This document shows, piece after piece, positions 1 through 50,417 of a stretch of 50,417 nucleotides of DNA. The position numbers and the translations under genes are program-made. Within the stretch, counting starts at the first letter, position 1. Each line of letters opens with the position of its first letter. The notes beneath the pieces are model-generated. The model was not told the origin of the DNA, made no database searches, and saw nothing but the letters and a program-made list of their open reading frames with translations. Source of the stretch: Lysobacter sp. A03. Lineage in GTDB: Bacteria > Pseudomonadota > Gammaproteobacteria > Xanthomonadales > Xanthomonadaceae. The stretch is from positions 1 through 50,417 of the forward strand of contig NZ_JXSS01000049.1 in assembly GCF_000855665.1 (NCBI RefSeq), given 5' to 3'.

Positions 1-1
1 G

Positions 2-685
2 GTCCAGGAGCATTTCGTGGGCGCTGGTCTGGTCGGCGCGGATCGGGCCGAGGTGCTGCTCAACGGCATCCCCACCCGGCGCTTCGCCAGCGGGGCGGAT
101 GCACGCCTCGCCGCGCGCGCGACCCTTGGTTTGGCGCCGGACGCTCTGCTGCTGGGCTCGGTGGGGAGGCTGGTCGCGCTCAAGCACCACCGCCTGCTGC
201 TGGAGTTGATGCCGGCTTTGGCCGCAGCCTGCCCCAGCGCCGAGCTGGTGTTGCTCGGCGACGGCCCGTTGCGCGCGGAGCTGGAAGCACTGGCCGACTC
301 GCTGTCCATCCGCGGGCGCGTGCACTTCCTCGGCGCACGCGACGATGTCGCCCGATTGCTGCCGGCGCTGGATGTATTCGCGCTTCCCTCGCTGACCGAG
401 GGTCTGTCGATTGCCCTGCTTGAAGCCTGCGCCGCCGGGCTGCCCATTGTGGCAACTGCGGTCGGCGGCAATCCGGAAATCGTCACCGACGGATGTACCG
501 GCGTGCTGGTGCCGCCCGATGACCGCGAGGCGACGCGCAACGCGCTGGAAGCACTGCTCAAGGACGCTGCGTTGCGCAAACGCCTGGGCAGTGCGGCAAG
601 GGACTGGGTCCGCACCAACGCCTCGATCGAGGCGATGCGACGCAGCCACGACCGCTTCTACGCCGCCGCCGCCGCCGGCGCCTAG
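2..685 (+). CDS. GT4-family glycosyltransferase, C-terminal part (5' truncated by window)
   Basis: The frame is open from the first bases of the window, so the N-terminal acceptor-binding domain lies outside and the GTG at 17 is not a real start. What remains is the nucleotide-sugar-binding Rossmann half of a retaining GT-B enzyme: a GRLVALKHH segment, a VLLGDGPLR strand, and the EGLSIALLEACAAGLP motif that carries the E-x7-E signature of GT4 enzymes. It probably adds a sugar to a lipid-linked glycan at the inner face of the inner membrane. The stop codon overlaps the stop of the convergent epimerase gene by 4 nt. Donor and acceptor cannot be read from sequence. Confidence 0.9.
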   Translation, partial: VQEHFVGAGLVGADRAEVLLNGIPTRRFASGADARLAARATLGLAPDALLLGSVGRLVALKHHRLLLELMPALAAACPSAELVLLGDGPLRAELEALADSLSIRGRVHFLGARDDVARLLPALDVFALPSLTEGLSIALLEACAAGLPIVATAVGGNPEIVTDGCTGVLVPPDDREATRNALEALLKDAALRKRLGSAARDWVRTNASIEAMRRSHDRFYAAAAAGA

Positions 686-1689
686 TCGGTTCGCTGCGCA
701 AAGTGGTCGAAAGTGCGTTGCAGCCCCTCATCGGTGGTGACGCGCGGCTGCCAGCCCAGACGCTTGAGGGCGGCGTTGGGATAGCGGAAGTCGCGGTACA
801 TCGAGCGCACCACGTACGGCGTGAACACCGCCGGCAATTGCCCCATGGATGCCTTGTTGTAGCGCACCAGCAGCCTGGAACCGAGCAGGAACAGCCAGTA
901 CGGAACCGGCAAGACCCGCATCCGCTCGACCTTGTCCCGATACCCGCGCAGATACGCGCTGCAGCTGGGCAGCTCGTCGTCGACCACGTTGTAGGCGCGG
1001 CCATCGACACCGGCCACCGCCGCCCGCGCGATCGCATCGGCACAGTTCTCCACGTAGGTCAGTGGCAGGGTCGCGCTGCGTCCCAGGTTGAAGAACAGGC
1101 CCAGCGCGCGAATGCCGACGCGCGATGACAGCGCGCCGCCGCCCGGCCCGTAAATCACCCCGGGTCGCAGGACCACGGTCTGGAAACCAAAACGTTCGCG
1201 GTATTCCTCCAGCAGGTGCTCCTGGCGCGTCTTCGCGTAGGCGTACGGCCCCTTGTCGATCCCGACTGTTTCGACGGCCACCGATTCGTCGTGCAGCGCA
1301 GTGTCGGCAAGCGGCTCGGTGCGATAGACGGAGAACGAGCTGACCAGCACGATCCGCCCCACTCCAGCGGCACCGGCAGCGTCGAGGAGGTTGCGCGTGC
1401 CGACCACGGTATTGGCAAACATGTCGGCCGGGCTGCCCCGCATCCCCGCCGCCGCATGCACCACGCAATCCACGTCCGCCACCAGGCCGGTCGCGTCCGG
1501 GGCGTACAGCAGGTTGCCCAGCACCACGTCGATGCGCGCATCGGGATGCGATTGCCGCAACCCCGCGACAAAGTCCTCCGGCGCGGAGTGGCGGAAGTGG
1601 AGCTTGAGAACCGCGACATCCTCCGCAAGCAGGCTCCGAGCCAGGTGTCGGCCAAGAAACCCGCCCGCTCCCGTCAGCAGGACCCTCAT
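682..1689 (-). CDS. NAD(P)-dependent epimerase/dehydratase (extended SDR)
   Basis: A 335-aa extended short-chain dehydrogenase/reductase of nucleotide-sugar type. The N-terminus has the cofactor fingerprint TGAGGFLGRH, and the catalytic YxxxK occurs as YAYAK after a serine-rich strand (VLVSSFSVY). Length is normal for NDP-sugar epimerases and dehydratases, and the family acts in the cytoplasm on a UDP- or dTDP-sugar. The start ATG overlaps the stop of the upstream oxidoreductase by 4 nt (ATGA), so the two are probably translationally coupled and may act in sequence on one sugar nucleotide. The exact reaction (epimerase, dehydratase or reductase) is not decided by the motifs. Confidence 0.9.
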   Translation of the reverse strand: MRVLLTGAGGFLGRHLARSLLAEDVAVLKLHFRHSAPEDFVAGLRQSHPDARIDVVLGNLLYAPDATGLVADVDCVVHAAAGMRGSPADMFANTVVGTRNLLDAAGAAGVGRIVLVSSFSVYRTEPLADTALHDESVAVETVGIDKGPYAYAKTRQEHLLEEYRERFGFQTVVLRPGVIYGPGGGALSSRVGIRALGLFFNLGRSATLPLTYVENCADAIARAAVAGVDGRAYNVVDDELPSCSAYLRGYRDKVERMRVLPVPYWLFLLGSRLLVRYNKASMGQLPAVFTPYVVRSMYRDFRYPNAALKRLGWQPRVTTDEGLQRTFDHFAQRTD

Positions 1690-2756
1690 GCGCGCACCTC
1701 CAGCGCCACCACGATGGCATCGATCATCCTTGCCACCCGCAGGATCTCCTCGTGCGCTACCGGGTCCACGCCGTTGTCTTCAATGGCGGCGTAGAACTGC
1801 TCAAGCAACACCCGCATGCACTGGAAGTAGTGGGACTCGTAGCGGCCGAACGCGGCCACGTTGCGCAGCGCGTTACCGCCGAAGCGCGACGCCTGAACCC
1901 ACGGCGGAAACAAGCGGCCAAGCGCGCTGGGCTGGGTCTGACGGGCCGCACGCACCAGGGTCCGGCACGCGTAGTCCAGCTCCACCGTATCGCGGCTGCC
2001 ATACACCTTGAGCGTGTGCGCGACCGGGCGCGCGTGCGAACTGACCATGCCGCACGCGGTCACGCCGTTGCCGCCGCGCAGCATGAAGCGCAACTCGTCG
2101 GGCATCGCGTCGATCGCCTCGTTGCCGCTCTCCGGTCGTCGTCGCAGACCGATCGCCTGCACCGTGAAATCGTCATCGAAGTGGGCGACCAGCTTGGCCA
2201 GGACATGGTCGAGCACATTGTGGAAAAGCTTGCCGGGCAGCCGATGGACCCAGTGCATCGGATCCGACATCACCGCCATGCCGTAGTCGCCGGCGAGGTT
2301 GTAGCCGAACGCGGTCTCCAGGTGGACGATGCTGCCCAGCGTGCCGGCGTCGAGGAGGTCACGAAGGCCCAGCGCGGGCGACTCGAAGTTGTACAGGTAG
2401 TTGACGCTGACCCGATTGCCGGTGGCGCGCGCGGCCGCAAGGATCTGTGCGGCCCCCTTTGCATCGGGTGCGAAGGGCTTCTCGACGAAGACGTGGCAGC
2501 CCATCTCCAGGCACGCGCAGGCCAGCGCGACGTGCGAATCCGGCGGCGTGGCCAGATGCACCACGTCCAGGCGCTCCTCGCGGATCATCGCGGCGAAGTC
2601 GGTATGACGCGCAACGCCCGGCCAACGCTGGGCGAACTGCTCCACCATCAGCGGCTCGCGGTCGCACGCCGCGACCAGCTCTGCCCTGGCCACGGTCTGC
2701 AGTTGTTCTGCGTGACCATCGGCAATCTTGCCGCAGCCCACGATCCCCACCCTCAT
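1686..2756 (-). CDS. Gfo/Idh/MocA family oxidoreductase
   Basis: A 356-aa two-domain NAD(P)-dependent sugar oxidoreductase. An N-terminal Rossmann fold begins with GIVGCGKIADGH, and the family motif EKPFAPDA, whose lysine takes part in catalysis, follows. The C-terminal half is the mixed alpha/beta substrate domain. Members oxidise or reduce C3 hydroxyl/keto groups of nucleotide sugars or inositols. It is coupled to the downstream epimerase by a 4-nt overlap and lies 42 nt downstream of the beta-helix gene, which suggests a shared role in making or remodelling a modified sugar. Substrate unknown. Confidence 0.9.
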   Translation of the reverse strand: MRVGIVGCGKIADGHAEQLQTVARAELVAACDREPLMVEQFAQRWPGVARHTDFAAMIREERLDVVHLATPPDSHVALACACLEMGCHVFVEKPFAPDAKGAAQILAAARATGNRVSVNYLYNFESPALGLRDLLDAGTLGSIVHLETAFGYNLAGDYGMAVMSDPMHWVHRLPGKLFHNVLDHVLAKLVAHFDDDFTVQAIGLRRRPESGNEAIDAMPDELRFMLRGGNGVTACGMVSSHARPVAHTLKVYGSRDTVELDYACRTLVRAARQTQPSALGRLFPPWVQASRFGGNALRNVAAFGRYESHYFQCMRVLLEQFYAAIEDNGVDPVAHEEILRVARMIDAIVVALEVRA

Positions 2757-2798
2757 GCGGACGATCCCCTTGTTTCGGTTCCCGGCGCGCGTCGGCTG

Positions 2799-5693
2799 TC
2801 AGCTGACGAAGGCATTGCGCTCCTCGGTGCCTGCAGCGCCGGCCTGGGTACGTGTTTCCTGCCCTTGGTTGATCCCGTAGGCGGGGCGGGGAATATCGAA
2901 ATCGCGATAGTCACCCGGGTCCCCGGACAGCCCGCACTCGGCCGCCTTGATGATGTTGTAGGTCTCGCGCGCGCTGACGTAGTGGAGTTTCCAATGCTCG
3001 CCATCGTTGTAGCGCGACTCCATGTACGCGTACGCCTCGTCCATCGCGCCGCCCAGCAACGTATCCATGTCCACCTCCTCGGCGCCGTGCGTGTGCACCT
3101 TGACGATGATCCACTCCGGCCGCCCGGCGACGTGGATGCCGGTCTTGACCCAGGCGTCGATCCGATCGCGCGTGGGCGGAGCACCGGCGCGCACATCGGC
3201 GTTCTCGATGCGTGGAAAGATGCCGAACTTGCGGTCCTTCCACCGCAAGCCCAGCGGCCCCTGGATGATCATCAGGTCGCCTTCGCCAACCCCGCCGGTC
3301 CGCACCCGCACCCCCGTGTCATGCGATTTGTTCCGGGCCGGGTCGCCGGTGGCGTAGTAGATGCTGTTGATGGTCCGCGTCTGGCACGGATCGGGCGCCG
3401 CCGGGAGGGTGAAGTCTGCATAGCACCCCTGCTCACGCAGGATGACCAGCTCGTTGCTGACCCCGCAATGGCGGCCGCTGGGATGGGAGTTGTCCAGCGC
3501 CCAGTTGCCGTGGATGAAGGCCCAGCGCGGCTGGCCGGAGAAGGGGTCGCGCGGCAGCGCGTCGTGGCGTCGCGCAAGCAGTTCAGTGAACCCGGACAGC
3601 TTCTCGCGCAGCCCGGCCTCGGTGTCGTTGTCGTGATGCAGGTGGATCTCGATCTCGCCCAGCCCCTTTCGGCACAGATCCACCAGTGCGTCGATATGTT
3701 CGGGCCGGTACTCCTCCTCGGGATAGAAGAAGGTATGCACGGGTGGCCGGCCGTCGGCATCACGATGACCCGCGCACAGCGTTGGCAGGTCCCGGCTCCA
3801 GCGCGCGACACGGGCGCGCTCCACCGCCAGACCCGGGCTCTGCCAGCCGGGCTCGAAGTGATCAACGAAACAGAACAGCAGGTGTCGGGTGGTGGCTGGG
3901 GGAACCGGCTCGCGCCAGTCCTGGCGCAAATACGCCCACAGCCAGCCGGTGACGTTGCGCTTGCGAATCAAAAGCACGGCGTAGGTCATCGCCGCGAACG
4001 TCAGCGTCAGTGCGCCCAACCAGAGCGCTGCGGAACGCCAACGGCCTGGCTTGCCTGGAAGGACTTCCGCCAATGGCGCCAGCGCGAGAAGCGCTGACCC
4101 GGCGCCGGCCGCACTTCGCGCCTCGCCGGGAAGCAGGGTCATGGGAACGACCCCCGCCGCAGCGGGTGCGACGCTCTGGAACGCGCCGATGGTGTACGGG
4201 GGGGTACGTTTCACGCCCTCGATGTCATCGCCGATGTCCGCCACGATGGTGCCGGCTCCGACCGCGGGACTTCCCGCCAGAGGCTTGCCATCGTCGGCCA
4301 ACGGAAAAACGGCTAGCAGACTGTCGCCATCAGAGCCGGTCGTCCTGCGCCATTGCGCCAGCGAGCCTGCGGACGCCGGCAGTAATCCGGTCCCGGCGCG
4401 GTTGTCCACGAACCGGCAACCGGCATCCTCGAACCCGTTCCAGTTGCTCCCCGGTGAGCCTTTCAGGCCCTGCAGCCCGCCCAGCTCCGCCGACTGTCGG
4501 ATCTCGATACAGGTGCCGCCCTGCATCCGCACCAGGTTGTTGACCAGGCGCGGATTGACGCTGGGTGGGCGCCCCGCGTGGGAGCCCCAGTCCTGGAAAC
4601 TGATGCCGAAATAGAGCGCCGCGTGGCCGACCCGAGCCGCGTCGATGATCGTGTTGTTGGCGACGACCGCATCCTTCGCCGCGTACAGCCCGATACCCGC
4701 GTAGGCCGTGTTGCGGACCACGTTGTTGCGCACGATCCCGCGGATGGATTCGTAGTAGCGCGGGTTCCTGCTGATGTCGAAGTACTCCGGACTGGTGTCG
4801 AAACCCACGAGGATCCCTGCCACACCCGTGTTTTCGATCCGGTTGCGCTGGATGACCACGTCCTCCGCGCCACCCTTGAAGTACAAGCCGGTGGTGGCGA
4901 TGTCGTGGATCCAGCTGTCCTCCACCAGCATCCCGGAGCCGTTGACGTTGTCGATGCCGTCGGCGTTGATGTCGTCGGTCGGCGTTCCCGGCGGATAGAT
5001 CGCACCGGTGTTGCGGATCTCGGTGCGTCGTACCGTCACGTTGTTCGACTGTGGCGTGATCTTGATGCCATCCCGACCGGTATCGCGGATCAGCAGGTCC
5101 TCAAGCAGGATGTTGGACGCACCGGTGTTGCCCTCGATATCGCCCTGGGACCAGTTGGTCTGCATCATCACCCCGTAGACGGCGCCTCCGCTGATCTCGA
5201 GGTTTCTCAGCGTGCTGCCGGACGCGGCCGGGTCGATCTGGATGGTGACGCTGTCGGGCGTGTGGATGTCGCAATGCACATGCGCGCGTTCGCCCGGGTA
5301 GGACTGCAGGGTCAGCGGTACCCGCAGGCGTACATCGCATTCCTCGTAGGTGTTGTCGCCCGGTGGCCCACGCAACACGATCGTGTCGCCCGCCCGGGCG
5401 ATTCCCTCGTTCTGCGCCAACAGGTGCTTGATCGTGCGGAATGGCGACTGCAACCGTCCATCGCCCGTGGTGTCGCTGCCGGAGGTGGACACGAACCATT
5501 CCGCCGCAAGCACCGGCTGAGCCAGCAGAGCGGACAGGCAGACCAGCCCCGACAATACGGCGCCAAAGCGCCGGTCCGCTCTCCCGCGCAGGGAGTCGCA
5601 GTGGCAGCCCCGTCTGCCAGGCCACGGCGGCTGGAGCGGGGTCGGGGGTCGCTGCGCCTTGTGCATGATTTCAACAACGGCGATTGCAGCCAT
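2799..5693 (-). CDS. Secreted right-handed beta-helix domain, one TM helix and deacetylase-like domain in a single protein
   Basis: A protein of about 964 aa with three parts. A signal-like hydrophobic stretch (VLSGLVCLSALLAQPVLAAE) leads into a right-handed parallel beta-helix domain at about residues 65-500, which opens with WFVSTSGSD and has many NN/NT ladder repeats. One TM helix follows at about 557-577, ending in the basic IRKRN. The C-terminal domain, about 600-930, has HLHHDND, HGNWALDNS and KVHTHGAEE motifs reminiscent of the polysaccharide-deacetylase fold. The frame stays open to 5927, but that part overlaps the divergent deacetylase gene. I chose ATG 5693 because a GAGG lies about 6 nt upstream; ATG 5666 is the alternative. 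Positive charge after the TM predicts a periplasmic beta-helix and a cytoplasmic C-terminal domain. Function unknown; a glycan-processing role is inferred from neighbours. Confidence 0.8.
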   Translation of the reverse strand: MAAIAVVEIMHKAQRPPTPLQPPWPGRRGCHCDSLRGRADRRFGAVLSGLVCLSALLAQPVLAAEWFVSTSGSDTTGDGRLQSPFRTIKHLLAQNEGIARAGDTIVLRGPPGDNTYEECDVRLRVPLTLQSYPGERAHVHCDIHTPDSVTIQIDPAASGSTLRNLEISGGAVYGVMMQTNWSQGDIEGNTGASNILLEDLLIRDTGRDGIKITPQSNNVTVRRTEIRNTGAIYPPGTPTDDINADGIDNVNGSGMLVEDSWIHDIATTGLYFKGGAEDVVIQRNRIENTGVAGILVGFDTSPEYFDISRNPRYYESIRGIVRNNVVRNTAYAGIGLYAAKDAVVANNTIIDAARVGHAALYFGISFQDWGSHAGRPPSVNPRLVNNLVRMQGGTCIEIRQSAELGGLQGLKGSPGSNWNGFEDAGCRFVDNRAGTGLLPASAGSLAQWRRTTGSDGDSLLAVFPLADDGKPLAGSPAVGAGTIVADIGDDIEGVKRTPPYTIGAFQSVAPAAAGVVPMTLLPGEARSAAGAGSALLALAPLAEVLPGKPGRWRSAALWLGALTLTFAAMTYAVLLIRKRNVTGWLWAYLRQDWREPVPPATTRHLLFCFVDHFEPGWQSPGLAVERARVARWSRDLPTLCAGHRDADGRPPVHTFFYPEEEYRPEHIDALVDLCRKGLGEIEIHLHHDNDTEAGLREKLSGFTELLARRHDALPRDPFSGQPRWAFIHGNWALDNSHPSGRHCGVSNELVILREQGCYADFTLPAAPDPCQTRTINSIYYATGDPARNKSHDTGVRVRTGGVGEGDLMIIQGPLGLRWKDRKFGIFPRIENADVRAGAPPTRDRIDAWVKTGIHVAGRPEWIIVKVHTHGAEEVDMDTLLGGAMDEAYAYMESRYNDGEHWKLHYVSARETYNIIKAAECGLSGDPGDYRDFDIPRPAYGINQGQETRTQAGAAGTEERNAFVS

Positions 5694-5829
5694 TCCCGGC
5701 CTCGCCCCGGGGTCGTCGAGACACGGGCGCGCCGGCGTTGCCGGTATCCCGACGTTTCGCCGTTGTTCTCCATGACGACAATCCAGTACGCAGCAGGTCC
5801 GGACCGTCGCGCATGGCCTGGAGGATGCA

Positions 5830-6864
5830 ATGGGGAAGAAGACAAAGACGGCACGATTGCTGGCAGCGCCGGGCCTGCGCCGGGTGCTGTCCAGGGCGCT
5901 GCCCTGGGAAGGCGTGCTCATCCTCAACTACCACCGCGTTGGCGATGGCAGCCGGTCGATCCACGATCGCGACCTGTGGAGCGCGTCCAGCGACGCGTTC
6001 GACTCCCAGCTGTCGTTCCTCAAGGCCAACAGTGATGTCATCGCGCTGGACGAAATCGAGTCCGCACTGGCGCGGCGTGGCAGCCGCCATGTCGCCATTA
6101 CCTTTGACGACGGCTATCTGGACAACTACGAACTGGCCTACCCACTGCTGCGCCAGCACCGGCTTCCCGCTGCATTCTTCATCGCCACCGGTTTCATCGA
6201 CGAACCCCGCCTGCCGTGGTGGGATGAGATCGCGATGCTGGTCCGCACCACCACCGTGAACCAGCTTGACCTTCCGGAATGGATACCCGGTCCCCTGTTG
6301 CTGCACGCCGGAGAGCGTGCCGAGGTTATCCGCACACTGCTGGGCGCCTATAAATCACTGCCGGGTGATGAGGCGGCAAAATTGCTCGGCAGGCTGCGCG
6401 AGCAGGCGCGGTGCGGTTCCAACGGCGCACCCGCGACGAAGCACTGGATGGACTGGACGATGATCCGCGACATGGCCGCCAACGGCATGACCATCGGCGG
6501 CCATACCGTCCATCATCCGGTCCTGTCCAGGCGCTCGCTGGCGCAGCAGCGGGCCGAGATCTCGGGCTGCGCGGCGCGACTGCGCGAGGAGCTTGGCCAG
6601 GCGATGGACTACTTCGCCTACCCGGTCGGCAGCCCGGATGCGTTCGATGAGCGCACCCGTCAGTGCCTGCAGGATGCGGGTGTGCGCCTCGCGTTCTCCT
6701 ACTACGGCGGAATCGCCACTCGACAATCGGCGCGCTACGACATTCCCCGTGTTGCCGTCGCGGCACCGATGGAAAACCACCTGTTCCGCGCGATGGCGGC
6801 ACTTCCGCAGTTTTTCTGCCGCAGGACCGACCGCCTCGTCGAAAGTACGGAACCAGCGCTATGA
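5830..6864 (+). CDS. NodB-type polysaccharide deacetylase family protein
   Basis: A 344-aa carbohydrate esterase family 4 type protein. It has the metal and catalytic motif TFDDGYLDN, with both aspartates of NodB motif 1, at about residues 94-102. The HTVHHP motif (H-x3-H metal ligands) lies at about 222. An early NYHRV strand is also typical. There is no signal peptide; the N-terminus is basic (MGKKTKTARLL). The family removes N-acetyl groups from amino sugars of exopolysaccharides or peptidoglycan. It is transcribed divergently from the beta-helix gene across about 136 nt. The next gene starts on its own stop codon (ATGA). Confidence 0.88.
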   Translation: MGKKTKTARLLAAPGLRRVLSRALPWEGVLILNYHRVGDGSRSIHDRDLWSASSDAFDSQLSFLKANSDVIALDEIESALARRGSRHVAITFDDGYLDNYELAYPLLRQHRLPAAFFIATGFIDEPRLPWWDEIAMLVRTTTVNQLDLPEWIPGPLLLHAGERAEVIRTLLGAYKSLPGDEAAKLLGRLREQARCGSNGAPATKHWMDWTMIRDMAANGMTIGGHTVHHPVLSRRSLAQQRAEISGCAARLREELGQAMDYFAYPVGSPDAFDERTRQCLQDAGVRLAFSYYGGIATRQSARYDIPRVAVAAPMENHLFRAMAALPQFFCRRTDRLVESTEPAL

Positions 6865-7628
6865 ACGGCGATACCGACTTCCTGAAGCTGTATCGCCAGT
6901 TGGGAATGCCCCCTGGGTGCAGCTTGCAGGCGTTCAAGCAGGCCTACCGACGCCGGGTGCGGGAACTGCATCCCGACCGGATCCCAACCGGTCGGGATAA
7001 TTCGGAGAGGCTAAAGGAATTGAACCTGGACTACGCGGCGGCGCTCGCGTTCCAGCGGCGCCATGGCCGGCTCCCCGGGACGGTTCCCGATTCGAGAGCG
7101 CATTTTTCACAGCCACCGCCAAGTCCCGCGCGGACCGTACCAACCCGACGGCATCCGCCGCCCACACTTCCCTACGAGCCGCCAAACCGCTGGCTACTGC
7201 TGGTGTTCAGCCTGGTGGCGATCATTCCGCTGTTCAGCCTGCTCCCCGGCAATGGAGTAGACACCACCCGGACACCGGACGATGCGGCTACTGCTTCAGG
7301 CGACCCGACGGAAATCGTCCCGGCCCTGGTCGAGCTGGGCATGGACGCGGCCAGCGTTTCCGCGTTGCTGGGTGTGCCGGAAATCAACGCCGATAATGAA
7401 GAGCACTGGTTTTACGGCCCGTCGTGGATCCGTTTCGAGTGCGGTGAGGTGGTGGAATGGCACAGCTCCGTGCTGCGTCCGCTGCCGATAGCCGATTCGC
7501 GTACGGCAGTCCCCACACAGGCCCACAAGCCCGCGCGTCGGACGAAGCGATGCACGGCCAAACCCCGGCGCGCGTCTGGGGCCCGCGCCGCCGACGGGAG
7601 CTTCGAGCCCCTCTTCGGGATCGCCTGA
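6861..7628 (+). CDS. Small J-domain membrane protein of unknown function
   Basis: A 255-aa protein, ATG chosen because it overlaps the deacetylase stop (ATGA). Residues about 7-65 resemble a DnaJ J-domain: FLKLYRQLGMPPG start, basic helix II, then the diagnostic HPD in RRRVRELHPDR. A Pro-rich linker follows, then one TM helix (WLLLVFSLVAIIPLFSLLPG, about 112-131). Next comes a small domain containing PSWIRFECGEVVEWH, resembling short repeats seen in other small envelope proteins, and finally a basic, low-complexity tail. The J-domain should recruit and stimulate an Hsp70, so a tether at the membrane next to glycan enzymes is plausible. No named family recognised beyond the J-domain. Confidence 0.75.
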   Translation: MNGDTDFLKLYRQLGMPPGCSLQAFKQAYRRRVRELHPDRIPTGRDNSERLKELNLDYAAALAFQRRHGRLPGTVPDSRAHFSQPPPSPARTVPTRRHPPPTLPYEPPNRWLLLVFSLVAIIPLFSLLPGNGVDTTRTPDDAATASGDPTEIVPALVELGMDAASVSALLGVPEINADNEEHWFYGPSWIRFECGEVVEWHSSVLRPLPIADSRTAVPTQAHKPARRTKRCTAKPRRASGARAADGSFEPLFGIA

Positions 7629-7630
7629 CC

Positions 7631-9625
7631 ATGTGCGGCATTGCGGGCTACCTGGGTCACCCGGTGGGAGCCGGGCAGGATCGCGCCACGCTTGAGGCGA
7701 TGATCAGCACCCTCCGCCACCGTGGACCGGACGGATTCGGCTTCCATCTCGACGCCGGCATCGGTCTGGCGCACGCGCGGCTGGCCATCATCGACGTCGC
7801 GACCGGCGCGCAACCGATCCGCAACCCCCAGGGCACTGTGTGGACCGTGTTCAACGGCGAGATTTTCAACTACGTTGAGCTGCGCGCGGCGCTGGAGGCA
7901 AAGGGGCATCGCTTCTACACCCGCTCCGATACCGAAGTAATCGTGCATCTCTACGACCGCTACGGCGATGACTTCGTCCAGCACCTCAACGGCCAGTTCG
8001 CCATCGCGCTGTGGGACGCCACGCGGCAGCGACTGGTCCTGGCGCGCGACCGCTTCGGCATCCGTCCGCTGTACTACACCCGTGCCCGCAACGCGCTGTG
8101 GTTCGCCTCCGAGATGAAGGCCCTGTTCGCCGTCGTGCCTGAGAAAGCGCAGCTGTCCCCGCGCGGCCTGATCCAGACCTTCAGCTACTGGGCACCGATG
8201 GATCCGGACACCGCCTACGAGGATGTCTACAGCCTGCCGCCAGGCCATCTGATGAGCGTTGAGCTGGATGGCCGCAGCACGGTCCGCCGCTACTGGGACT
8301 GGGATTTCCGCGAGGCCGGGCACGCTGCCCAGACGCCCGAATGGCGCAACATCGATGAGGCCGCAGCGGAACTGCGCGAACGCCTGATCACCGCCATCCG
8401 CCTGCAGTTGCGCGCAGACGTGCCAGTGGGGGCCTACCTCAGCGGTGGACTTGACTCCTCGGGTATCGTCGCCCTGATCCGCAGCTTCACCGACACCCCG
8501 GTGCGCACCTTCTCGGTGGCCTTTGACCAGCCCGAATTCGACGAGAGCGACCATCAACAGGCAATGGTGCGTCACCTCGGCACCGAGCACAGCACGCTGA
8601 AGGTGGGCGCGGCGGACATCGGCGCGGCATTCCCGCAGTTTGTCACCCATACCGAGACCCCGGTGCTGCGTACCGCCGGCGTGCCTCTGATGCTGCTCGC
8701 CAAAATGGTCCGCGAACACGGCTACAAGGTCGTGCTTACCGGCGAAGGCGCCGATGAGGTCTTCGGTGGCTACGACCTGTTCAAGGAAGCCAAGGTACGT
8801 CGGTTCTGGGCCCGCCAGCCGGAGTCCAGATTTCGACCCAGCCTGCTCGGTCGCCTGTACGGCTATCTGGAAAACTCCCCCGCCACCAATCCGGCGCTGG
8901 CGGCGGCGTTCTTCGGCCAGGGACTGCAGCACATTGACCGCCCCGTGTTTGCCCATGTTCCGCGGTGGACGACCTCGCAGCGTGCGCTGTCATTCCTGTC
9001 GCCGGAACTGCGCGCGGCTGCCGGGGACTGGGATGCCCTCGCCTTCGCCGAATCGCGCCTGCCGGAAAACATCATGGCCTGGGCCCCGCTGGCACGCGAC
9101 CAGTACGTGGAAGCCAAGACCCTGCTCGCCGGCTACCTCCTGTCCAGCCAGGGCGACCGCGCAGCAACGGCCCATTCGATCGAAGGCCGCTTTCCGTACC
9201 TGGACCACACCGTGGTCGCGTTCGCCAACCGGCTGCCGCCGGCGTGGAAGATCCAGGGACTCACCGAGAAGGCGATCCTGCGCAAGGCGCTGGGTGACCT
9301 GCTCCCCGCCGATATCGCATCACGCACCAAGCAGCCCTACCGCGCGCCCGACAGCCAGAGCTTCTTCGTCAACGGCCAGCCGCTGGACTACGTCGAAGCG
9401 CTGTTCGACCCCGCCCACCTGCGGGCCAGCGGACTGTTCGATACCGCGGCAGTGTCGCGGCTGTTTGCCAAGGCGCGCGCAGGCAGGGTCACCGGTTTTG
9501 GCGACAACCAGGCCTTCGTCGGCATCCTGTCGACTTTGCTGCTGTCGCAGCGTCGCTCGGCGGAGCCCAACCCTTCGCGGCACGAGCAGGCCTGTAGCAC
9601 CGGCCAAGTTCCGCAGGCGGTATAA
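7631..9625 (+). CDS. asnB: Glutamine-dependent asparagine synthase-like amidotransferase
   Basis: A 664-aa class II amidotransferase. Cys2 of MCGIAGYL is the glutaminase nucleophile, so the start at 7631 is fixed by the need for processing after Met1; a longer in-frame extension is spurious. RHRGPDG and the NGEIFNY motif complete the Ntn glutaminase domain. The synthetase domain carries the PP-loop YLSGGLDSSG at about residue 270, and GEGADEVFGGYDLF. Free asparagine synthesis is possible. However, copies of this family next to exosortase-A/EPS genes (acyl ligase, ACP, EpsB-type transferase) are annotated as exosortase-A-associated amidotransferases and probably amidate a glycan or precursor. 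The gene starts 2 nt after the J-domain gene. Confidence 0.9.
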   Translation: MCGIAGYLGHPVGAGQDRATLEAMISTLRHRGPDGFGFHLDAGIGLAHARLAIIDVATGAQPIRNPQGTVWTVFNGEIFNYVELRAALEAKGHRFYTRSDTEVIVHLYDRYGDDFVQHLNGQFAIALWDATRQRLVLARDRFGIRPLYYTRARNALWFASEMKALFAVVPEKAQLSPRGLIQTFSYWAPMDPDTAYEDVYSLPPGHLMSVELDGRSTVRRYWDWDFREAGHAAQTPEWRNIDEAAAELRERLITAIRLQLRADVPVGAYLSGGLDSSGIVALIRSFTDTPVRTFSVAFDQPEFDESDHQQAMVRHLGTEHSTLKVGAADIGAAFPQFVTHTETPVLRTAGVPLMLLAKMVREHGYKVVLTGEGADEVFGGYDLFKEAKVRRFWARQPESRFRPSLLGRLYGYLENSPATNPALAAAFFGQGLQHIDRPVFAHVPRWTTSQRALSFLSPELRAAAGDWDALAFAESRLPENIMAWAPLARDQYVEAKTLLAGYLLSSQGDRAATAHSIEGRFPYLDHTVVAFANRLPPAWKIQGLTEKAILRKALGDLLPADIASRTKQPYRAPDSQSFFVNGQPLDYVEALFDPAHLRASGLFDTAAVSRLFAKARAGRVTGFGDNQAFVGILSTLLLSQRRSAEPNPSRHEQACSTGQVPQAV

Positions 9626-9694
9626 GACGACGATCCAGAGCTGACATTGGGCCGTCAAAAACGGCAAACCGGCCGCCGTCAGCGTACCGGCGCC

Positions 9695-11266
9695 CTACTC
9701 GACCTCAGACGCCACAGCGCGACCCTCGGCCTCCGCCTGCAACACGCTGCGGCGGATCTTGCCGGTGCCCGTCTTGGGCAGCGCATCGCGGAATTCCACC
9801 TCGCGCGGCACCATGAACTCCTCCAGATGGGCCCGGCAGTGACCAATGACCGCCCGCGCATCCATCCCAGGCTCGTCTGTGACCACGATCGCCTTCAGCG
9901 ATTGGCCGAGCATTTCGTCCGGTACGCCAACCACGGCGGCTTCGCGGATGCCCGGCATCGCGTAGAGCACGTTCTCCACCTCCTTCGGGCTGACCTTCTC
10001 GCCGCGCGACTTCAGGATCTCGTCCTTGCGACCCACGAAGTACAGGAAGCCCTCGTCATCCATGCGGAACAGGTCACCGGTGTGCAGGACCTTCTCCCAG
10101 GGGTAGCGGCCCGGCTTGAGTACCTTGGCCGTCGCCTCCTCGTTGTTCCAGTAGCCCTTCATCACGTGGCCGCCGCGCACGACCAGCTCACCGACCACGC
10201 CGGGCGGCACGGCATCGCCCCGGTCATCGGCAACCCACGCCTGCGTTCCCGGGATCGCGATACCCACGCTGTCGGGCCGGATGGCCAGCTGCTCCGGTGG
10301 CAGCCAGGTGCAGCGCTTGGACTCGGTCATGCCGTACATCGAGTAGATGCGCGCCTGCGGGAAGACCTCCTGCAGCTGGAGGATATGGGACGGGGGCAGC
10401 GCCGCGGCCGTGTTGGTCAGGAAGCGTACGCTGCGCGCCCATTCGGGATTGAAGTTGCGCAACTGCACGATCAGCGCCGCCATCGTCGGCACCAGCGGAA
10501 AGCCGGTGACCCGCCGCGATGCGAGCAGCGGCAGCACCTTTTGCGGAAACGCGAAGGACTTTTCCAGCACCAGCGTCGCGCCCATCTTCACGCACATCAG
10601 CAATTGGTACAGACCGTAGTCGAACGACAGCGGCAGCACGCTCAGGACCACGTCATCGCTGCGCGCCTGCAGGTAGGTGGTGATGGACGTCGCCGCATGC
10701 TCGATGTTGGCGTGCGTCATCATCACCCCCTTGGGGCGGCCGGTGGAGCCGGAGGTGTAGACCAGCATCGCCAGGTCGATGTCGATGCCAACGGGCGCGG
10801 GAGCGCGGTTCGGCGCCGACGCCAGAAAATCCTCGTAATCCACCACCTCCGCCGGAAACTCCGCTCCGGACTCGTTGACCACCACCACCTTGCGCACGCT
10901 GGGTGCCTGGCGGGCTGCCTCCAACGCAACGCGAACCAGACTGGCCTGGGTGACCAGCACCGATGCCTCGCAATCCGCCAGCACGAAGGCGAGCTTGTCG
11001 GTCTTGGTGGTCGGATTGATGAGGCAGAAGACACCGCCGGCCTTGAGCGTGCCAAACACGCCGACCGCGGCCTCGATGCGGTTGTCCATGAACACCACGC
11101 AGCGCTCGCCGTCGACCAGGCCCGCCCCGCTGGCAAGTGCGGCGGCGAACCGTTCCGACGCCAGCTCAAGCCGGGTGTAACTGACCTCGTGCTCGCCGCA
11201 GATGATTGCCGTCTTGTCGGGGTGATCGCGCGCCGCATCGGCGAGATGGACTTCGTAACGACTCAT
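9695..11266 (-). CDS. AMP-forming acyl-CoA ligase / acyl-ACP synthetase
   Basis: A 523-aa ANL-superfamily adenylating enzyme. The P-loop-like motif YTSGSTGRPKGVMMTH (about residues 168-183) binds ATP, and YSMYGMTESKR is the A5 motif. HTGDLFRMDDEGF with GRKDEILKSRGEKVSP are the A7-A8 hinge, and the A10 lysine lies in PKTGTGKIRR. It activates a carboxylic acid as acyl-AMP and passes it to CoA or to a phosphopantetheine carrier. The partner is visible: a dedicated acyl carrier protein gene overlaps its start by 4 nt (ATGA). The pair matches the ligase/ACP set of exosortase-A loci, where the substrate is unknown. The gene is convergent with asnB across 69 nt. Confidence 0.9.
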   Translation of the reverse strand: MSRYEVHLADAARDHPDKTAIICGEHEVSYTRLELASERFAAALASGAGLVDGERCVVFMDNRIEAAVGVFGTLKAGGVFCLINPTTKTDKLAFVLADCEASVLVTQASLVRVALEAARQAPSVRKVVVVNESGAEFPAEVVDYEDFLASAPNRAPAPVGIDIDLAMLVYTSGSTGRPKGVMMTHANIEHAATSITTYLQARSDDVVLSVLPLSFDYGLYQLLMCVKMGATLVLEKSFAFPQKVLPLLASRRVTGFPLVPTMAALIVQLRNFNPEWARSVRFLTNTAAALPPSHILQLQEVFPQARIYSMYGMTESKRCTWLPPEQLAIRPDSVGIAIPGTQAWVADDRGDAVPPGVVGELVVRGGHVMKGYWNNEEATAKVLKPGRYPWEKVLHTGDLFRMDDEGFLYFVGRKDEILKSRGEKVSPKEVENVLYAMPGIREAAVVGVPDEMLGQSLKAIVVTDEPGMDARAVIGHCRAHLEEFMVPREVEFRDALPKTGTGKIRRSVLQAEAEGRAVASEVE

Positions 11267-11529
11267 CCAGCCACACTCATCTCGGCCAGCTTGCGCTCCA
11301 CGTAGCGCGACAGGTTGGCGATGCTGTCCATGTTCTCGGGGATGACGTCCTCGTCATCGACGATGATGCTGAACTCCTCCTCCAGCCAGGTGACCATCAC
11401 CAGCACGCCCATCGAATCCATCACCCCGGTCTCGATCAGGCTTTGGGTGGACGAGTATTCCTCGCCCGGCACTGCCGGAGGGAACGACATGTACACGAAT
11501 TGTTCAACGCGAGTTTCGGTGTCTTCCAC
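11263..11529 (-). CDS. Acyl carrier protein
   Basis: An 88-aa acidic four-helix carrier protein. The phosphopantetheine attachment serine is in GVMDSMGVLVMVTWLEEEF, the DSM equivalent of the DSL motif at the start of helix II. The sequence is strongly acidic (EEEFSIIVDDEDVIPENMD), as expected for ACP. It differs from housekeeping AcpP in sequence, and no fab genes are near. It sits between the EpsB-type transferase gene (60 nt upstream) and the AMP ligase gene (4-nt overlap), so it most likely accepts the acyl group activated by that ligase for use in glycan or lipid modification. Confidence 0.88.
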   Translation of the reverse strand: MEDTETRVEQFVYMSFPPAVPGEEYSSTQSLIETGVMDSMGVLVMVTWLEEEFSIIVDDEDVIPENMDSIANLSRYVERKLAEMSVAG

Positions 11530-11589
11530 GCACGATTCCTTGTCAGTTTTCGGGTTGGCTCATTTACCGCGGAGGCCGGCGCGTGTCCG

Positions 11590-12984
11590 CTAGCGCGCGC
11601 CGCGCCGGAACAGCACCACTTCCACGGTCTGCAGCATGATCATCAGGTCGAACAACAGGCCCTGGTTCTTGACGTAGAACAGGTCGAACTTGAGCTTCTC
11701 GCCCGCGTCGTGCACCGAGGCGCCGTACGGGTAACGCAGCTGGGCCCAACCGGTCAGACCGGGCTTGACCGAATGCCGGACCGCGTAATAACGAAGCTGC
11801 TCGTCCAGCTGGGCGACGAATTGCGGGCGTTCCGGGCGTGGGCCGACAAAGCTCATGTCGCCGCGCAACACGTTGAACAGCTGCGGCAACTCGTCCAGGC
11901 GCGTGAGGCGGATAAACGCACCCACCCGCGTGACCCGGTTGTCGTTGGTGGAGGCCCAACGGGCGACGCCATCGGCCTCGGCATCGGTGCGCATGCTGCG
12001 GAACTTGGCCAGCTCGAAGCTGCGTCCGCCCTCACCCACCCGGGATTGCCGGTAAAGGACCGGCGAGCCCGATTCCAGGCGCACGCACAGCGCCACGACG
12101 AGCATCGCCGGCCAAGCCACCAGCAACAGCGCACTGGCCGCGAGCAGGTCGAAGAAGCGCTTGCTCAGCCGTCGCGGGAGCGAGTGGTCAAACCCGCCGG
12201 AGAAGATCAACGAGGACGGGTCGACCACATTCAGGTTCAGCAAGCCCGCTTCGCGCTCGAAGAAGTCCGGCAACGCTGTCAGCCGCACGCCACGCTGCGC
12301 GCAGGCGAGCATGTCCTCCATCGGCAGCCCGCCGCGGCGTTCGTCGGGCGCGATCACGATCTCGTGGACGTTGCGCGCGCGCACCGTTTCCCACAGCGGA
12401 TCGCCAGACTCCACCCGCATCTCTTCCGCCACCACCACCGGCTGGCCCGGCAAGGGCACGAAGCCCTCGATGGTGAAGGATTCGCGATCACTGCGCCGGC
12501 GCATGCAGGTATTGATCAACTGCGCGTTGTAGCCCGCACCCAGCACCAGAACGCGCCGCTTGAACAACTCCGCGCCAAACAGGGTGCGGGTGAACATGCG
12601 GAAGGCGTAAACGGCGACGACGCCCAGCACAAGCGCCAGCAACAGCACACCGCGCCCGATGTACGCCCGCGGCACCAGGTAATAGACCACTAGAAGGGCG
12701 ATGCCGCCGAAGGCAAACGAGGCCATCAGGCGCAGCCCGAACTCCTTGCGGTTGAGCCGGCCGTGCTCGCTGTACAGCGCAAAGGCCGCCATCGATGCGG
12801 TCAGCACCATCGCCACCAGCAGCGTGCGAAACGGTGCCGCCTGCACGAACATCGCCCGGCCTTCGGGCTCACCGATAAAGCGCAGCCAGACTGCCGCGTT
12901 GACCGAGAGCAGCAGGATCACCAGCTCCATCAGCCACAGCCCCCGGATCAACCGCCGGGCGCGACTCGCCGATATGCCTTTCAT
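11590..12984 (-). CDS. EpsB/WbaP-type sugar transferase (polyprenyl glycosylphosphotransferase)
   Basis: A 464-aa polytopic polyprenyl-phosphate hexose-1-phosphate transferase. Four or five N-terminal TM helices (first LWLMELVILLLSVNAAVWLRF) are followed by a CoA-binding-like Rossmann region (RRVLVLGAGYNAQLI). The C-terminal catalytic domain has the usual motifs: KRFFDLLAASALLL, LAKFRSMRTDAE, LDELPQLFNVLRGD and MSFVGPRPERP. It starts a glycan by transferring sugar-1-phosphate to undecaprenyl phosphate. The start is set at ATG 12984 (MKGIS); an in-frame extension to 13095 would run into the divergent gene's control region. The length and architecture fit the PEP-CTERM-associated EpsB_2 group. 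Confidence 0.92.
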   Translation of the reverse strand: MKGISASRARRLIRGLWLMELVILLLSVNAAVWLRFIGEPEGRAMFVQAAPFRTLLVAMVLTASMAAFALYSEHGRLNRKEFGLRLMASFAFGGIALLVVYYLVPRAYIGRGVLLLALVLGVVAVYAFRMFTRTLFGAELFKRRVLVLGAGYNAQLINTCMRRRSDRESFTIEGFVPLPGQPVVVAEEMRVESGDPLWETVRARNVHEIVIAPDERRGGLPMEDMLACAQRGVRLTALPDFFEREAGLLNLNVVDPSSLIFSGGFDHSLPRRLSKRFFDLLAASALLLVAWPAMLVVALCVRLESGSPVLYRQSRVGEGGRSFELAKFRSMRTDAEADGVARWASTNDNRVTRVGAFIRLTRLDELPQLFNVLRGDMSFVGPRPERPQFVAQLDEQLRYYAVRHSVKPGLTGWAQLRYPYGASVHDAGEKLKFDLFYVKNQGLLFDLMIMLQTVEVVLFRRGAR

Positions 12985-13137
12985 GAGCTTGCTGTCCGCT
13001 TCACGGCCTGTCCCCAAGTGTCCTGGCACACCTTCAACAAACGCCAAGCTCGCCGGGACGCGGTCACCGGCGGCGCGATGGCCGCGATCCCGCAACGCCC
13101 GCGTTTAATCCAGAAGACCAACTTCCAGGACAACCAC

Positions 13138-14817
13138 TTGATCAGCGATTTCAGGGCCGGAGCGTGTCCGCAACAGGTCGATGCGGATCTGTGCATCGTC
13201 GGGGCGGGTGCCGCCGGCCTCGCCATCGCTCGAGAGTTCATCGGCACCACGCAACAGGTCTACGTGATCGAAAGCGGCGGGATGGAAGCGACCGAACGCA
13301 ACCAGGCCCTGTACGAGGGCATGTCGATCGGCAACCCGACCCTTGATCCCGCCACGGGGCGGATCCGCGTTTTTGGCGGCAGTTGCAGCCTCTGGGGCGG
13401 AGGCTGCGTACCCGTCGAAGGGATGGACGCGCGTGACTGGATGACCCACAGCGGCTGGCCTGTCTCGCACGACGAGCTGCAGCCGTACTACCTGCGCGCA
13501 TGTGCGTTCTGCGGCATCGAAGGCGCCGACCTGATCGAGGGCGGATTCCGCAACCAGCCGAAGATCCCCCCCTTGCCGTTCGACCCGGACGTGCTGACCA
13601 ACCACACCTGCATGGTCAGCTCGGTACAACCCGGCACTACATACGGTGGCCAGTTCGGCCAGTCGACCAATGTCCACGTCCTGTTGCACGCCAACCTGCT
13701 CGAACTGGAGGCAAGCGCCGACGGCAGTTCGGTCATCGCGGCAAGAATCACCTCACTCGACGGGCAAACCACCCGGATCCACGCCCGCCAATACGTCCTC
13801 GCATGCGGCGGCATCGAGAACGCCCGCCTGCTGCTGTTGTCCGACTCCGTGGTGCCCAGCGGCCTGGGCAACCAGAACGACCTCGTCGGCCGCTACTTCA
13901 TGGACCACCCCAGCGGCAAGCTGGGGACGATCCGTACCGATACTCCCGAGACACTGACCCGCCCCTACAACTGGATCCCATCGTCCAGCGACGTTCCCTC
14001 GCATCCGGAAATCTGCCTGTCACCGCAAGCGCAGCGCAAACACCGCGTTCTCGCGGCGCGGGTGCGCGCTTTTGCCGTGGAAGAGACCGTACCGTCAGGC
14101 ATCCAGGCGCTTCGCGAGTTCCGCGCGGCGCTGAAACCCGAACCGCGAGATGAAAGCGCCGAGCTGGCCCGACGGCTATCGACCCGCAACAACGGCGAGC
14201 AGCCGATCTTCCGCCCGCCGCCCAGCCACGGACTGCCGCGACTGGCGCTGCGGACCGCCCGCGGCAGCGCCGATATCGTCACCGCACTCCTCCGCAAGAT
14301 GGCGCGAAGGTCCACCGTCGCCAGTACCCGCGTCGACTTGATCGGATTCTTCGAACAGGCGCCCAACCCGGACAGCAGGATCACGCTCAGCGATGAACTC
14401 GACGCCCTGGGCCAGCGCAAGGTCTGCGTTGACTGGCAACTCACCGAGCTGGACCACCGCACCCACCGCACCGCAGCCGCCCTGTTTGGCGAGGAACTCG
14501 CAAAGGTGTGCGACGGCGTGTTCACGATGGAACCCTGGCTGGAGGGCGACGGCTCGCAGCCCTCGCCACTGGCCGGCACCGCCCATCACCTGGGCACCAC
14601 CCGCATGGACGACGACCCCAAATGCGGCGTCGTCGATCGCCACTGCCGTGTGCACGGCGTGGACAACCTGCATATTGCCGGCAGCTCGGTATTTCCCGCC
14701 GCCGGTTGGGCGTTCCCGACCCTCACCATCGTCGCTCTGGCCATCCGCCTCGCCGAGCGCCTGCAGGGCGCGCTGGCGACGAGCGCACAAGCCGAGCGGG
14801 CGAAGGTAAACGCATAA
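13138..14817 (+). CDS. GMC family oxidoreductase (TTG start)
   Basis: A flavoprotein of about 559 aa. The FAD-binding motif LCIVGAGAAGLAIAREF lies within the first 40 residues, and RIRVFGGSCSLWGGGC is the flavin loop. The C-terminal GMC_oxred_C block contains HHLGTTRMDDDP and VHGVDNLHIAGSSVFP, including the catalytic histidine region. TTG 13138 is preferred because AGGA (13127-13130) sits 7 nt upstream and family members begin just before the FAD motif; ATG 13078 would add 20 residues. It is divergent from the EpsB-type gene. GMC enzymes oxidise alcohols, and here the substrate is probably a sugar or lipid alcohol of the glycan pathway. No cofactor motif is missing. Confidence 0.88.
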   Translation: MISDFRAGACPQQVDADLCIVGAGAAGLAIAREFIGTTQQVYVIESGGMEATERNQALYEGMSIGNPTLDPATGRIRVFGGSCSLWGGGCVPVEGMDARDWMTHSGWPVSHDELQPYYLRACAFCGIEGADLIEGGFRNQPKIPPLPFDPDVLTNHTCMVSSVQPGTTYGGQFGQSTNVHVLLHANLLELEASADGSSVIAARITSLDGQTTRIHARQYVLACGGIENARLLLLSDSVVPSGLGNQNDLVGRYFMDHPSGKLGTIRTDTPETLTRPYNWIPSSSDVPSHPEICLSPQAQRKHRVLAARVRAFAVEETVPSGIQALREFRAALKPEPRDESAELARRLSTRNNGEQPIFRPPPSHGLPRLALRTARGSADIVTALLRKMARRSTVASTRVDLIGFFEQAPNPDSRITLSDELDALGQRKVCVDWQLTELDHRTHRTAAALFGEELAKVCDGVFTMEPWLEGDGSQPSPLAGTAHHLGTTRMDDDPKCGVVDRHCRVHGVDNLHIAGSSVFPAAGWAFPTLTIVALAIRLAERLQGALATSAQAERAKVNA

Positions 14818-14885
14818 CCGGACAGCTCGACCCGCTGCAGGCGACCGGTGCGTTCCAGCCCGGCAAGGAGCCCCGCAGACGGGAC

Positions 14886-15038
14886 TCAGAGTGCGTCAAT
14901 CACGCGACGCAACCGTTCGCTCACCTCTGCGGCCACGCTGGCCAGGTCGGGATTGTCCACAGCCTGCATCGAAGCCACCGGGTCTACTGCCGCCACCTCG
15001 ATGTAGTTGCGGAAATCCCGGTCCGCACGCCGGTCCGC
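14886..15038 (-). pseudogene. 3' remnant of a DUF302-like gene
   Basis: Immediately after the flavoprotein stop (TGA 15039-15041), the same frame stays open for 50 codons and ends at TGA 14886-14888. The peptide contains RDFRNYIEVAAVDPVASM, then QAVDNPDLASVAAEV and SERLRRVIDAL. This looks like the C-terminus of DUF302 proteins (strand, V-DP, M, NP-L, VA-EV, final amphipathic helix), recognised from memory rather than by search. No start codon or N-terminal two thirds is present. I infer an internal deletion that removed most of a DUF302 gene once cotranscribed with the flavoprotein. A stand-alone small gene is less likely because no start with a ribosome site is seen. Confidence 0.55.
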
Positions 15039-16331
15039 TCAGCCATCATTCCCGGTGCCGGCCTTGATCCGCTCAATACCCAGCGCCTTCATCACGTACT
15101 TCTCGTAGATCGGCTCGGATGTACCGTTGCGCATCTTGTAGAGAAAGTACTTTTCAAAGGCGAGCTTGGCCAGGTGCACCCATTTGCCGATCTTCGTCCA
15201 CGTTACATTGCGTGGCGGGATCTGCGGCAGGGCGACGAACGCCGCGCCGGTGTCGCCCATGTCGGCCAGGCAGACCGCGTTCCAGGTGGCTTCGAAACCC
15301 GCAGGCTTGCCCGCGAGCTCGGCTTCGATGTTGCGCACGATCGTGGTGACCATGGACTCGATCATGAAGCCGGTCTTCGGCGCCCCGGTCGGGATCGGAG
15401 TGACCTCCACCGGTGGGATCGCCACGCACACGCCCGCCGCGAAGATGTTGGGGTACTTCGGGCTGCGCTGATGCTTGTCGATGATCACGAAACCGCGGGG
15501 ATTGCACAGTCCTTCCACCCCCGCCACGGCGTCCACGCCCTTGAACGCAGGCAGCAACATCGAGAAACGGAACGGCAGCACGCGCTCGCTCAAGGGCTTG
15601 CCCTCGGCATCGTGCTCGACAACGGTCATTTCGCCGTCGCGCACTTCCGCTACCTTGGCATTGACGGTCCACTGGATGTGCCGCTGGCGCAGCTCGGACT
15701 CCATCAGTCCCTTGGAATCGCCGACCCCACCCAGCCCCATGTGGCCGATGTAGGGCTCGCTGCTGACGTAGTGCATCTGTACCCGGTCGCGCAGTTTGCG
15801 GCGACGCAGGTCGGCGTCAATGATCATGGCAAATTCATAGGCCGGCCCGAAGCAGCTTGCGCCCTGCACCGCGCCCACCACGATCGGCCCCGGGTTCTTC
15901 AGGAATTCCTCGTACGCTTCCCACGCTTTCTGCGCGTGGTTGGTGGTGCACACCGACTGCGTGTAGCCGCCCTCCGGCCCGCTGCCGGGTACTTCCTCGA
16001 ATGCCAGTTTGGGACCAGTGCAGATCAGCAGGTAGTCATAGTCGATCGTCTCGCCGCCGCCGGTAACGACGCGATTGGCGGCGGCGTCGATGCTGGCCGC
16101 TCCATCGCCGAAGTAGCGGATGTCATGCTTCCCGACGTACTTGGCAACCGGAACCGTGATGTCATCGCGCTTGCGCCAGCCGACAGCGAGCCATGGGTTG
16201 GACGGCGTGAAACCGAATGTCTCCCCTTGCCCGACAAGCGTGATCTCGTGGCTCTTGCCCAAGACGTCGCGCAACTCGTAAGCCGCGCTCATCCCCCCCA
16301 ATCCCGCTCCTATCACCACGAACCTGGCCAT
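15039..16331 (-). CDS. sqr: Sulfide:quinone oxidoreductase-like FAD flavoprotein
   Basis: A 430-aa two-Rossmann disulfide-reductase-fold flavoprotein. The N-terminus MARFVVIGAGLGGMSAAYEL binds FAD, and the start is fixed by AGAGGAG about 7 nt upstream. Cysteines fall where SQR/FCSD enzymes need them: SVCTTNHA, GASCFGPAYEF and AVCLADMGD, besides CTGPK and LCNPRG. The PNIFAAGVCVAIPPVEVTPIPTG segment is the second FAD contact. The C-terminus is basic and amphipathic (KIGKWVHLAKLAFEKYFLYK), suiting peripheral attachment to the inner membrane. Likely reaction: sulfide to sulfane sulfur with quinone reduction. A remnant gene follows, and the gene has its own predicted promoter. Confidence 0.82.
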   Translation of the reverse strand: MARFVVIGAGLGGMSAAYELRDVLGKSHEITLVGQGETFGFTPSNPWLAVGWRKRDDITVPVAKYVGKHDIRYFGDGAASIDAAANRVVTGGGETIDYDYLLICTGPKLAFEEVPGSGPEGGYTQSVCTTNHAQKAWEAYEEFLKNPGPIVVGAVQGASCFGPAYEFAMIIDADLRRRKLRDRVQMHYVSSEPYIGHMGLGGVGDSKGLMESELRQRHIQWTVNAKVAEVRDGEMTVVEHDAEGKPLSERVLPFRFSMLLPAFKGVDAVAGVEGLCNPRGFVIIDKHQRSPKYPNIFAAGVCVAIPPVEVTPIPTGAPKTGFMIESMVTTIVRNIEAELAGKPAGFEATWNAVCLADMGDTGAAFVALPQIPPRNVTWTKIGKWVHLAKLAFEKYFLYKMRNGTSEPIYEKYVMKALGIERIKAGTGNDG

Positions 16332-16433
16332 GACGCACTCCTCTGGACGGCGACGCCGGGGTGGCATCGCGATGTCTGAATCGAGCCTGCGGAAGCTTAT
16401 GGGGGGGTGCCTGCGGCCCGGCCCTACGCCCAA

Positions 16434-16469
16434 ACATTAGCGCCTACTTATATTCGATGCAACTAATAT
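16434..16469 (-). promoter_or_regulatory. Candidate promoter with inverted repeat upstream of the sqr-like gene
   Basis: On the minus strand TTGCAT (16457-16462) and TAATGT (16434-16439) are separated by 17 nt, a good sigma-70 match about 100 nt before the start codon. A perfect ATATT-N10-AATAT inverted repeat (16450-16469) overlays the -35 box in an otherwise GC-rich region, as expected for an ArsR/SmtB-type or similar sulfide-responsive repressor site. The operator role is inference; no repressor gene is nearby. Confidence 0.4.
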
Positions 16470-16551
16470 TTGCGGGCAGCGCAGGGTGCGCGTATCGGAG
16501 CAACCCAGGAGCGGCGCCGCTTTTCATCGGCGCCCCAGATGACCAGAAACG

Positions 16552-16577
16552 AAAAAGCCACCCGAAGGTGGCTTTTT
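16552..16577 (-). terminator. Rho-independent terminator after tRNA-Arg
   Basis: A perfect 11-bp inverted repeat (AAAAAGCCACC, loop CGAA, GGTGGCTTTTT) ends in a T tract on either strand. It lies 38 nt past the tRNA-Arg 3' end, so it most likely ends that transcript. No gene reads into it from the left on the plus strand. Confidence 0.85.
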
Positions 16578-16615
16578 CATCCGCGACTACATTCAACCGT
16601 CGCCGCGTATTTTAT

Positions 16616-16692
16616 TGGTGCGCCCGGAAGGATTCGAACCTCCGACCCCCAAGTTCGTAGCCTGGTGCTCTATCCAGCTGAGCTACGGGCGC
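16616..16692 (-). tRNA. tRNA-Arg (anticodon ACG)
   Basis: A 77-nt cloverleaf on the minus strand. The acceptor stem begins GCGCCCG, the D stem is GCTC/GAGC, and the anticodon arm CCAGG-CTACGAA-CTTGG gives ACG. The T arm is TCGGAGGTTCGAATCCTTC-like, and the 3' CCA is encoded. A34 would be inosine after TadA editing, reading CGU, CGC and CGA codons. It lies 67 nt downstream of tRNA-Ser in the same orientation and is followed by a strong terminator. Confidence 0.95.
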
Positions 16693-16759
16693 GTAATCGG
16701 AGAATTATGACGATGAATCCAAAACCCGTCAATCCCAACCGATCGTGCTAAACAAAGAT

Positions 16760-16851
16760 TGGCGGAGAGTGAGGGATTCGAACCCTCGATGGAGTTTAAC
16801 CCCCATACTCCCTTAGCAGGGGAGCCCCTTCAGCCACTCGGGCAACTCTCC
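16760..16851 (-). tRNA. tRNA-Ser (anticodon GCT)
   Basis: A 92-nt class II tRNA with a long variable arm. The acceptor stem is GGAGAGT/ACTCTCC, the D arm contains GAGTGGCTGAAGGGG, and the anticodon arm CTCCC-CTGCTAA-GGGAG gives GCT (reads AGU/AGC). The T arm contains GGTTCGAATCC, and the 3' CCA is encoded. It lies between csrA and tRNA-Arg, a typical xanthomonad arrangement. Confidence 0.95.
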
Positions 16852-16917
16852 GCGGTCCACATCATCGATGCGGGCGGGAAGCATAACGGCTGATCGCCCC
16901 CGCGGCAAACCTTTTTG

Positions 16918-17130
16918 TCAGTCCGCCGGGTCTTTTACTTCTGTATCAGCAGCTGTGTCGGCGTCTTCGCCACGCTGGATGCGCTGGTAGATCTCCTCGC
17001 GGTGGACCGCGACGTCCTTCGGTGCGGTGATGCCGACGCGCACCTGGTTGCCCTTCACGCCGAGCACGGTGACAGTCACCGAGTCGCCGATCATCAGGGT
17101 CTCGCCGACGCGTCGCGTCAGGATAAGCAT
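16918..17130 (-). CDS. csrA: Carbon storage regulator CsrA/RsmA
   Basis: A 70-aa RNA-binding dimer that represses or activates translation by binding GGA motifs in leaders. It controls biofilm, motility and virulence in the family. The classic N-terminus [16 protein letters not shown] and the [16 protein letters not shown] core with the RNA-contacting VHREEIY are intact. The start is fixed by AGGAGA about 8 nt upstream of ATG 17130; an in-frame extension to 17259 lacks homology. The C-terminal tail ([16 protein letters not shown]) is acidic and about 8-10 residues longer than E. coli CsrA, as in other xanthomonads. It lies directly downstream of alaS but has its own promoter. Confidence 0.97.
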
Positions 17131-17215
17131 TGTCAAATTCTCCTTGTGCCGGTGCGTGTTGCACCGAAGCCGTGCTCCGGGAACCCCGAAAACAGTCGCT
17201 ACTGGGTAAACGACA

Positions 17216-17245
17216 ATTATCGACTTGTCCGGACACTTGTCACAA
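17216..17245 (-). promoter_or_regulatory. Predicted csrA promoter
   Basis: On the minus strand TTGTGA (17240-17245) and GATAAT (17216-17221) are 18 nt apart in the 155-nt alaS-csrA gap. That leaves a leader of about 80 nt before ATG 17130. The match to sigma-70 is good; activity is not shown by sequence alone. Confidence 0.55.
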
Positions 17246-17285
17246 TGGAAAGAAGTCATGCATGCCTGTGCAAGTCAGGTCGCGC

Positions 17286-19946
17286 TCAGGAAAGTCGCTC
17301 CCGGACCCAATCGGCCACGCTTTCCAACACATGCGGCAAGGTGGGCAGGTCTTCGCCGCCACCCTGGGCCATGTCGGGCCGTCCGCCACCCTTGCCGTTG
17401 ATCTGTTTTGCGACGTGGGATAGCAGCTCGCCGGCCTTGACCCTGCCCGCAGCCGCTCCGTTGACACCGGCGACGAGGCTCACCTTGCCGTCCTTTGCGC
17501 CCGCAAGCACCACCACCATGTCACCCAACTGCTGGCGCAGGCGATCGAGTGCATCGCGCAGCGCCTTGGTGTCAAAGCCTTCCAGGCGCGCGGCAAGAAC
17601 CTTGATGCCATCCACGTCAACGGCGGAGCCGGAAAGATCGGCGGTCGCGCCCGAGGCGAGCTTGGCCTTCACCGCTTCCAACTCGCGTTCCAGCTTCTTC
17701 TGCCGCTCCAGCAAGCTCCGCAACTTGTCGGTGATGTCCGCAGGACTGCCGCCCAGCAGGTGCGCGGCGTCGCGCAAACGCTTCTCTTCGGCGTCAATAT
17801 GGTCCAACGCGCCCTGCCCGGTCACCGCCTCGATGCGGCGCACGCCGGCGGACACGCCGCCCTCGGACAGGATCTTGAACACGCCAATGTCGCCGGTGCG
17901 GGTGACATGGGTGCCGCCGCACAACTCGGTCGATGTCTCGCCCATGCGCAGCACGCGCACCTGGTCACCGTACTTCTCGCCGAACAGCGCCATCGCACCG
18001 AAATCCAGTGCCTCCTGCATGCCCATCTGGTGCACTTCGGCCTCATGGTTGGCGCGGATCTCGGCGTTGACCTTGCGCTCGATCACCGCCAGCTCATCCG
18101 CCGTCACCGGCTGGAAGTGCGAGAAGTCGAACCGCAAGCGGTCCGGGGCGACCAGCGAGCCCTTCTGCAGGACGTGGGTGCCGAGCACGTCGCGCAGCGC
18201 GGCATGCAGCAGGTGGGTGGCCGAGTGGTTCAGCACGATCGCACCTCGACGGCTCGCGTCGATCTTCGCGCCCACCTTGTCGCCGACACTGAGCGTGCCG
18301 CTGCGAAGTGTTCCGACGTGACCGTGGAACTGGCCGCCGAACTTCACCGTGTCGCGCACTTCGAACAGGGACCCGACCGATGTCAGCTGCCCGGCATCGC
18401 CCATCTGGCCGCCGCTTTCTGCATAGAACGGCGTACCGGCCAACAGGACCACCGCTTCCTCGTCCGCTTCGATCCGGTCCAGGGCGCGCCCATCGCGCAG
18501 CAGGCCGACGACTTCCAGGCCCTCGGCCTCGACGCAGTCGTAGCCCAGGAACCGGGTCGGCGAGAGTTGCGCGGCCAGCTCGGCCGGCATCGTGGCGGTG
18601 TTGCCGAACTTGCCCGCGGCCCGCGCCGTATCGCGCTGCCGCTCCATCGCGGCATCGAAGCCTTCCATGTCCACGGTCAGCCCCCGCTCGCGTGCGATGT
18701 CGGCGGTCAGGTCAACCGGGAAGCCATAGGTGTCGTACAGCCGAAACGCATCGGCGCCGGGAATGGTGCCGCCGGAATCGGCAGCCACTTCGTCAAAGAT
18801 GCGCATGCCGGCATCCAGCGTCTCGGCGAAGCGCTCTTCCTCGGCCAGCAGCGCGCGCTGGATCAGCTCGCGCTGTGCTTCCAGTTCCGGATACGCCTCG
18901 CCCATGGTCTCGATCAGGGGCTGCAGCATCAAATGGAAGAACGGCTGCTTCTGCCCCAGCATCCAGCCGTGGCGCAGCGCCCGGCGGATGATCCGGCGCA
19001 GCACGTAGCCACGACCCTCGTTCGACGGCAACACGCCATCGACGATCAGGAACGCGCAGGCGCGGATGTGGTCGGCGATGACACGCAACGACTTGTTGTC
19101 CAGATCCTCCGTGCCGGTGAGACGCGCCGCCGCGGCAATCAGGTGCTGGAAGATGTCGATCTCGTAGTTGCCGTGCTTGCCCTGCAGGATCGCGGCCAGT
19201 CGCTCCAGGCCCATGCCGGTGTCCACGCAGGGCGCCGGCAGTGGCGCCAGGGTCCCGTCGGGCTGGCGGTCGAACTGCATGAACACCAGGTTCCAGATCT
19301 CGATGAAACGGTCGCCGTCCTCGTCGGGCGAACCCGGGGGGCCACCGAAGTGCTGCTCGCCGTGGTCGTAGAAGATCTCGGTGCACGGGCCGCAGGGACC
19401 CGTGTCGGCCATCTGCCAGAAGTTGTCGGAGGCAAACGGCGCGCCCTTGTTGTCACCGATGCGGATGATCCGCTCTTCGGGCACGCCGATCTCGTCGCGC
19501 CAGATGGCATACGCCTCGTCATCGGTCTGGTACACGGTGACCAGCAGCCGCTTGGGGTCCAGGCCCCACACGTCGGTCAGCAGCTCCCACGCCCACTTGA
19601 TGGCCTCGAGCTTGAAGTAATCGCCAAACGACCAGTTGCCCAACATCTCGAAGAAGGTGTGGTGGCGCGCGGTATAGCCAACCTGGTCCAGATCGTTGTG
19701 CTTTCCGCCCGCGCGCAGGCAGCGCTGGACGTCGGCCGCGCGCACGTAACCGGGCTTTTCGCTGCCCAGGAACACGTTCTTGAACTGGACCATCCCCGAG
19801 TTGGTGAACAGCAGGGTGGGATCATTGGCCGGGATCAACGGCGCCGACGGCACGATGGTGTGCCCGCGCTCGCGGAAGAATTCCAGGAAATCGCGGCGGA
19901 TCTGGTTGGAGCTGGGCGGGTTGGAGCTGGACTTGGGAGCGTTCAT
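17286..19946 (-). CDS. alaS: Alanyl-tRNA synthetase
   Basis: An 886-aa class II synthetase of normal length that charges tRNA-Ala and edits mischarged Ser and Gly. The aminoacylation core has [17 protein letters not shown] and the [16 protein letters not shown] motif. The editing domain has the zinc ligands HSATH and CGGTH. The C-terminal C-Ala domain ends the protein. ATG 19946 (MNAPKSSS) is preferred over GTG 19955; neither has a strong ribosome site, and the first 15 residues are low complexity. It lies between recX and csrA, the conserved order in this family. Confidence 0.97.
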
Positions 19947-20027
19947 GCCTGGCACGGGAAGTCGAAGGGCTGGGCGCGTGGACTCGACGCCGGTCCCCGC
20001 AAGCCGCTTAGCGTATCAGGGACGGGT

Positions 20028-20573
20028 TCAGCAACCGAAAGAATCGTCGGGGTCAAAGCGCGTCGCGGCACGTACCACGTCGCCGGAAAATCCCCGCCGC
20101 ATCAATGTGTCGGCGGCCTTTCGACGCACCGCGATGTCGTCATGGATCGCATCGCCGTAACGGCGGGACACCAGATCGCGTGCAATCTCCACCCAACTGC
20201 CCTCGAAGGTGTCCAGCGCGGCGGTGATCGCGTCATCGTCCAGACCGTGCATGCGCAGCTCCGCGCGGATATGGATCGGCCCGTAGCCACTGCCGGTGCG
20301 ATTGCGCACCACGCTTTCGGCAAACCGGTTGTCATCCTGCCAGCCGGCGTCGGCGAGCTTGTCCACCGCCGCCTCGACCTCGCGGGCATCCAGTCCGCGG
20401 GACGTGAGCTTGCGTGTCAGTTCCTTGCGCGAGTGCTCGCGCCGGGCCAGCAGGCCCAGCGCGCGTTGCAGCGGGGTGGCCGGCTCACGCTTGCGTCGCC
20501 GGCCCGTCGTGCGGCCTGGTTCGGTATCGAACAGGCCTCCGCCGCCTTCCTCGTTGGAGCTTTCGTCCTGCAT
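20028..20573 (-). CDS. recX: RecA regulatory protein RecX
   Basis: A 181-aa helical protein that binds RecA filaments and limits their extension. After a disordered, charged N-terminus of about 30 residues come three-helix RecX repeats. [19 protein letters not shown] is the family signature; [19 protein letters not shown] and [19 protein letters not shown] follow. It lies 32 nt downstream of recA, so it is probably cotranscribed by readthrough as in most gammaproteobacteria. The 81-nt gap to alaS holds no obvious terminator. Confidence 0.95.
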
Positions 20574-20605
20574 CTCTCGAGATCTATCGGATCATGCGAA
20601 CCCGG

Positions 20606-21703
20606 TCAGACCTCGGCCTTGGCGCCCTTTGCGGCCTTGCCGACCTTGGCATCCTTGGCGTCTTCTTCGCCGTCCACGCCAGCCGCCGCGGCTTCCGCCT
20701 TGACGATCTCGATGGGCACCAGACGCTTGCGGATTTCGGCTTCCAGACGTTCTGCCAGCTCGACGTTGTCCTTGAGGTACTGGCGCGCGTTCTCCTTGCC
20801 CTGGCCGATACGCTCCTCGCCCATGCTGTACCAGGCGCCAGCGCGCTCGACCAGCTTGGCTTCCAGGCCCATCTCGATCAGCTCGCCCTCGCGGGAGATG
20901 CCCTCGCCATAGAGGATCTCCGTGATGACCTGCTTGAACGGCGGCGCCATCTTGTTCTTGACCACCTTGATGCGGGTCTGGTTGCCGATGATCTCGTCGC
21001 CCTTCTTGACCGCGCCGATACGGCGGATGTCCAGGCGCACGGAGGCGTAGAACTTCAACGCGTTGCCGCCGGTGGTCACTTCCGGGCTCTGGCCGGGCAT
21101 CATCTGGCCGATCTTGTGGCGCAGCTGGTTGATGAAGACCACCAGGGTGCCGGAGCGCTTGATGTTGCCGGTCAGCTTGCGCAGGGCCTGGCTCATCAGT
21201 CGGGCCTGCAGGCCGGGCAACTGGTCGCCCATCTCGCCCTCGATCTCCGCCCGCGGGGTGAGCGCAGCGACCGAGTCGATCACCACGATATCCACCGCGG
21301 CGGAGCGCACCAGCATGTCGGCGATTTCCAGCGCCTGCTCGCCGGTGTCGGGCTGCGAGAGCAGCAGTTCTTCAACATTGACGCCCAGCTTGGCCGCGTA
21401 GGTCGGGTCGAGCGCGTGCTCGGCGTCGATGAAGGCAGCGGTTCCGCCCATCTTCTGGCACTCGGCGATCGCCTGCAGGGTCAGGGTGGTCTTGCCGGAG
21501 GACTCCGGACCGTAGATCTCGACCACGCGGCCCTTGGGCAGGCCGCCAATGCCGAGCGCGATGTCCAACATCAGTGAACCGGTGCCGATGACCTCGGCGG
21601 CCTCGACGACACGGTCGCCCATGCGCATGACCGATCCCTTGCCAAACTGCTTCTCGATCTGGCCCAAGGCCGCGGAAAGAGCGCGCTTTTTGTTCTCGTC
21701 CAT
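20606..21703 (-). CDS. recA: Recombinase RecA
   Basis: A 365-aa DNA-strand-exchange ATPase and LexA co-protease. The start is MDENKKRAL at 21703 with AAGGA about 8 nt upstream; the in-frame extension to 21763 is unsupported. Walker A is GPESSGKTT (residues 65-73), Walker B is [12 protein letters not shown], and loop L2 has the [14 protein letters not shown] context. The C-terminus is lysine- and glutamate-rich and ends in [10 protein letters not shown] instead of the usual acidic tail. I see no TTAG-N6-TACTA box in the 173 nt between lexA and recA. SOS induction may therefore come from the lexA promoter or a degenerate site. Confidence 0.98.
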
Positions 21704-21876
21704 TGGGGTTTTCCTTGTTGCCATCAGTGAATGAATCCAGCGTAGTGGGAGGCCGTCGCACAAGCTGCGACCGCGACCGTGATTAAGAAATTAGGTGAGC
21801 CGCCCATTGTCGGCCATCGGGGCGGCGGCATGCTCACGGTCGGAAATAGCCCCGCGCGGGCAACGGATAACCGGCA

Positions 21877-22554
21877 TCAGCGGCCGCGGCGTACAAGACC
21901 GCAGTAAAGCCCTTCAATGGCGAAGTCCTGGTCGGGCATGACCTCGATGGGGTGGTAGTCGGGGTTGCGCGGCAGCAGCCGGATCCGGTCCTTGCCGATT
22001 TTCAGCAGCTTCACCGTGATCTCGTCGTCGATGCGGGCCACCACGATCTCGCCACTGCGCGCCTCCGGAGTGCGGTGCACGCCGATCAGGTCGCCATCGA
22101 AGATGCCTTCATCGCGCATCGAGTCGCCCTGCACCTTGAGCATGTAGTCGGGTGCGGGAAAGAAGATGTTGCGATCCAGCAGCACGTGCTCATCGACGTT
22201 GGGGTCGGCACCGATCGGCGCGCCCGCAGCGACCCGGCCCAGCACCGGCAGCAACAAGGCGTCCTCGTCGCGCCGGGACCGCGCGGCCGCGGATTCCGCC
22301 ACCGCCCGGTCGTCGTCATCGCCGCCCAGCAGGGCCAGACCCGTCGGCGTCAGCCGCAGGCCGCGCGCCTTGCCGGGGAGACGTTCAATCACACCCGCCT
22401 GCTCCAGGGCTTCGAGATGGTATTGCGCGGCGCGGACACCGGAGAAGCCCATTGCGCGGGCGATCTCGGTCTGCGAAGGCGGCATGCCTTCCACCGCGAT
22501 GCGATCCCCGATCAGGGCAAGAATGGCGTGCTGGGTTTCAGTGAGTGCGTTCAT
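21877..22554 (-). CDS. lexA: SOS repressor LexA
   Basis: A 225-aa self-cleaving repressor, longer than E. coli LexA (202). The winged-helix DNA-binding domain is residues 1-70 (PPSQTEIARAMGFSGVRAAQYHLEAL recognition region). The cleavage site is Ala110-Gly111 in RVAAGAPIG, with catalytic Ser145 (GDSMRDEG) and Lys182 (TVKLLK). An Asp/Glu-rich linker insertion at about 78-100 explains the extra length and is typical of xanthomonad LexA. ATG 22554 directly abuts the LexA operator and has no ribosome site, so translation may be leaderless; TTG 22575 is the only upstream option and would encode the operator itself. Confidence 0.97.
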   Translation of the reverse strand: MNALTETQHAILALIGDRIAVEGMPPSQTEIARAMGFSGVRAAQYHLEALEQAGVIERLPGKARGLRLTPTGLALLGGDDDDRAVAESAAARSRRDEDALLLPVLGRVAAGAPIGADPNVDEHVLLDRNIFFPAPDYMLKVQGDSMRDEGIFDGDLIGVHRTPEARSGEIVVARIDDEITVKLLKIGKDRIRLLPRNPDYHPIEVMPDQDFAIEGLYCGLVRRGR

Positions 22555-22572
22555 TAGTAGTAATACTACTAA
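22554..22572. promoter_or_regulatory. LexA operator (SOS box), autoregulatory
   Basis: A perfect 19-bp palindrome, TTAGTAGTAATACTACTAA. It contains TTAG-N6-TACTA, the LexA box known from Xylella and Xanthomonas. Its left end shares one base with the lexA start codon and it covers the predicted -10 box, so bound LexA would block initiation directly. Confidence 0.93.
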
Positions 22573-22592
22573 CAAGCACCCACCGGTTACAA
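22563..22592 (-). promoter_or_regulatory. Predicted lexA promoter
   Basis: On the minus strand TTGTAA (22587-22592) and TAGTAT (22563-22568) are 18 nt apart. The -10 ends 8 nt before the ATG, which puts the transcription start at or within 1-2 nt of the start codon. The -10 lies inside the LexA box. Confidence 0.6.
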
Positions 22593-22635
22593 GTGACAGC
22601 TAGTGCGGGGACCAAACCCGGGCCCCACCAATCGC

Positions 22636-23136
22636 TCAGACGGCCAGATCCAGCAGTCCGTGCAGGGCCGCCGCCACCGTCTGCCGGCGCACCGCATCGC
22701 GGTCGCCGTCGAAGTGGAACACCAGCGCCGTGGTGTAGCCGCCGCGCCGCTTCCAGGCAATCCACACCGTTCCCACCGGTTTGTCGTCCACCCCGCCGCC
22801 GGGGCCGGCAATGCCGGTGACCGCGACCGCCAGACTCGCGCCGGAATAGACCAGCGCGCCCGAAGCCATCTCGATGGCGGTCTCGCGGCTGACCGCGCCG
22901 TGCTCTTCCAGCGTGATCGCCTGCACGCCCAGCATCGCCTGCTTGGCCTCGTAGCTGTAGGCGACCATGCCGCAGTCGAACCACTCCGATGATCCGGGAA
23001 TATCCGTCAGGGTCTTGGCGATCCAGCCGCCGGTGCAACTTTCCGCGGTGGCCAGCCGGTGATGGTTTCCGCGGGCGGCCTCGCCGACCTGCCGGGCAAG
23101 GGCCTCAAGTGCCGCATCGGTTACGTCTTTGCTCAT
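22636..23136 (-). CDS. pncC: CinA C-terminal domain protein / nicotinamide-nucleotide amidohydrolase
   Basis: A 166-aa stand-alone CinA-C (PncC) protein that hydrolyses NMN to nicotinate mononucleotide in pyridine nucleotide recycling. Family motifs are TAESCTGGWIAKTLTDIPGS, YSYEAKQAMLGV, AVSRETAIEMASGA and VAVTGIAGPGGG. The N-terminal MoeA-like CinA domain is absent, which is normal for this order of bacteria. ATG 23136 fits the family start. A TATAGT hexamer (23143-23148) ends only 6 nt before it, suggesting a leaderless transcript, though no good -35 is visible. It lies upstream of lexA-recA, the usual cinA-recA neighbourhood. Confidence 0.93.
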   Translation of the reverse strand: MSKDVTDAALEALARQVGEAARGNHHRLATAESCTGGWIAKTLTDIPGSSEWFDCGMVAYSYEAKQAMLGVQAITLEEHGAVSRETAIEMASGALVYSGASLAVAVTGIAGPGGGVDDKPVGTVWIAWKRRGGYTTALVFHFDGDRDAVRRQTVAAALHGLLDLAV

Positions 23137-23165
23137 GGCGGCACTATACCGCCCACCTACCCACC

Positions 23166-23202
23166 AAAAAAAAACCGCCGCCCACATCCCTGCAGGCGGC
23201 GG
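23166..23202 (-). terminator. Rho-independent terminator of the TonB receptor gene
   Basis: On the minus strand CCGCCGCC (23195-23202) pairs with GGCGGCGG (23175-23182) across a 12-nt loop, followed by nine T residues. It begins 16 nt after the TonB receptor stop and separates that gene from cinA. Confidence 0.9.
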
Positions 23203-23217
23203 CGCGATACCGCTGAC

Positions 23218-25812
23218 TCAGTAGCGCACGCGCAGGGTCATGCCGTACATGCGCGGCGCGCCCAGGAAGGCGTTCCACGAGCCGGACTGGATCGGCGCGT
23301 CAATGCCGACCTGCTTGTAGGTCTCGTTGGTCAGGTTCTGACCCCAAACCTCGACCATCCAGCGCTTGTCCTGGCGACCCAGACCCAAGCGGGCATTCAC
23401 CAGGCCGAAGCCGTCCTGCATCTTCTGCGGGTCCAGATCCGAGCCGGTATTGAACTTGGACATGTACTTGCCGCCGATGTTGAAGCGGCCCAGCAGGTCG
23501 GCTCCCATGTCCCACTCATAGGTCATGGACGCGTTACCCGACCAGCGCGGGGCAAAGCTCATCGTGTTGCCCGGCAGCGCGACCAGATCGAGGTCAGGCA
23601 ACAGGTCGTTGCCGTACTCGGTCTGGGCGTAGGTCAGGCCGCCCTGCATGGTCAGCCCGCGCATCGCGGTCTGCCACATCACGTCGGCCTCGAAGCCCTG
23701 CGACACCACCTCGGGGATCGAGCGCACCACGAAACTGGTGCCCAGGAAGCTGTTGAGCTGGAAGTCGCTGTACTTCTGGTAGAACAGCGCCGCGTTGAAC
23801 AGCAGATTGCCGTCCATCCAGTTGGTCTTCAGCCCCAGCTCGTAGCTGTCCACGAACTCGCCCGGGAAGGACGTGTCATCCACCGGGGTGATGCCCTGCA
23901 CGCCGCTGGACAGCCCGTTGGCCGACTGCACCCGGTCCAGGTTGAAGCCGCCGGCCTTGTAGCCGCGCGCCGCCGAGCCGTAGGTCATCACGTCGTCGGA
24001 CCAGCTGTAGGCCAGCTTGAACGTGCCCGACCACTCCTTCTCGGTACGCGACTGGGTGACGTCGCGGCCGTCGTGGGCGATGTTGGCCCACGGCAGGCAC
24101 ATGTAGCCGGCGATGGTGGGCGCGAGCGCCGGTACCAGGCCGGCCAGCAACTGCTGTTGCAGCGCCGGTGGCAGGCTGCCGAACCCGTTGATGCGCCCGG
24201 CCAGTGCCCCGCCGACCCGTGCCGCCGGGTTGGCCAGCGTCGCCCCGCAGGCCGCGCTGCCGTTGGGGTTGTCGTACACCGTTTGCAGCGTCTTCTTCTC
24301 GTGGGTGTAGCGCAGGCCCACGGTGATATCCAGCTGATCGGTGGCGTGGAAGGTGTTGTTGGTGAAGATCGCCGTGCTCTTGGCGTTCTGACGGTGCTCG
24401 TCCAGCGAGCCCAGACCACGGAAGTTGGTGCCAAAGGGCTGGCCGCTGACCTGCGAGAAGAACAGCGCCGGATTCGACTGGTCCACCGTCAGCCCCAGCG
24501 GTGCCAGCTGCGCCGCCACGCCGCCCAGCACCTGGCTGCCGACCAGCGTGGACAGGTACGGCTCGTACGCCGGGCCGAAGCGGTAGGAGTCGTTGCGGGT
24601 CAGGTCCTCATCGGAATAGAACAGGCCGACCATCCAGTCCACCCGGTCGCTGGAACCGGTCATGCGCAGTTCCTGGCTGAAGGTCTCGAACTGGGTCAGC
24701 GACTCGTCCTCGTCCGGCGCGCGGTACAGGATGTCGGCCGCGCTGTAGTCGAAGTCCAGACCGTTGATGGCCTTCCAGTCGCGCATTGAGGTGATCGAGC
24801 TGACGGTCGCGCCATTGGCCCACGGCGACACCCAGTCGATGTTCATCGCCACGCCCTTGTCCTTCAGGTCCTGGCTGGTGGAACGGTTTGCGTAGCCGAG
24901 CCGGCGGTCCAGATCAACGGCCGGGATAACGCCCTCCCCGCCCGGGGTGAGTGCGTTGATGATCGCCGCCGTCGGACCGCGATCGGTGGTCACGGTGATG
25001 CAGCAGTTCTCCTCGCGACTGCTGAAATCGCCGACGAAGTTGATCGACAGGTTGTCGGTCGGCTCCAGCAGCAGCTGGCCGCGGAAGGTGTGGTAGTTCT
25101 GGTTGCCGTCGTCGTCCTCGGTGCGCGGACCGGCGCCGAACCTGACGTTGTCCACGCCGTCGCGCTTGCGCTTGCTGGCAAACACGCGGAACGCCGCGTT
25201 CTCGCCCAGCGCATCGTTATAGGCACCGGAGACCCCGAACAGGCCGTAGTTGCCGACGGTGATCTCGCCCTCGGCGCTCTGGGTGTAGCTGGGGCGGCGG
25301 GTGATCACGTTGATGACGCCTGCCGAGGTGTTCTTGCCGAACACCGTGCCCTGCGGGCCCTTTAGCACCTCGATCCGTTCCACCTCGCCCAGGTCGCCAA
25401 AACCGACGCTGTTGCGCGAGCGGTACACGCCATCGATGACGATGCCGACCGAGGACTCCAGGCCCGCGTTGTCACCCACCGTGCCGATGCCGCGGATGCG
25501 CGCGGTGGTCTGCGCCGCACTCTGGGTGCTGGTCACCGTCAGGCCGGGCACCAGCACCTGCATGTCCTTGATGTCGTGGACGCCACTGTCCTGCAGCAAC
25601 TGCTCGTCGAGCACGTTAATCACGATCGGCACGTCCTGCAGCGCCTCCTCGCGCTTCTGCGCGGTGACGGTGATGCCCGACAGCGTGGTGGCGCGCTGCT
25701 CCGGTGCATCCCCGCGGACTTCCTGCGCCATTGCCGGCGCAGCGGCCAGCGAGGCCAATGCCGAAAAAACCGCAACGGCGAGCAAAGCGCGTGCTGGCTG
25801 AACTACTTCCAT
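23218..25812 (-). CDS. TonB-dependent outer-membrane receptor
   Basis: An 864-aa outer-membrane beta-barrel importer. ATG 25812 follows GGGAGGGG and opens a 29-residue signal peptide (LLAVAVFSALASLAAAPAMAQ). A TonB-box-like segment and plug begin at TLSGITVTAQKREEALQDVP, with the plug motifs RIRGIGTVG and RIEVLKGPQGTVFGKNTSAG. The barrel follows and ends in the aromatic LRVRY signature needed for BamA recognition. The sequence is of the broad Sphingomonas/Xanthomonas receptor type whose substrates (plant or host compounds, siderophores, glycans) cannot be told by eye. No regulator, inner-membrane transporter or sigma/anti-sigma pair is adjacent. A terminator follows it. Confidence 0.93.
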   Translation of the reverse strand: MEVVQPARALLAVAVFSALASLAAAPAMAQEVRGDAPEQRATTLSGITVTAQKREEALQDVPIVINVLDEQLLQDSGVHDIKDMQVLVPGLTVTSTQSAAQTTARIRGIGTVGDNAGLESSVGIVIDGVYRSRNSVGFGDLGEVERIEVLKGPQGTVFGKNTSAGVINVITRRPSYTQSAEGEITVGNYGLFGVSGAYNDALGENAAFRVFASKRKRDGVDNVRFGAGPRTEDDDGNQNYHTFRGQLLLEPTDNLSINFVGDFSSREENCCITVTTDRGPTAAIINALTPGGEGVIPAVDLDRRLGYANRSTSQDLKDKGVAMNIDWVSPWANGATVSSITSMRDWKAINGLDFDYSAADILYRAPDEDESLTQFETFSQELRMTGSSDRVDWMVGLFYSDEDLTRNDSYRFGPAYEPYLSTLVGSQVLGGVAAQLAPLGLTVDQSNPALFFSQVSGQPFGTNFRGLGSLDEHRQNAKSTAIFTNNTFHATDQLDITVGLRYTHEKKTLQTVYDNPNGSAACGATLANPAARVGGALAGRINGFGSLPPALQQQLLAGLVPALAPTIAGYMCLPWANIAHDGRDVTQSRTEKEWSGTFKLAYSWSDDVMTYGSAARGYKAGGFNLDRVQSANGLSSGVQGITPVDDTSFPGEFVDSYELGLKTNWMDGNLLFNAALFYQKYSDFQLNSFLGTSFVVRSIPEVVSQGFEADVMWQTAMRGLTMQGGLTYAQTEYGNDLLPDLDLVALPGNTMSFAPRWSGNASMTYEWDMGADLLGRFNIGGKYMSKFNTGSDLDPQKMQDGFGLVNARLGLGRQDKRWMVEVWGQNLTNETYKQVGIDAPIQSGSWNAFLGAPRMYGMTLRVRY

Positions 25813-26030
25813 GGTGTCCCCTCCCAGATGGGTAGCAAAACGCCGCCGTGACTGCACGGCAGCAATTGGCGCGGGTCGTCCCCTGCAGCAGACCGGACGT
25901 GGGGGACACCGGTCGAGAACGCTGCGCTTGATGCCCGCAGGGGAAAGCTAGCACGTTCCATACGCGATGGAACTGTGTCGCAGTTTGGCCGTGAAGCGTT
26001 CTTCGAAAGGCGAATCGCCAGAGGCGACCG

Positions 26031-27170
26031 TCAGTGGCTTCGGCTCGCGTGATCGCACTGCGCCGCGGCGCGCTCCGTCGGCGTGGGTCCTACAAACCAG
26101 GTGGTCATCCTGAGCACCCAACGGAAGAAGCTCACCGCCCTCTCCCGCTTCGCTGTCACCCAGTACCAGGTCAGGCACATCAGCACGAACAGGCCCAGCA
26201 AAACGGGATGCGGAACATCCAGGCGCATCGCTTGACCGACTGCGACGCCACACATGGCGGTAACGAGGCTCAACACCCCGGCAGTACGCGTCGGCCCGAA
26301 CCCCGCATCACGCATCAGGTGATGCATGTGGTTGCGGTCGGCAATAAAGGGCGACTTGCGCACCCGCGTGCGCCGGACCATCAGGACCAGACAATCCATC
26401 ACCGGGATCATCACGAACCACAGCGCAAGCACCGGATTGACCGGGTGCGCGGGGCTCTGGGTCAGGCGAAACGCAAACCAGGCAATCACGAATCCCAGGA
26501 ACGCACTGCCCGCATTGCCCATGAAGATCTTTGCCCGCGGACGCCAGGGCGATCGCAGATTGAAGCTCAGGAACGCAGCGACAACGCCGGCCATCAGCAA
26601 AGCCCTGTCCGCCACCTCCAGGTTGCCGGAATACACGCCGGCCGCCGTCAGCAACACCAGCGCCGTCAACACCAGTGAGCCCGCCAGCCCGTCCGCGCCG
26701 TCAATCATGTTGATCGCGTTGATCAGCCCGACCGTCGCGAACACCGTAAAGGGCACCGACAGCCAGCCCAGCGACAACTCCGCCAGCCCAAACACCGGGC
26801 CGATCTGCTCCACCTTGACGCCGCCGACGTAGATCATGATCAGCGCGGCGGCGACCTGGGCGGGAATGCGCAGCTTCCACGACAGGTCGTACAGGTCATC
26901 CAGCAGGCCCACGACCACCAGCAACGTGCCTGCCGACATGAACGCGATCGTGTGAGCGTCCATCGGAATGAAGGACGAAAACCCCAGCACCAGGACGCCC
27001 ACCAGCATCGCCAGGCCACCGGTGATCGGGGTCGGGTGCGCGTGGTCCTTGCGGCCCTTGGGGAAATCCAACAGGTTCAAACGAGGAGCCAATGGGTGCA
27101 GCAACCACTGGACGAACCATGTAACTCCGGCTGCCGACAAGGCAACAGGCCAATCAAGTCCAGCGATCAA
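26031..27170 (-). CDS. WecA/MraY-family undecaprenyl-phosphate sugar-1-phosphate transferase
   Basis: A 379-aa polytopic protein with about 10-11 TM helices. It has the signature loops of the polyprenyl-phosphate N-acetylhexosamine-1-P transferase family: GGLAML, the aspartate pair in VGLLDDLYDL, NAINMIDGADGLAG and IFMGNAGSAFLGF, then the C-terminal HMHHLMRDAGF histidine loop. It transfers GlcNAc-1-P or a related sugar to undecaprenyl phosphate. The start is TTG 27170 with GGAAGGGG about 7 nt upstream. It lies at the tail of the EPS operon after a 157-nt gap and may have its own promoter. It could equally serve O-antigen or enterobacterial-common-antigen-like glycans. Confidence 0.9.
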   Translation of the reverse strand: MIAGLDWPVALSAAGVTWFVQWLLHPLAPRLNLLDFPKGRKDHAHPTPITGGLAMLVGVLVLGFSSFIPMDAHTIAFMSAGTLLVVVGLLDDLYDLSWKLRIPAQVAAALIMIYVGGVKVEQIGPVFGLAELSLGWLSVPFTVFATVGLINAINMIDGADGLAGSLVLTALVLLTAAGVYSGNLEVADRALLMAGVVAAFLSFNLRSPWRPRAKIFMGNAGSAFLGFVIAWFAFRLTQSPAHPVNPVLALWFVMIPVMDCLVLMVRRTRVRKSPFIADRNHMHHLMRDAGFGPTRTAGVLSLVTAMCGVAVGQAMRLDVPHPVLLGLFVLMCLTWYWVTAKRERAVSFFRWVLRMTTWFVGPTPTERAAAQCDHASRSH

Positions 27171-27327
27171 AACACAACCCCTTCCGATAGGACGACCGAG
27201 TTCAATACTGCCAAAGGATACAGCGGCAGGCCGCTGATTCCAAAGGAGTTTTTATGAACGGAATGGCGCTTTATTGTCACATTTCGACGCGTGACGCCAG
27301 TCACGGTTCACTAAATATCAGCGCGCA

Positions 27328-27807
27328 TCAAATGCGCCCTCCCGCTTTTGTCAGGAAGCGGCCGATGCTGAGAAGCAAGATGCCTGCCAGCAATCCCGCC
27401 ATTCCGCCGGCCAGATTCAAAAAAACGTCGTCGATCCTGGGGGAGCGCTCCGGCGCGAACCCCTGCGCCAACTCGGCTGCCACCGCCAACACCGCCATCA
27501 GACTCCACGCTTTCCAGCCACGAAGGTCCGCGCGTCCCAACCAGAGCAGCAGCCCCAACCAGACAAAGATCAGAAAGTGCAGCCAATCCGAAAGGCTCCA
27601 TGGGGTATCGGCCACCATCCGGGTCATCGCGGCTACCGCGTCCGCGCCGACGATTGCAGCCAGCTGTGATCCGGGCAAAAACAGCATCGCGGCAACCACG
27701 AGTGCCGTGATAAACAGCACCACGCGAGCCACCGGCCCACTACCCCACGCCAAGAAAATGCCGACACCCAGCGCAAGCGCGCCAAGCAGGACGTCAGGTG
27801 TGCCCAT
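27328..27807 (-). CDS. VanZ-family membrane protein
   Basis: A 159-aa protein with five predicted TM helices and the VanZ-like signature AELAQGFAPERSPRIDDVFLNLAGG. The E/Q, PxR, DxxxNxxG pattern marks the family. VanZ proteins are known from teicoplanin resistance and from many polysaccharide loci; their biochemical role is unresolved. It lies 34 nt downstream of the acyltransferase gene in the same operon. No strong ribosome site precedes ATG 27807, so coupling to the upstream gene is likely. Confidence 0.85.
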   Translation of the reverse strand: MGTPDVLLGALALGVGIFLAWGSGPVARVVLFITALVVAAMLFLPGSQLAAIVGADAVAAMTRMVADTPWSLSDWLHFLIFVWLGLLLWLGRADLRGWKAWSLMAVLAVAAELAQGFAPERSPRIDDVFLNLAGGMAGLLAGILLLSIGRFLTKAGGRI

Positions 27808-27841
27808 CAGCGCGGCGCTGACCTTTCAGCCCACCCATTCA

Positions 27842-28618
27842 TCAGTTGTCCGGCCAAGAAACTGGCTCTCGAACCGAAATCTTTTCGGCACGGGCACCCA
27901 CGTAGATGCCCCACTTCTCCGTGCTCTTGGCAATGGTGACGCCTGCTCCAGCGACAGCCCCTTCCGCGACGGTAACTCCGGGCAGTAGCGTCACGTTCGG
28001 CCCAATGAACGCATCTTTCTTGATCGTGACCTTGCCGCGATAGACATTCCGCTGATCGGCACTGACCATCGGTCCCGAACAACGGGCTCCATCCTTCAGC
28101 ACCTCCGTGGACGTGATGATGTTGGAGCCGGTCGCAATGCAGGCGTAGTCCTCGATCTCAAACTCGCCGCCGCCGCTCACGAACACGCGCGGGGCCATGT
28201 GGACCCGCCTGCCGACCTTCGCCGTGCGGCTCATGATGATGACGTTCTTGTCGATGTACGAAAACTCGCTCAGCTCGACGCCCTTCGGGTATGCAAAAAA
28301 GACGTTCTGATCGATCAGGACATTGGGCTCCATCCTCCCAAGCTTTTCGCGGTAATACATCGCCCTCGCGTACATGCCGAGGAAGTGCGGAAGACCCCTC
28401 ATGTTGGTTACGGTGGCGTAGACGATCGAGCTGTAGATCGGGATGGGCAGCGCGAGGATCTTCCCGGCGATGGTTTCCAGGACCGCCAAACTGCTCGCCA
28501 CCCATCCACGCTTCAGCAATGATTCCGCGATCCCCAGCCCACGCGATGCCCTGCCCGTTTCTTTGAGTGAAGCTTCGTTGACGTGTGCGAAGAAGCGGTG
28601 GTCAAACAGGAGCTTCAT
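27842..28618 (-). CDS. Left-handed beta-helix acyltransferase
   Basis: A 258-aa protein with a helical N-terminal half (residues 1-110) and a C-terminal hexapeptide-repeat beta-helix. Repeats run from VELSEFSYIDKNVIIMS through VHMAPRVFVSGG to FIGPNVTLLPGVTVAEG and AVAGAGVTIAKS. It is expected to transfer acetyl or another acyl group to a glycan, probably in the cytoplasm before flipping. ATG 28618 overlaps the stop of the sugar-transferase gene (TGATG). It follows the initiating transferase in the operon, as acyltransferases that modify the first sugar often do. Acceptor unknown. Confidence 0.82.
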   Translation of the reverse strand: MKLLFDHRFFAHVNEASLKETGRASRGLGIAESLLKRGWVASSLAVLETIAGKILALPIPIYSSIVYATVTNMRGLPHFLGMYARAMYYREKLGRMEPNVLIDQNVFFAYPKGVELSEFSYIDKNVIIMSRTAKVGRRVHMAPRVFVSGGGEFEIEDYACIATGSNIITSTEVLKDGARCSGPMVSADQRNVYRGKVTIKKDAFIGPNVTLLPGVTVAEGAVAGAGVTIAKSTEKWGIYVGARAEKISVREPVSWPDN

Positions 28619-29307
28619 CAAGCGGCCTCGCTATCAGAGCGGAGGCTGGCGGTCTGCAATTCCGCGGGCGCAGGCGGCAACCCCGGAAAGATCCGCCAGA
28701 GCAGGTTGGAGCCAGGACTCACAATCACCCACGCCGTCAGCACGATGCACTTCAGGTACGTTCCCAAGCCCTGATTGGCCACATACCACCCTTCCAGCGC
28801 GCCCTTGTACGGCATGATCACCTCGTCGTAGAACCGCTCGGGTTCGGCGCTCGCGTGCATCAGCTCTTCTTCGTCGCGGAACACGATGGAGCCCACTCCG
28901 GACAGGCCGGGACGCACCTTGATGATCTCGGCCTGCGAGCTTGCGGGGAACGCGTCAAAGCAGCGCTGGGTCTGCGGGCGCGGACCGACGATGCTCATGT
29001 CGCCCTTGAAGATGTTCAGCAGCTGCGGCAGCTCGTTGATCTTGGTCTTGCGCAGGAAGCGGCCGATCGGGAGCACGCGCGGGTCGTGCTTCACGGTGAC
29101 AGTGCCGGTGCCCAAGTTCGGGCTGTTCTTCAGCATGGTGGCGAACTTGTACAGGCCGAAGGTGCGGCCGCCTTGGCCGATCCGCTGCTGCACATAGAAA
29201 ACTTCGCCCTCGCCGGTCAGACGCAGGATGATCGCGATGGGCACCAGCAGTGGCGAGAGCATCAACAGCGCCAGCCCGGAAAAAATAATGTCGAGCAATC
29301 GCTGCAT
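28618..29307 (-). CDS. PglC/WbaP-type initiating sugar transferase (monotopic)
   Basis: A 229-aa minimal phosphoglycosyl transferase: one re-entrant N-terminal hydrophobic helix ([21 protein letters not shown]) and the catalytic domain with [37 protein letters not shown] and [11 protein letters not shown]. It moves sugar-1-phosphate from a UDP-sugar to undecaprenyl phosphate through a covalent enzyme intermediate. It follows LegB/LegC-type genes directly (1-nt gap), so its donor is probably the 4-amino-4,6-dideoxy-HexNAc nucleotide they make, as in bacillosamine systems. A second, longer C-terminal tail than in PglC is present. Confidence 0.9.
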
Positions 29308-29308
29308 G

Positions 29309-30496
29309 TCACATCCTGCTGTCGAGATACTTGCCGGTTTCTTTGTGGGCGAAATCCGGAATCATGTGGTTGAAGAGCGCCACGATCTCAGGTTTGTCCC
29401 AGGTTTCACCTCGGCGGATACCGTCGATCGTTGTAAGGAAATACCCCAGTCGCTCCTCATCGAACTCCGGCGCATTCTTGATCACGCCGATGTTCTGGAA
29501 GCGGTCCATGTCCAGCGTCTCGCTGCCGGTGTAGAACTCCTCGAAGTCCTTCTCGCCCGTGGTATCGCTGGCGAAGAAGTACACCGGCCATTTCTTGGCA
29601 GCGATCAACTCGGCGGCGCGGTCGCGGGCTTCGTCCTCGCTGGCGCACTCGAAGGGCTCGAAACCCAAGGATTCGAGGTAGCGCACCGCGATATCGGAAA
29701 ACCGCGTGAGGTCAAGCTGCTCGCTGAGCTTGGGGAAGAAGATGTCGCGGTTCTCACCCAGCAGGCACGAGCTGAGACACAGCTCCCCCGACTCCTGCGG
29801 CGTCACGAAGTAGCGACGCACATCGTTGGGCGCCGAAATCGGCTGGCGTTTGGCGAATCGCTGGTTGAACCCATGCAGCAGCGAGCCATCAGAAAACGCC
29901 ACGTTGGCGAAGCGCGCCGTGGAGATCGGCAGCTCCAAACTGGCCTGCATCAGGAACATCTCCATGATCCGCTTGCTGGCGCCCATCATGTTGACCGGGT
30001 TGGCGGCCTTGTCGGTGGACACGCAGAAGTACTTGCGCGCACCACCCGCCTTGGCTTGGGCAATGGTGCTGATGGTGTTGAGGATGTTCACCTGGATCAA
30101 CCGCATCAGGGTGAACGGGTCCTTCTCGCTGCGCACGTGTTTGAGCGCGGACAGGTTGAGCACGTAGTCGTAGCCGGTGCCGGCGTTCATCAGCGCCTGG
30201 AACTCGCGGCTGCCGCAGTCGATGGCGAAGGTACGGAAGTCGCCGTCGATGTAGCCCAGCGTGCTGCGCACGTCGCGGACCAGCTCAACCATGTTGTTCT
30301 CGCTGATGTCGACAACATGCAGCACTTTCGGCTTGCGCTTGAAGATCTCGCGGGTCACTGCCTGCCCGATGGAGCCAGCGCCGCCGATTACCAGGAAGCG
30401 GCTTTCGCGCACATGGGCGGAAAGCTCCGCTTCGTGGCGCTGGATATCGGCGTCGAACAGCGGGCGGTCCCGGCCGATCAATTCCAAAACATTCAT
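29309..30496 (-). CDS. UDP-N-acetylglucosamine 4,6-dehydratase-like SDR (LegB/CapD type)
   Basis: A 395-aa cytoplasmic nucleotide-sugar dehydratase. The cofactor motif is LVIGGAGSIGQAVTREIF, with LNLSALKHVRSEKDP, CVSTDKAANPVN and MMGASKRIMEMF. The usual tyrosine of YxxxK is methionine (MGASK), as in CapD/FlaA1-type enzymes. It forms a 4-keto-6-deoxy UDP-HexNAc, which the overlapping LegC-type aminotransferase (4-nt ATGA overlap) can aminate. About 150 extra residues at the C-terminus are typical of the LegB group. Expected role: first step to the starter amino sugar of the polymer. Confidence 0.88.
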   Translation of the reverse strand: MNVLELIGRDRPLFDADIQRHEAELSAHVRESRFLVIGGAGSIGQAVTREIFKRKPKVLHVVDISENNMVELVRDVRSTLGYIDGDFRTFAIDCGSREFQALMNAGTGYDYVLNLSALKHVRSEKDPFTLMRLIQVNILNTISTIAQAKAGGARKYFCVSTDKAANPVNMMGASKRIMEMFLMQASLELPISTARFANVAFSDGSLLHGFNQRFAKRQPISAPNDVRRYFVTPQESGELCLSSCLLGENRDIFFPKLSEQLDLTRFSDIAVRYLESLGFEPFECASEDEARDRAAELIAAKKWPVYFFASDTTGEKDFEEFYTGSETLDMDRFQNIGVIKNAPEFDEERLGYFLTTIDGIRRGETWDKPEIVALFNHMIPDFAHKETGKYLDSRM

Positions 30497-31653
30497 GCTT
30501 TCAGTCGTCCAAATTCACTTTCCGGAACGCTCGACGGCAGATTCACCACCCGCGCCTCCAGCCACTGCGAGTTCTCCAGCCCATCGTGCTGGCAGGCCTT
30601 AAACATCTCCAAGCGCGACATCAAACGCCAGACCGGGCGGGTCATCACGCCCTGGGCGTTGGTGTACTCCAGAAACGCATCACGCTCGGCCTCGGAGTCC
30701 AGCACGATGGCGTTGAGCCAGAAGTTGCTGGTGGTGCCCTCCGGGGCATCGATGAAGCGGACGCCCTGCCCTGCGAAGAACTCGCGGTAGCGGGCGGCCA
30801 CTTCGGCCTTGATGGCCAGCATCTGCGGCAGCAGCTCCATCTGTGCGCAGCCCAGGGCGGCGTTGAGGTTGGGCATGCGGTAGTTGTAGCCCACCTCGTC
30901 GTGCACGAACTCGTAGGGGTGCGGCACCTTGGCGGTGGTGGTCAGGTGTTTGGCGCGCTTCGCCAGCACCTCGTCGTCGGTGATGATCATGCCCCCACCG
31001 CCGGTGGTGATCACCTTGTTGCCGTTGAAGCTGAGCGTGGCCAACTGACCGAAGGTGCCGGTGTGGCGGCTGCCGACATAGCTGCCCAGCGACTCGGCGG
31101 CGTCCTCGACCACGGCGATGCCGTACTCGTCGCAGATGGCGACGATCTCATTGATCCGGCAAGGCAGGCCGAAAGTGTGCATGGGCACACAGGCGGAGAT
31201 GCGGCGGCCGGTGGTCTTGTTCCAGGCGCGGCCGCCGCGGATCTCGGCGTGGGTGGCCAGGAAGCGGCGTAGCGCGTCCGCACTCATGCCCAAAGTGTCC
31301 AAGTCCACATCTACGAAGACGGGGCGCGCACCAGCGTAGGTAAGCGCGTTGCAGGTGGCGATGAAGGTCAGGGCTTGCGAGATCACTTCGTCGCCGGGTT
31401 CAACGCCCGCCAGCAGCAGCGCGATGTGCAACGCGGCGGTGCCATTGACGGTCGCCACTGCGTAGCGCGAACCGGTGAACGCGGCTACCTGCTGCTCGAA
31501 CGCGGTGACCTTCGCGCCTACGGAGGAGACGAAGTTCGAGTCGATGCAGTCGACTAGGTACTGCCGTTCGTTACCTTCGAACACCGGACGGTGCAGAGGG
31601 ACAAAGCTATCCCCGTATATATCCCTGACCAGATCAACGATTTCCTGATTCAT
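30493..31653 (-). CDS. PLP-dependent sugar aminotransferase (LegC/DegT family)
   Basis: A 386-aa fold-type I aminotransferase. The Schiff-base lysine is in LSFNGNKVITTGGGG, the PLP-phosphate contacts include TVNGTAALHIAL, and the cofactor aspartate is in VVEDAAESLGS. It would aminate the 4-keto sugar made by the LegB-type dehydratase that overlaps its 3' end. ATG 31653 is chosen; ATG 31665 would add MSRK. The start lies inside the 3' end of the broken acetyltransferase gene, so translation may depend on ribosomes coming from that frame. A frameshift upstream could therefore lower LegC output. Confidence 0.88.
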   Translation of the reverse strand: MNQEIVDLVRDIYGDSFVPLHRPVFEGNERQYLVDCIDSNFVSSVGAKVTAFEQQVAAFTGSRYAVATVNGTAALHIALLLAGVEPGDEVISQALTFIATCNALTYAGARPVFVDVDLDTLGMSADALRRFLATHAEIRGGRAWNKTTGRRISACVPMHTFGLPCRINEIVAICDEYGIAVVEDAAESLGSYVGSRHTGTFGQLATLSFNGNKVITTGGGGMIITDDEVLAKRAKHLTTTAKVPHPYEFVHDEVGYNYRMPNLNAALGCAQMELLPQMLAIKAEVAARYREFFAGQGVRFIDAPEGTTSNFWLNAIVLDSEAERDAFLEYTNAQGVMTRPVWRLMSRLEMFKACQHDGLENSQWLEARVVNLPSSVPESEFGRLKA

Positions 31654-32151
31654 TTTTCTCGACATTCAAAATGATGCGTGGTTTCTGGAGCACTACTGTC
31701 GCGCCGGGGGGAATATCTTCTACTACGACACAGTTCGCTCCCAGCTTCGCCCCCGCCCCAACATTCCTACCGGCCAACACTTTGCTGCCTGCGCCCAATA
31801 CGACTCCATCGCCTATATCCCCCCCCCGTGAGAAATCGTCACCTGCTGGAAGATCGTCACGCCACGTCCGATCTTGACGTTATGTCCAACGAAAATTCCG
31901 GCAGGGCCATGCGGCAAGAGCGGTGGCGAATCAAAGCTTGCGCCGCCATTGAGATTGGTTCCAAACGAACACCCATGGCGCGCATCGACCTTCTTGATGT
32001 AGTACAGATACCAGAGCTTTCTTAGTAGCGAGGCCGCGCTGTCGCGATCAACAACAGATGCACGCCTCCGCCAGTACTTGAGGTGATCGTAACCTTGAAT
32101 CCATGCCATCACTCGCCTACCGAAGCGTGAATCTACAGAGAAAGGCTTCAT
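31634..32151 (-). pseudogene. Serine-acetyltransferase-like gene, frameshifted at a C9 tract
   Basis: The first frame (31813-32151, 112 aa) has a CysE-like helical start, then the hexapeptide strands GIFVGHNVKIGRGVTIFQ and QVTISHGGG, and stops just after the C9 tract. Adding one G (or removing two) restores a frame reading DIGDGVVLGAGSKVLAG, RNVGAGAKLGANCVVVEDI and PPGATVVLQKPRIILNVEK, ending at TGA 31634-31636. Both halves are clearly coding, so the gene is otherwise intact at about 171 aa. It would O-acetylate a sugar of the polymer. It overlaps the upstream GT4 stop (ATGA) and the legC start. Phase variation, a recent mutation or a homopolymer sequencing error all fit. Confidence 0.85.
31819..31827. 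repeat. C9 (G9 on coding strand) homopolymer at the frameshift
   Basis: Nine C residues on the plus strand, the longest homopolymer noticed in the coding part of the operon. The gene reads through only with 7 or 10 G, so the present length is the out-of-frame state. Confidence 0.95.
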
Positions 32152-33317
32152 CCGTATGACTCACTCTGCTTGTTCGCGGGCTGCGCACCTCTATAGAACT
32201 CCGCAAACTCCGCCCACACCCGTTCACGGGAGAACCTTTCCAGCGCCCATTGCCGTGCATGTACGAAACGATTTAGTGTTCCTTCACGGTCGTCCATCAT
32301 TCCGCGCAAAATCATCGCCACAGCGTCAACATCCCCAAAATCGACACGGATTCCACTGACACCATCCCCGACACTATCGCGCACACCGACGACATCGAAC
32401 GCAATTGTAGGGACCCCCATCGCCGCAGCCTCGATGGCCACGTTGCCAAATCCTTCGCGGTGAGAAAGAAATAAATGCGCGTTTGCAAGCGCGAAATACG
32501 ACACAACATCACGCGTAAACGGTACGTGTCGAACCACTTTTGATGCCACAAGGCGCTTCAAAAAAGAGGCGGCCTTCTCGCCTTCAGGCGGCCCCACAAG
32601 TACCAGCTTCGCGCCTGAGTCCACCAACCGATCAGCAACCTGTTCGATTTCCACGAGGCCTTTGTCGGCACAAATCCGTCCAACTACCAAGATCACGAAA
32701 TCCGAAGCCAGGAGCCCCAACTCACGCCTGATTTCCTCGACACGTTCTAAGGGCACCGCATCATGTGAGAACGTCTGGGAACAAATGCCATTCCCCGAGC
32801 CATCGCCAAGCACCCGTCCCTTCGTCTCTGCCGTCGGCATCTCGTTGACGAACTCCGACATCAGTGAGCGTGAGACGAATAGAACCTCATGGACGCAAGC
32901 CACAGTCGCGCGATCGAAGAGCCGGTAGATCCTTCGTCTCAGACCCCGGAAGTTCTCGTAGACCCGTCCCTGAAAGAAGGCGACGCGGCGGCGCTGCATC
33001 GTAAAGCAGGCAGCAATGCTGGCGAGCAACAAGGCCTTTGGCGTTGACGTAAGCACGAGGTCGTAGCGGTTGAACAAGAAATGCCAAATCAGGCGGATCA
33101 AGGAGGTTCCATCCGCGAACAGGCTTGGAGTTCGAACGAGTCCGACGTCAACGAGACGGCCTACGTTCCTGGCACGAAGGCGTTCCAACTCTTCAGCTGA
33201 TCCCCCGCAAATCATCGTAAGCGCAAACCCCTCGCCGACGAGATACTCGAGCTGCCCCCGGTACAGTACGTTGAACGAAACTGCGTCCGTGACGACGAAG
33301 CAGACATTACGACACAT
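32148..33317 (-). CDS. GT4 glycosyltransferase
   Basis: A 389-aa GT-B enzyme. ATG 33317 (MCRNVCFVVTDAVSFN) is preferred over a longer frame. The N-domain has VLTSTPKALLLASIA, where a TPKA/A loop is typical of the WbpX/WcaC-like group. The C-domain has ILVVGRICADKGLVEIEQV and the donor motif HREGFGNVAIEAAAMGVP with the two GT4 glutamates. It overlaps the upstream GT2 by 11 nt and the downstream acetyltransferase by 4 nt. It adds one sugar of the repeat unit in the cytoplasm. Donor unknown. Base use is AT-richer than the operon flanks. Confidence 0.9.
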   Translation of the reverse strand: MCRNVCFVVTDAVSFNVLYRGQLEYLVGEGFALTMICGGSAEELERLRARNVGRLVDVGLVRTPSLFADGTSLIRLIWHFLFNRYDLVLTSTPKALLLASIAACFTMQRRRVAFFQGRVYENFRGLRRRIYRLFDRATVACVHEVLFVSRSLMSEFVNEMPTAETKGRVLGDGSGNGICSQTFSHDAVPLERVEEIRRELGLLASDFVILVVGRICADKGLVEIEQVADRLVDSGAKLVLVGPPEGEKAASFLKRLVASKVVRHVPFTRDVVSYFALANAHLFLSHREGFGNVAIEAAAMGVPTIAFDVVGVRDSVGDGVSGIRVDFGDVDAVAMILRGMMDDREGTLNRFVHARQWALERFSRERVWAEFAEFYRGAQPANKQSESYG

Positions 33318-34233
33318 AATGCGTTTTCGTATTTTTGCGGAGCGGCAATTCAAGCGCTCTGATTGACGCAATTTCGCCCTCAAGACGTTCCTTCTGAATG
33401 TTCTCTAGTTGCACGGGAACACGGCGGGCACGGATAACATCCAGCCGACCGAGGCTGTCAAGAACGCCGACGGCAACGGACCTTGCGCTGCTGGCTGCAA
33501 ACGCAGCAGCCCTATCCACGAAGCGAAACCGGGATCCAGCGTCGCGCAAGATCGTCTGACGGCCGATGTGATAGGCACGCAGGAGCTTCCCAGCGTTCAC
33601 GCTTCCATCCTCCCGATAGTAGTACATCGGCTCAGGGACGAATGCCACGCGCAGATCATTTCGTGAATATGCGCGGACCCAGAGATTGGTGTCCTGTGAG
33701 ATGGGGAGGTCTTGCCGGTAACTATTTCGATCAAACCAAGCTTTGCGACCAATTACCGACGCATGCACGATACCGGAGTGCCCCCCCAGCAACGCGCGAG
33801 GCAGTATTGAATGACCGGGAGCCACGCAACGCACACCCACAGGTTCATAGTCGTCAGTCAACGAGAGCACACCTGTGGACACAAGGTCCACATCGGGGTT
33901 GGCGACCAGCACCTCCAACTGTCGCGCGAGGCGAGTAGGCGCCATCAAATCATCGGCGTCCATCCGCGCGATATATTCGGTTCTAACCAAGTACCGCAAT
34001 TCGTTGAGTCGCGTAGCAAGGCGCTTATTCTTCCCATCCGAGTACACCCTTACCCGTGGATCGTCGATCGATAGGGCGAGTTCCAGTGAACGATCGGTAG
34101 ATCCGTCATCCAACAGTATCAACTCCCAGCTGACGTGGGTCTGGGCAAAAACTGAGCGAACTGCGTCTAGCAAAGTACTCTCAGCGTTGAAGAATGGAAT
34201 ACCAATGGAGATCGGGGGCCCGTCAGTGATCAT
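33307..34233 (-). CDS. GT2 glycosyltransferase
   Basis: A 308-aa inverting GT-A enzyme. ISIGIPFFNAESTLLDAVRS and LILLDDGSTDRSLE are the nucleotide-binding strands, DADD (ARMDADDLMAP) is the metal motif, and the acceptor half contains HSGIVHASVIGRKAWF and a QDTNLW aspartate as candidate base. No C-terminal TM helix is present, so it is soluble or peripheral. ATG 34233 lies within the last codons of the polymerase gene, which it overlaps by 11 nt. The C-terminus is variable and the sugar it transfers is unknown. Confidence 0.9.
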   Translation of the reverse strand: MITDGPPISIGIPFFNAESTLLDAVRSVFAQTHVSWELILLDDGSTDRSLELALSIDDPRVRVYSDGKNKRLATRLNELRYLVRTEYIARMDADDLMAPTRLARQLEVLVANPDVDLVSTGVLSLTDDYEPVGVRCVAPGHSILPRALLGGHSGIVHASVIGRKAWFDRNSYRQDLPISQDTNLWVRAYSRNDLRVAFVPEPMYYYREDGSVNAGKLLRAYHIGRQTILRDAGSRFRFVDRAAAFAASSARSVAVGVLDSLGRLDVIRARRVPVQLENIQKERLEGEIASIRALELPLRKNTKTHYVS

Positions 34234-35287
34234 TGAACATACCGGCACTGGCCCTATATGGGACGAGGTTGCTGAATGCGCTCGTCGTCAAAACATAGAA
34301 GGAAATGGTGACCGCCAAGAATCCCAAAGCCATAACACCTCGAAGCGGCGTATTCCTGAACTGCCCGAACACCATCGGCCACATAACAATGGCCGTGGAA
34401 CTGAAGTAGAGGTGTAGACGCAGCAGTCCTGATGGATTCACGCTAGAAATAGTAGAGGCAAGAGCGAGCACAAGTCCTATCAAATAGATGTTTAATAGTC
34501 GCACATAGTTAGGATCACGCACCGCGGTCTTGAACATGTAGAGCATAACGCCCTGACAGACTAGGAATATGACCCAAATTTGCCCCCCACCCTCGCCCTG
34601 CTCTGCGTATGCTGCGTACTTGTCATCGAGAACGCTTGCTGCAAATCCAACGAATACTTGAAGAAACAGCACTACGATGACTGTCGCGAGAGCCAATGCT
34701 AACACCCGCTTCCAACCAGCACGGTCGGATGCAAGATAATAAAGTGGCGCCGCAATGAGAGCTGTCTGATGAAAAGTGGCCCCGAGGGCAACCAGCGTAA
34801 AGTAGGCCGCAGCCCTCCTTTCCAGCAGAAACGGGATTGCCATGAAGCAGATAGCAGCTGCAATTCCCTGCCGCGCACCATTGAAAAAAAATGTATAAAT
34901 GCCGATCGCGATAAATAGGAAGATCGCAGTCTCGTAACGGCGCGTCAACTTGATGATCGTGGAAACATAACAGATGACGACGATCGCAGCGATCATCAAC
35001 AGCATTACGTTGTATGAATCAGATATCGACCGTGCCACCCAGGTCAGCAAGTTGAACCCAAACTCGGTTCTTCGTTCCATCGCCGCGGAAAATGACTCGC
35101 TGCGCATGAATTGCCTCACGTAATTCCCAGTATCTGTTCCAACCCGGAAGTCACGAAGCCCTGCAAATAATGTAAGGATCAGGCCTACGACAAGCAGACT
35201 GACTTTCCTCAGAATTGAGTGGCCCGAACGCCGCCCAAAATACGCGGTAGTCACCACGGCGACAAGTAACAGAAGATACGGAATCAT
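34223..35287 (-). CDS. EpsG-family polysaccharide polymerase (Wzy)
   Basis: A 354-aa integral membrane protein with about ten TM helices. The early loop FAGLRDFRVGTDTGNYVRQF matches the EpsG/Wzy family signature (G-R-D-VG-DT-NY), and the NGARQGIAAAICF loop is the second conserved site. It would polymerise flipped repeat units on the periplasmic side. Codon use is clearly AT-richer here (many ATA, TTA, AAA codons) than in the flanking conserved genes, as expected for a serotype-specific polymerase. It is translationally linked to the GT4 upstream (4-nt overlap). Confidence 0.85.
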   Translation of the reverse strand: MIPYLLLLVAVVTTAYFGRRSGHSILRKVSLLVVGLILTLFAGLRDFRVGTDTGNYVRQFMRSESFSAAMERRTEFGFNLLTWVARSISDSYNVMLLMIAAIVVICYVSTIIKLTRRYETAIFLFIAIGIYTFFFNGARQGIAAAICFMAIPFLLERRAAAYFTLVALGATFHQTALIAAPLYYLASDRAGWKRVLALALATVIVVLFLQVFVGFAASVLDDKYAAYAEQGEGGGQIWVIFLVCQGVMLYMFKTAVRDPNYVRLLNIYLIGLVLALASTISSVNPSGLLRLHLYFSSTAIVMWPMVFGQFRNTPLRGVMALGFLAVTISFYVLTTSAFSNLVPYRASAGMFNDH

Positions 35288-36426
35288 GTGGCGTTGTACA
35301 CCTGCTCAAGTTGCCGCGCACCGGCTGCAGACGAGAATCCCGCCCGCTCCAGACTCGCGCGCCGCACCTCTTTGTCAGGACAGCCGACTCTTGCGGCCAC
35401 CTCTAACGCTTTCACCCAGTCACGATCGGTCGCATCGAGGTCAACGAAGTGAACCATTCCCATACCCAACTCCACCTCACTGGATACGGCGCTGGACACG
35501 ACGGCAGGCAACCCTGCTGCTTGAGCCTCCACCAGTACTACTGGGAATCCCTCATGGTGAGAAGGCATGAGCATTACGTCTGCCGCTGCCATCAGCTCCG
35601 GTATGTCGGCCCTCAGGCCGAGGAGGCGTACGTGTTTACCCAGGTCTTTGTCCGCGACAAGGCGTTCGATCGCGGACTGTTCGGGTCCGGCTCCAACGAG
35701 AAGCAACTGGAAGTCCACTCCGGCTTGTCGCATCGCATCAGCGATTCGGATCGAGCGCTCATGGTTCTTCACGGGCATGAATCGGCCGACCTGAAGTACC
35801 ACGAGCTGCGCTGACGGTATTCCCAACTCACCACGGACAGCGCCCGAAGCCTCACTAAATTTACTGATATCCACCGCATTGGGTAACAGCACCACATCCT
35901 TTCGCCCGGGAAATAGATAGGCGCCAGCAGCCAACCCGCATGCCACGTAGTGGGTGGCCGACCACTTTAATAGCGCTCTCGATACACGCTGATACAAGCG
36001 CCCTAAAATGCTTCCGCTGTTGGCATCCTGCGTGCTGTGAGCATGCGCGATACGCTGCTGCACCTTCGCAACGCGCGCCGCTGTCAGGTGCAAACCGCTG
36101 CTGAAGAGGGTGTGCGCATGCACGATGGACCACTCGCCCGTGCGAAGCAGCCGGTACAGCGCTCGGAAGCGCGCCGCGGGACTGGCGGCTCCAATCCGGT
36201 GGATACGCCCTCCCAGCGCCTCAATCTCCTCGTCGTAGTCGCAGCGATCGGTAGTAAAGTAGGCAAAATCGAACTGGAACCGGCTGCGATCGATCTCACG
36301 GTAAAGGTTCATCACCATGGTTTCGGCACCGGCGCGATCCATCCGGCCGACGATATGCAATACGCGGCTCACGCGCGCGCCCAATTGCTTGCTACGCATG
36401 CATGCGTTGCTGGCATTTCCCTTCAT
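35284..36426 (-). CDS. GT4 glycosyltransferase (EpsF-like)
   Basis: A 380-aa GT-B enzyme starting at ATG 36426, which overlaps the upstream GT2 stop (ATGA). The N-domain has VLHIVGRMDRAGAETMVMNL and VHAHTLFSSGLHLTAA, features of EpsF/WcaL-like enzymes. The donor domain has VVLQVGRFMPVKNHERSI and HHEGFPVVLVEAQAAGLP (E-x7-E). It adds a sugar to the lipid-linked repeat unit at the inner membrane. It lies between a GT2 and the EpsG-type polymerase, so it probably adds one of the last sugars of the unit. Confidence 0.9.
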   Translation of the reverse strand: MKGNASNACMRSKQLGARVSRVLHIVGRMDRAGAETMVMNLYREIDRSRFQFDFAYFTTDRCDYDEEIEALGGRIHRIGAASPAARFRALYRLLRTGEWSIVHAHTLFSSGLHLTAARVAKVQQRIAHAHSTQDANSGSILGRLYQRVSRALLKWSATHYVACGLAAGAYLFPGRKDVVLLPNAVDISKFSEASGAVRGELGIPSAQLVVLQVGRFMPVKNHERSIRIADAMRQAGVDFQLLLVGAGPEQSAIERLVADKDLGKHVRLLGLRADIPELMAAADVMLMPSHHEGFPVVLVEAQAAGLPAVVSSAVSSEVELGMGMVHFVDLDATDRDWVKALEVAARVGCPDKEVRRASLERAGFSSAAGARQLEQVYNAT

Positions 36427-37403
36427 GCTCCTACTCCAACGCAGCGGGAAGCGGCCAACCGCGCAGCCTTTAGCGAGAGCACCCATGCCCGGTCGGGCAT
36501 CTTGGCGAGCTCTAGCAGAAAGCGTGCACGGGTGAGTCCCACGACTGGAAAGCCGAGCTCCGCAATGCTTTTCGCGTACTGCCCCAAGTGTGCCTTCAAC
36601 TCTGTAGCAAGCGACATATCAATATTTCGTGCTACCGAGACTATTGCGTTCGCCGAACCAAACACGAAACTCTCCCGAAATTCGTCGGCAACACCTTCAC
36701 GACAGAGTAGTTTTGCGATATAGAGCTTCGCCTGAAACAGGTCAAACAGCACACGGCCACCGCCCCTCGTCGCCGAATCAGGTGAAAGCCGATGTTCATA
36801 AACCGGACTTTCTGAAAATGTGATACGTAATGTCCTGGAAAGAAATAAATCCACAAACAGAGCCTGATCCTCGGCGTACCTTATCTCGTCTGGGAACCGA
36901 ATGGCCCCAAGTGCAGAGCGCTTGACCAGCTTGTTCCACAGCGCGCTATGATTGCGTCCATCCAAGATGGATTGAAGCAGCGCTTTGGCCGAAGCAGCTC
37001 GCACAGCGTGCACAACGCGCGCATCAGCGCCACTTACAACAAGGTAATCGCCAACAACCAGATCGGCACCACTGTCATTACCCGCATTGACCAACGCCTC
37101 CAAGCCATGAGCAGGAACAACATCGTCCGCATCAGCGAATGCCAGATAGGTGCCTCGCGCAACGTCCAACCCCGCATTCCGAGCGGCGGAAACGCCTCCG
37201 TTTATCTGGCCGATGTAAACAACCCTCCGATCAGACACCGCATATCGCCTGCATATTTCGGCGGTGTTATCGGTAGATCCATCGTCGATAACGACAATCT
37301 CGAGATCAACAAGCGTTTGACTGATTAGACTGTCAAGACAAGCAGCTAAGTCCTCCCCGCCATTGAAGACCGGGACGATGACCGAAACCGTGGGCGAATT
37401 CAC
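36423..37403 (-). CDS. GT2 glycosyltransferase
   Basis: A 326-aa inverting GT-A enzyme. It has SVIVPVFNGGEDLAACLDSL, IVVIDDGSTDNTAEIC, GGVSAARNAGLDVARG and the metal-binding FADADDVV in canonical order in the first 110 residues. A YAEDQALF motif supplies the likely catalytic base. The C-terminal 90 residues are helical and variable. Overlaps of 4 nt with genes on both sides put it in the middle of the coupled glycosyltransferase series. Its sugar specificity is not readable from sequence. Confidence 0.92.
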   Translation of the reverse strand: MNSPTVSVIVPVFNGGEDLAACLDSLISQTLVDLEIVVIDDGSTDNTAEICRRYAVSDRRVVYIGQINGGVSAARNAGLDVARGTYLAFADADDVVPAHGLEALVNAGNDSGADLVVGDYLVVSGADARVVHAVRAASAKALLQSILDGRNHSALWNKLVKRSALGAIRFPDEIRYAEDQALFVDLFLSRTLRITFSESPVYEHRLSPDSATRGGGRVLFDLFQAKLYIAKLLCREGVADEFRESFVFGSANAIVSVARNIDMSLATELKAHLGQYAKSIAELGFPVVGLTRARFLLELAKMPDRAWVLSLKAARLAASRCVGVGA

Positions 37404-38542
37404 GACTCAGGGTCCGGCATCAGTGCAGTCCGAAGGAATTCTAGAGCACTCTGCTTCTCTTCTGCGCGAATGCTGTTCACCCTCTTCCAGTCGATTGACG
37501 CGAGCGCCTTGGCATCCACTTCGTCAAGTGAGGAGAACAATCTGTCGGTCAACCCATAGCGGCTCAAGAGCGACTCAAACCGGGCCTTCCCACGCTCGAC
37601 ATTCACCACCGCAATGAAGGGTCGGTTGTATATCAGTGAAAAAACACAGCCATGGAACGAATCCGTAATGACGAACTGGCAGTCGCTAAAGCCCCTCAAC
37701 CATGCTTCCACCGGTGGGAACACATGCTTGTCGCGATCGTGCCGAAAACTCGGTCCAAAGGGCTTTGGCATGACGTTAAATGCAGTACCGCCCAGGCTAT
37801 CAACCAGTGTGGCAAGCGCAGTCGTGCCGTCCGAATCCGAATCAAGCACGTAAGTGAAGATGCGTCCGGCACATTTCACGTAGCTCTGAGGAGTCTCCGC
37901 CAACCGGCGATAGTGATCAGCATCAAAAAGCAGTGTGGGATCGCAGACGCGCGATGAGTTGACACCCAGCTCGCGGCCCAAGAGCTCGACGGCGCTGTCC
38001 TCGCGGACTGAGACGGCGCTAAACTTCTTCAGGCTGCCAGCGAACAGCTCGCTTTCAGCTGGGTCGAAGCGCCAGTCATCCACACCCAGCGATGCTGCAT
38101 AGCTGATCCTTCGTGGCGTATCCCCTGGGAGCGCAAGAAAATAGGTTTGAAGGTCGGGCATGTACTCGCGACGCCAAACCTGGTCGCTCCCAACAATGAT
38201 GGCGTCGAATATACCCGACATGTCCTCCATGACGCGATCAATCTCGATATGTGAGGTCCTCGGCTGGATCTTTTCCAGGACAAAGGCACGCGTATTTCGT
38301 GATATCTCGGCCAACTCGAGTTGATCCGGGTACCACGGTGCCCTGCGACCGTCACGAGCGATCCGCCTCAAGCTACGCTTCAGGCGACTTGCGCCCAGAG
38401 CAATGCGCCCCACGGCTGGTCGGCGCACATCGAGAAGCACCGCTTCGTGACCTAGATCTGCGACGGCCTGTCGAAGCGCATACGCCTGCAAAATTCCGCC
38501 GTAGTTATGCCACAGGGGGAGTGTCAGGATGCCGACTTTCAT
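37400..38542 (-). CDS. Polysaccharide pyruvyl transferase family protein
   Basis: A 380-aa GT-B-like protein of the PF04230 type. Features are MKVGILTLPLWHNYGGILQA at the N-terminus (the NYGG loop), AIIVGSDQVWRREYMPDL, VREDSAVELL and QFVITDSFHGCVFSLIYNRP. The latter two blocks are the family signatures. It would add a ketal pyruvate from PEP to a sugar of the repeat unit, giving negative charge. Some members of the family act as other transferases, so the reaction is inferred. It overlaps the GH88/105-like gene and the GT2 gene by 4 nt each. Confidence 0.88.
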   Translation of the reverse strand: MKVGILTLPLWHNYGGILQAYALRQAVADLGHEAVLLDVRRPAVGRIALGASRLKRSLRRIARDGRRAPWYPDQLELAEISRNTRAFVLEKIQPRTSHIEIDRVMEDMSGIFDAIIVGSDQVWRREYMPDLQTYFLALPGDTPRRISYAASLGVDDWRFDPAESELFAGSLKKFSAVSVREDSAVELLGRELGVNSSRVCDPTLLFDADHYRRLAETPQSYVKCAGRIFTYVLDSDSDGTTALATLVDSLGGTAFNVMPKPFGPSFRHDRDKHVFPPVEAWLRGFSDCQFVITDSFHGCVFSLIYNRPFIAVVNVERGKARFESLLSRYGLTDRLFSSLDEVDAKALASIDWKRVNSIRAEEKQSALEFLRTALMPDPES

Positions 38543-39693
38543 CGCGGCATCCCCGCAAAAAGCGAGAGCATGAGACCTTGACTGAGCTCAGACGGGCCCT
38601 TCATGCGGGAATACTTGTTGATATAGATTGTATCTCCCGTCGCCTGCACAACCCGTCCGACCCGATCTACGCACACTGCGGCGAGCGCCGCAATCGCGGC
38701 TGCATCCATGTCCAGAGTTCCGCACCGCTGGAAGGCGTGCAGGAACATAAGCGTGCTAGAGGAGTCTATCTGCCGATCATTGGTATGGCCCAGGAACTGC
38801 GGCCAGAAGCCGTACGGCTCACGCAGGTCGCGCAGGATAGATTCATATCGGCGCATGGCACTCGTCAATGTCGGATCACCACTTTCCCGCGCTACCTCCG
38901 ACAGCCCCAACAGCAGCCAGCCCGTGCCCCGCGCCCAGTTCACCGAGCCCAGCAGCTGCTTACGCTCCAGGTCGTACGCGTGGACAGCCAAGCCATCGCC
39001 CGGCGCAACACAGCGGTCGAGTGCGAACTCAACTTGAACCTTTGCGTCCAGCATCGCCGAAGGATCACCTGCAATCTTTGCGTACTGCACAAGGAAAGGA
39101 CAGAGCAGCCCCACAGCGTCGATAAAGAATACGTCAATACCCGAGCGGTACCGGTACAATCCGTCGTTCCCCTTGAAGGCCTGCATCTTTTTATGTACAT
39201 CACGAGCGCCAGCCAGGTAGCTGTCCTTGCGGGTCAGCTTGTACAATCTCAAAAAAACGAGGCCGAAGGTGGCCTGATCGAGCTTGTCGACAGAAAACTT
39301 CAACTCGCCGGACTCATCGAGTAGTTCCTTGCACTTGTGCTCAACGCGCTTGAGTACATTGCCATCGCCTGTTGCGGAAGAATGGTCTAGAAGCCCCAAC
39401 AGGAGAAATGCTAGAGGGAAGTTGTAATAGGCGTAGGCATGGCTCGTGCGCTTCGCCAGCATGCGTTTTTTTAGGCCCGCCAATAACGCATATAGGCTTT
39501 CATCGTCATTAAAGGACATCGACACGCGCCGCGAAGAAAGCATAGTTTCTGCAGCGGATATAACCGCTCTTTGCACTGCTGGCGAATCCCTTACCCCGAG
39601 CATCGACGTGCGCTGACGTCTCTTACGGCGGATGACTGGGTAAGCCACGAGAAGAAACTGGATAGCAACCACCAAGATTAAAAATGAAACCAC
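38539..39693 (-). CDS. Membrane-anchored GH88/GH105-like six-hairpin protein
   Basis: A protein of about 384 aa with one N-terminal TM helix (VSFLILVVAIQFLLVAYPVI), then a basic stop-transfer and a helical (alpha/alpha)6-like domain. GSVNWARGTGWLLLGLSEV resembles the RGNGW motif of unsaturated glucuronyl/rhamnogalacturonyl hydrolases, and DVFFIDAVGLLCPFL resembles their active-site aspartate strand. GTG 39693 is chosen because AAGGA sits 6 nt upstream and the start is followed directly by the TM; TTG 39765 would overlap wzx. The domain should face the periplasm. It could trim the polymer or bind a uronic acid unit made by the UDP-sugar dehydrogenase. Assignment is by motif memory only. Confidence 0.6.
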   Translation of the reverse strand: MVSFLILVVAIQFLLVAYPVIRRKRRQRTSMLGVRDSPAVQRAVISAAETMLSSRRVSMSFNDDESLYALLAGLKKRMLAKRTSHAYAYYNFPLAFLLLGLLDHSSATGDGNVLKRVEHKCKELLDESGELKFSVDKLDQATFGLVFLRLYKLTRKDSYLAGARDVHKKMQAFKGNDGLYRYRSGIDVFFIDAVGLLCPFLVQYAKIAGDPSAMLDAKVQVEFALDRCVAPGDGLAVHAYDLERKQLLGSVNWARGTGWLLLGLSEVARESGDPTLTSAMRRYESILRDLREPYGFWPQFLGHTNDRQIDSSSTLMFLHAFQRCGTLDMDAAAIAALAAVCVDRVGRVVQATGDTIYINKYSRMKGPSELSQGLMLSLFAGMPR

Positions 39694-39740
39694 AGTCAAT
39701 CCTTTACAATACCTTGAACCAAGCCACTTCAAGAATCGGC

Positions 39741-41042
39741 TCAGCCCAGATCGTGAGCGCGCCAAAGAACAAATAAAAGCAAACTTAAGTATCCAATAAC
39801 ATTGACAACAGAAAAGGCAGCTATAGCCACAAGGTCATTGCCCATATAAGAACCGATAAGTATCACAGTCACTCGCGCCGCTGTAATAAGAACCTCATAT
39901 GCAAGCAGGACATGTTGCAGTCGGAGTACAGGCATAGTGGCCACTGCTGGCCTCGAAACCAATACGCTCGCCATCCATATCGCAATCCATTGCGAATACT
40001 CTCCCGCCCTTGCCCAACGATCACCGAAGGCGAGAGGAAAAAGACTATCTCCCCAGATCGCGATAGCTCCGAACGGGACTATCGCGACCAACCCCATCAA
40101 TATGCTGGCCCGCTTCAATAGATAGGATGCATGCACTGGATTCTCACGGATAGCCATGGTGATCTTAGGAAAGAACACCTCCCCTACCGAGTCCCCCAGA
40201 AGCATGACAGGAGCACTCAGAACTAACACCGTAATGGAGTACTGCCCCGCTGTTCCTGCGTTGAACAACGCAGTCAAAACTATGACTGGAAATCCGATGG
40301 AGGCGGCTCGAATTGCGCTCTGCGGCATTCGGTATAGCGCGAAATCCCGCTGCTCTCTTGCCGCGTCTCGTATACCTCCCGTTCCGAACCAGCGCCTCAC
40401 CAAGAAGGCACCCTTTCGTGGTACCAACCAGAGCAGCATGAAATAGTTGAGAGCGTTTCCCACTAGCGAGATGACAATTAACGCCAATCCGGAAGGCGCA
40501 AGCAGACCACCAGCAAGCTTGCCGATATTCATCAGCAACGTGCTGGATGCGTGAGAAGTTGCCTTCGCCTTGAACAGCCCCTCACGGATCGCAGTTTGGT
40601 TGGCCACCGATAGAAACGCGCCCAACAGAAGCGATATTGGAATCAGGTAGAGAAAGCCGGGCGTTGCGTCTAGGCCCGTCCATCTGGCCAAGTGAGTCTG
40701 GAACAGGAATACGAAGACTAGGGCGAGCAGCGCTGCAACAGCCGCGCACACCATCGAGAGCCGGGCAACAGCCGTGGCGCCCTCCTCCGTCTGCGGCATA
40801 ACGATGGCATTGGCGTAGCCTAGCGTGGACAGCGGGGTGATGATGTTGACCACCGCGGTGAACGCCGCCAGCGCGCCGAACGCCTCGGGGCCATAGAGCC
40901 GCGTGAGAAACGGCATGAACGCTAGGGAGATGGCTTGGGCAGCTGCGATCCCGGTTGCCACGGCGGCAACGTTGCGCAAGAACTGGCTCTTAGTGAGCGC
41001 TTGAGCGTGGCCACGCAGCCGGGTAAAAGCTTCACCGGTCAT
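39741..41042 (-). CDS. Wzx-type flippase (MOP superfamily)
   Basis: A 433-aa protein with about 12 TM helices. It begins MTGEAFTRLRGHAQALTKS and has the family pattern AQAISLAFMPFLTRLYGPEAFG at helix 1-2, with TAVVNIITPLSTLGYANAIV next. It flips undecaprenyl-linked repeat units to the periplasm. ATG 41042 overlaps the galE stop (ATGA); a frame extension to 41192 lies inside galE and is rejected. It marks the right edge of the AT-richer variable cassette. Its 3' end is 47 nt from the next gene start. Confidence 0.9.
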   Translation of the reverse strand: MTGEAFTRLRGHAQALTKSQFLRNVAAVATGIAAAQAISLAFMPFLTRLYGPEAFGALAAFTAVVNIITPLSTLGYANAIVMPQTEEGATAVARLSMVCAAVAALLALVFVFLFQTHLARWTGLDATPGFLYLIPISLLLGAFLSVANQTAIREGLFKAKATSHASSTLLMNIGKLAGGLLAPSGLALIVISLVGNALNYFMLLWLVPRKGAFLVRRWFGTGGIRDAAREQRDFALYRMPQSAIRAASIGFPVIVLTALFNAGTAGQYSITVLVLSAPVMLLGDSVGEVFFPKITMAIRENPVHASYLLKRASILMGLVAIVPFGAIAIWGDSLFPLAFGDRWARAGEYSQWIAIWMASVLVSRPAVATMPVLRLQHVLLAYEVLITAARVTVILIGSYMGNDLVAIAAFSVVNVIGYLSLLLFVLWRAHDLG

Positions 41043-42082
41043 GGCGCGGCGAGCGCCTCGGGCGAAGACGTGCCCTGAATGTACCCCTCCGGGTTCTGCG
41101 CCTGCCAGCGCCATGTGTCGCCGCACATGTCCGCGAGCCCAAAGCGTGCCTTCCAGTCCAGTAGATCTTCTGCCAAGGCTGGCGACGCCCAAAGCATAGC
41201 CACATCGCCCGCGCGTCTGTGCACAATGTCGTAGGGAACGAGGCGCTCGCTGGCCTGCTCGAAGGCGCGGACCAGCTCCAACACGCTGTAGCCGCGCCCG
41301 GTGCCGACGTTGATCGCGCGGGCACCACGGTGGCGCACGCCATATTCCACCGCGCGCACGTGCGCATCCGCAAGGTCCATCACGTGGATGTAGTCGCGCA
41401 CACCGGTGCCGTCCGGCGTCGGATAGTCGCCGCCGAATACCTGCAGCCGCTCACGGCGACCAATTGCGACTTGGGCAACGTATGGCATTAGGTTGTTGGG
41501 GACGCCGCGTGGGTCCTCGCCGATTCGACCGCTCGGGTGCGCGCCGACCGGGTTGAAATAGCGCAGCAACACCGCGCTCATGTCCGGCATGGCCTGGCAG
41601 CAATCGCGGATCAGATCCTCCATCACCAGCTTGGTGCGGCCGTATGGATTGGTCACGCGCAACGGCGCATCCTCGGTGACCGGCACCTCATCAGCCTCGC
41701 CATATACCGTGGCCGAGGAGCTGAAGACCAGGTTGTGCACGTTGGCGCGTCGCATGGCCTGCAGCAGCGCGATGGTGCCGCTGATGTTGTTGTCGAAGTA
41801 ATCGAGCGGCTTTTCGCAGCTTTCCCCGACCGCCTTGAGTGCGGCGAAGTGGATCACCGCATCGGGCGCGCCTTCAAATGCACGGGCCAGGTCGTCCGGG
41901 TTACGGACATCACCACGCACAAAGCGCAACGGTTTGCCCGTGATCTCCTGCACCCGCTGCAGCGCCACCTCGGAGCTGTTGCATAGATTGTCGATCACGG
42001 TGATGTCGTGGCCGGCTTCGAGCAGGGCGACACAGGTGTGAGAACCGATGTAGCCGGCACCGCCGGTAACAATAACTCGCAT
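41039..42082 (-). CDS. galE: UDP-glucose 4-epimerase
   Basis: A 347-aa SDR that interconverts UDP-Glc and UDP-Gal (or the GlcNAc/GalNAc pair). MRVIVTGGAGYIGSHTCVAL is the NAD site, VFSSSATVYGE holds the catalytic Ser/Thr, and YGRTK is the YxxxK pair. GRRERLQVFGGDYPTPDGTG is a GalE-specific block. Length and motif spacing are normal. It lies 6 nt after the UDP-sugar dehydrogenase gene and overlaps wzx, so it supplies a galacto-configured donor for this polymer. GC content matches the core genome, unlike the genes that follow it. Confidence 0.95.
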   Translation of the reverse strand: MRVIVTGGAGYIGSHTCVALLEAGHDITVIDNLCNSSEVALQRVQEITGKPLRFVRGDVRNPDDLARAFEGAPDAVIHFAALKAVGESCEKPLDYFDNNISGTIALLQAMRRANVHNLVFSSSATVYGEADEVPVTEDAPLRVTNPYGRTKLVMEDLIRDCCQAMPDMSAVLLRYFNPVGAHPSGRIGEDPRGVPNNLMPYVAQVAIGRRERLQVFGGDYPTPDGTGVRDYIHVMDLADAHVRAVEYGVRHRGARAINVGTGRGYSVLELVRAFEQASERLVPYDIVHRRAGDVAMLWASPALAEDLLDWKARFGLADMCGDTWRWQAQNPEGYIQGTSSPEALAAP

Positions 42083-42088
42083 GAGGCC

Positions 42089-43349
<1,261 letters not shown>

Positions 43350-43363
<14 letters not shown>

Positions 43364-44726
43364 GGGGGCCTTCCGCAATGGCAGTGGTGAACGCTTGGTG
43401 GTTGTCGGCGAGGAGCACCCGCGCCAACAACAACGCGAACACGACGCTGACCGTCAGTGTCCGCAAGGGATAGTCGACAAGGCCATGCGCCACCGGAACC
43501 GTGATGGCGATCGCAGCCGCAACCGGCAATTTTACGCCATCGGGACGGCTGATGAGGCCCCTGCGCACGGCCAGCAACAACAGGGCCAGGAACGCCGCGA
43601 TCAGCGCCAAGCCGACCAGTCCAGTCTCTAGCGCGATTTCCACCAATTCGTTGTGGGCGTGCAGCGCGTAGTTGTTGATCATCGCGTCGATGGGTTCAAA
43701 CGGTGCGTAGGTGTCACGGAATGTTCCCAGACCGCTCCCCCACGGCAGATAGCCTTTGATGGCGGTCCAGCCATGGGCGATGTAGTCCCAGCGCCGGTCA
43801 CCCAGCGGATCCTTGTCGAAGCGATCGATGATGCGGCTCCACGCGTAGTTGGCGACCGCTACGCCGGCAACCAGCAGGGTCAGGGCCATGCCGGCATGCC
43901 GCCGCGGCCAGGACGTGGCCGCTCCGTTGGCGGAGAGCAGCAGCATGGCACCGGTAGCGGCGGCAGCGACCGCCGCCAGCAGCACACCGGTTCGGGAGAA
44001 GGTCATCGCGGCACCCAGCAACAGCAGCACCACCGTGGCGTACCACGCAAACGCGGCGGGCTTGTGGTGTGCGCGCTGCGCGCCATGCGCCAATACCATC
44101 GCCACAGGCAGCAGCATCGCCAACATCGACGCAAAGTGGTTGCGGTTGGCGAACAGCGCGGTGGCGGTCCCGGTGTTTTGGAACGCGTGCACGTGCAGGT
44201 CAACGCGGTTGCCGCCCGCCACCTGGGCGAACCCGAGCAGCACCATGGGCACGGCGAGAATTGCGGCAAGCGCCAGCAGACGATCAAGGACGCGCGTTGG
44301 CAATGTGCAGCACAGCAGCCACATCGCTAGGGTCGAGGCAATCGCCAGCAGGGCCCGCGCGGTGGCCCAGGGGTCGAGGCTCATCGGCAGCCAGGCCGAG
44401 TGCATGCCGGCAGCGGCCAGGTCGGCCAGGACCTCGTGCCGCAGCGGCAAGGCACCGATCCAGCTGGCGGGCAGTGGCAACAATTGCAGCAGTGCCACGC
44501 CAATCGCCGCCAGGAACAGATAAAGGAACGCACGCTGCAGCCCGGTGGCATCGTGGCGGCGCCAACGCATCACCCCCAGCCAAAGCGCAGGCACGGCAAA
44601 AAGATGCACCACCGCATCGCCCGTCCCGCGCGAGCCACCACCAAAAATCATCGCAACCACCAGCAGCGTTGCCGCTACAGCGCCGGCGATGAGATCAGGC
44701 GTCAGCGCGACGCCCTTGTTCCGCAT
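43350..44726 (-). CDS. O-antigen ligase / Wzy-like membrane protein
   Basis: A 458-aa protein with about 11-12 TM helices and the large periplasmic loop of the PF04932 family (GSGLGTFRDTYAPFEPIDAM). NHFASMLAMLLPVAMVL and YALHAHNELVEIALETGLVG are family blocks, and the HNE motif is typical. It could ligate or polymerise the repeat unit. Because the operon also has an EpsG-type polymerase, one of the two is probably Wzy and the other a ligase or a second polymerase. ATG 44726 follows AGGAG. A terminator stands 42 nt upstream, separating it from the small secreted-protein gene. Confidence 0.88.
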
Positions 44727-44768
44727 TTACACGCACTCCTGGTTCTTGCCCACAACTAGTGCTTGCCC

Positions 44769-44798
44769 ACAAAAGAAACCGGCCGCAAATGCGGCCGG
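44769..44798 (-). terminator. Intrinsic terminator after the small secreted gene 44824-45186
   Basis: On the minus strand CCGGCCGC-ATTT-GCGGCCGG (44779-44798), a perfect 8-bp GC stem, is followed by TTTCTTTTGT. It starts 26 nt after the stop of the small gene, inside the EPS operon. Confidence 0.88.
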
Positions 44799-44823
44799 AA
44801 ACCTCTGCCCGATTTTCCAGCGC

Positions 44824-45186
44824 TTAGGGGCTGGAGGGCGGGTCTTTCTTACTGCTGCTACTGCCGCCGCCCGCTGCAACGGCGACGACGATCAGGCCGC
44901 CGGCGGCCGCGGCAAGAACGCCCGGGGACACGGTCGGAGACACTTTGGCAACGCGAACTCCATCGGGCGTCTGCATGACGGGCTGGCCGGTGGCGGGGTC
45001 GATCACGGGTTCACCGGTCGCCGGGTCGATGACCGGCTGCAGCGAGGACTCCTCAACCAGGAACTGGGATTCGTCGTCCTGCTGGACTGGCGTGGCGGCC
45101 TGCTCGGCCGGCAACGGCTCCGGGGACTGCGCGAACGCGCTGCCAAATGCGAACGTGGCGGCAAACGCCAACAACAAATGCTTCAT
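44824..45186 (-). CDS. Small secreted protein ending in PSSP, function unknown
   Basis: A 120-aa protein. ATG 45186 follows GGGAGC and opens a 20-residue signal peptide (MKHLLLAFAATFAFGSAFAQ). A middle region holds two tandem copies of VIDPATG(E/Q)P. Near the C-terminus come a Gly/Ala/Val hydrophobic helix (VLAAAAGGLIVVAVAAGGG), a Ser/Lys stretch and the end KKDPPSSP. The tripartite C-terminus (hydrophobic helix, polar tail) resembles a sorting or anchoring signal. The second small protein of this operon ends in the same way. It has its own predicted promoter and a strong terminator, so it is probably expressed as a single gene. I do not recognise a named family. Confidence 0.82.
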   Translation of the reverse strand: MKHLLLAFAATFAFGSAFAQSPEPLPAEQAATPVQQDDESQFLVEESSLQPVIDPATGEPVIDPATGQPVMQTPDGVRVAKVSPTVSPGVLAAAAGGLIVVAVAAGGGSSSSKKDPPSSP

Positions 45187-45236
45187 GTAGAGCTCCCTGG
45201 ACGAATTACCCGTCAAATACCGACGTGGCGCACTGC

Positions 45237-45265
45237 AGCATAAAGGTCGGTCGTGCGCTGGGCAA
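45237..45265 (-). promoter_or_regulatory. Predicted promoter of the small secreted gene
   Basis: On the minus strand TTGCCC (45260-45265) and TATGCT (45237-45242) are 17 nt apart, giving a leader of about 45 nt before ATG 45186. With the terminator at 44769-44798 this makes a self-contained transcription unit of about 0.45 kb. Confidence 0.5.
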
Positions 45266-45279
45266 GCGTAGAGTGACGA

Positions 45280-46542
45280 CTAATCGCTAATCGGGACTAT
45301 CTTAATATCGTCGACATACACCGTTCCGCGTATCTGCCGCTCGGCCGCATTGCGACCGGTATGTCGCAGCACCAGTCGCTGGGCAGGGCACGACGCGGTG
45401 ACACTAAAGGATGCCTCGGCGATCTGCCATCCAGGCGATTGCGGCAGTGGCAGCTCCGCGATAGGCGTTTTGGTGCTGTCGCACGCCAACTGCAAGACAA
45501 ATGGGCGCGAGCTTCCGGTCCGATTATCGGCGGAGGCGCTCAGTCGATAAGTGCCTGCCGGCAGCGCCAGGCTCTGTTGCAGGTTCGCGAACTGCACTGC
45601 CCGACCATGGAAGGTGATGGCCAATGAGTGGTCGCCGCTATGCGGGTTACTGGTATCCGCGCCGATGGCGAGGCCCGCCGCAGGGCGTATCTGCCACCCG
45701 TAGCCACCGTGGACTTCGGGATGCTCGAAACCGCCATCAAACACAAGCCCGGCGGTGTGTGTCGCCGGGTCAAGGCTTGCGAGCCAGGCTTCGCGAGCCT
45801 GATGCGGCTGTCCCGCACGGCCCAGCAATGCAACGCGTGTCTCCAACTCATCGTCTGTCAGGGGCTGCCGCTTTGCCAGCTCGTCGAGAAAGGCCAGCGC
45901 TGGCCTTGCTGGTGCGTCGTCCGAGCGCAGGGCGCGAATCAGCGCCGCGCGCCACGGCGGATCCACCGCCATGCGATCGATCAATGCAGAGCGGAACTCG
46001 GGGAACTGCAACAACCCGACCATTTCGGTGAACATCGCCGGGCGGATATCGGGAGCCACACGCAGCAATGCATCCAGATGCATGACGGCGGCCGCGCTGT
46101 CGTTGTCGGCAAAGGCGCGCTGGGCGAGAAGCGCCTGTGCCATCCGGTCCCGCGGCCAGCGCTCGGCGGCGATACCCAGCAAATCGCCCGCGCGGGCGTC
46201 GTTCCCTTCTTCCATCGCCACCTGACCGAGTACCCGGTAGGCACGCCCGTCGATCGGACGGGTTGCCAGTGCCTTGCGCGCGTTTGTCGCCGCATGGTCG
46301 GGAAGCCCGCCTGATGGGTCCGAGTCATCGAGCGCCTTGATCAGGCGGTCCGGCCCGTAAGCCTGTCCCAGCGACCCGTCCACGCGGGCGAGTTGCACGG
46401 CCAACACGGCCAGGAGCGCGGCTGCACCGGTCGCCAATACAAGACGGATGGCGCCAACACGCGGCAAAGCAAAGGGGCCTTGCGGCCCCTTGGCTGACAC
46501 CTTCAACCGGCCCGGGTTACGGGCTGGACGGAAGGTCGTCAC
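45280..46542 (-). CDS. Membrane protein with TPR-like repeats and a carbohydrate-binding-like C-terminus
   Basis: A 420-aa protein. An N-terminal TM helix (LVLATGAAALLAVLAVQLARV) is followed by TPR-like helices (AYRVLGQVAMEEGNDARAGDLLGIAAERWP and similar) to about residue 260. The C-terminal beta-sandwich opens with LVFDGGFEHPEVHGGYGW and has GDHSLAITFHG and LPAGTYRLSASADNR. This resembles sugar-binding jelly-roll modules. The start is uncertain: GTG 46542 overlaps the upstream gene, while a terminator hairpin (46472-46491) lies inside the first 25 codons. TTG starts after the hairpin (about 46467 or 46436) are possible. The domains suggest a periplasmic scaffold that touches the polymer. Confidence 0.78.
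   Translation of the reverse strand: MTTFRPARNPGRLKVSAKGPQGPFALPRVGAIRLVLATGAAALLAVLAVQLARVDGSLGQAYGPDRLIKALDDSDPSGGLPDHAATNARKALATRPIDGRAYRVLGQVAMEEGNDARAGDLLGIAAERWPRDRMAQALLAQRAFADNDSAAAVMHLDALLRVAPDIRPAMFTEMVGLLQFPEFRSALIDRMAVDPPWRAALIRALRSDDAPARPALAFLDELAKRQPLTDDELETRVALLGRAGQPHQAREAWLASLDPATHTAGLVFDGGFEHPEVHGGYGWQIRPAAGLAIGADTSNPHSGDHSLAITFHGRAVQFANLQQSLALPAGTYRLSASADNRTGSSRPFVLQLACDSTKTPIAELPLPQSPGWQIAEASFSVTASCPAQRLVLRHTGRNAAERQIRGTVYVDDIKIVPISD
46462..46491 (-). terminator. Terminator-like hairpin after the small secreted gene 46517-46774
   Basis: On the minus strand AAGGGGCC-GCAA-GGCCCCTT (46472-46491) is a perfect 8-bp stem, followed by TTTGCTTTGCC. It begins 26 nt after the small gene's stop, the same distance as the terminator behind the second small gene. 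It could act as a partial terminator or attenuator for the operon below. Confidence 0.65.
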
Positions 46543-46774
46543 TCGAGTCGTTCACGTTATGCAGAATCACGGCGCCGAGTGCAACGCTGCCCGCGATCCA
46601 CAGGGTCTTCTTGGCGGCTTCGGCCTTGGCGTTCGCGCTGGCTGCCGAAGTTGCAGAGACCGGCATGGCGGGCGGTGCGTCGCTGGTTGCAGTGTCAGCA
46701 GGCGCGGTGGCCTGGGCGAAAGCGGAGGCGCTGGCGACCATGGCGACAGCGGCAAAAATCCATTTGAAACTCAT
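46517..46774 (-). CDS. Small secreted protein ending in PSSP, function unknown
   Basis: An 85-aa protein. ATG 46774 follows AGGAGC and opens a signal peptide (MSFKWIFAAVAMVASASAFAQ). A Thr/Ala/Ser/Pro-rich, probably disordered middle of about 35 residues leads to a basic patch (AEAAKK) and a hydrophobic helix (TLWIAGSVALGAVILHNV). The C-terminus is NDSSDDLPSSP. The layout and last four residues match the second small protein about 1.3 kb downstream, though the rest is not alignable. It sits between the Wzc-type kinase gene (77 nt upstream) and the TPR protein gene, and is followed by a hairpin terminator. No known family recognised. Confidence 0.8.
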   Translation of the reverse strand: MSFKWIFAAVAMVASASAFAQATAPADTATSDAPPAMPVSATSAASANAKAEAAKKTLWIAGSVALGAVILHNVNDSSDDLPSSP

Positions 46775-46851
46775 ACGGTGCTCCTGTGGGGGATATCAAA
46801 ATCTGTTGTCAGCGTAGCAGGACGATGTGTGCGAGGCGTCACTGTCTTCCG

Positions 46852-49029
46852 TCACTTGGTCGCGTCGCCGGAACCGTAGCTGTAATAGCTGTAACCGTAG
46901 CCATCGCCCTTGCGCTGGTGGTCAAAGCCGGTAAGCAGCGTGCCCAGGACGTGGGCGCGCACGCTGACCAGCCGGTCCAGCGCAACCTGCAGCGCATCGT
47001 TGCGGGTCTTCTCGGCGGACACCACCAGCAGGGTCGCCTCGACCCGGTTTGCCAGCAGCGGTGCGTCGGCCAGGCCCAGTACGGGCGGGCCATCGAGCAC
47101 GACGACGTCGAAGTCCGCACGCAGCGATTCCAGCAAGGTCGTCAGACCGTCGCCGGCCAACAGTTCCGGCGGGCTGGGCGGCAGCGGGCCGGAGGTGATC
47201 ACCGACAGCGTGCTGCCAGCAAGGGGCTGCACCGCGGCTTCGGCCTGGGCCGCGCCTGCGAGCACGCTGGACAGGCCCACGCTGTTGGAAAGGTTCATCA
47301 GGCGGTGGATGGAGGGATTGCGCAGGTCGGCATCCACCAGCACCACCCGCTTGCCGAGCTGGGCGATGTTGCGGGCCAGTTCCATCGCGGTGGTGGACTT
47401 GCCTTCGGTTGCACTGGCGCTGGTAACCAGCAGGCTGTGCGGCAGACCGTGCGGGGTAGCAAACTGCAACGCCGTGCGCAGCGACCGGTATGCCTCGGCA
47501 AATGGCGAGCGGGCATCCGCCGCGGCCTGTGCCGGCGTGGTGCCGTCGGCCAGCCGCGGGATGACGCCCAGCACCGGCCGCGGGATCAACGCGCGGAGCA
47601 CGTCCGGCGTCTTCACCGTGCGATCCAGGACGTGCAGCACGAACGCCGCCAGCACGCCCAGGAACCCACCCAGCAACAGGCCGATCGCCAGGTTCAGTGC
47701 CAGCCGCGGCGAGTGGCGGCCGCCGGGAACGAGCGCCGGATCAATCACCGAGATGTTGTTGGCCCCCACACCGCCGGCGACACCGATCTCCTTGTAGCGC
47801 TGCAGCAGCGCGTCGTAGATCTGGCGGTTGGTGTCGGCCTCGCGGCGCAGGATGTTGTACTGGATGCTGCGGCCTTCCAGGTCAAGCACGTCGCCGCGCA
47901 GGCTGTCGAGCTGGTCGCGCAACAGGGATTCCTGGCGGACGGCAGCGTCGTAGTCGGCCTTGATCGAGGCGCGGATGTTGGCGATCTCGGTTGCAATCTG
48001 GCTGTCGAGCTCCCTGATCTGGCCCTGCAGGCGGACCATGTCGGGGTAGTCCGGCTTGTAGACGCCCAGGTTCTGCTGGTACTCGGCGGCCAGGCCGGCG
48101 CGCTGCTGGCGCAGCCCCTGGATCATCGCGTTGCTCACCACCTGCGGCAATCCCAGACCGTTACCGGTACTGGCATTGTTCAAGCGCGACTCGGCCTTGA
48201 TGCGCTCGTCCTGAACCTTGGACAGGCTCGCGTTGAGCTGGGACAGGTTCTGCGCCGACAGTGAGGGCGTGCCCTCGCCCACCGACACGATCTGCTCGCG
48301 TTCGGAGAACTGGACCAGTTCCTTTTCCGAGTCCTCCAGTCGCGCCTTCAACTGCGCCAGGCGCTCTTCCAGATACTTGGTGGCATACGTGGAGGCGTCG
48401 AAGCGGCGTTCCAGGTTGCTGGCGATGAAGCCTTCGGCGTAGGCATTGGCGACACGAGCGGCCAGTTGGGGGTCGGGCGAGTCGAAACTGACCTTGACCA
48501 GCCGCGAGTTGCGTACCGGTTCGATCGTGAGTCCTCCCATGACCGTTCCCACAATTGCCCGCTCGCGCGCCTGCTGGGCCGCGGCCGGAGCCGCGTCGGC
48601 GCCGCTCTTCTCAGCCAGGCGCTCGTTGACCTTCTCGATGGTCTTGGCGAATTGCGGGCTCTCGACCAGGTTCAGGTCCTGGATGACGCGCTGGGCGAGC
48701 GAGCGGCTTTGCAGCAGTTCGTACTGGGTCTGGTAGAAATCGCGATCCTGGGTCGACTCCGGGGATAAGCCCTCGAAGCTGGTCACGTTCATGGTGTCGC
48801 GTTCGATCTGGATGGTGGTCGCCGCGCGGTAGATCGGGGTCGCGAGCAGCGTGATTACCAGCGTCAGCAGGACCACTGCGCCGATCACGCCCAACACCAG
48901 CCACTGGCGCTCGCGCAGGATCTGCCAGTACGCCAGCAGATCGATCTCGTCATCGTCCGGGCGCGCGGGTGAAGCGATATCCAGCGCGCGCATGTCTTCG
49001 GCTGCGGCGCCTTCGTATCGCGTACTCAC
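46852..49029 (-). CDS. Wzc/GumC-type polysaccharide co-polymerase and tyrosine kinase (BY-kinase)
   Basis: A 725-aa inner-membrane protein that controls chain length and export. It has an N-terminal Wzz domain with TM helices at about 43-63 and 440-465 enclosing a coiled-coil-rich periplasmic part. The C-terminal kinase has Walker A SASATEGKSTTA (about 540), Walker A' VVLVDADLRNP and Walker B VVLDGPPVLGLAD. A tail with five tyrosines (YGYSYYSY) is the autophosphorylation cluster. The start is GTG 49029, set by GGAGGG 8 nt upstream and by GTGA overlap with the wza-like stop; ATG 49044 is less likely. It is paired with the CpsB-type phosphatase at the window end. Confidence 0.95.
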   Translation of the reverse strand: MSTRYEGAAAEDMRALDIASPARPDDDEIDLLAYWQILRERQWLVLGVIGAVVLLTLVITLLATPIYRAATTIQIERDTMNVTSFEGLSPESTQDRDFYQTQYELLQSRSLAQRVIQDLNLVESPQFAKTIEKVNERLAEKSGADAAPAAAQQARERAIVGTVMGGLTIEPVRNSRLVKVSFDSPDPQLAARVANAYAEGFIASNLERRFDASTYATKYLEERLAQLKARLEDSEKELVQFSEREQIVSVGEGTPSLSAQNLSQLNASLSKVQDERIKAESRLNNASTGNGLGLPQVVSNAMIQGLRQQRAGLAAEYQQNLGVYKPDYPDMVRLQGQIRELDSQIATEIANIRASIKADYDAAVRQESLLRDQLDSLRGDVLDLEGRSIQYNILRREADTNRQIYDALLQRYKEIGVAGGVGANNISVIDPALVPGGRHSPRLALNLAIGLLLGGFLGVLAAFVLHVLDRTVKTPDVLRALIPRPVLGVIPRLADGTTPAQAAADARSPFAEAYRSLRTALQFATPHGLPHSLLVTSASATEGKSTTAMELARNIAQLGKRVVLVDADLRNPSIHRLMNLSNSVGLSSVLAGAAQAEAAVQPLAGSTLSVITSGPLPPSPPELLAGDGLTTLLESLRADFDVVVLDGPPVLGLADAPLLANRVEATLLVVSAEKTRNDALQVALDRLVSVRAHVLGTLLTGFDHQRKGDGYGYSYYSYGSGDATK

Positions 49030-49736
49030 TTGAAGACCCTCCATACAGCGACAAGCGGCACCAGCCTGATCAGGTTCTGCAGGAAGACCTTGCCGGTGGA
49101 GGTGTCCACGACGACGATGTCCTCGCCCTGCAGGACCGGGTCGTCCAGCTGCCCGTCGATGATCTGGTCAACGTCGAAGCGGGCGAAGTGGCGCACGCCC
49201 CCCACGGTGCGGAACACCAGCACATTTTCGTGGCTGGCGACCTCGTCCATGCCCTCCGCCAGAGCCAGCGCCTGCAGCAAGGTGACCTGCGACGCGATCG
49301 GATAGATGCCGGGCTTTTCCACCGAGCCGCTGACGGTGACGCGCTGGCTGGAGAACTCCTTGACGAAGATCGTTACCTGCGGGTTCTGCAGGTAGGTGGC
49401 GGCATAGCGACGGGCGACGTCGGCCTCCATCTCGGTCACGGTCATGCCGGCGACATCGATGACGCCGATCAGTGGCAGGGAGACCTGGCCGGAGTTGTTG
49501 ACCCGGACCTCGCGGTCCAGATCCGCGACCTGGAACACGGTAACGGTCAGCAGGTCGCTGGGCCCGATCCGGTACTCCGGGCGGCCAACGGCCTCGGCCA
49601 CCGGGTCGCCCTGGGGAAGCACCGTCACCGCACCGCTGGGGGCCGGACCGCGGCTGGCGCATGCAGAAAGCAGCAAGGCGCATGCGAGCGCCACGAATCG
49701 TGTCAGGTTGGGCAAAACGAGGGTTCCCCGGGACAT
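49026..49736 (-). CDS. Polysaccharide export outer-membrane lipoprotein (Wza/GumB family)
   Basis: A 236-aa lipoprotein. The lipobox is ALLLSACAS with the acylated cysteine at residue 26. The Poly_export domain starts at EYRIGPSDLLTVTVFQVADL, and a SLBB segment follows (VTVSGSVEKPGIYPI). It lacks the long C-terminal amphipathic helix of E. coli Wza, as GumB does. It forms the outer-membrane or periplasmic part of the export channel and works with the Wzc-type protein encoded directly downstream (4-nt overlap). The gene is 32 nt downstream of the phosphatase gene. Confidence 0.95.
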   Translation of the reverse strand: MSRGTLVLPNLTRFVALACALLLSACASRGPAPSGAVTVLPQGDPVAEAVGRPEYRIGPSDLLTVTVFQVADLDREVRVNNSGQVSLPLIGVIDVAGMTVTEMEADVARRYAATYLQNPQVTIFVKEFSSQRVTVSGSVEKPGIYPIASQVTLLQALALAEGMDEVASHENVLVFRTVGGVRHFARFDVDQIIDGQLDDPVLQGEDIVVVDTSTGKVFLQNLIRLVPLVAVWRVFK

Positions 49737-49768
49737 GCAGCCAAGTGCGGTGAAATATTGACCGCCAA

Positions 49769-50416
49769 TTATGCCCGACTAGACCGCAGCCCGCGCAAAA
49801 AACGCGCCAGCGCGGAACCCGAACGCGGCGCGTCGTGGCTGGCGGGGGTGAAGCCGGGAGTCGCGAACAGCGGCGGCGGCAGCAGTTCCGGCGCGGTGTT
49901 GGCAATGATGCCAGCCGGCCGGGTGCGCACCATGTGCCCTGCCTCATCAGCGCCGACCAGCGCTGCAGCGGCCTCGCGCGCTTCGGCCAGCAACGGCGGG
50001 CGACGCTGCGGATGGTGCGCATCGGTGGCCAGCACCATGCAATGGCCGTCGCCGACAAAACGCTCGCCCCAGTACTTGACCCGGCGGCCGAAGCGGCCGG
50101 TCAGTGCGCCGGCGGTGATCTGCATCCACGCGCCGCGGCGGCTGATGCGCTCGAACACCTCGTATTGATCCTCGACCCAGCTCAGACGCTCGGGGTGCGT
50201 GATCAGAACGGTGTAACCGGCCGTCATCAGCTCGAACACCGACTCCTCGAAGCGCGGCGGGGCGACGTGATGGGACGGCTCCAGCAGCATGTAGCGCGAG
50301 CCGCCAATGGTCGGCACCCTGCCCTCGCGCAGGCCGTCCAGCAGGCCCGGAACCAGGGGCACGTCCGCATTGGCCTGCAGGCGCAGCGGGGTGTCGCGCA
50401 GGTCGAGCCCGGCTTG
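49769..50416 (-). CDS. CpsB/CapC-type tyrosine-protein phosphatase, PHP family (5' end outside window)
   Basis: The frame stays open to the right edge, so the N-terminal metal-binding HxH part lies outside the window and GTG 50362 is not the start. Visible parts are YMLLEPSHHVAPPRFEE, GYTVLITHPERLSW with the conserved HPER metal site, and MVLATDAHHP with the last PHP ligand pair (DxH). The enzyme removes phosphate from the Wzc-type kinase tail, which resets polymer assembly. It is the first visible gene of the operon. The C-terminal 50 residues are proline- and arginine-rich and not conserved. Confidence 0.9.
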   Translation of the reverse strand, partial: QAGLDLRDTPLRLQANADVPLVPGLLDGLREGRVPTIGGSRYMLLEPSHHVAPPRFEESVFELMTAGYTVLITHPERLSWVEDQYEVFERISRRGAWMQITAGALTGRFGRRVKYWGERFVGDGHCMVLATDAHHPQRRPPLLAEAREAAAALVGADEAGHMVRTRPAGIIANTAPELLPPPLFATPGFTPASHDAPRSGSALARFLRGLRSSRA

Positions 50417-50417
50417 C

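Follow-up and report, generated by a model that had tools for sequence, protein, structure and literature searches.

A recurrent C-terminal tail on small secreted proteins of exopolysaccharide loci and its linkage to a Wzy_C ligase-like gene

Two very small secreted proteins encoded in an exopolysaccharide (EPS) gene cluster of Lysobacter sp. A03 share little more than their last residues, PSSP, which raises the question of what this ending is and which gene of the cluster it belongs with. The window analysed here is a stretch of 50,417 nucleotides (contig NZ_JXSS01000049.1), and its relevant features are listed in Table 1.

The two small genes and their neighbourhood

Judged by eye, both small proteins begin with a signal peptide that looks SPase-I-like (...SASAFA and ...FGSAFA in the 85-aa and 120-aa proteins, respectively, each cut before Q). 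A single late hydrophobic segment and the ends DLPSSP and DPPSSP, respectively, complete the plan that the first-pass annotation had described. Its statement that the two cannot be aligned overall also held, BLASTP aligning no more than a brief segment in the signal-peptide region (E 1.6). The sister genome (L046) encodes a 97-aa counterpart of protein 1, in which the middle is altered and the tail reads ...DDRPSSP. No library model for the family came up when the two window proteins and six relatives were scanned against Pfam and NCBIfam, and no published description of the tail was found in open-access PMC full text.

Table 1. Positions of the features discussed in the window
Feature	Position	Strand	Remarks
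EpsG-family (PF14897) protein	34223..35287	(-)	same cluster
Wzy_C / O-antigen-ligase-like membrane protein	43350..44726	(-)	proposed tail partner; Pfam PF04932 1.8e-17
GC hairpin terminator after protein 2	44779..44798	(-)	25 nt past stop; passes terminator scan
Protein 2 (small, secreted, 120 aa; short form)	44824..45186	(-)	tail ...GGGSSSSKKDPPSSP
Codons for terminal DPPSSP, protein 2	44827..44844	(-)	
TPR + CBM4/16-like protein, N-terminal helix	45280..46542	(-)	model mean pLDDT 88.6
GC hairpin after protein 1	46472..46491	(-)	25 nt past stop; weak T-run; not called by terminator scan
Protein 1 (small, secreted, 85 aa; short form)	46517..46774	(-)	without beta domain; tail ...NDSSDDLPSSP
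Codons for terminal DLPSSP, protein 1	46520..46537	(-)	
Wzc-type co-polymerase with tyrosine-autokinase domain	46852..49044	(-)	
Wza/OPX-type export protein, short, Poly_export + SLBB	49026..49736	(-)	
CpsB/CapC-type protein	49769..50362	(-)	

Each gene is followed by a hairpin with an 8-bp perfect GC stem, one nucleotide closer to the stop codon than the 26 nt first claimed; as for the claim that both hairpins are terminators, the terminator scan bore it out for the 120-aa gene and not for the 85-aa gene. The hairpin behind protein 1 falls inside the 5' part of the next listed ORF, that of the TPR/CBM protein. Because this listed ORF overlaps both protein 1 and the hairpin, the true start of the TPR/CBM gene probably lies downstream of the listed GTG. 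A separate promoter, previously postulated for one of the small genes, was left unsupported, since a scan of positions 44500-47000 gave no sigma-70-like promoter; the promoter type of this organism may differ.

In the structure model of the protein between the small genes, an N-terminal helix precedes a helical, TPR-like part and a beta domain at the C-terminus. Foldseek matched this beta domain best to modules of the CBM4 and CBM16 types (E about 1e-7), so that the protein's earlier label, 'TPR/sugar-binding-like', is borne out as a fold. We take the CpsB/CapC-type protein to belong to the PHP phosphatase family, and the EpsG-family protein is presumably a second polymerase candidate of the window cluster.

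The tail motif and its carriers

A single-protein search of 119 genomes with the 120-aa protein returned the sister genome and a few weak matches; therefore, loci were fetched with Wzc and then with the beta domain (see below), the TPR/CBM protein, and Wzy_C. The comparison upheld a real C-terminal tag, while reducing PSSP itself, on which the original claim had been built, to the form that a broader tail, P-x-S-[P/R], takes in Lysobacter. The strict PSSP definition was too narrow and was dropped; among 949 background gene calls, this terminus occurred once, in an ORF running antiparallel to the cluster. With the window proteins and their sister left out of its training, a tail HMM still recovered both window proteins from 14,173 frames (E 0.006 and 0.038), ahead of the first non-family frame at E 0.22. 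In 60 genomes, including that of Lysobacter sp. A03, seven tail matches had E<1e-4, all seven at EPS loci and two of them in the A03 genome, where no further clear match beyond the two window genes was present; the tag is not spread across the genome. A candidate third tail gene of that genome (C88, E 0.043) was rejected, its end lacking the motif.

The beta-domain HMM provided 82 non-redundant C-termini, of which 27 were tail-selected (26 of these formed the HMM training set) and 55 were not. P-x-S near the end was found in 36 of the 55 compared with 28 of 952 background genes under the same rule, and an S[P/R] terminus in 31 of the 55 compared with 20 of 949; Pro two residues before Ser was missing, by the P-x-S rule, in 19 of the 55. 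These stricter counts were used instead of a loose motif rule, which was non-specific (326/952 background genes also matched). The Ser (Thr in one case) was followed by one residue in 50 of 79 tails and by two or more in the others, and three close relatives (L308, L309, and L311) ended in DDDSESD, without the Pro motif. Among ORFs found by a tail regular expression, 7/47 were discarded by eye as antisense or unrelated. Each locus held one to three carriers (three in L057). In Thiothrix, other secreted proteins beside Wzy_C, unmatched by the beta HMM, ended in PTPTPTPVSRG, PTPTPTPVSGG, and KPAPVSGAA (L092, L097, and L082, respectively). On this point the first-pass annotation is supported: the tail sits on different carriers and recurs at EPS loci. 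A downstream hairpin was likewise found at 22 of 40 tail genes, as opposed to 11 of 417 other ORFs.

Most relatives contain a beta domain that is absent from the window proteins and resembles the cell-surface anchoring fold 5ix9 (Foldseek E 7.7e-4, probability 1.00, target TM 0.76, for the long relatives), which we take to be of the LapA type. The LapA-type retention module NF033682 matched four of six tail proteins scanned at E 1e-4 to 1e-3, without reaching its cut-off (19–22 bits against 50). The tail proteins differ from such adhesins in being small and devoid of adhesin repeats. At two loci (L094 and L105), the beta domain is fused to the TPR/CBM protein, and these fused forms, which have neither helix nor tail, were excluded from the tail counts. 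In the AlphaFold model of one tail protein (L083), the beta domain alone was predicted with confidence; the linker and helix scored low and the last block 66, so the model says little about helix or tail.

Across 92 C-termini, the mean net charge after the helix was -1.24, with no basic cluster, and the charge was lower after the helix than before it in 65. On an energy scale, the helices had a median dG of +1.25, and 7% were below 0, compared with -3.3 and -2.2 for two Wzc segments. Because the helix is weak and the tail acidic on average, the region lacks the look of a classical membrane anchor; the weak helix and the charge difference only suggest that the tail lies outside the cytoplasm.

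Linkage of the tail to Wzy_C

The gene that co-occurred best with the tail was Wzy_C, which encodes an O-antigen-ligase-like protein. The earlier expectation of a single partner gene for processing or assembly was therefore right as to there being one best gene, which is ligase-like and no protease. The TPR/CBM profile fetched 65 loci, from 60/79 family genomes and the 5/6 class genomes with a match; these share species with the 80 loci retrieved by Wzc. A tail protein was present in 56 of the 65, and Wzy_C occurred in 55 of these 56 and in two of the nine loci without a tail (Fisher 4e-7, or 3e-6 once the cut contigs L248, L260, and L276 were removed; since the loci are related by descent, both p-values overstate independence). 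The 56 tail loci were recognised by the beta HMM (47), by the tail HMM (4; L256, L275, L280, and L284), or by eye (5; L259, L261, L264, L277, and L293), the last during inspection of 12 loci without a profile match, irrespective of Wzy_C.

The TPR/CBM protein was dropped as the partner because TPR/CBM loci missing Wzy_C also miss the tail. Seven such loci were found; five of them, read in more detail and belonging to genomes of two genera, encode Wza, Wzc, and the TPR/CBM protein with neither a nearby Wzy_C nor a tail. The 80 Wzc loci comprised 39 with the TPR/CBM protein and the tail, 17 with the TPR/CBM protein only, one with the tail only, and 23 with neither. At nine GumC-type loci, where the match to Wzc ends ahead of the kinase domain, both Wzy_C and the tail were absent (0/9 each). 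When loci were fetched with Wzy_C alone, all eight with E<1e-100 among the best 30 (the A03 locus included, and six from one family) had a small secreted neighbour with helix and tail. Wzy_C without a recognised tail was seen at most of the more distant of these 30 loci, at G136 and G550 in the TPR/CBM set, and at L069 (a cut contig), L070, L089, L120, and L122 in the Wzc set. The tail and Wzy_C genes, measured as stop-to-stop frames, lay within 130 bp of each other in 23 of 36 loci and 1–7 kb apart in 13. Whatever its chemistry, the tag marks out an as yet unnamed family of proteins, together with a module of two genes (tail protein and Wzy_C) that is open to profile searches.

The window Wzy_C protein matched TIGR03097 (3.5e-8) and TfpM (7.5e-4), both far under the curated cut-offs (for the NCBIfam TfpM model, 18.7 bits against 600). 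Polymerases, too, are found among Wzy_C proteins; of 36 Wzy_C members, one matched Wzy_EPS and two matched TfpM (E<=0.001), all at E 2e-4 or worse. The family profile found two PDB sequences up to E 0.01, both with the histidine motif aligned, namely 7tpg (E 3e-7; named polysaccharide polymerase/ligase in the PDB), which we take to be WaaL, and 9rmk, an oligosaccharyltransferase. EpsG was encoded within 20 kb of the TPR/CBM gene on the same contig in 14 of 50 genomes; because it was absent from that range in the other 36, Wzy_C may be the polymerase there.

Explanations of the tail and comparison with known systems

Because the tail almost always lies in a cluster with a ligase-like gene, it may be the site at which that ligase attaches sugar. 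We tentatively favour this reading, in which the tail serves as an acceptor tag ('glycotag') at the C-terminus and has its Ser glycosylated by the Wzy_C-family ligase, and rate it somewhat short of an even chance. It fits the data better than the anchoring or export tag for small EPS proteins proposed initially, of which the placement of a tag after the helix survives. The small proteins would be exported by Sec, probably in excess over the enzymes, given that a hairpin follows many tail genes. The Gly/Asp/Asn/Pro-rich tail would then present its conserved Ser, typically in P-x-S-[P/R], to the Wzy_C ligase of the same cassette, which would transfer a glycan (a repeat unit or an EPS chain) onto it, and the hydrophobic helix may keep the product close to the sugar-binding TPR/CBM protein, at a membrane or within an oligomer. 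The second polymerase candidate in the window cluster, EpsG, counts in favour of the acceptor tag. Its main weakness is topology: a normal stop-transfer helix would leave the tail in the cytoplasm, beyond a periplasmic ligase. The stronger version, that in diverse Proteobacteria EPS is covalently ligated via Wzy_C to the tail Ser of abundant small secreted proteins, giving a protein-linked, helix-anchored polymer, is unlikely on present evidence. If true, EPS would be attached in a manner recognisable by its own acceptor tag. A tag marking the acceptor of an O-antigen-ligase-like enzyme would in any case bear on how Wzy-dependent exopolysaccharides stay on cells; it would explain the ligase-like gene in these loci, offer a substrate for many EPS-cluster proteins annotated as 'O-antigen ligase family', and supply a short tag for glycoengineering.

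The co-occurrence with Wzy_C fits equally well if the small protein binds the Wzy_C polymerase or ligase non-covalently, as a subunit or regulator, with helix and tail docking onto the enzyme to set activity or chain length. A helix with a conserved short linear motif would suit such a role, the L094 and L105 fusions suggest a periplasmic complex shared by the beta domain and the TPR/CBM protein, and the single Wzy_EPS match points the same way. Docking alone, however, needs neither a Ser kept amid changing neighbours, nor carriers without the beta domain, nor a hairpin after the gene, and we regard this role as unlikely, if worth serious attention. Alternatively, the helix could tether a periplasmic beta domain to the inner membrane, leaving the tail in the cytoplasm as a docking motif, for instance for the kinase domain of Wzc. 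Over 19 residues, most helices (79%) have a Kyte-Doolittle mean of at least 1.6, the GumC loci lack both the kinase-domain match and the tail, and the fused beta domains do without helix and tail, as though the anchor were redundant. Such an anchor is nevertheless improbable, given the acidic tail and weak helix, the five genomes that retain Wzc and the TPR/CBM protein while the tail is absent, and short forms that keep the tail with no beta domain to anchor.

PEP-CTERM sorting is linked to EPS, and the present tail, C-terminal and common to different carriers at EPS loci, could similarly be a sorting or processing tag cut off by a dedicated protease, like an inverted PEP-CTERM or GlyGly-CTERM. 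Like PEP-CTERM, LPXTG, and GlyGly-CTERM, it is a short helix-containing region at the C-terminus of secreted proteins that are otherwise unrelated; it differs in the motif after the helix, as first claimed and now confirmed, in the lack of a basic cluster, and in the one to three carriers per locus (compare PMC3237569). Sorting is very improbable in view of this carrier number, with no further clear match in the A03 genome, of the missing basic cluster, and of the lack of an exosortase in that genome (PF09721, 0 matches); a non-exhaustive scan of cassette genes revealed no protease. Similarly remote is ordinary family similarity to the small secreted capsule proteins GfcA and YjbE of E. coli. 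These follow the same general plan (a hydrophobic stretch late in the chain, then a polar tail, with the genes in capsule/EPS operons), gfcA shares its operon with Wza-/Wzc-type genes, and its function is given as unknown in PMC8592465; however, they are Thr-rich and without P-x-S. No homology was detected: neither appeared among the 76 matches listed for the tail HMM (up to E 4), hhalign gave GfcA a probability of 1.6%, and phmmer found no GfcB/C/D (YjbF/G/H) homologues at 1e-3 among the called genes of the 80 loci and the window, a search based on crude gene calling that remote homologues could escape.

Two known enzyme systems come close to the acceptor-tag reading. WaaL, to which the Wzy_C protein would be related through 7tpg, uses lipid A-core as acceptor, whereas the acceptor proposed here is a protein tail. 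According to a review (PMC12645811), TfpO and TfpM act on a C-terminal Ser or Ser/Thr of substrates often encoded nearby, and PglL sites of A. baumannii are disordered and Ala/Pro-rich near Asp/Glu. The window enzyme has the Wzy_C/WaaL-like ligase domain (by PF04932, 7tpg, and 9rmk), and a candidate secreted acceptor is encoded close to it, as at nearly all tail loci. The very last residue, however, is not a hydroxyl residue, the proposed acceptor is no pilin, and the locus is an EPS export cassette, with a Ser that is usually penultimate and often within P-x-S-[P/R]. Common to both the pilin-specific O-oligosaccharyltransferases TfpO/PilO or TfpM and the present loci are a Wzy_C/WaaL-like enzyme, a dedicated secreted acceptor (here a candidate) often encoded nearby, and a Ser at or near the C-terminus (PMC12645811).

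Gene cluster and occurrence of the tail

The window derives from a Lysobacteraceae genome, and the nearest named relative among the fetched loci was Lysobacter antarcticus (L046; Wzc 91% identical). On the minus strand, wza and wzc are followed downstream by the 85-aa gene, a gene for a TPR-like and CBM4/16-like protein (TPR/CBM), the 120-aa gene, and the gene for an O-antigen-ligase-like membrane protein (Wzy_C, PF04932). The remainder of the cluster encodes a UDP-glucose dehydrogenase, a flippase-type protein, glycosyltransferases, and an EpsG-family protein as second polymerase candidate. Re-reading of the window reproduced the coordinates, tails, and following hairpins reported for both small genes in the first-pass annotation; the promoter it had proposed for one of them was not detected by a sigma-70-like scan of 44500-47000, although host promoters may differ. 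The outer-membrane helix of Wza may be missing from the short Wza-type protein, and no outer-membrane porin was found among the 16 other window genes scanned.

Coordinates of features in the window and in related loci
Feature	Location	Strand	Remark
85-aa protein	window 46517-46774	-	PSSP end
120-aa protein	window 44824-45186	-	PSSP end
GH88-family protein	window 38539-39765		inside EPS cluster
Polysaccharide pyruvyl transferase	window 37400-38542		inside EPS cluster
Wza-type protein	window 49026-49736		short, Poly_export and SLBB only
J-domain protein	L083 10160-11908		weak SnoaL-like C-terminal match
Beta domain fused to TPR/CBM C-terminus	L094 10390-11902		retention-like, without helix and tail
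Beta domain fused to TPR/CBM C-terminus	L105 10318-11914		retention-like, without helix and tail
Thiothrix protein, PVSRG end	L092 12890	-	long Gly/Thr/Pro low-complexity stretches
Thiothrix protein, PVSGG end	L097 12890	-	long Gly/Thr/Pro low-complexity stretches

The tail, which follows a late hydrophobic helix, also exists outside the window. Wzc was used to fetch eighty loci, and a tail regular expression with crude signal-peptide and helix filters, applied to 81 sources, yielded 47 ORFs from 36 of them; after 7 had been discarded on visual inspection, 40 proteins from 33 sources remained. Because this set was selected on the tail, further tests were made using an HMM of only the N-terminal (beta) domain of long relatives, trained on 26 of the 40 proteins. 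It recovered 8 more complete, unfused proteins that the expression or filters had missed, ending in SP or SPx (6/8) or LSGx (2/8). In the 65 loci retrieved by the TPR/CBM profile, 33 of 54 complete beta proteins had an S[PR] end, compared with 20 of 949 background genes. The HMM retrieved 82 non-redundant C-termini, 27 of them tail-selected; in the other 55, used as the test set, P-x-S occurred near the end in 36 (28 of 952 background genes under the same rule) and an S[PR] end in 31. A looser rule, whose scoring prefers Ser, matched 52 of the 55, with Ser in every one, and also 326 of the 952 background genes (Ser 214, Thr 112). The located Ser codons (n = 76) were AGY in 69 cases and TCN in 7. 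PSSP is the Lysobacter form, replaced elsewhere by PVSP, PVSR, PASP, or PISR; in one genus (g51), several members carry the tail GPLS..IRHF.

Long and short carriers

Most relatives comprise a signal peptide, beta domain, linker, helix, and tail; the window proteins are short forms. The beta domain was predicted with confidence in a structure model from L083, where the sole Foldseek match at E up to 0.001 was, at E 7.7e-4, the cell-surface anchoring domain 5ix9, and the NCBIfam LapA retention module matched 4 of 6 tail proteins weakly. Several Lysobacter-type loci lack the beta domain and keep the tail, and short forms without a beta hit occur in Sphingomonas-type loci (83-84 aa) and in another family (74-76 aa). 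In L056, L262, and L263, one short and one long protein with similar tails are neighbours; by profile, 9 of 65 loci have two copies, and L057 has three tail proteins. Similar 74-76-aa tail proteins in one genus display a natural switch between DDD[KA]PTSP and DDDSESD ends (L306 and L310 versus L308, L309, and L311), one that invites comparison with differences in the adjacent Wzy_C.

Fusions to the TPR/CBM protein in two loci tie the long forms to that protein, whose model combines a CBM4/16-like domain with a helical superstructure and a helix at the N-terminus. In many cassettes, a J-domain protein, absent from the window, is encoded between Wzc and TPR/CBM; by phmmer, a relative was present in 38 of 65 TPR/CBM loci and, among the Wzc-retrieved loci with a tail or a fusion, in 25 of 41. 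Such a chaperone-like component is unexpected in an EPS operon.

Partner gene of the tail

Wzy_C is a tighter partner of the tail than TPR/CBM. In the Wzc-retrieved loci, tail and TPR/CBM occurred together in 39, TPR/CBM alone in 17 (including L043, which does carry a tail), the tail alone in 1, and neither in 23. In a separate count on Wzc-retrieved loci, Wzy_C was present in 37 of 39 with a tail, the other two being short contigs. For tail versus Wzy_C in those with TPR/CBM, the counts were 36 with both, 2 with the tail only, 9 with Wzy_C only, and 9 with neither (p 2e-4); of the nine Wzy_C-positive, tail-negative loci, one was fused and three (L082, L092, and L097) had unrelated PVS proteins. 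Among TPR/CBM-retrieved loci, 56 of 65 had a tail protein, with Wzy_C nearby in 55 (the exception, L248, is a cut contig), compared with Wzy_C in 2 of the 9 tail-less loci (Fisher 4e-7); of the 7 lacking both, 2 were cut contigs. The other five (G823, G932, G833, G218, and G233) contained Wza, Wzc, and TPR/CBM, with Wzy_C and tail not found within 8 to 20 kb on each side (4.5 kb on one side of G932, at a contig end); they represent two genera that also include members with both. Neither was present in any of 9 GumC-type loci. Of 36 loci, 23 had no more than 130 bp between the tail and Wzy_C frames, and in the other 13 the distance was 1-7 kb.

A Wzy_C-only search across the phylum found a relative in 93 of 398 genomes. 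Of the best 30 loci, every one of the top 8, all at E<1e-100, encoded a small secreted helix-tail neighbour; these 8 include the own genome, and six come from a single family. Most of the more distant loci lacked such a neighbour. In three of the top 8 the tail was DDDSESD and the proline motif was absent, which speaks against a strict motif. In Thiothrix-type L092, L097, and L082, other secreted proteins beside Wzy_C ended in PVSRG, PVSGG, and PVSGAA, with no beta HMM hit listed; those of L092 and L097 lie just behind Wzy_C on the opposite strand.

Within the 45 nt after the stop, a perfect stem of 8 bp or more was present for 22 of 40 tail genes versus 11 of 417 other called ORFs in the same loci. 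In an operon, such a hairpin typically increases the output of the preceding gene compared with the genes after it, and the pattern would be in keeping with either an acceptor that is consumed or a subunit with a structural role.

Possible roles: sorting tag or glycan acceptor

In the genomes searched, the tail is not a general sorting tag. A tail profile gave 7 matches with E<1e-4 in 60 genomes, every one at an EPS locus; two were in the own genome, where the next match stood at 0.043 and no exosortase was found. On an energy scale the helix is weak, although a Kyte-Doolittle mean of 1.6 was reached by 79% of helices. Known sorting tags, as described in PMC3237569, have the order motif, helix, basic cluster; here, in contrast, the motif stands last, and the tail is acidic on average.

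We tentatively favour, at somewhat less than even odds, the reading of the tail as a putative acceptor tag, to whose Ser the Wzy_C ligase would transfer glycan. This preference stems from the match of the Wzy_C family profile to 7tpg and to 9rmk, an oligosaccharyltransferase, including alignment of the histidine motif; from matches of the window Wzy_C protein to TfpM and to a ligase model for O-glycosylation, both of which fall far short of the cut-offs; from the presence, in 14 of 50 genomes, of a second polymerase candidate no more than 20 kb away; and from the precedent of known O-OTases. Its main gap is tail topology: a cleaved signal peptide plus a true stop-transfer helix would leave the tail cytoplasmic. 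Neither window protein, and none of the six relatives scanned, reached the cut-off of a Pfam or NCBIfam model, and full-text searches of open-access papers listed no description of such a tail. According to PMC12645811, known protein-specific O-OTases target a C-terminal Ser or Thr, with the substrate often encoded nearby, and A. baumannii PglL sites are disordered, Ala/Pro-rich, and near acids. In kind, the tail and Wzy_C resemble such a ligase with its dedicated acceptor, with glycan transfer as the putative chemistry.
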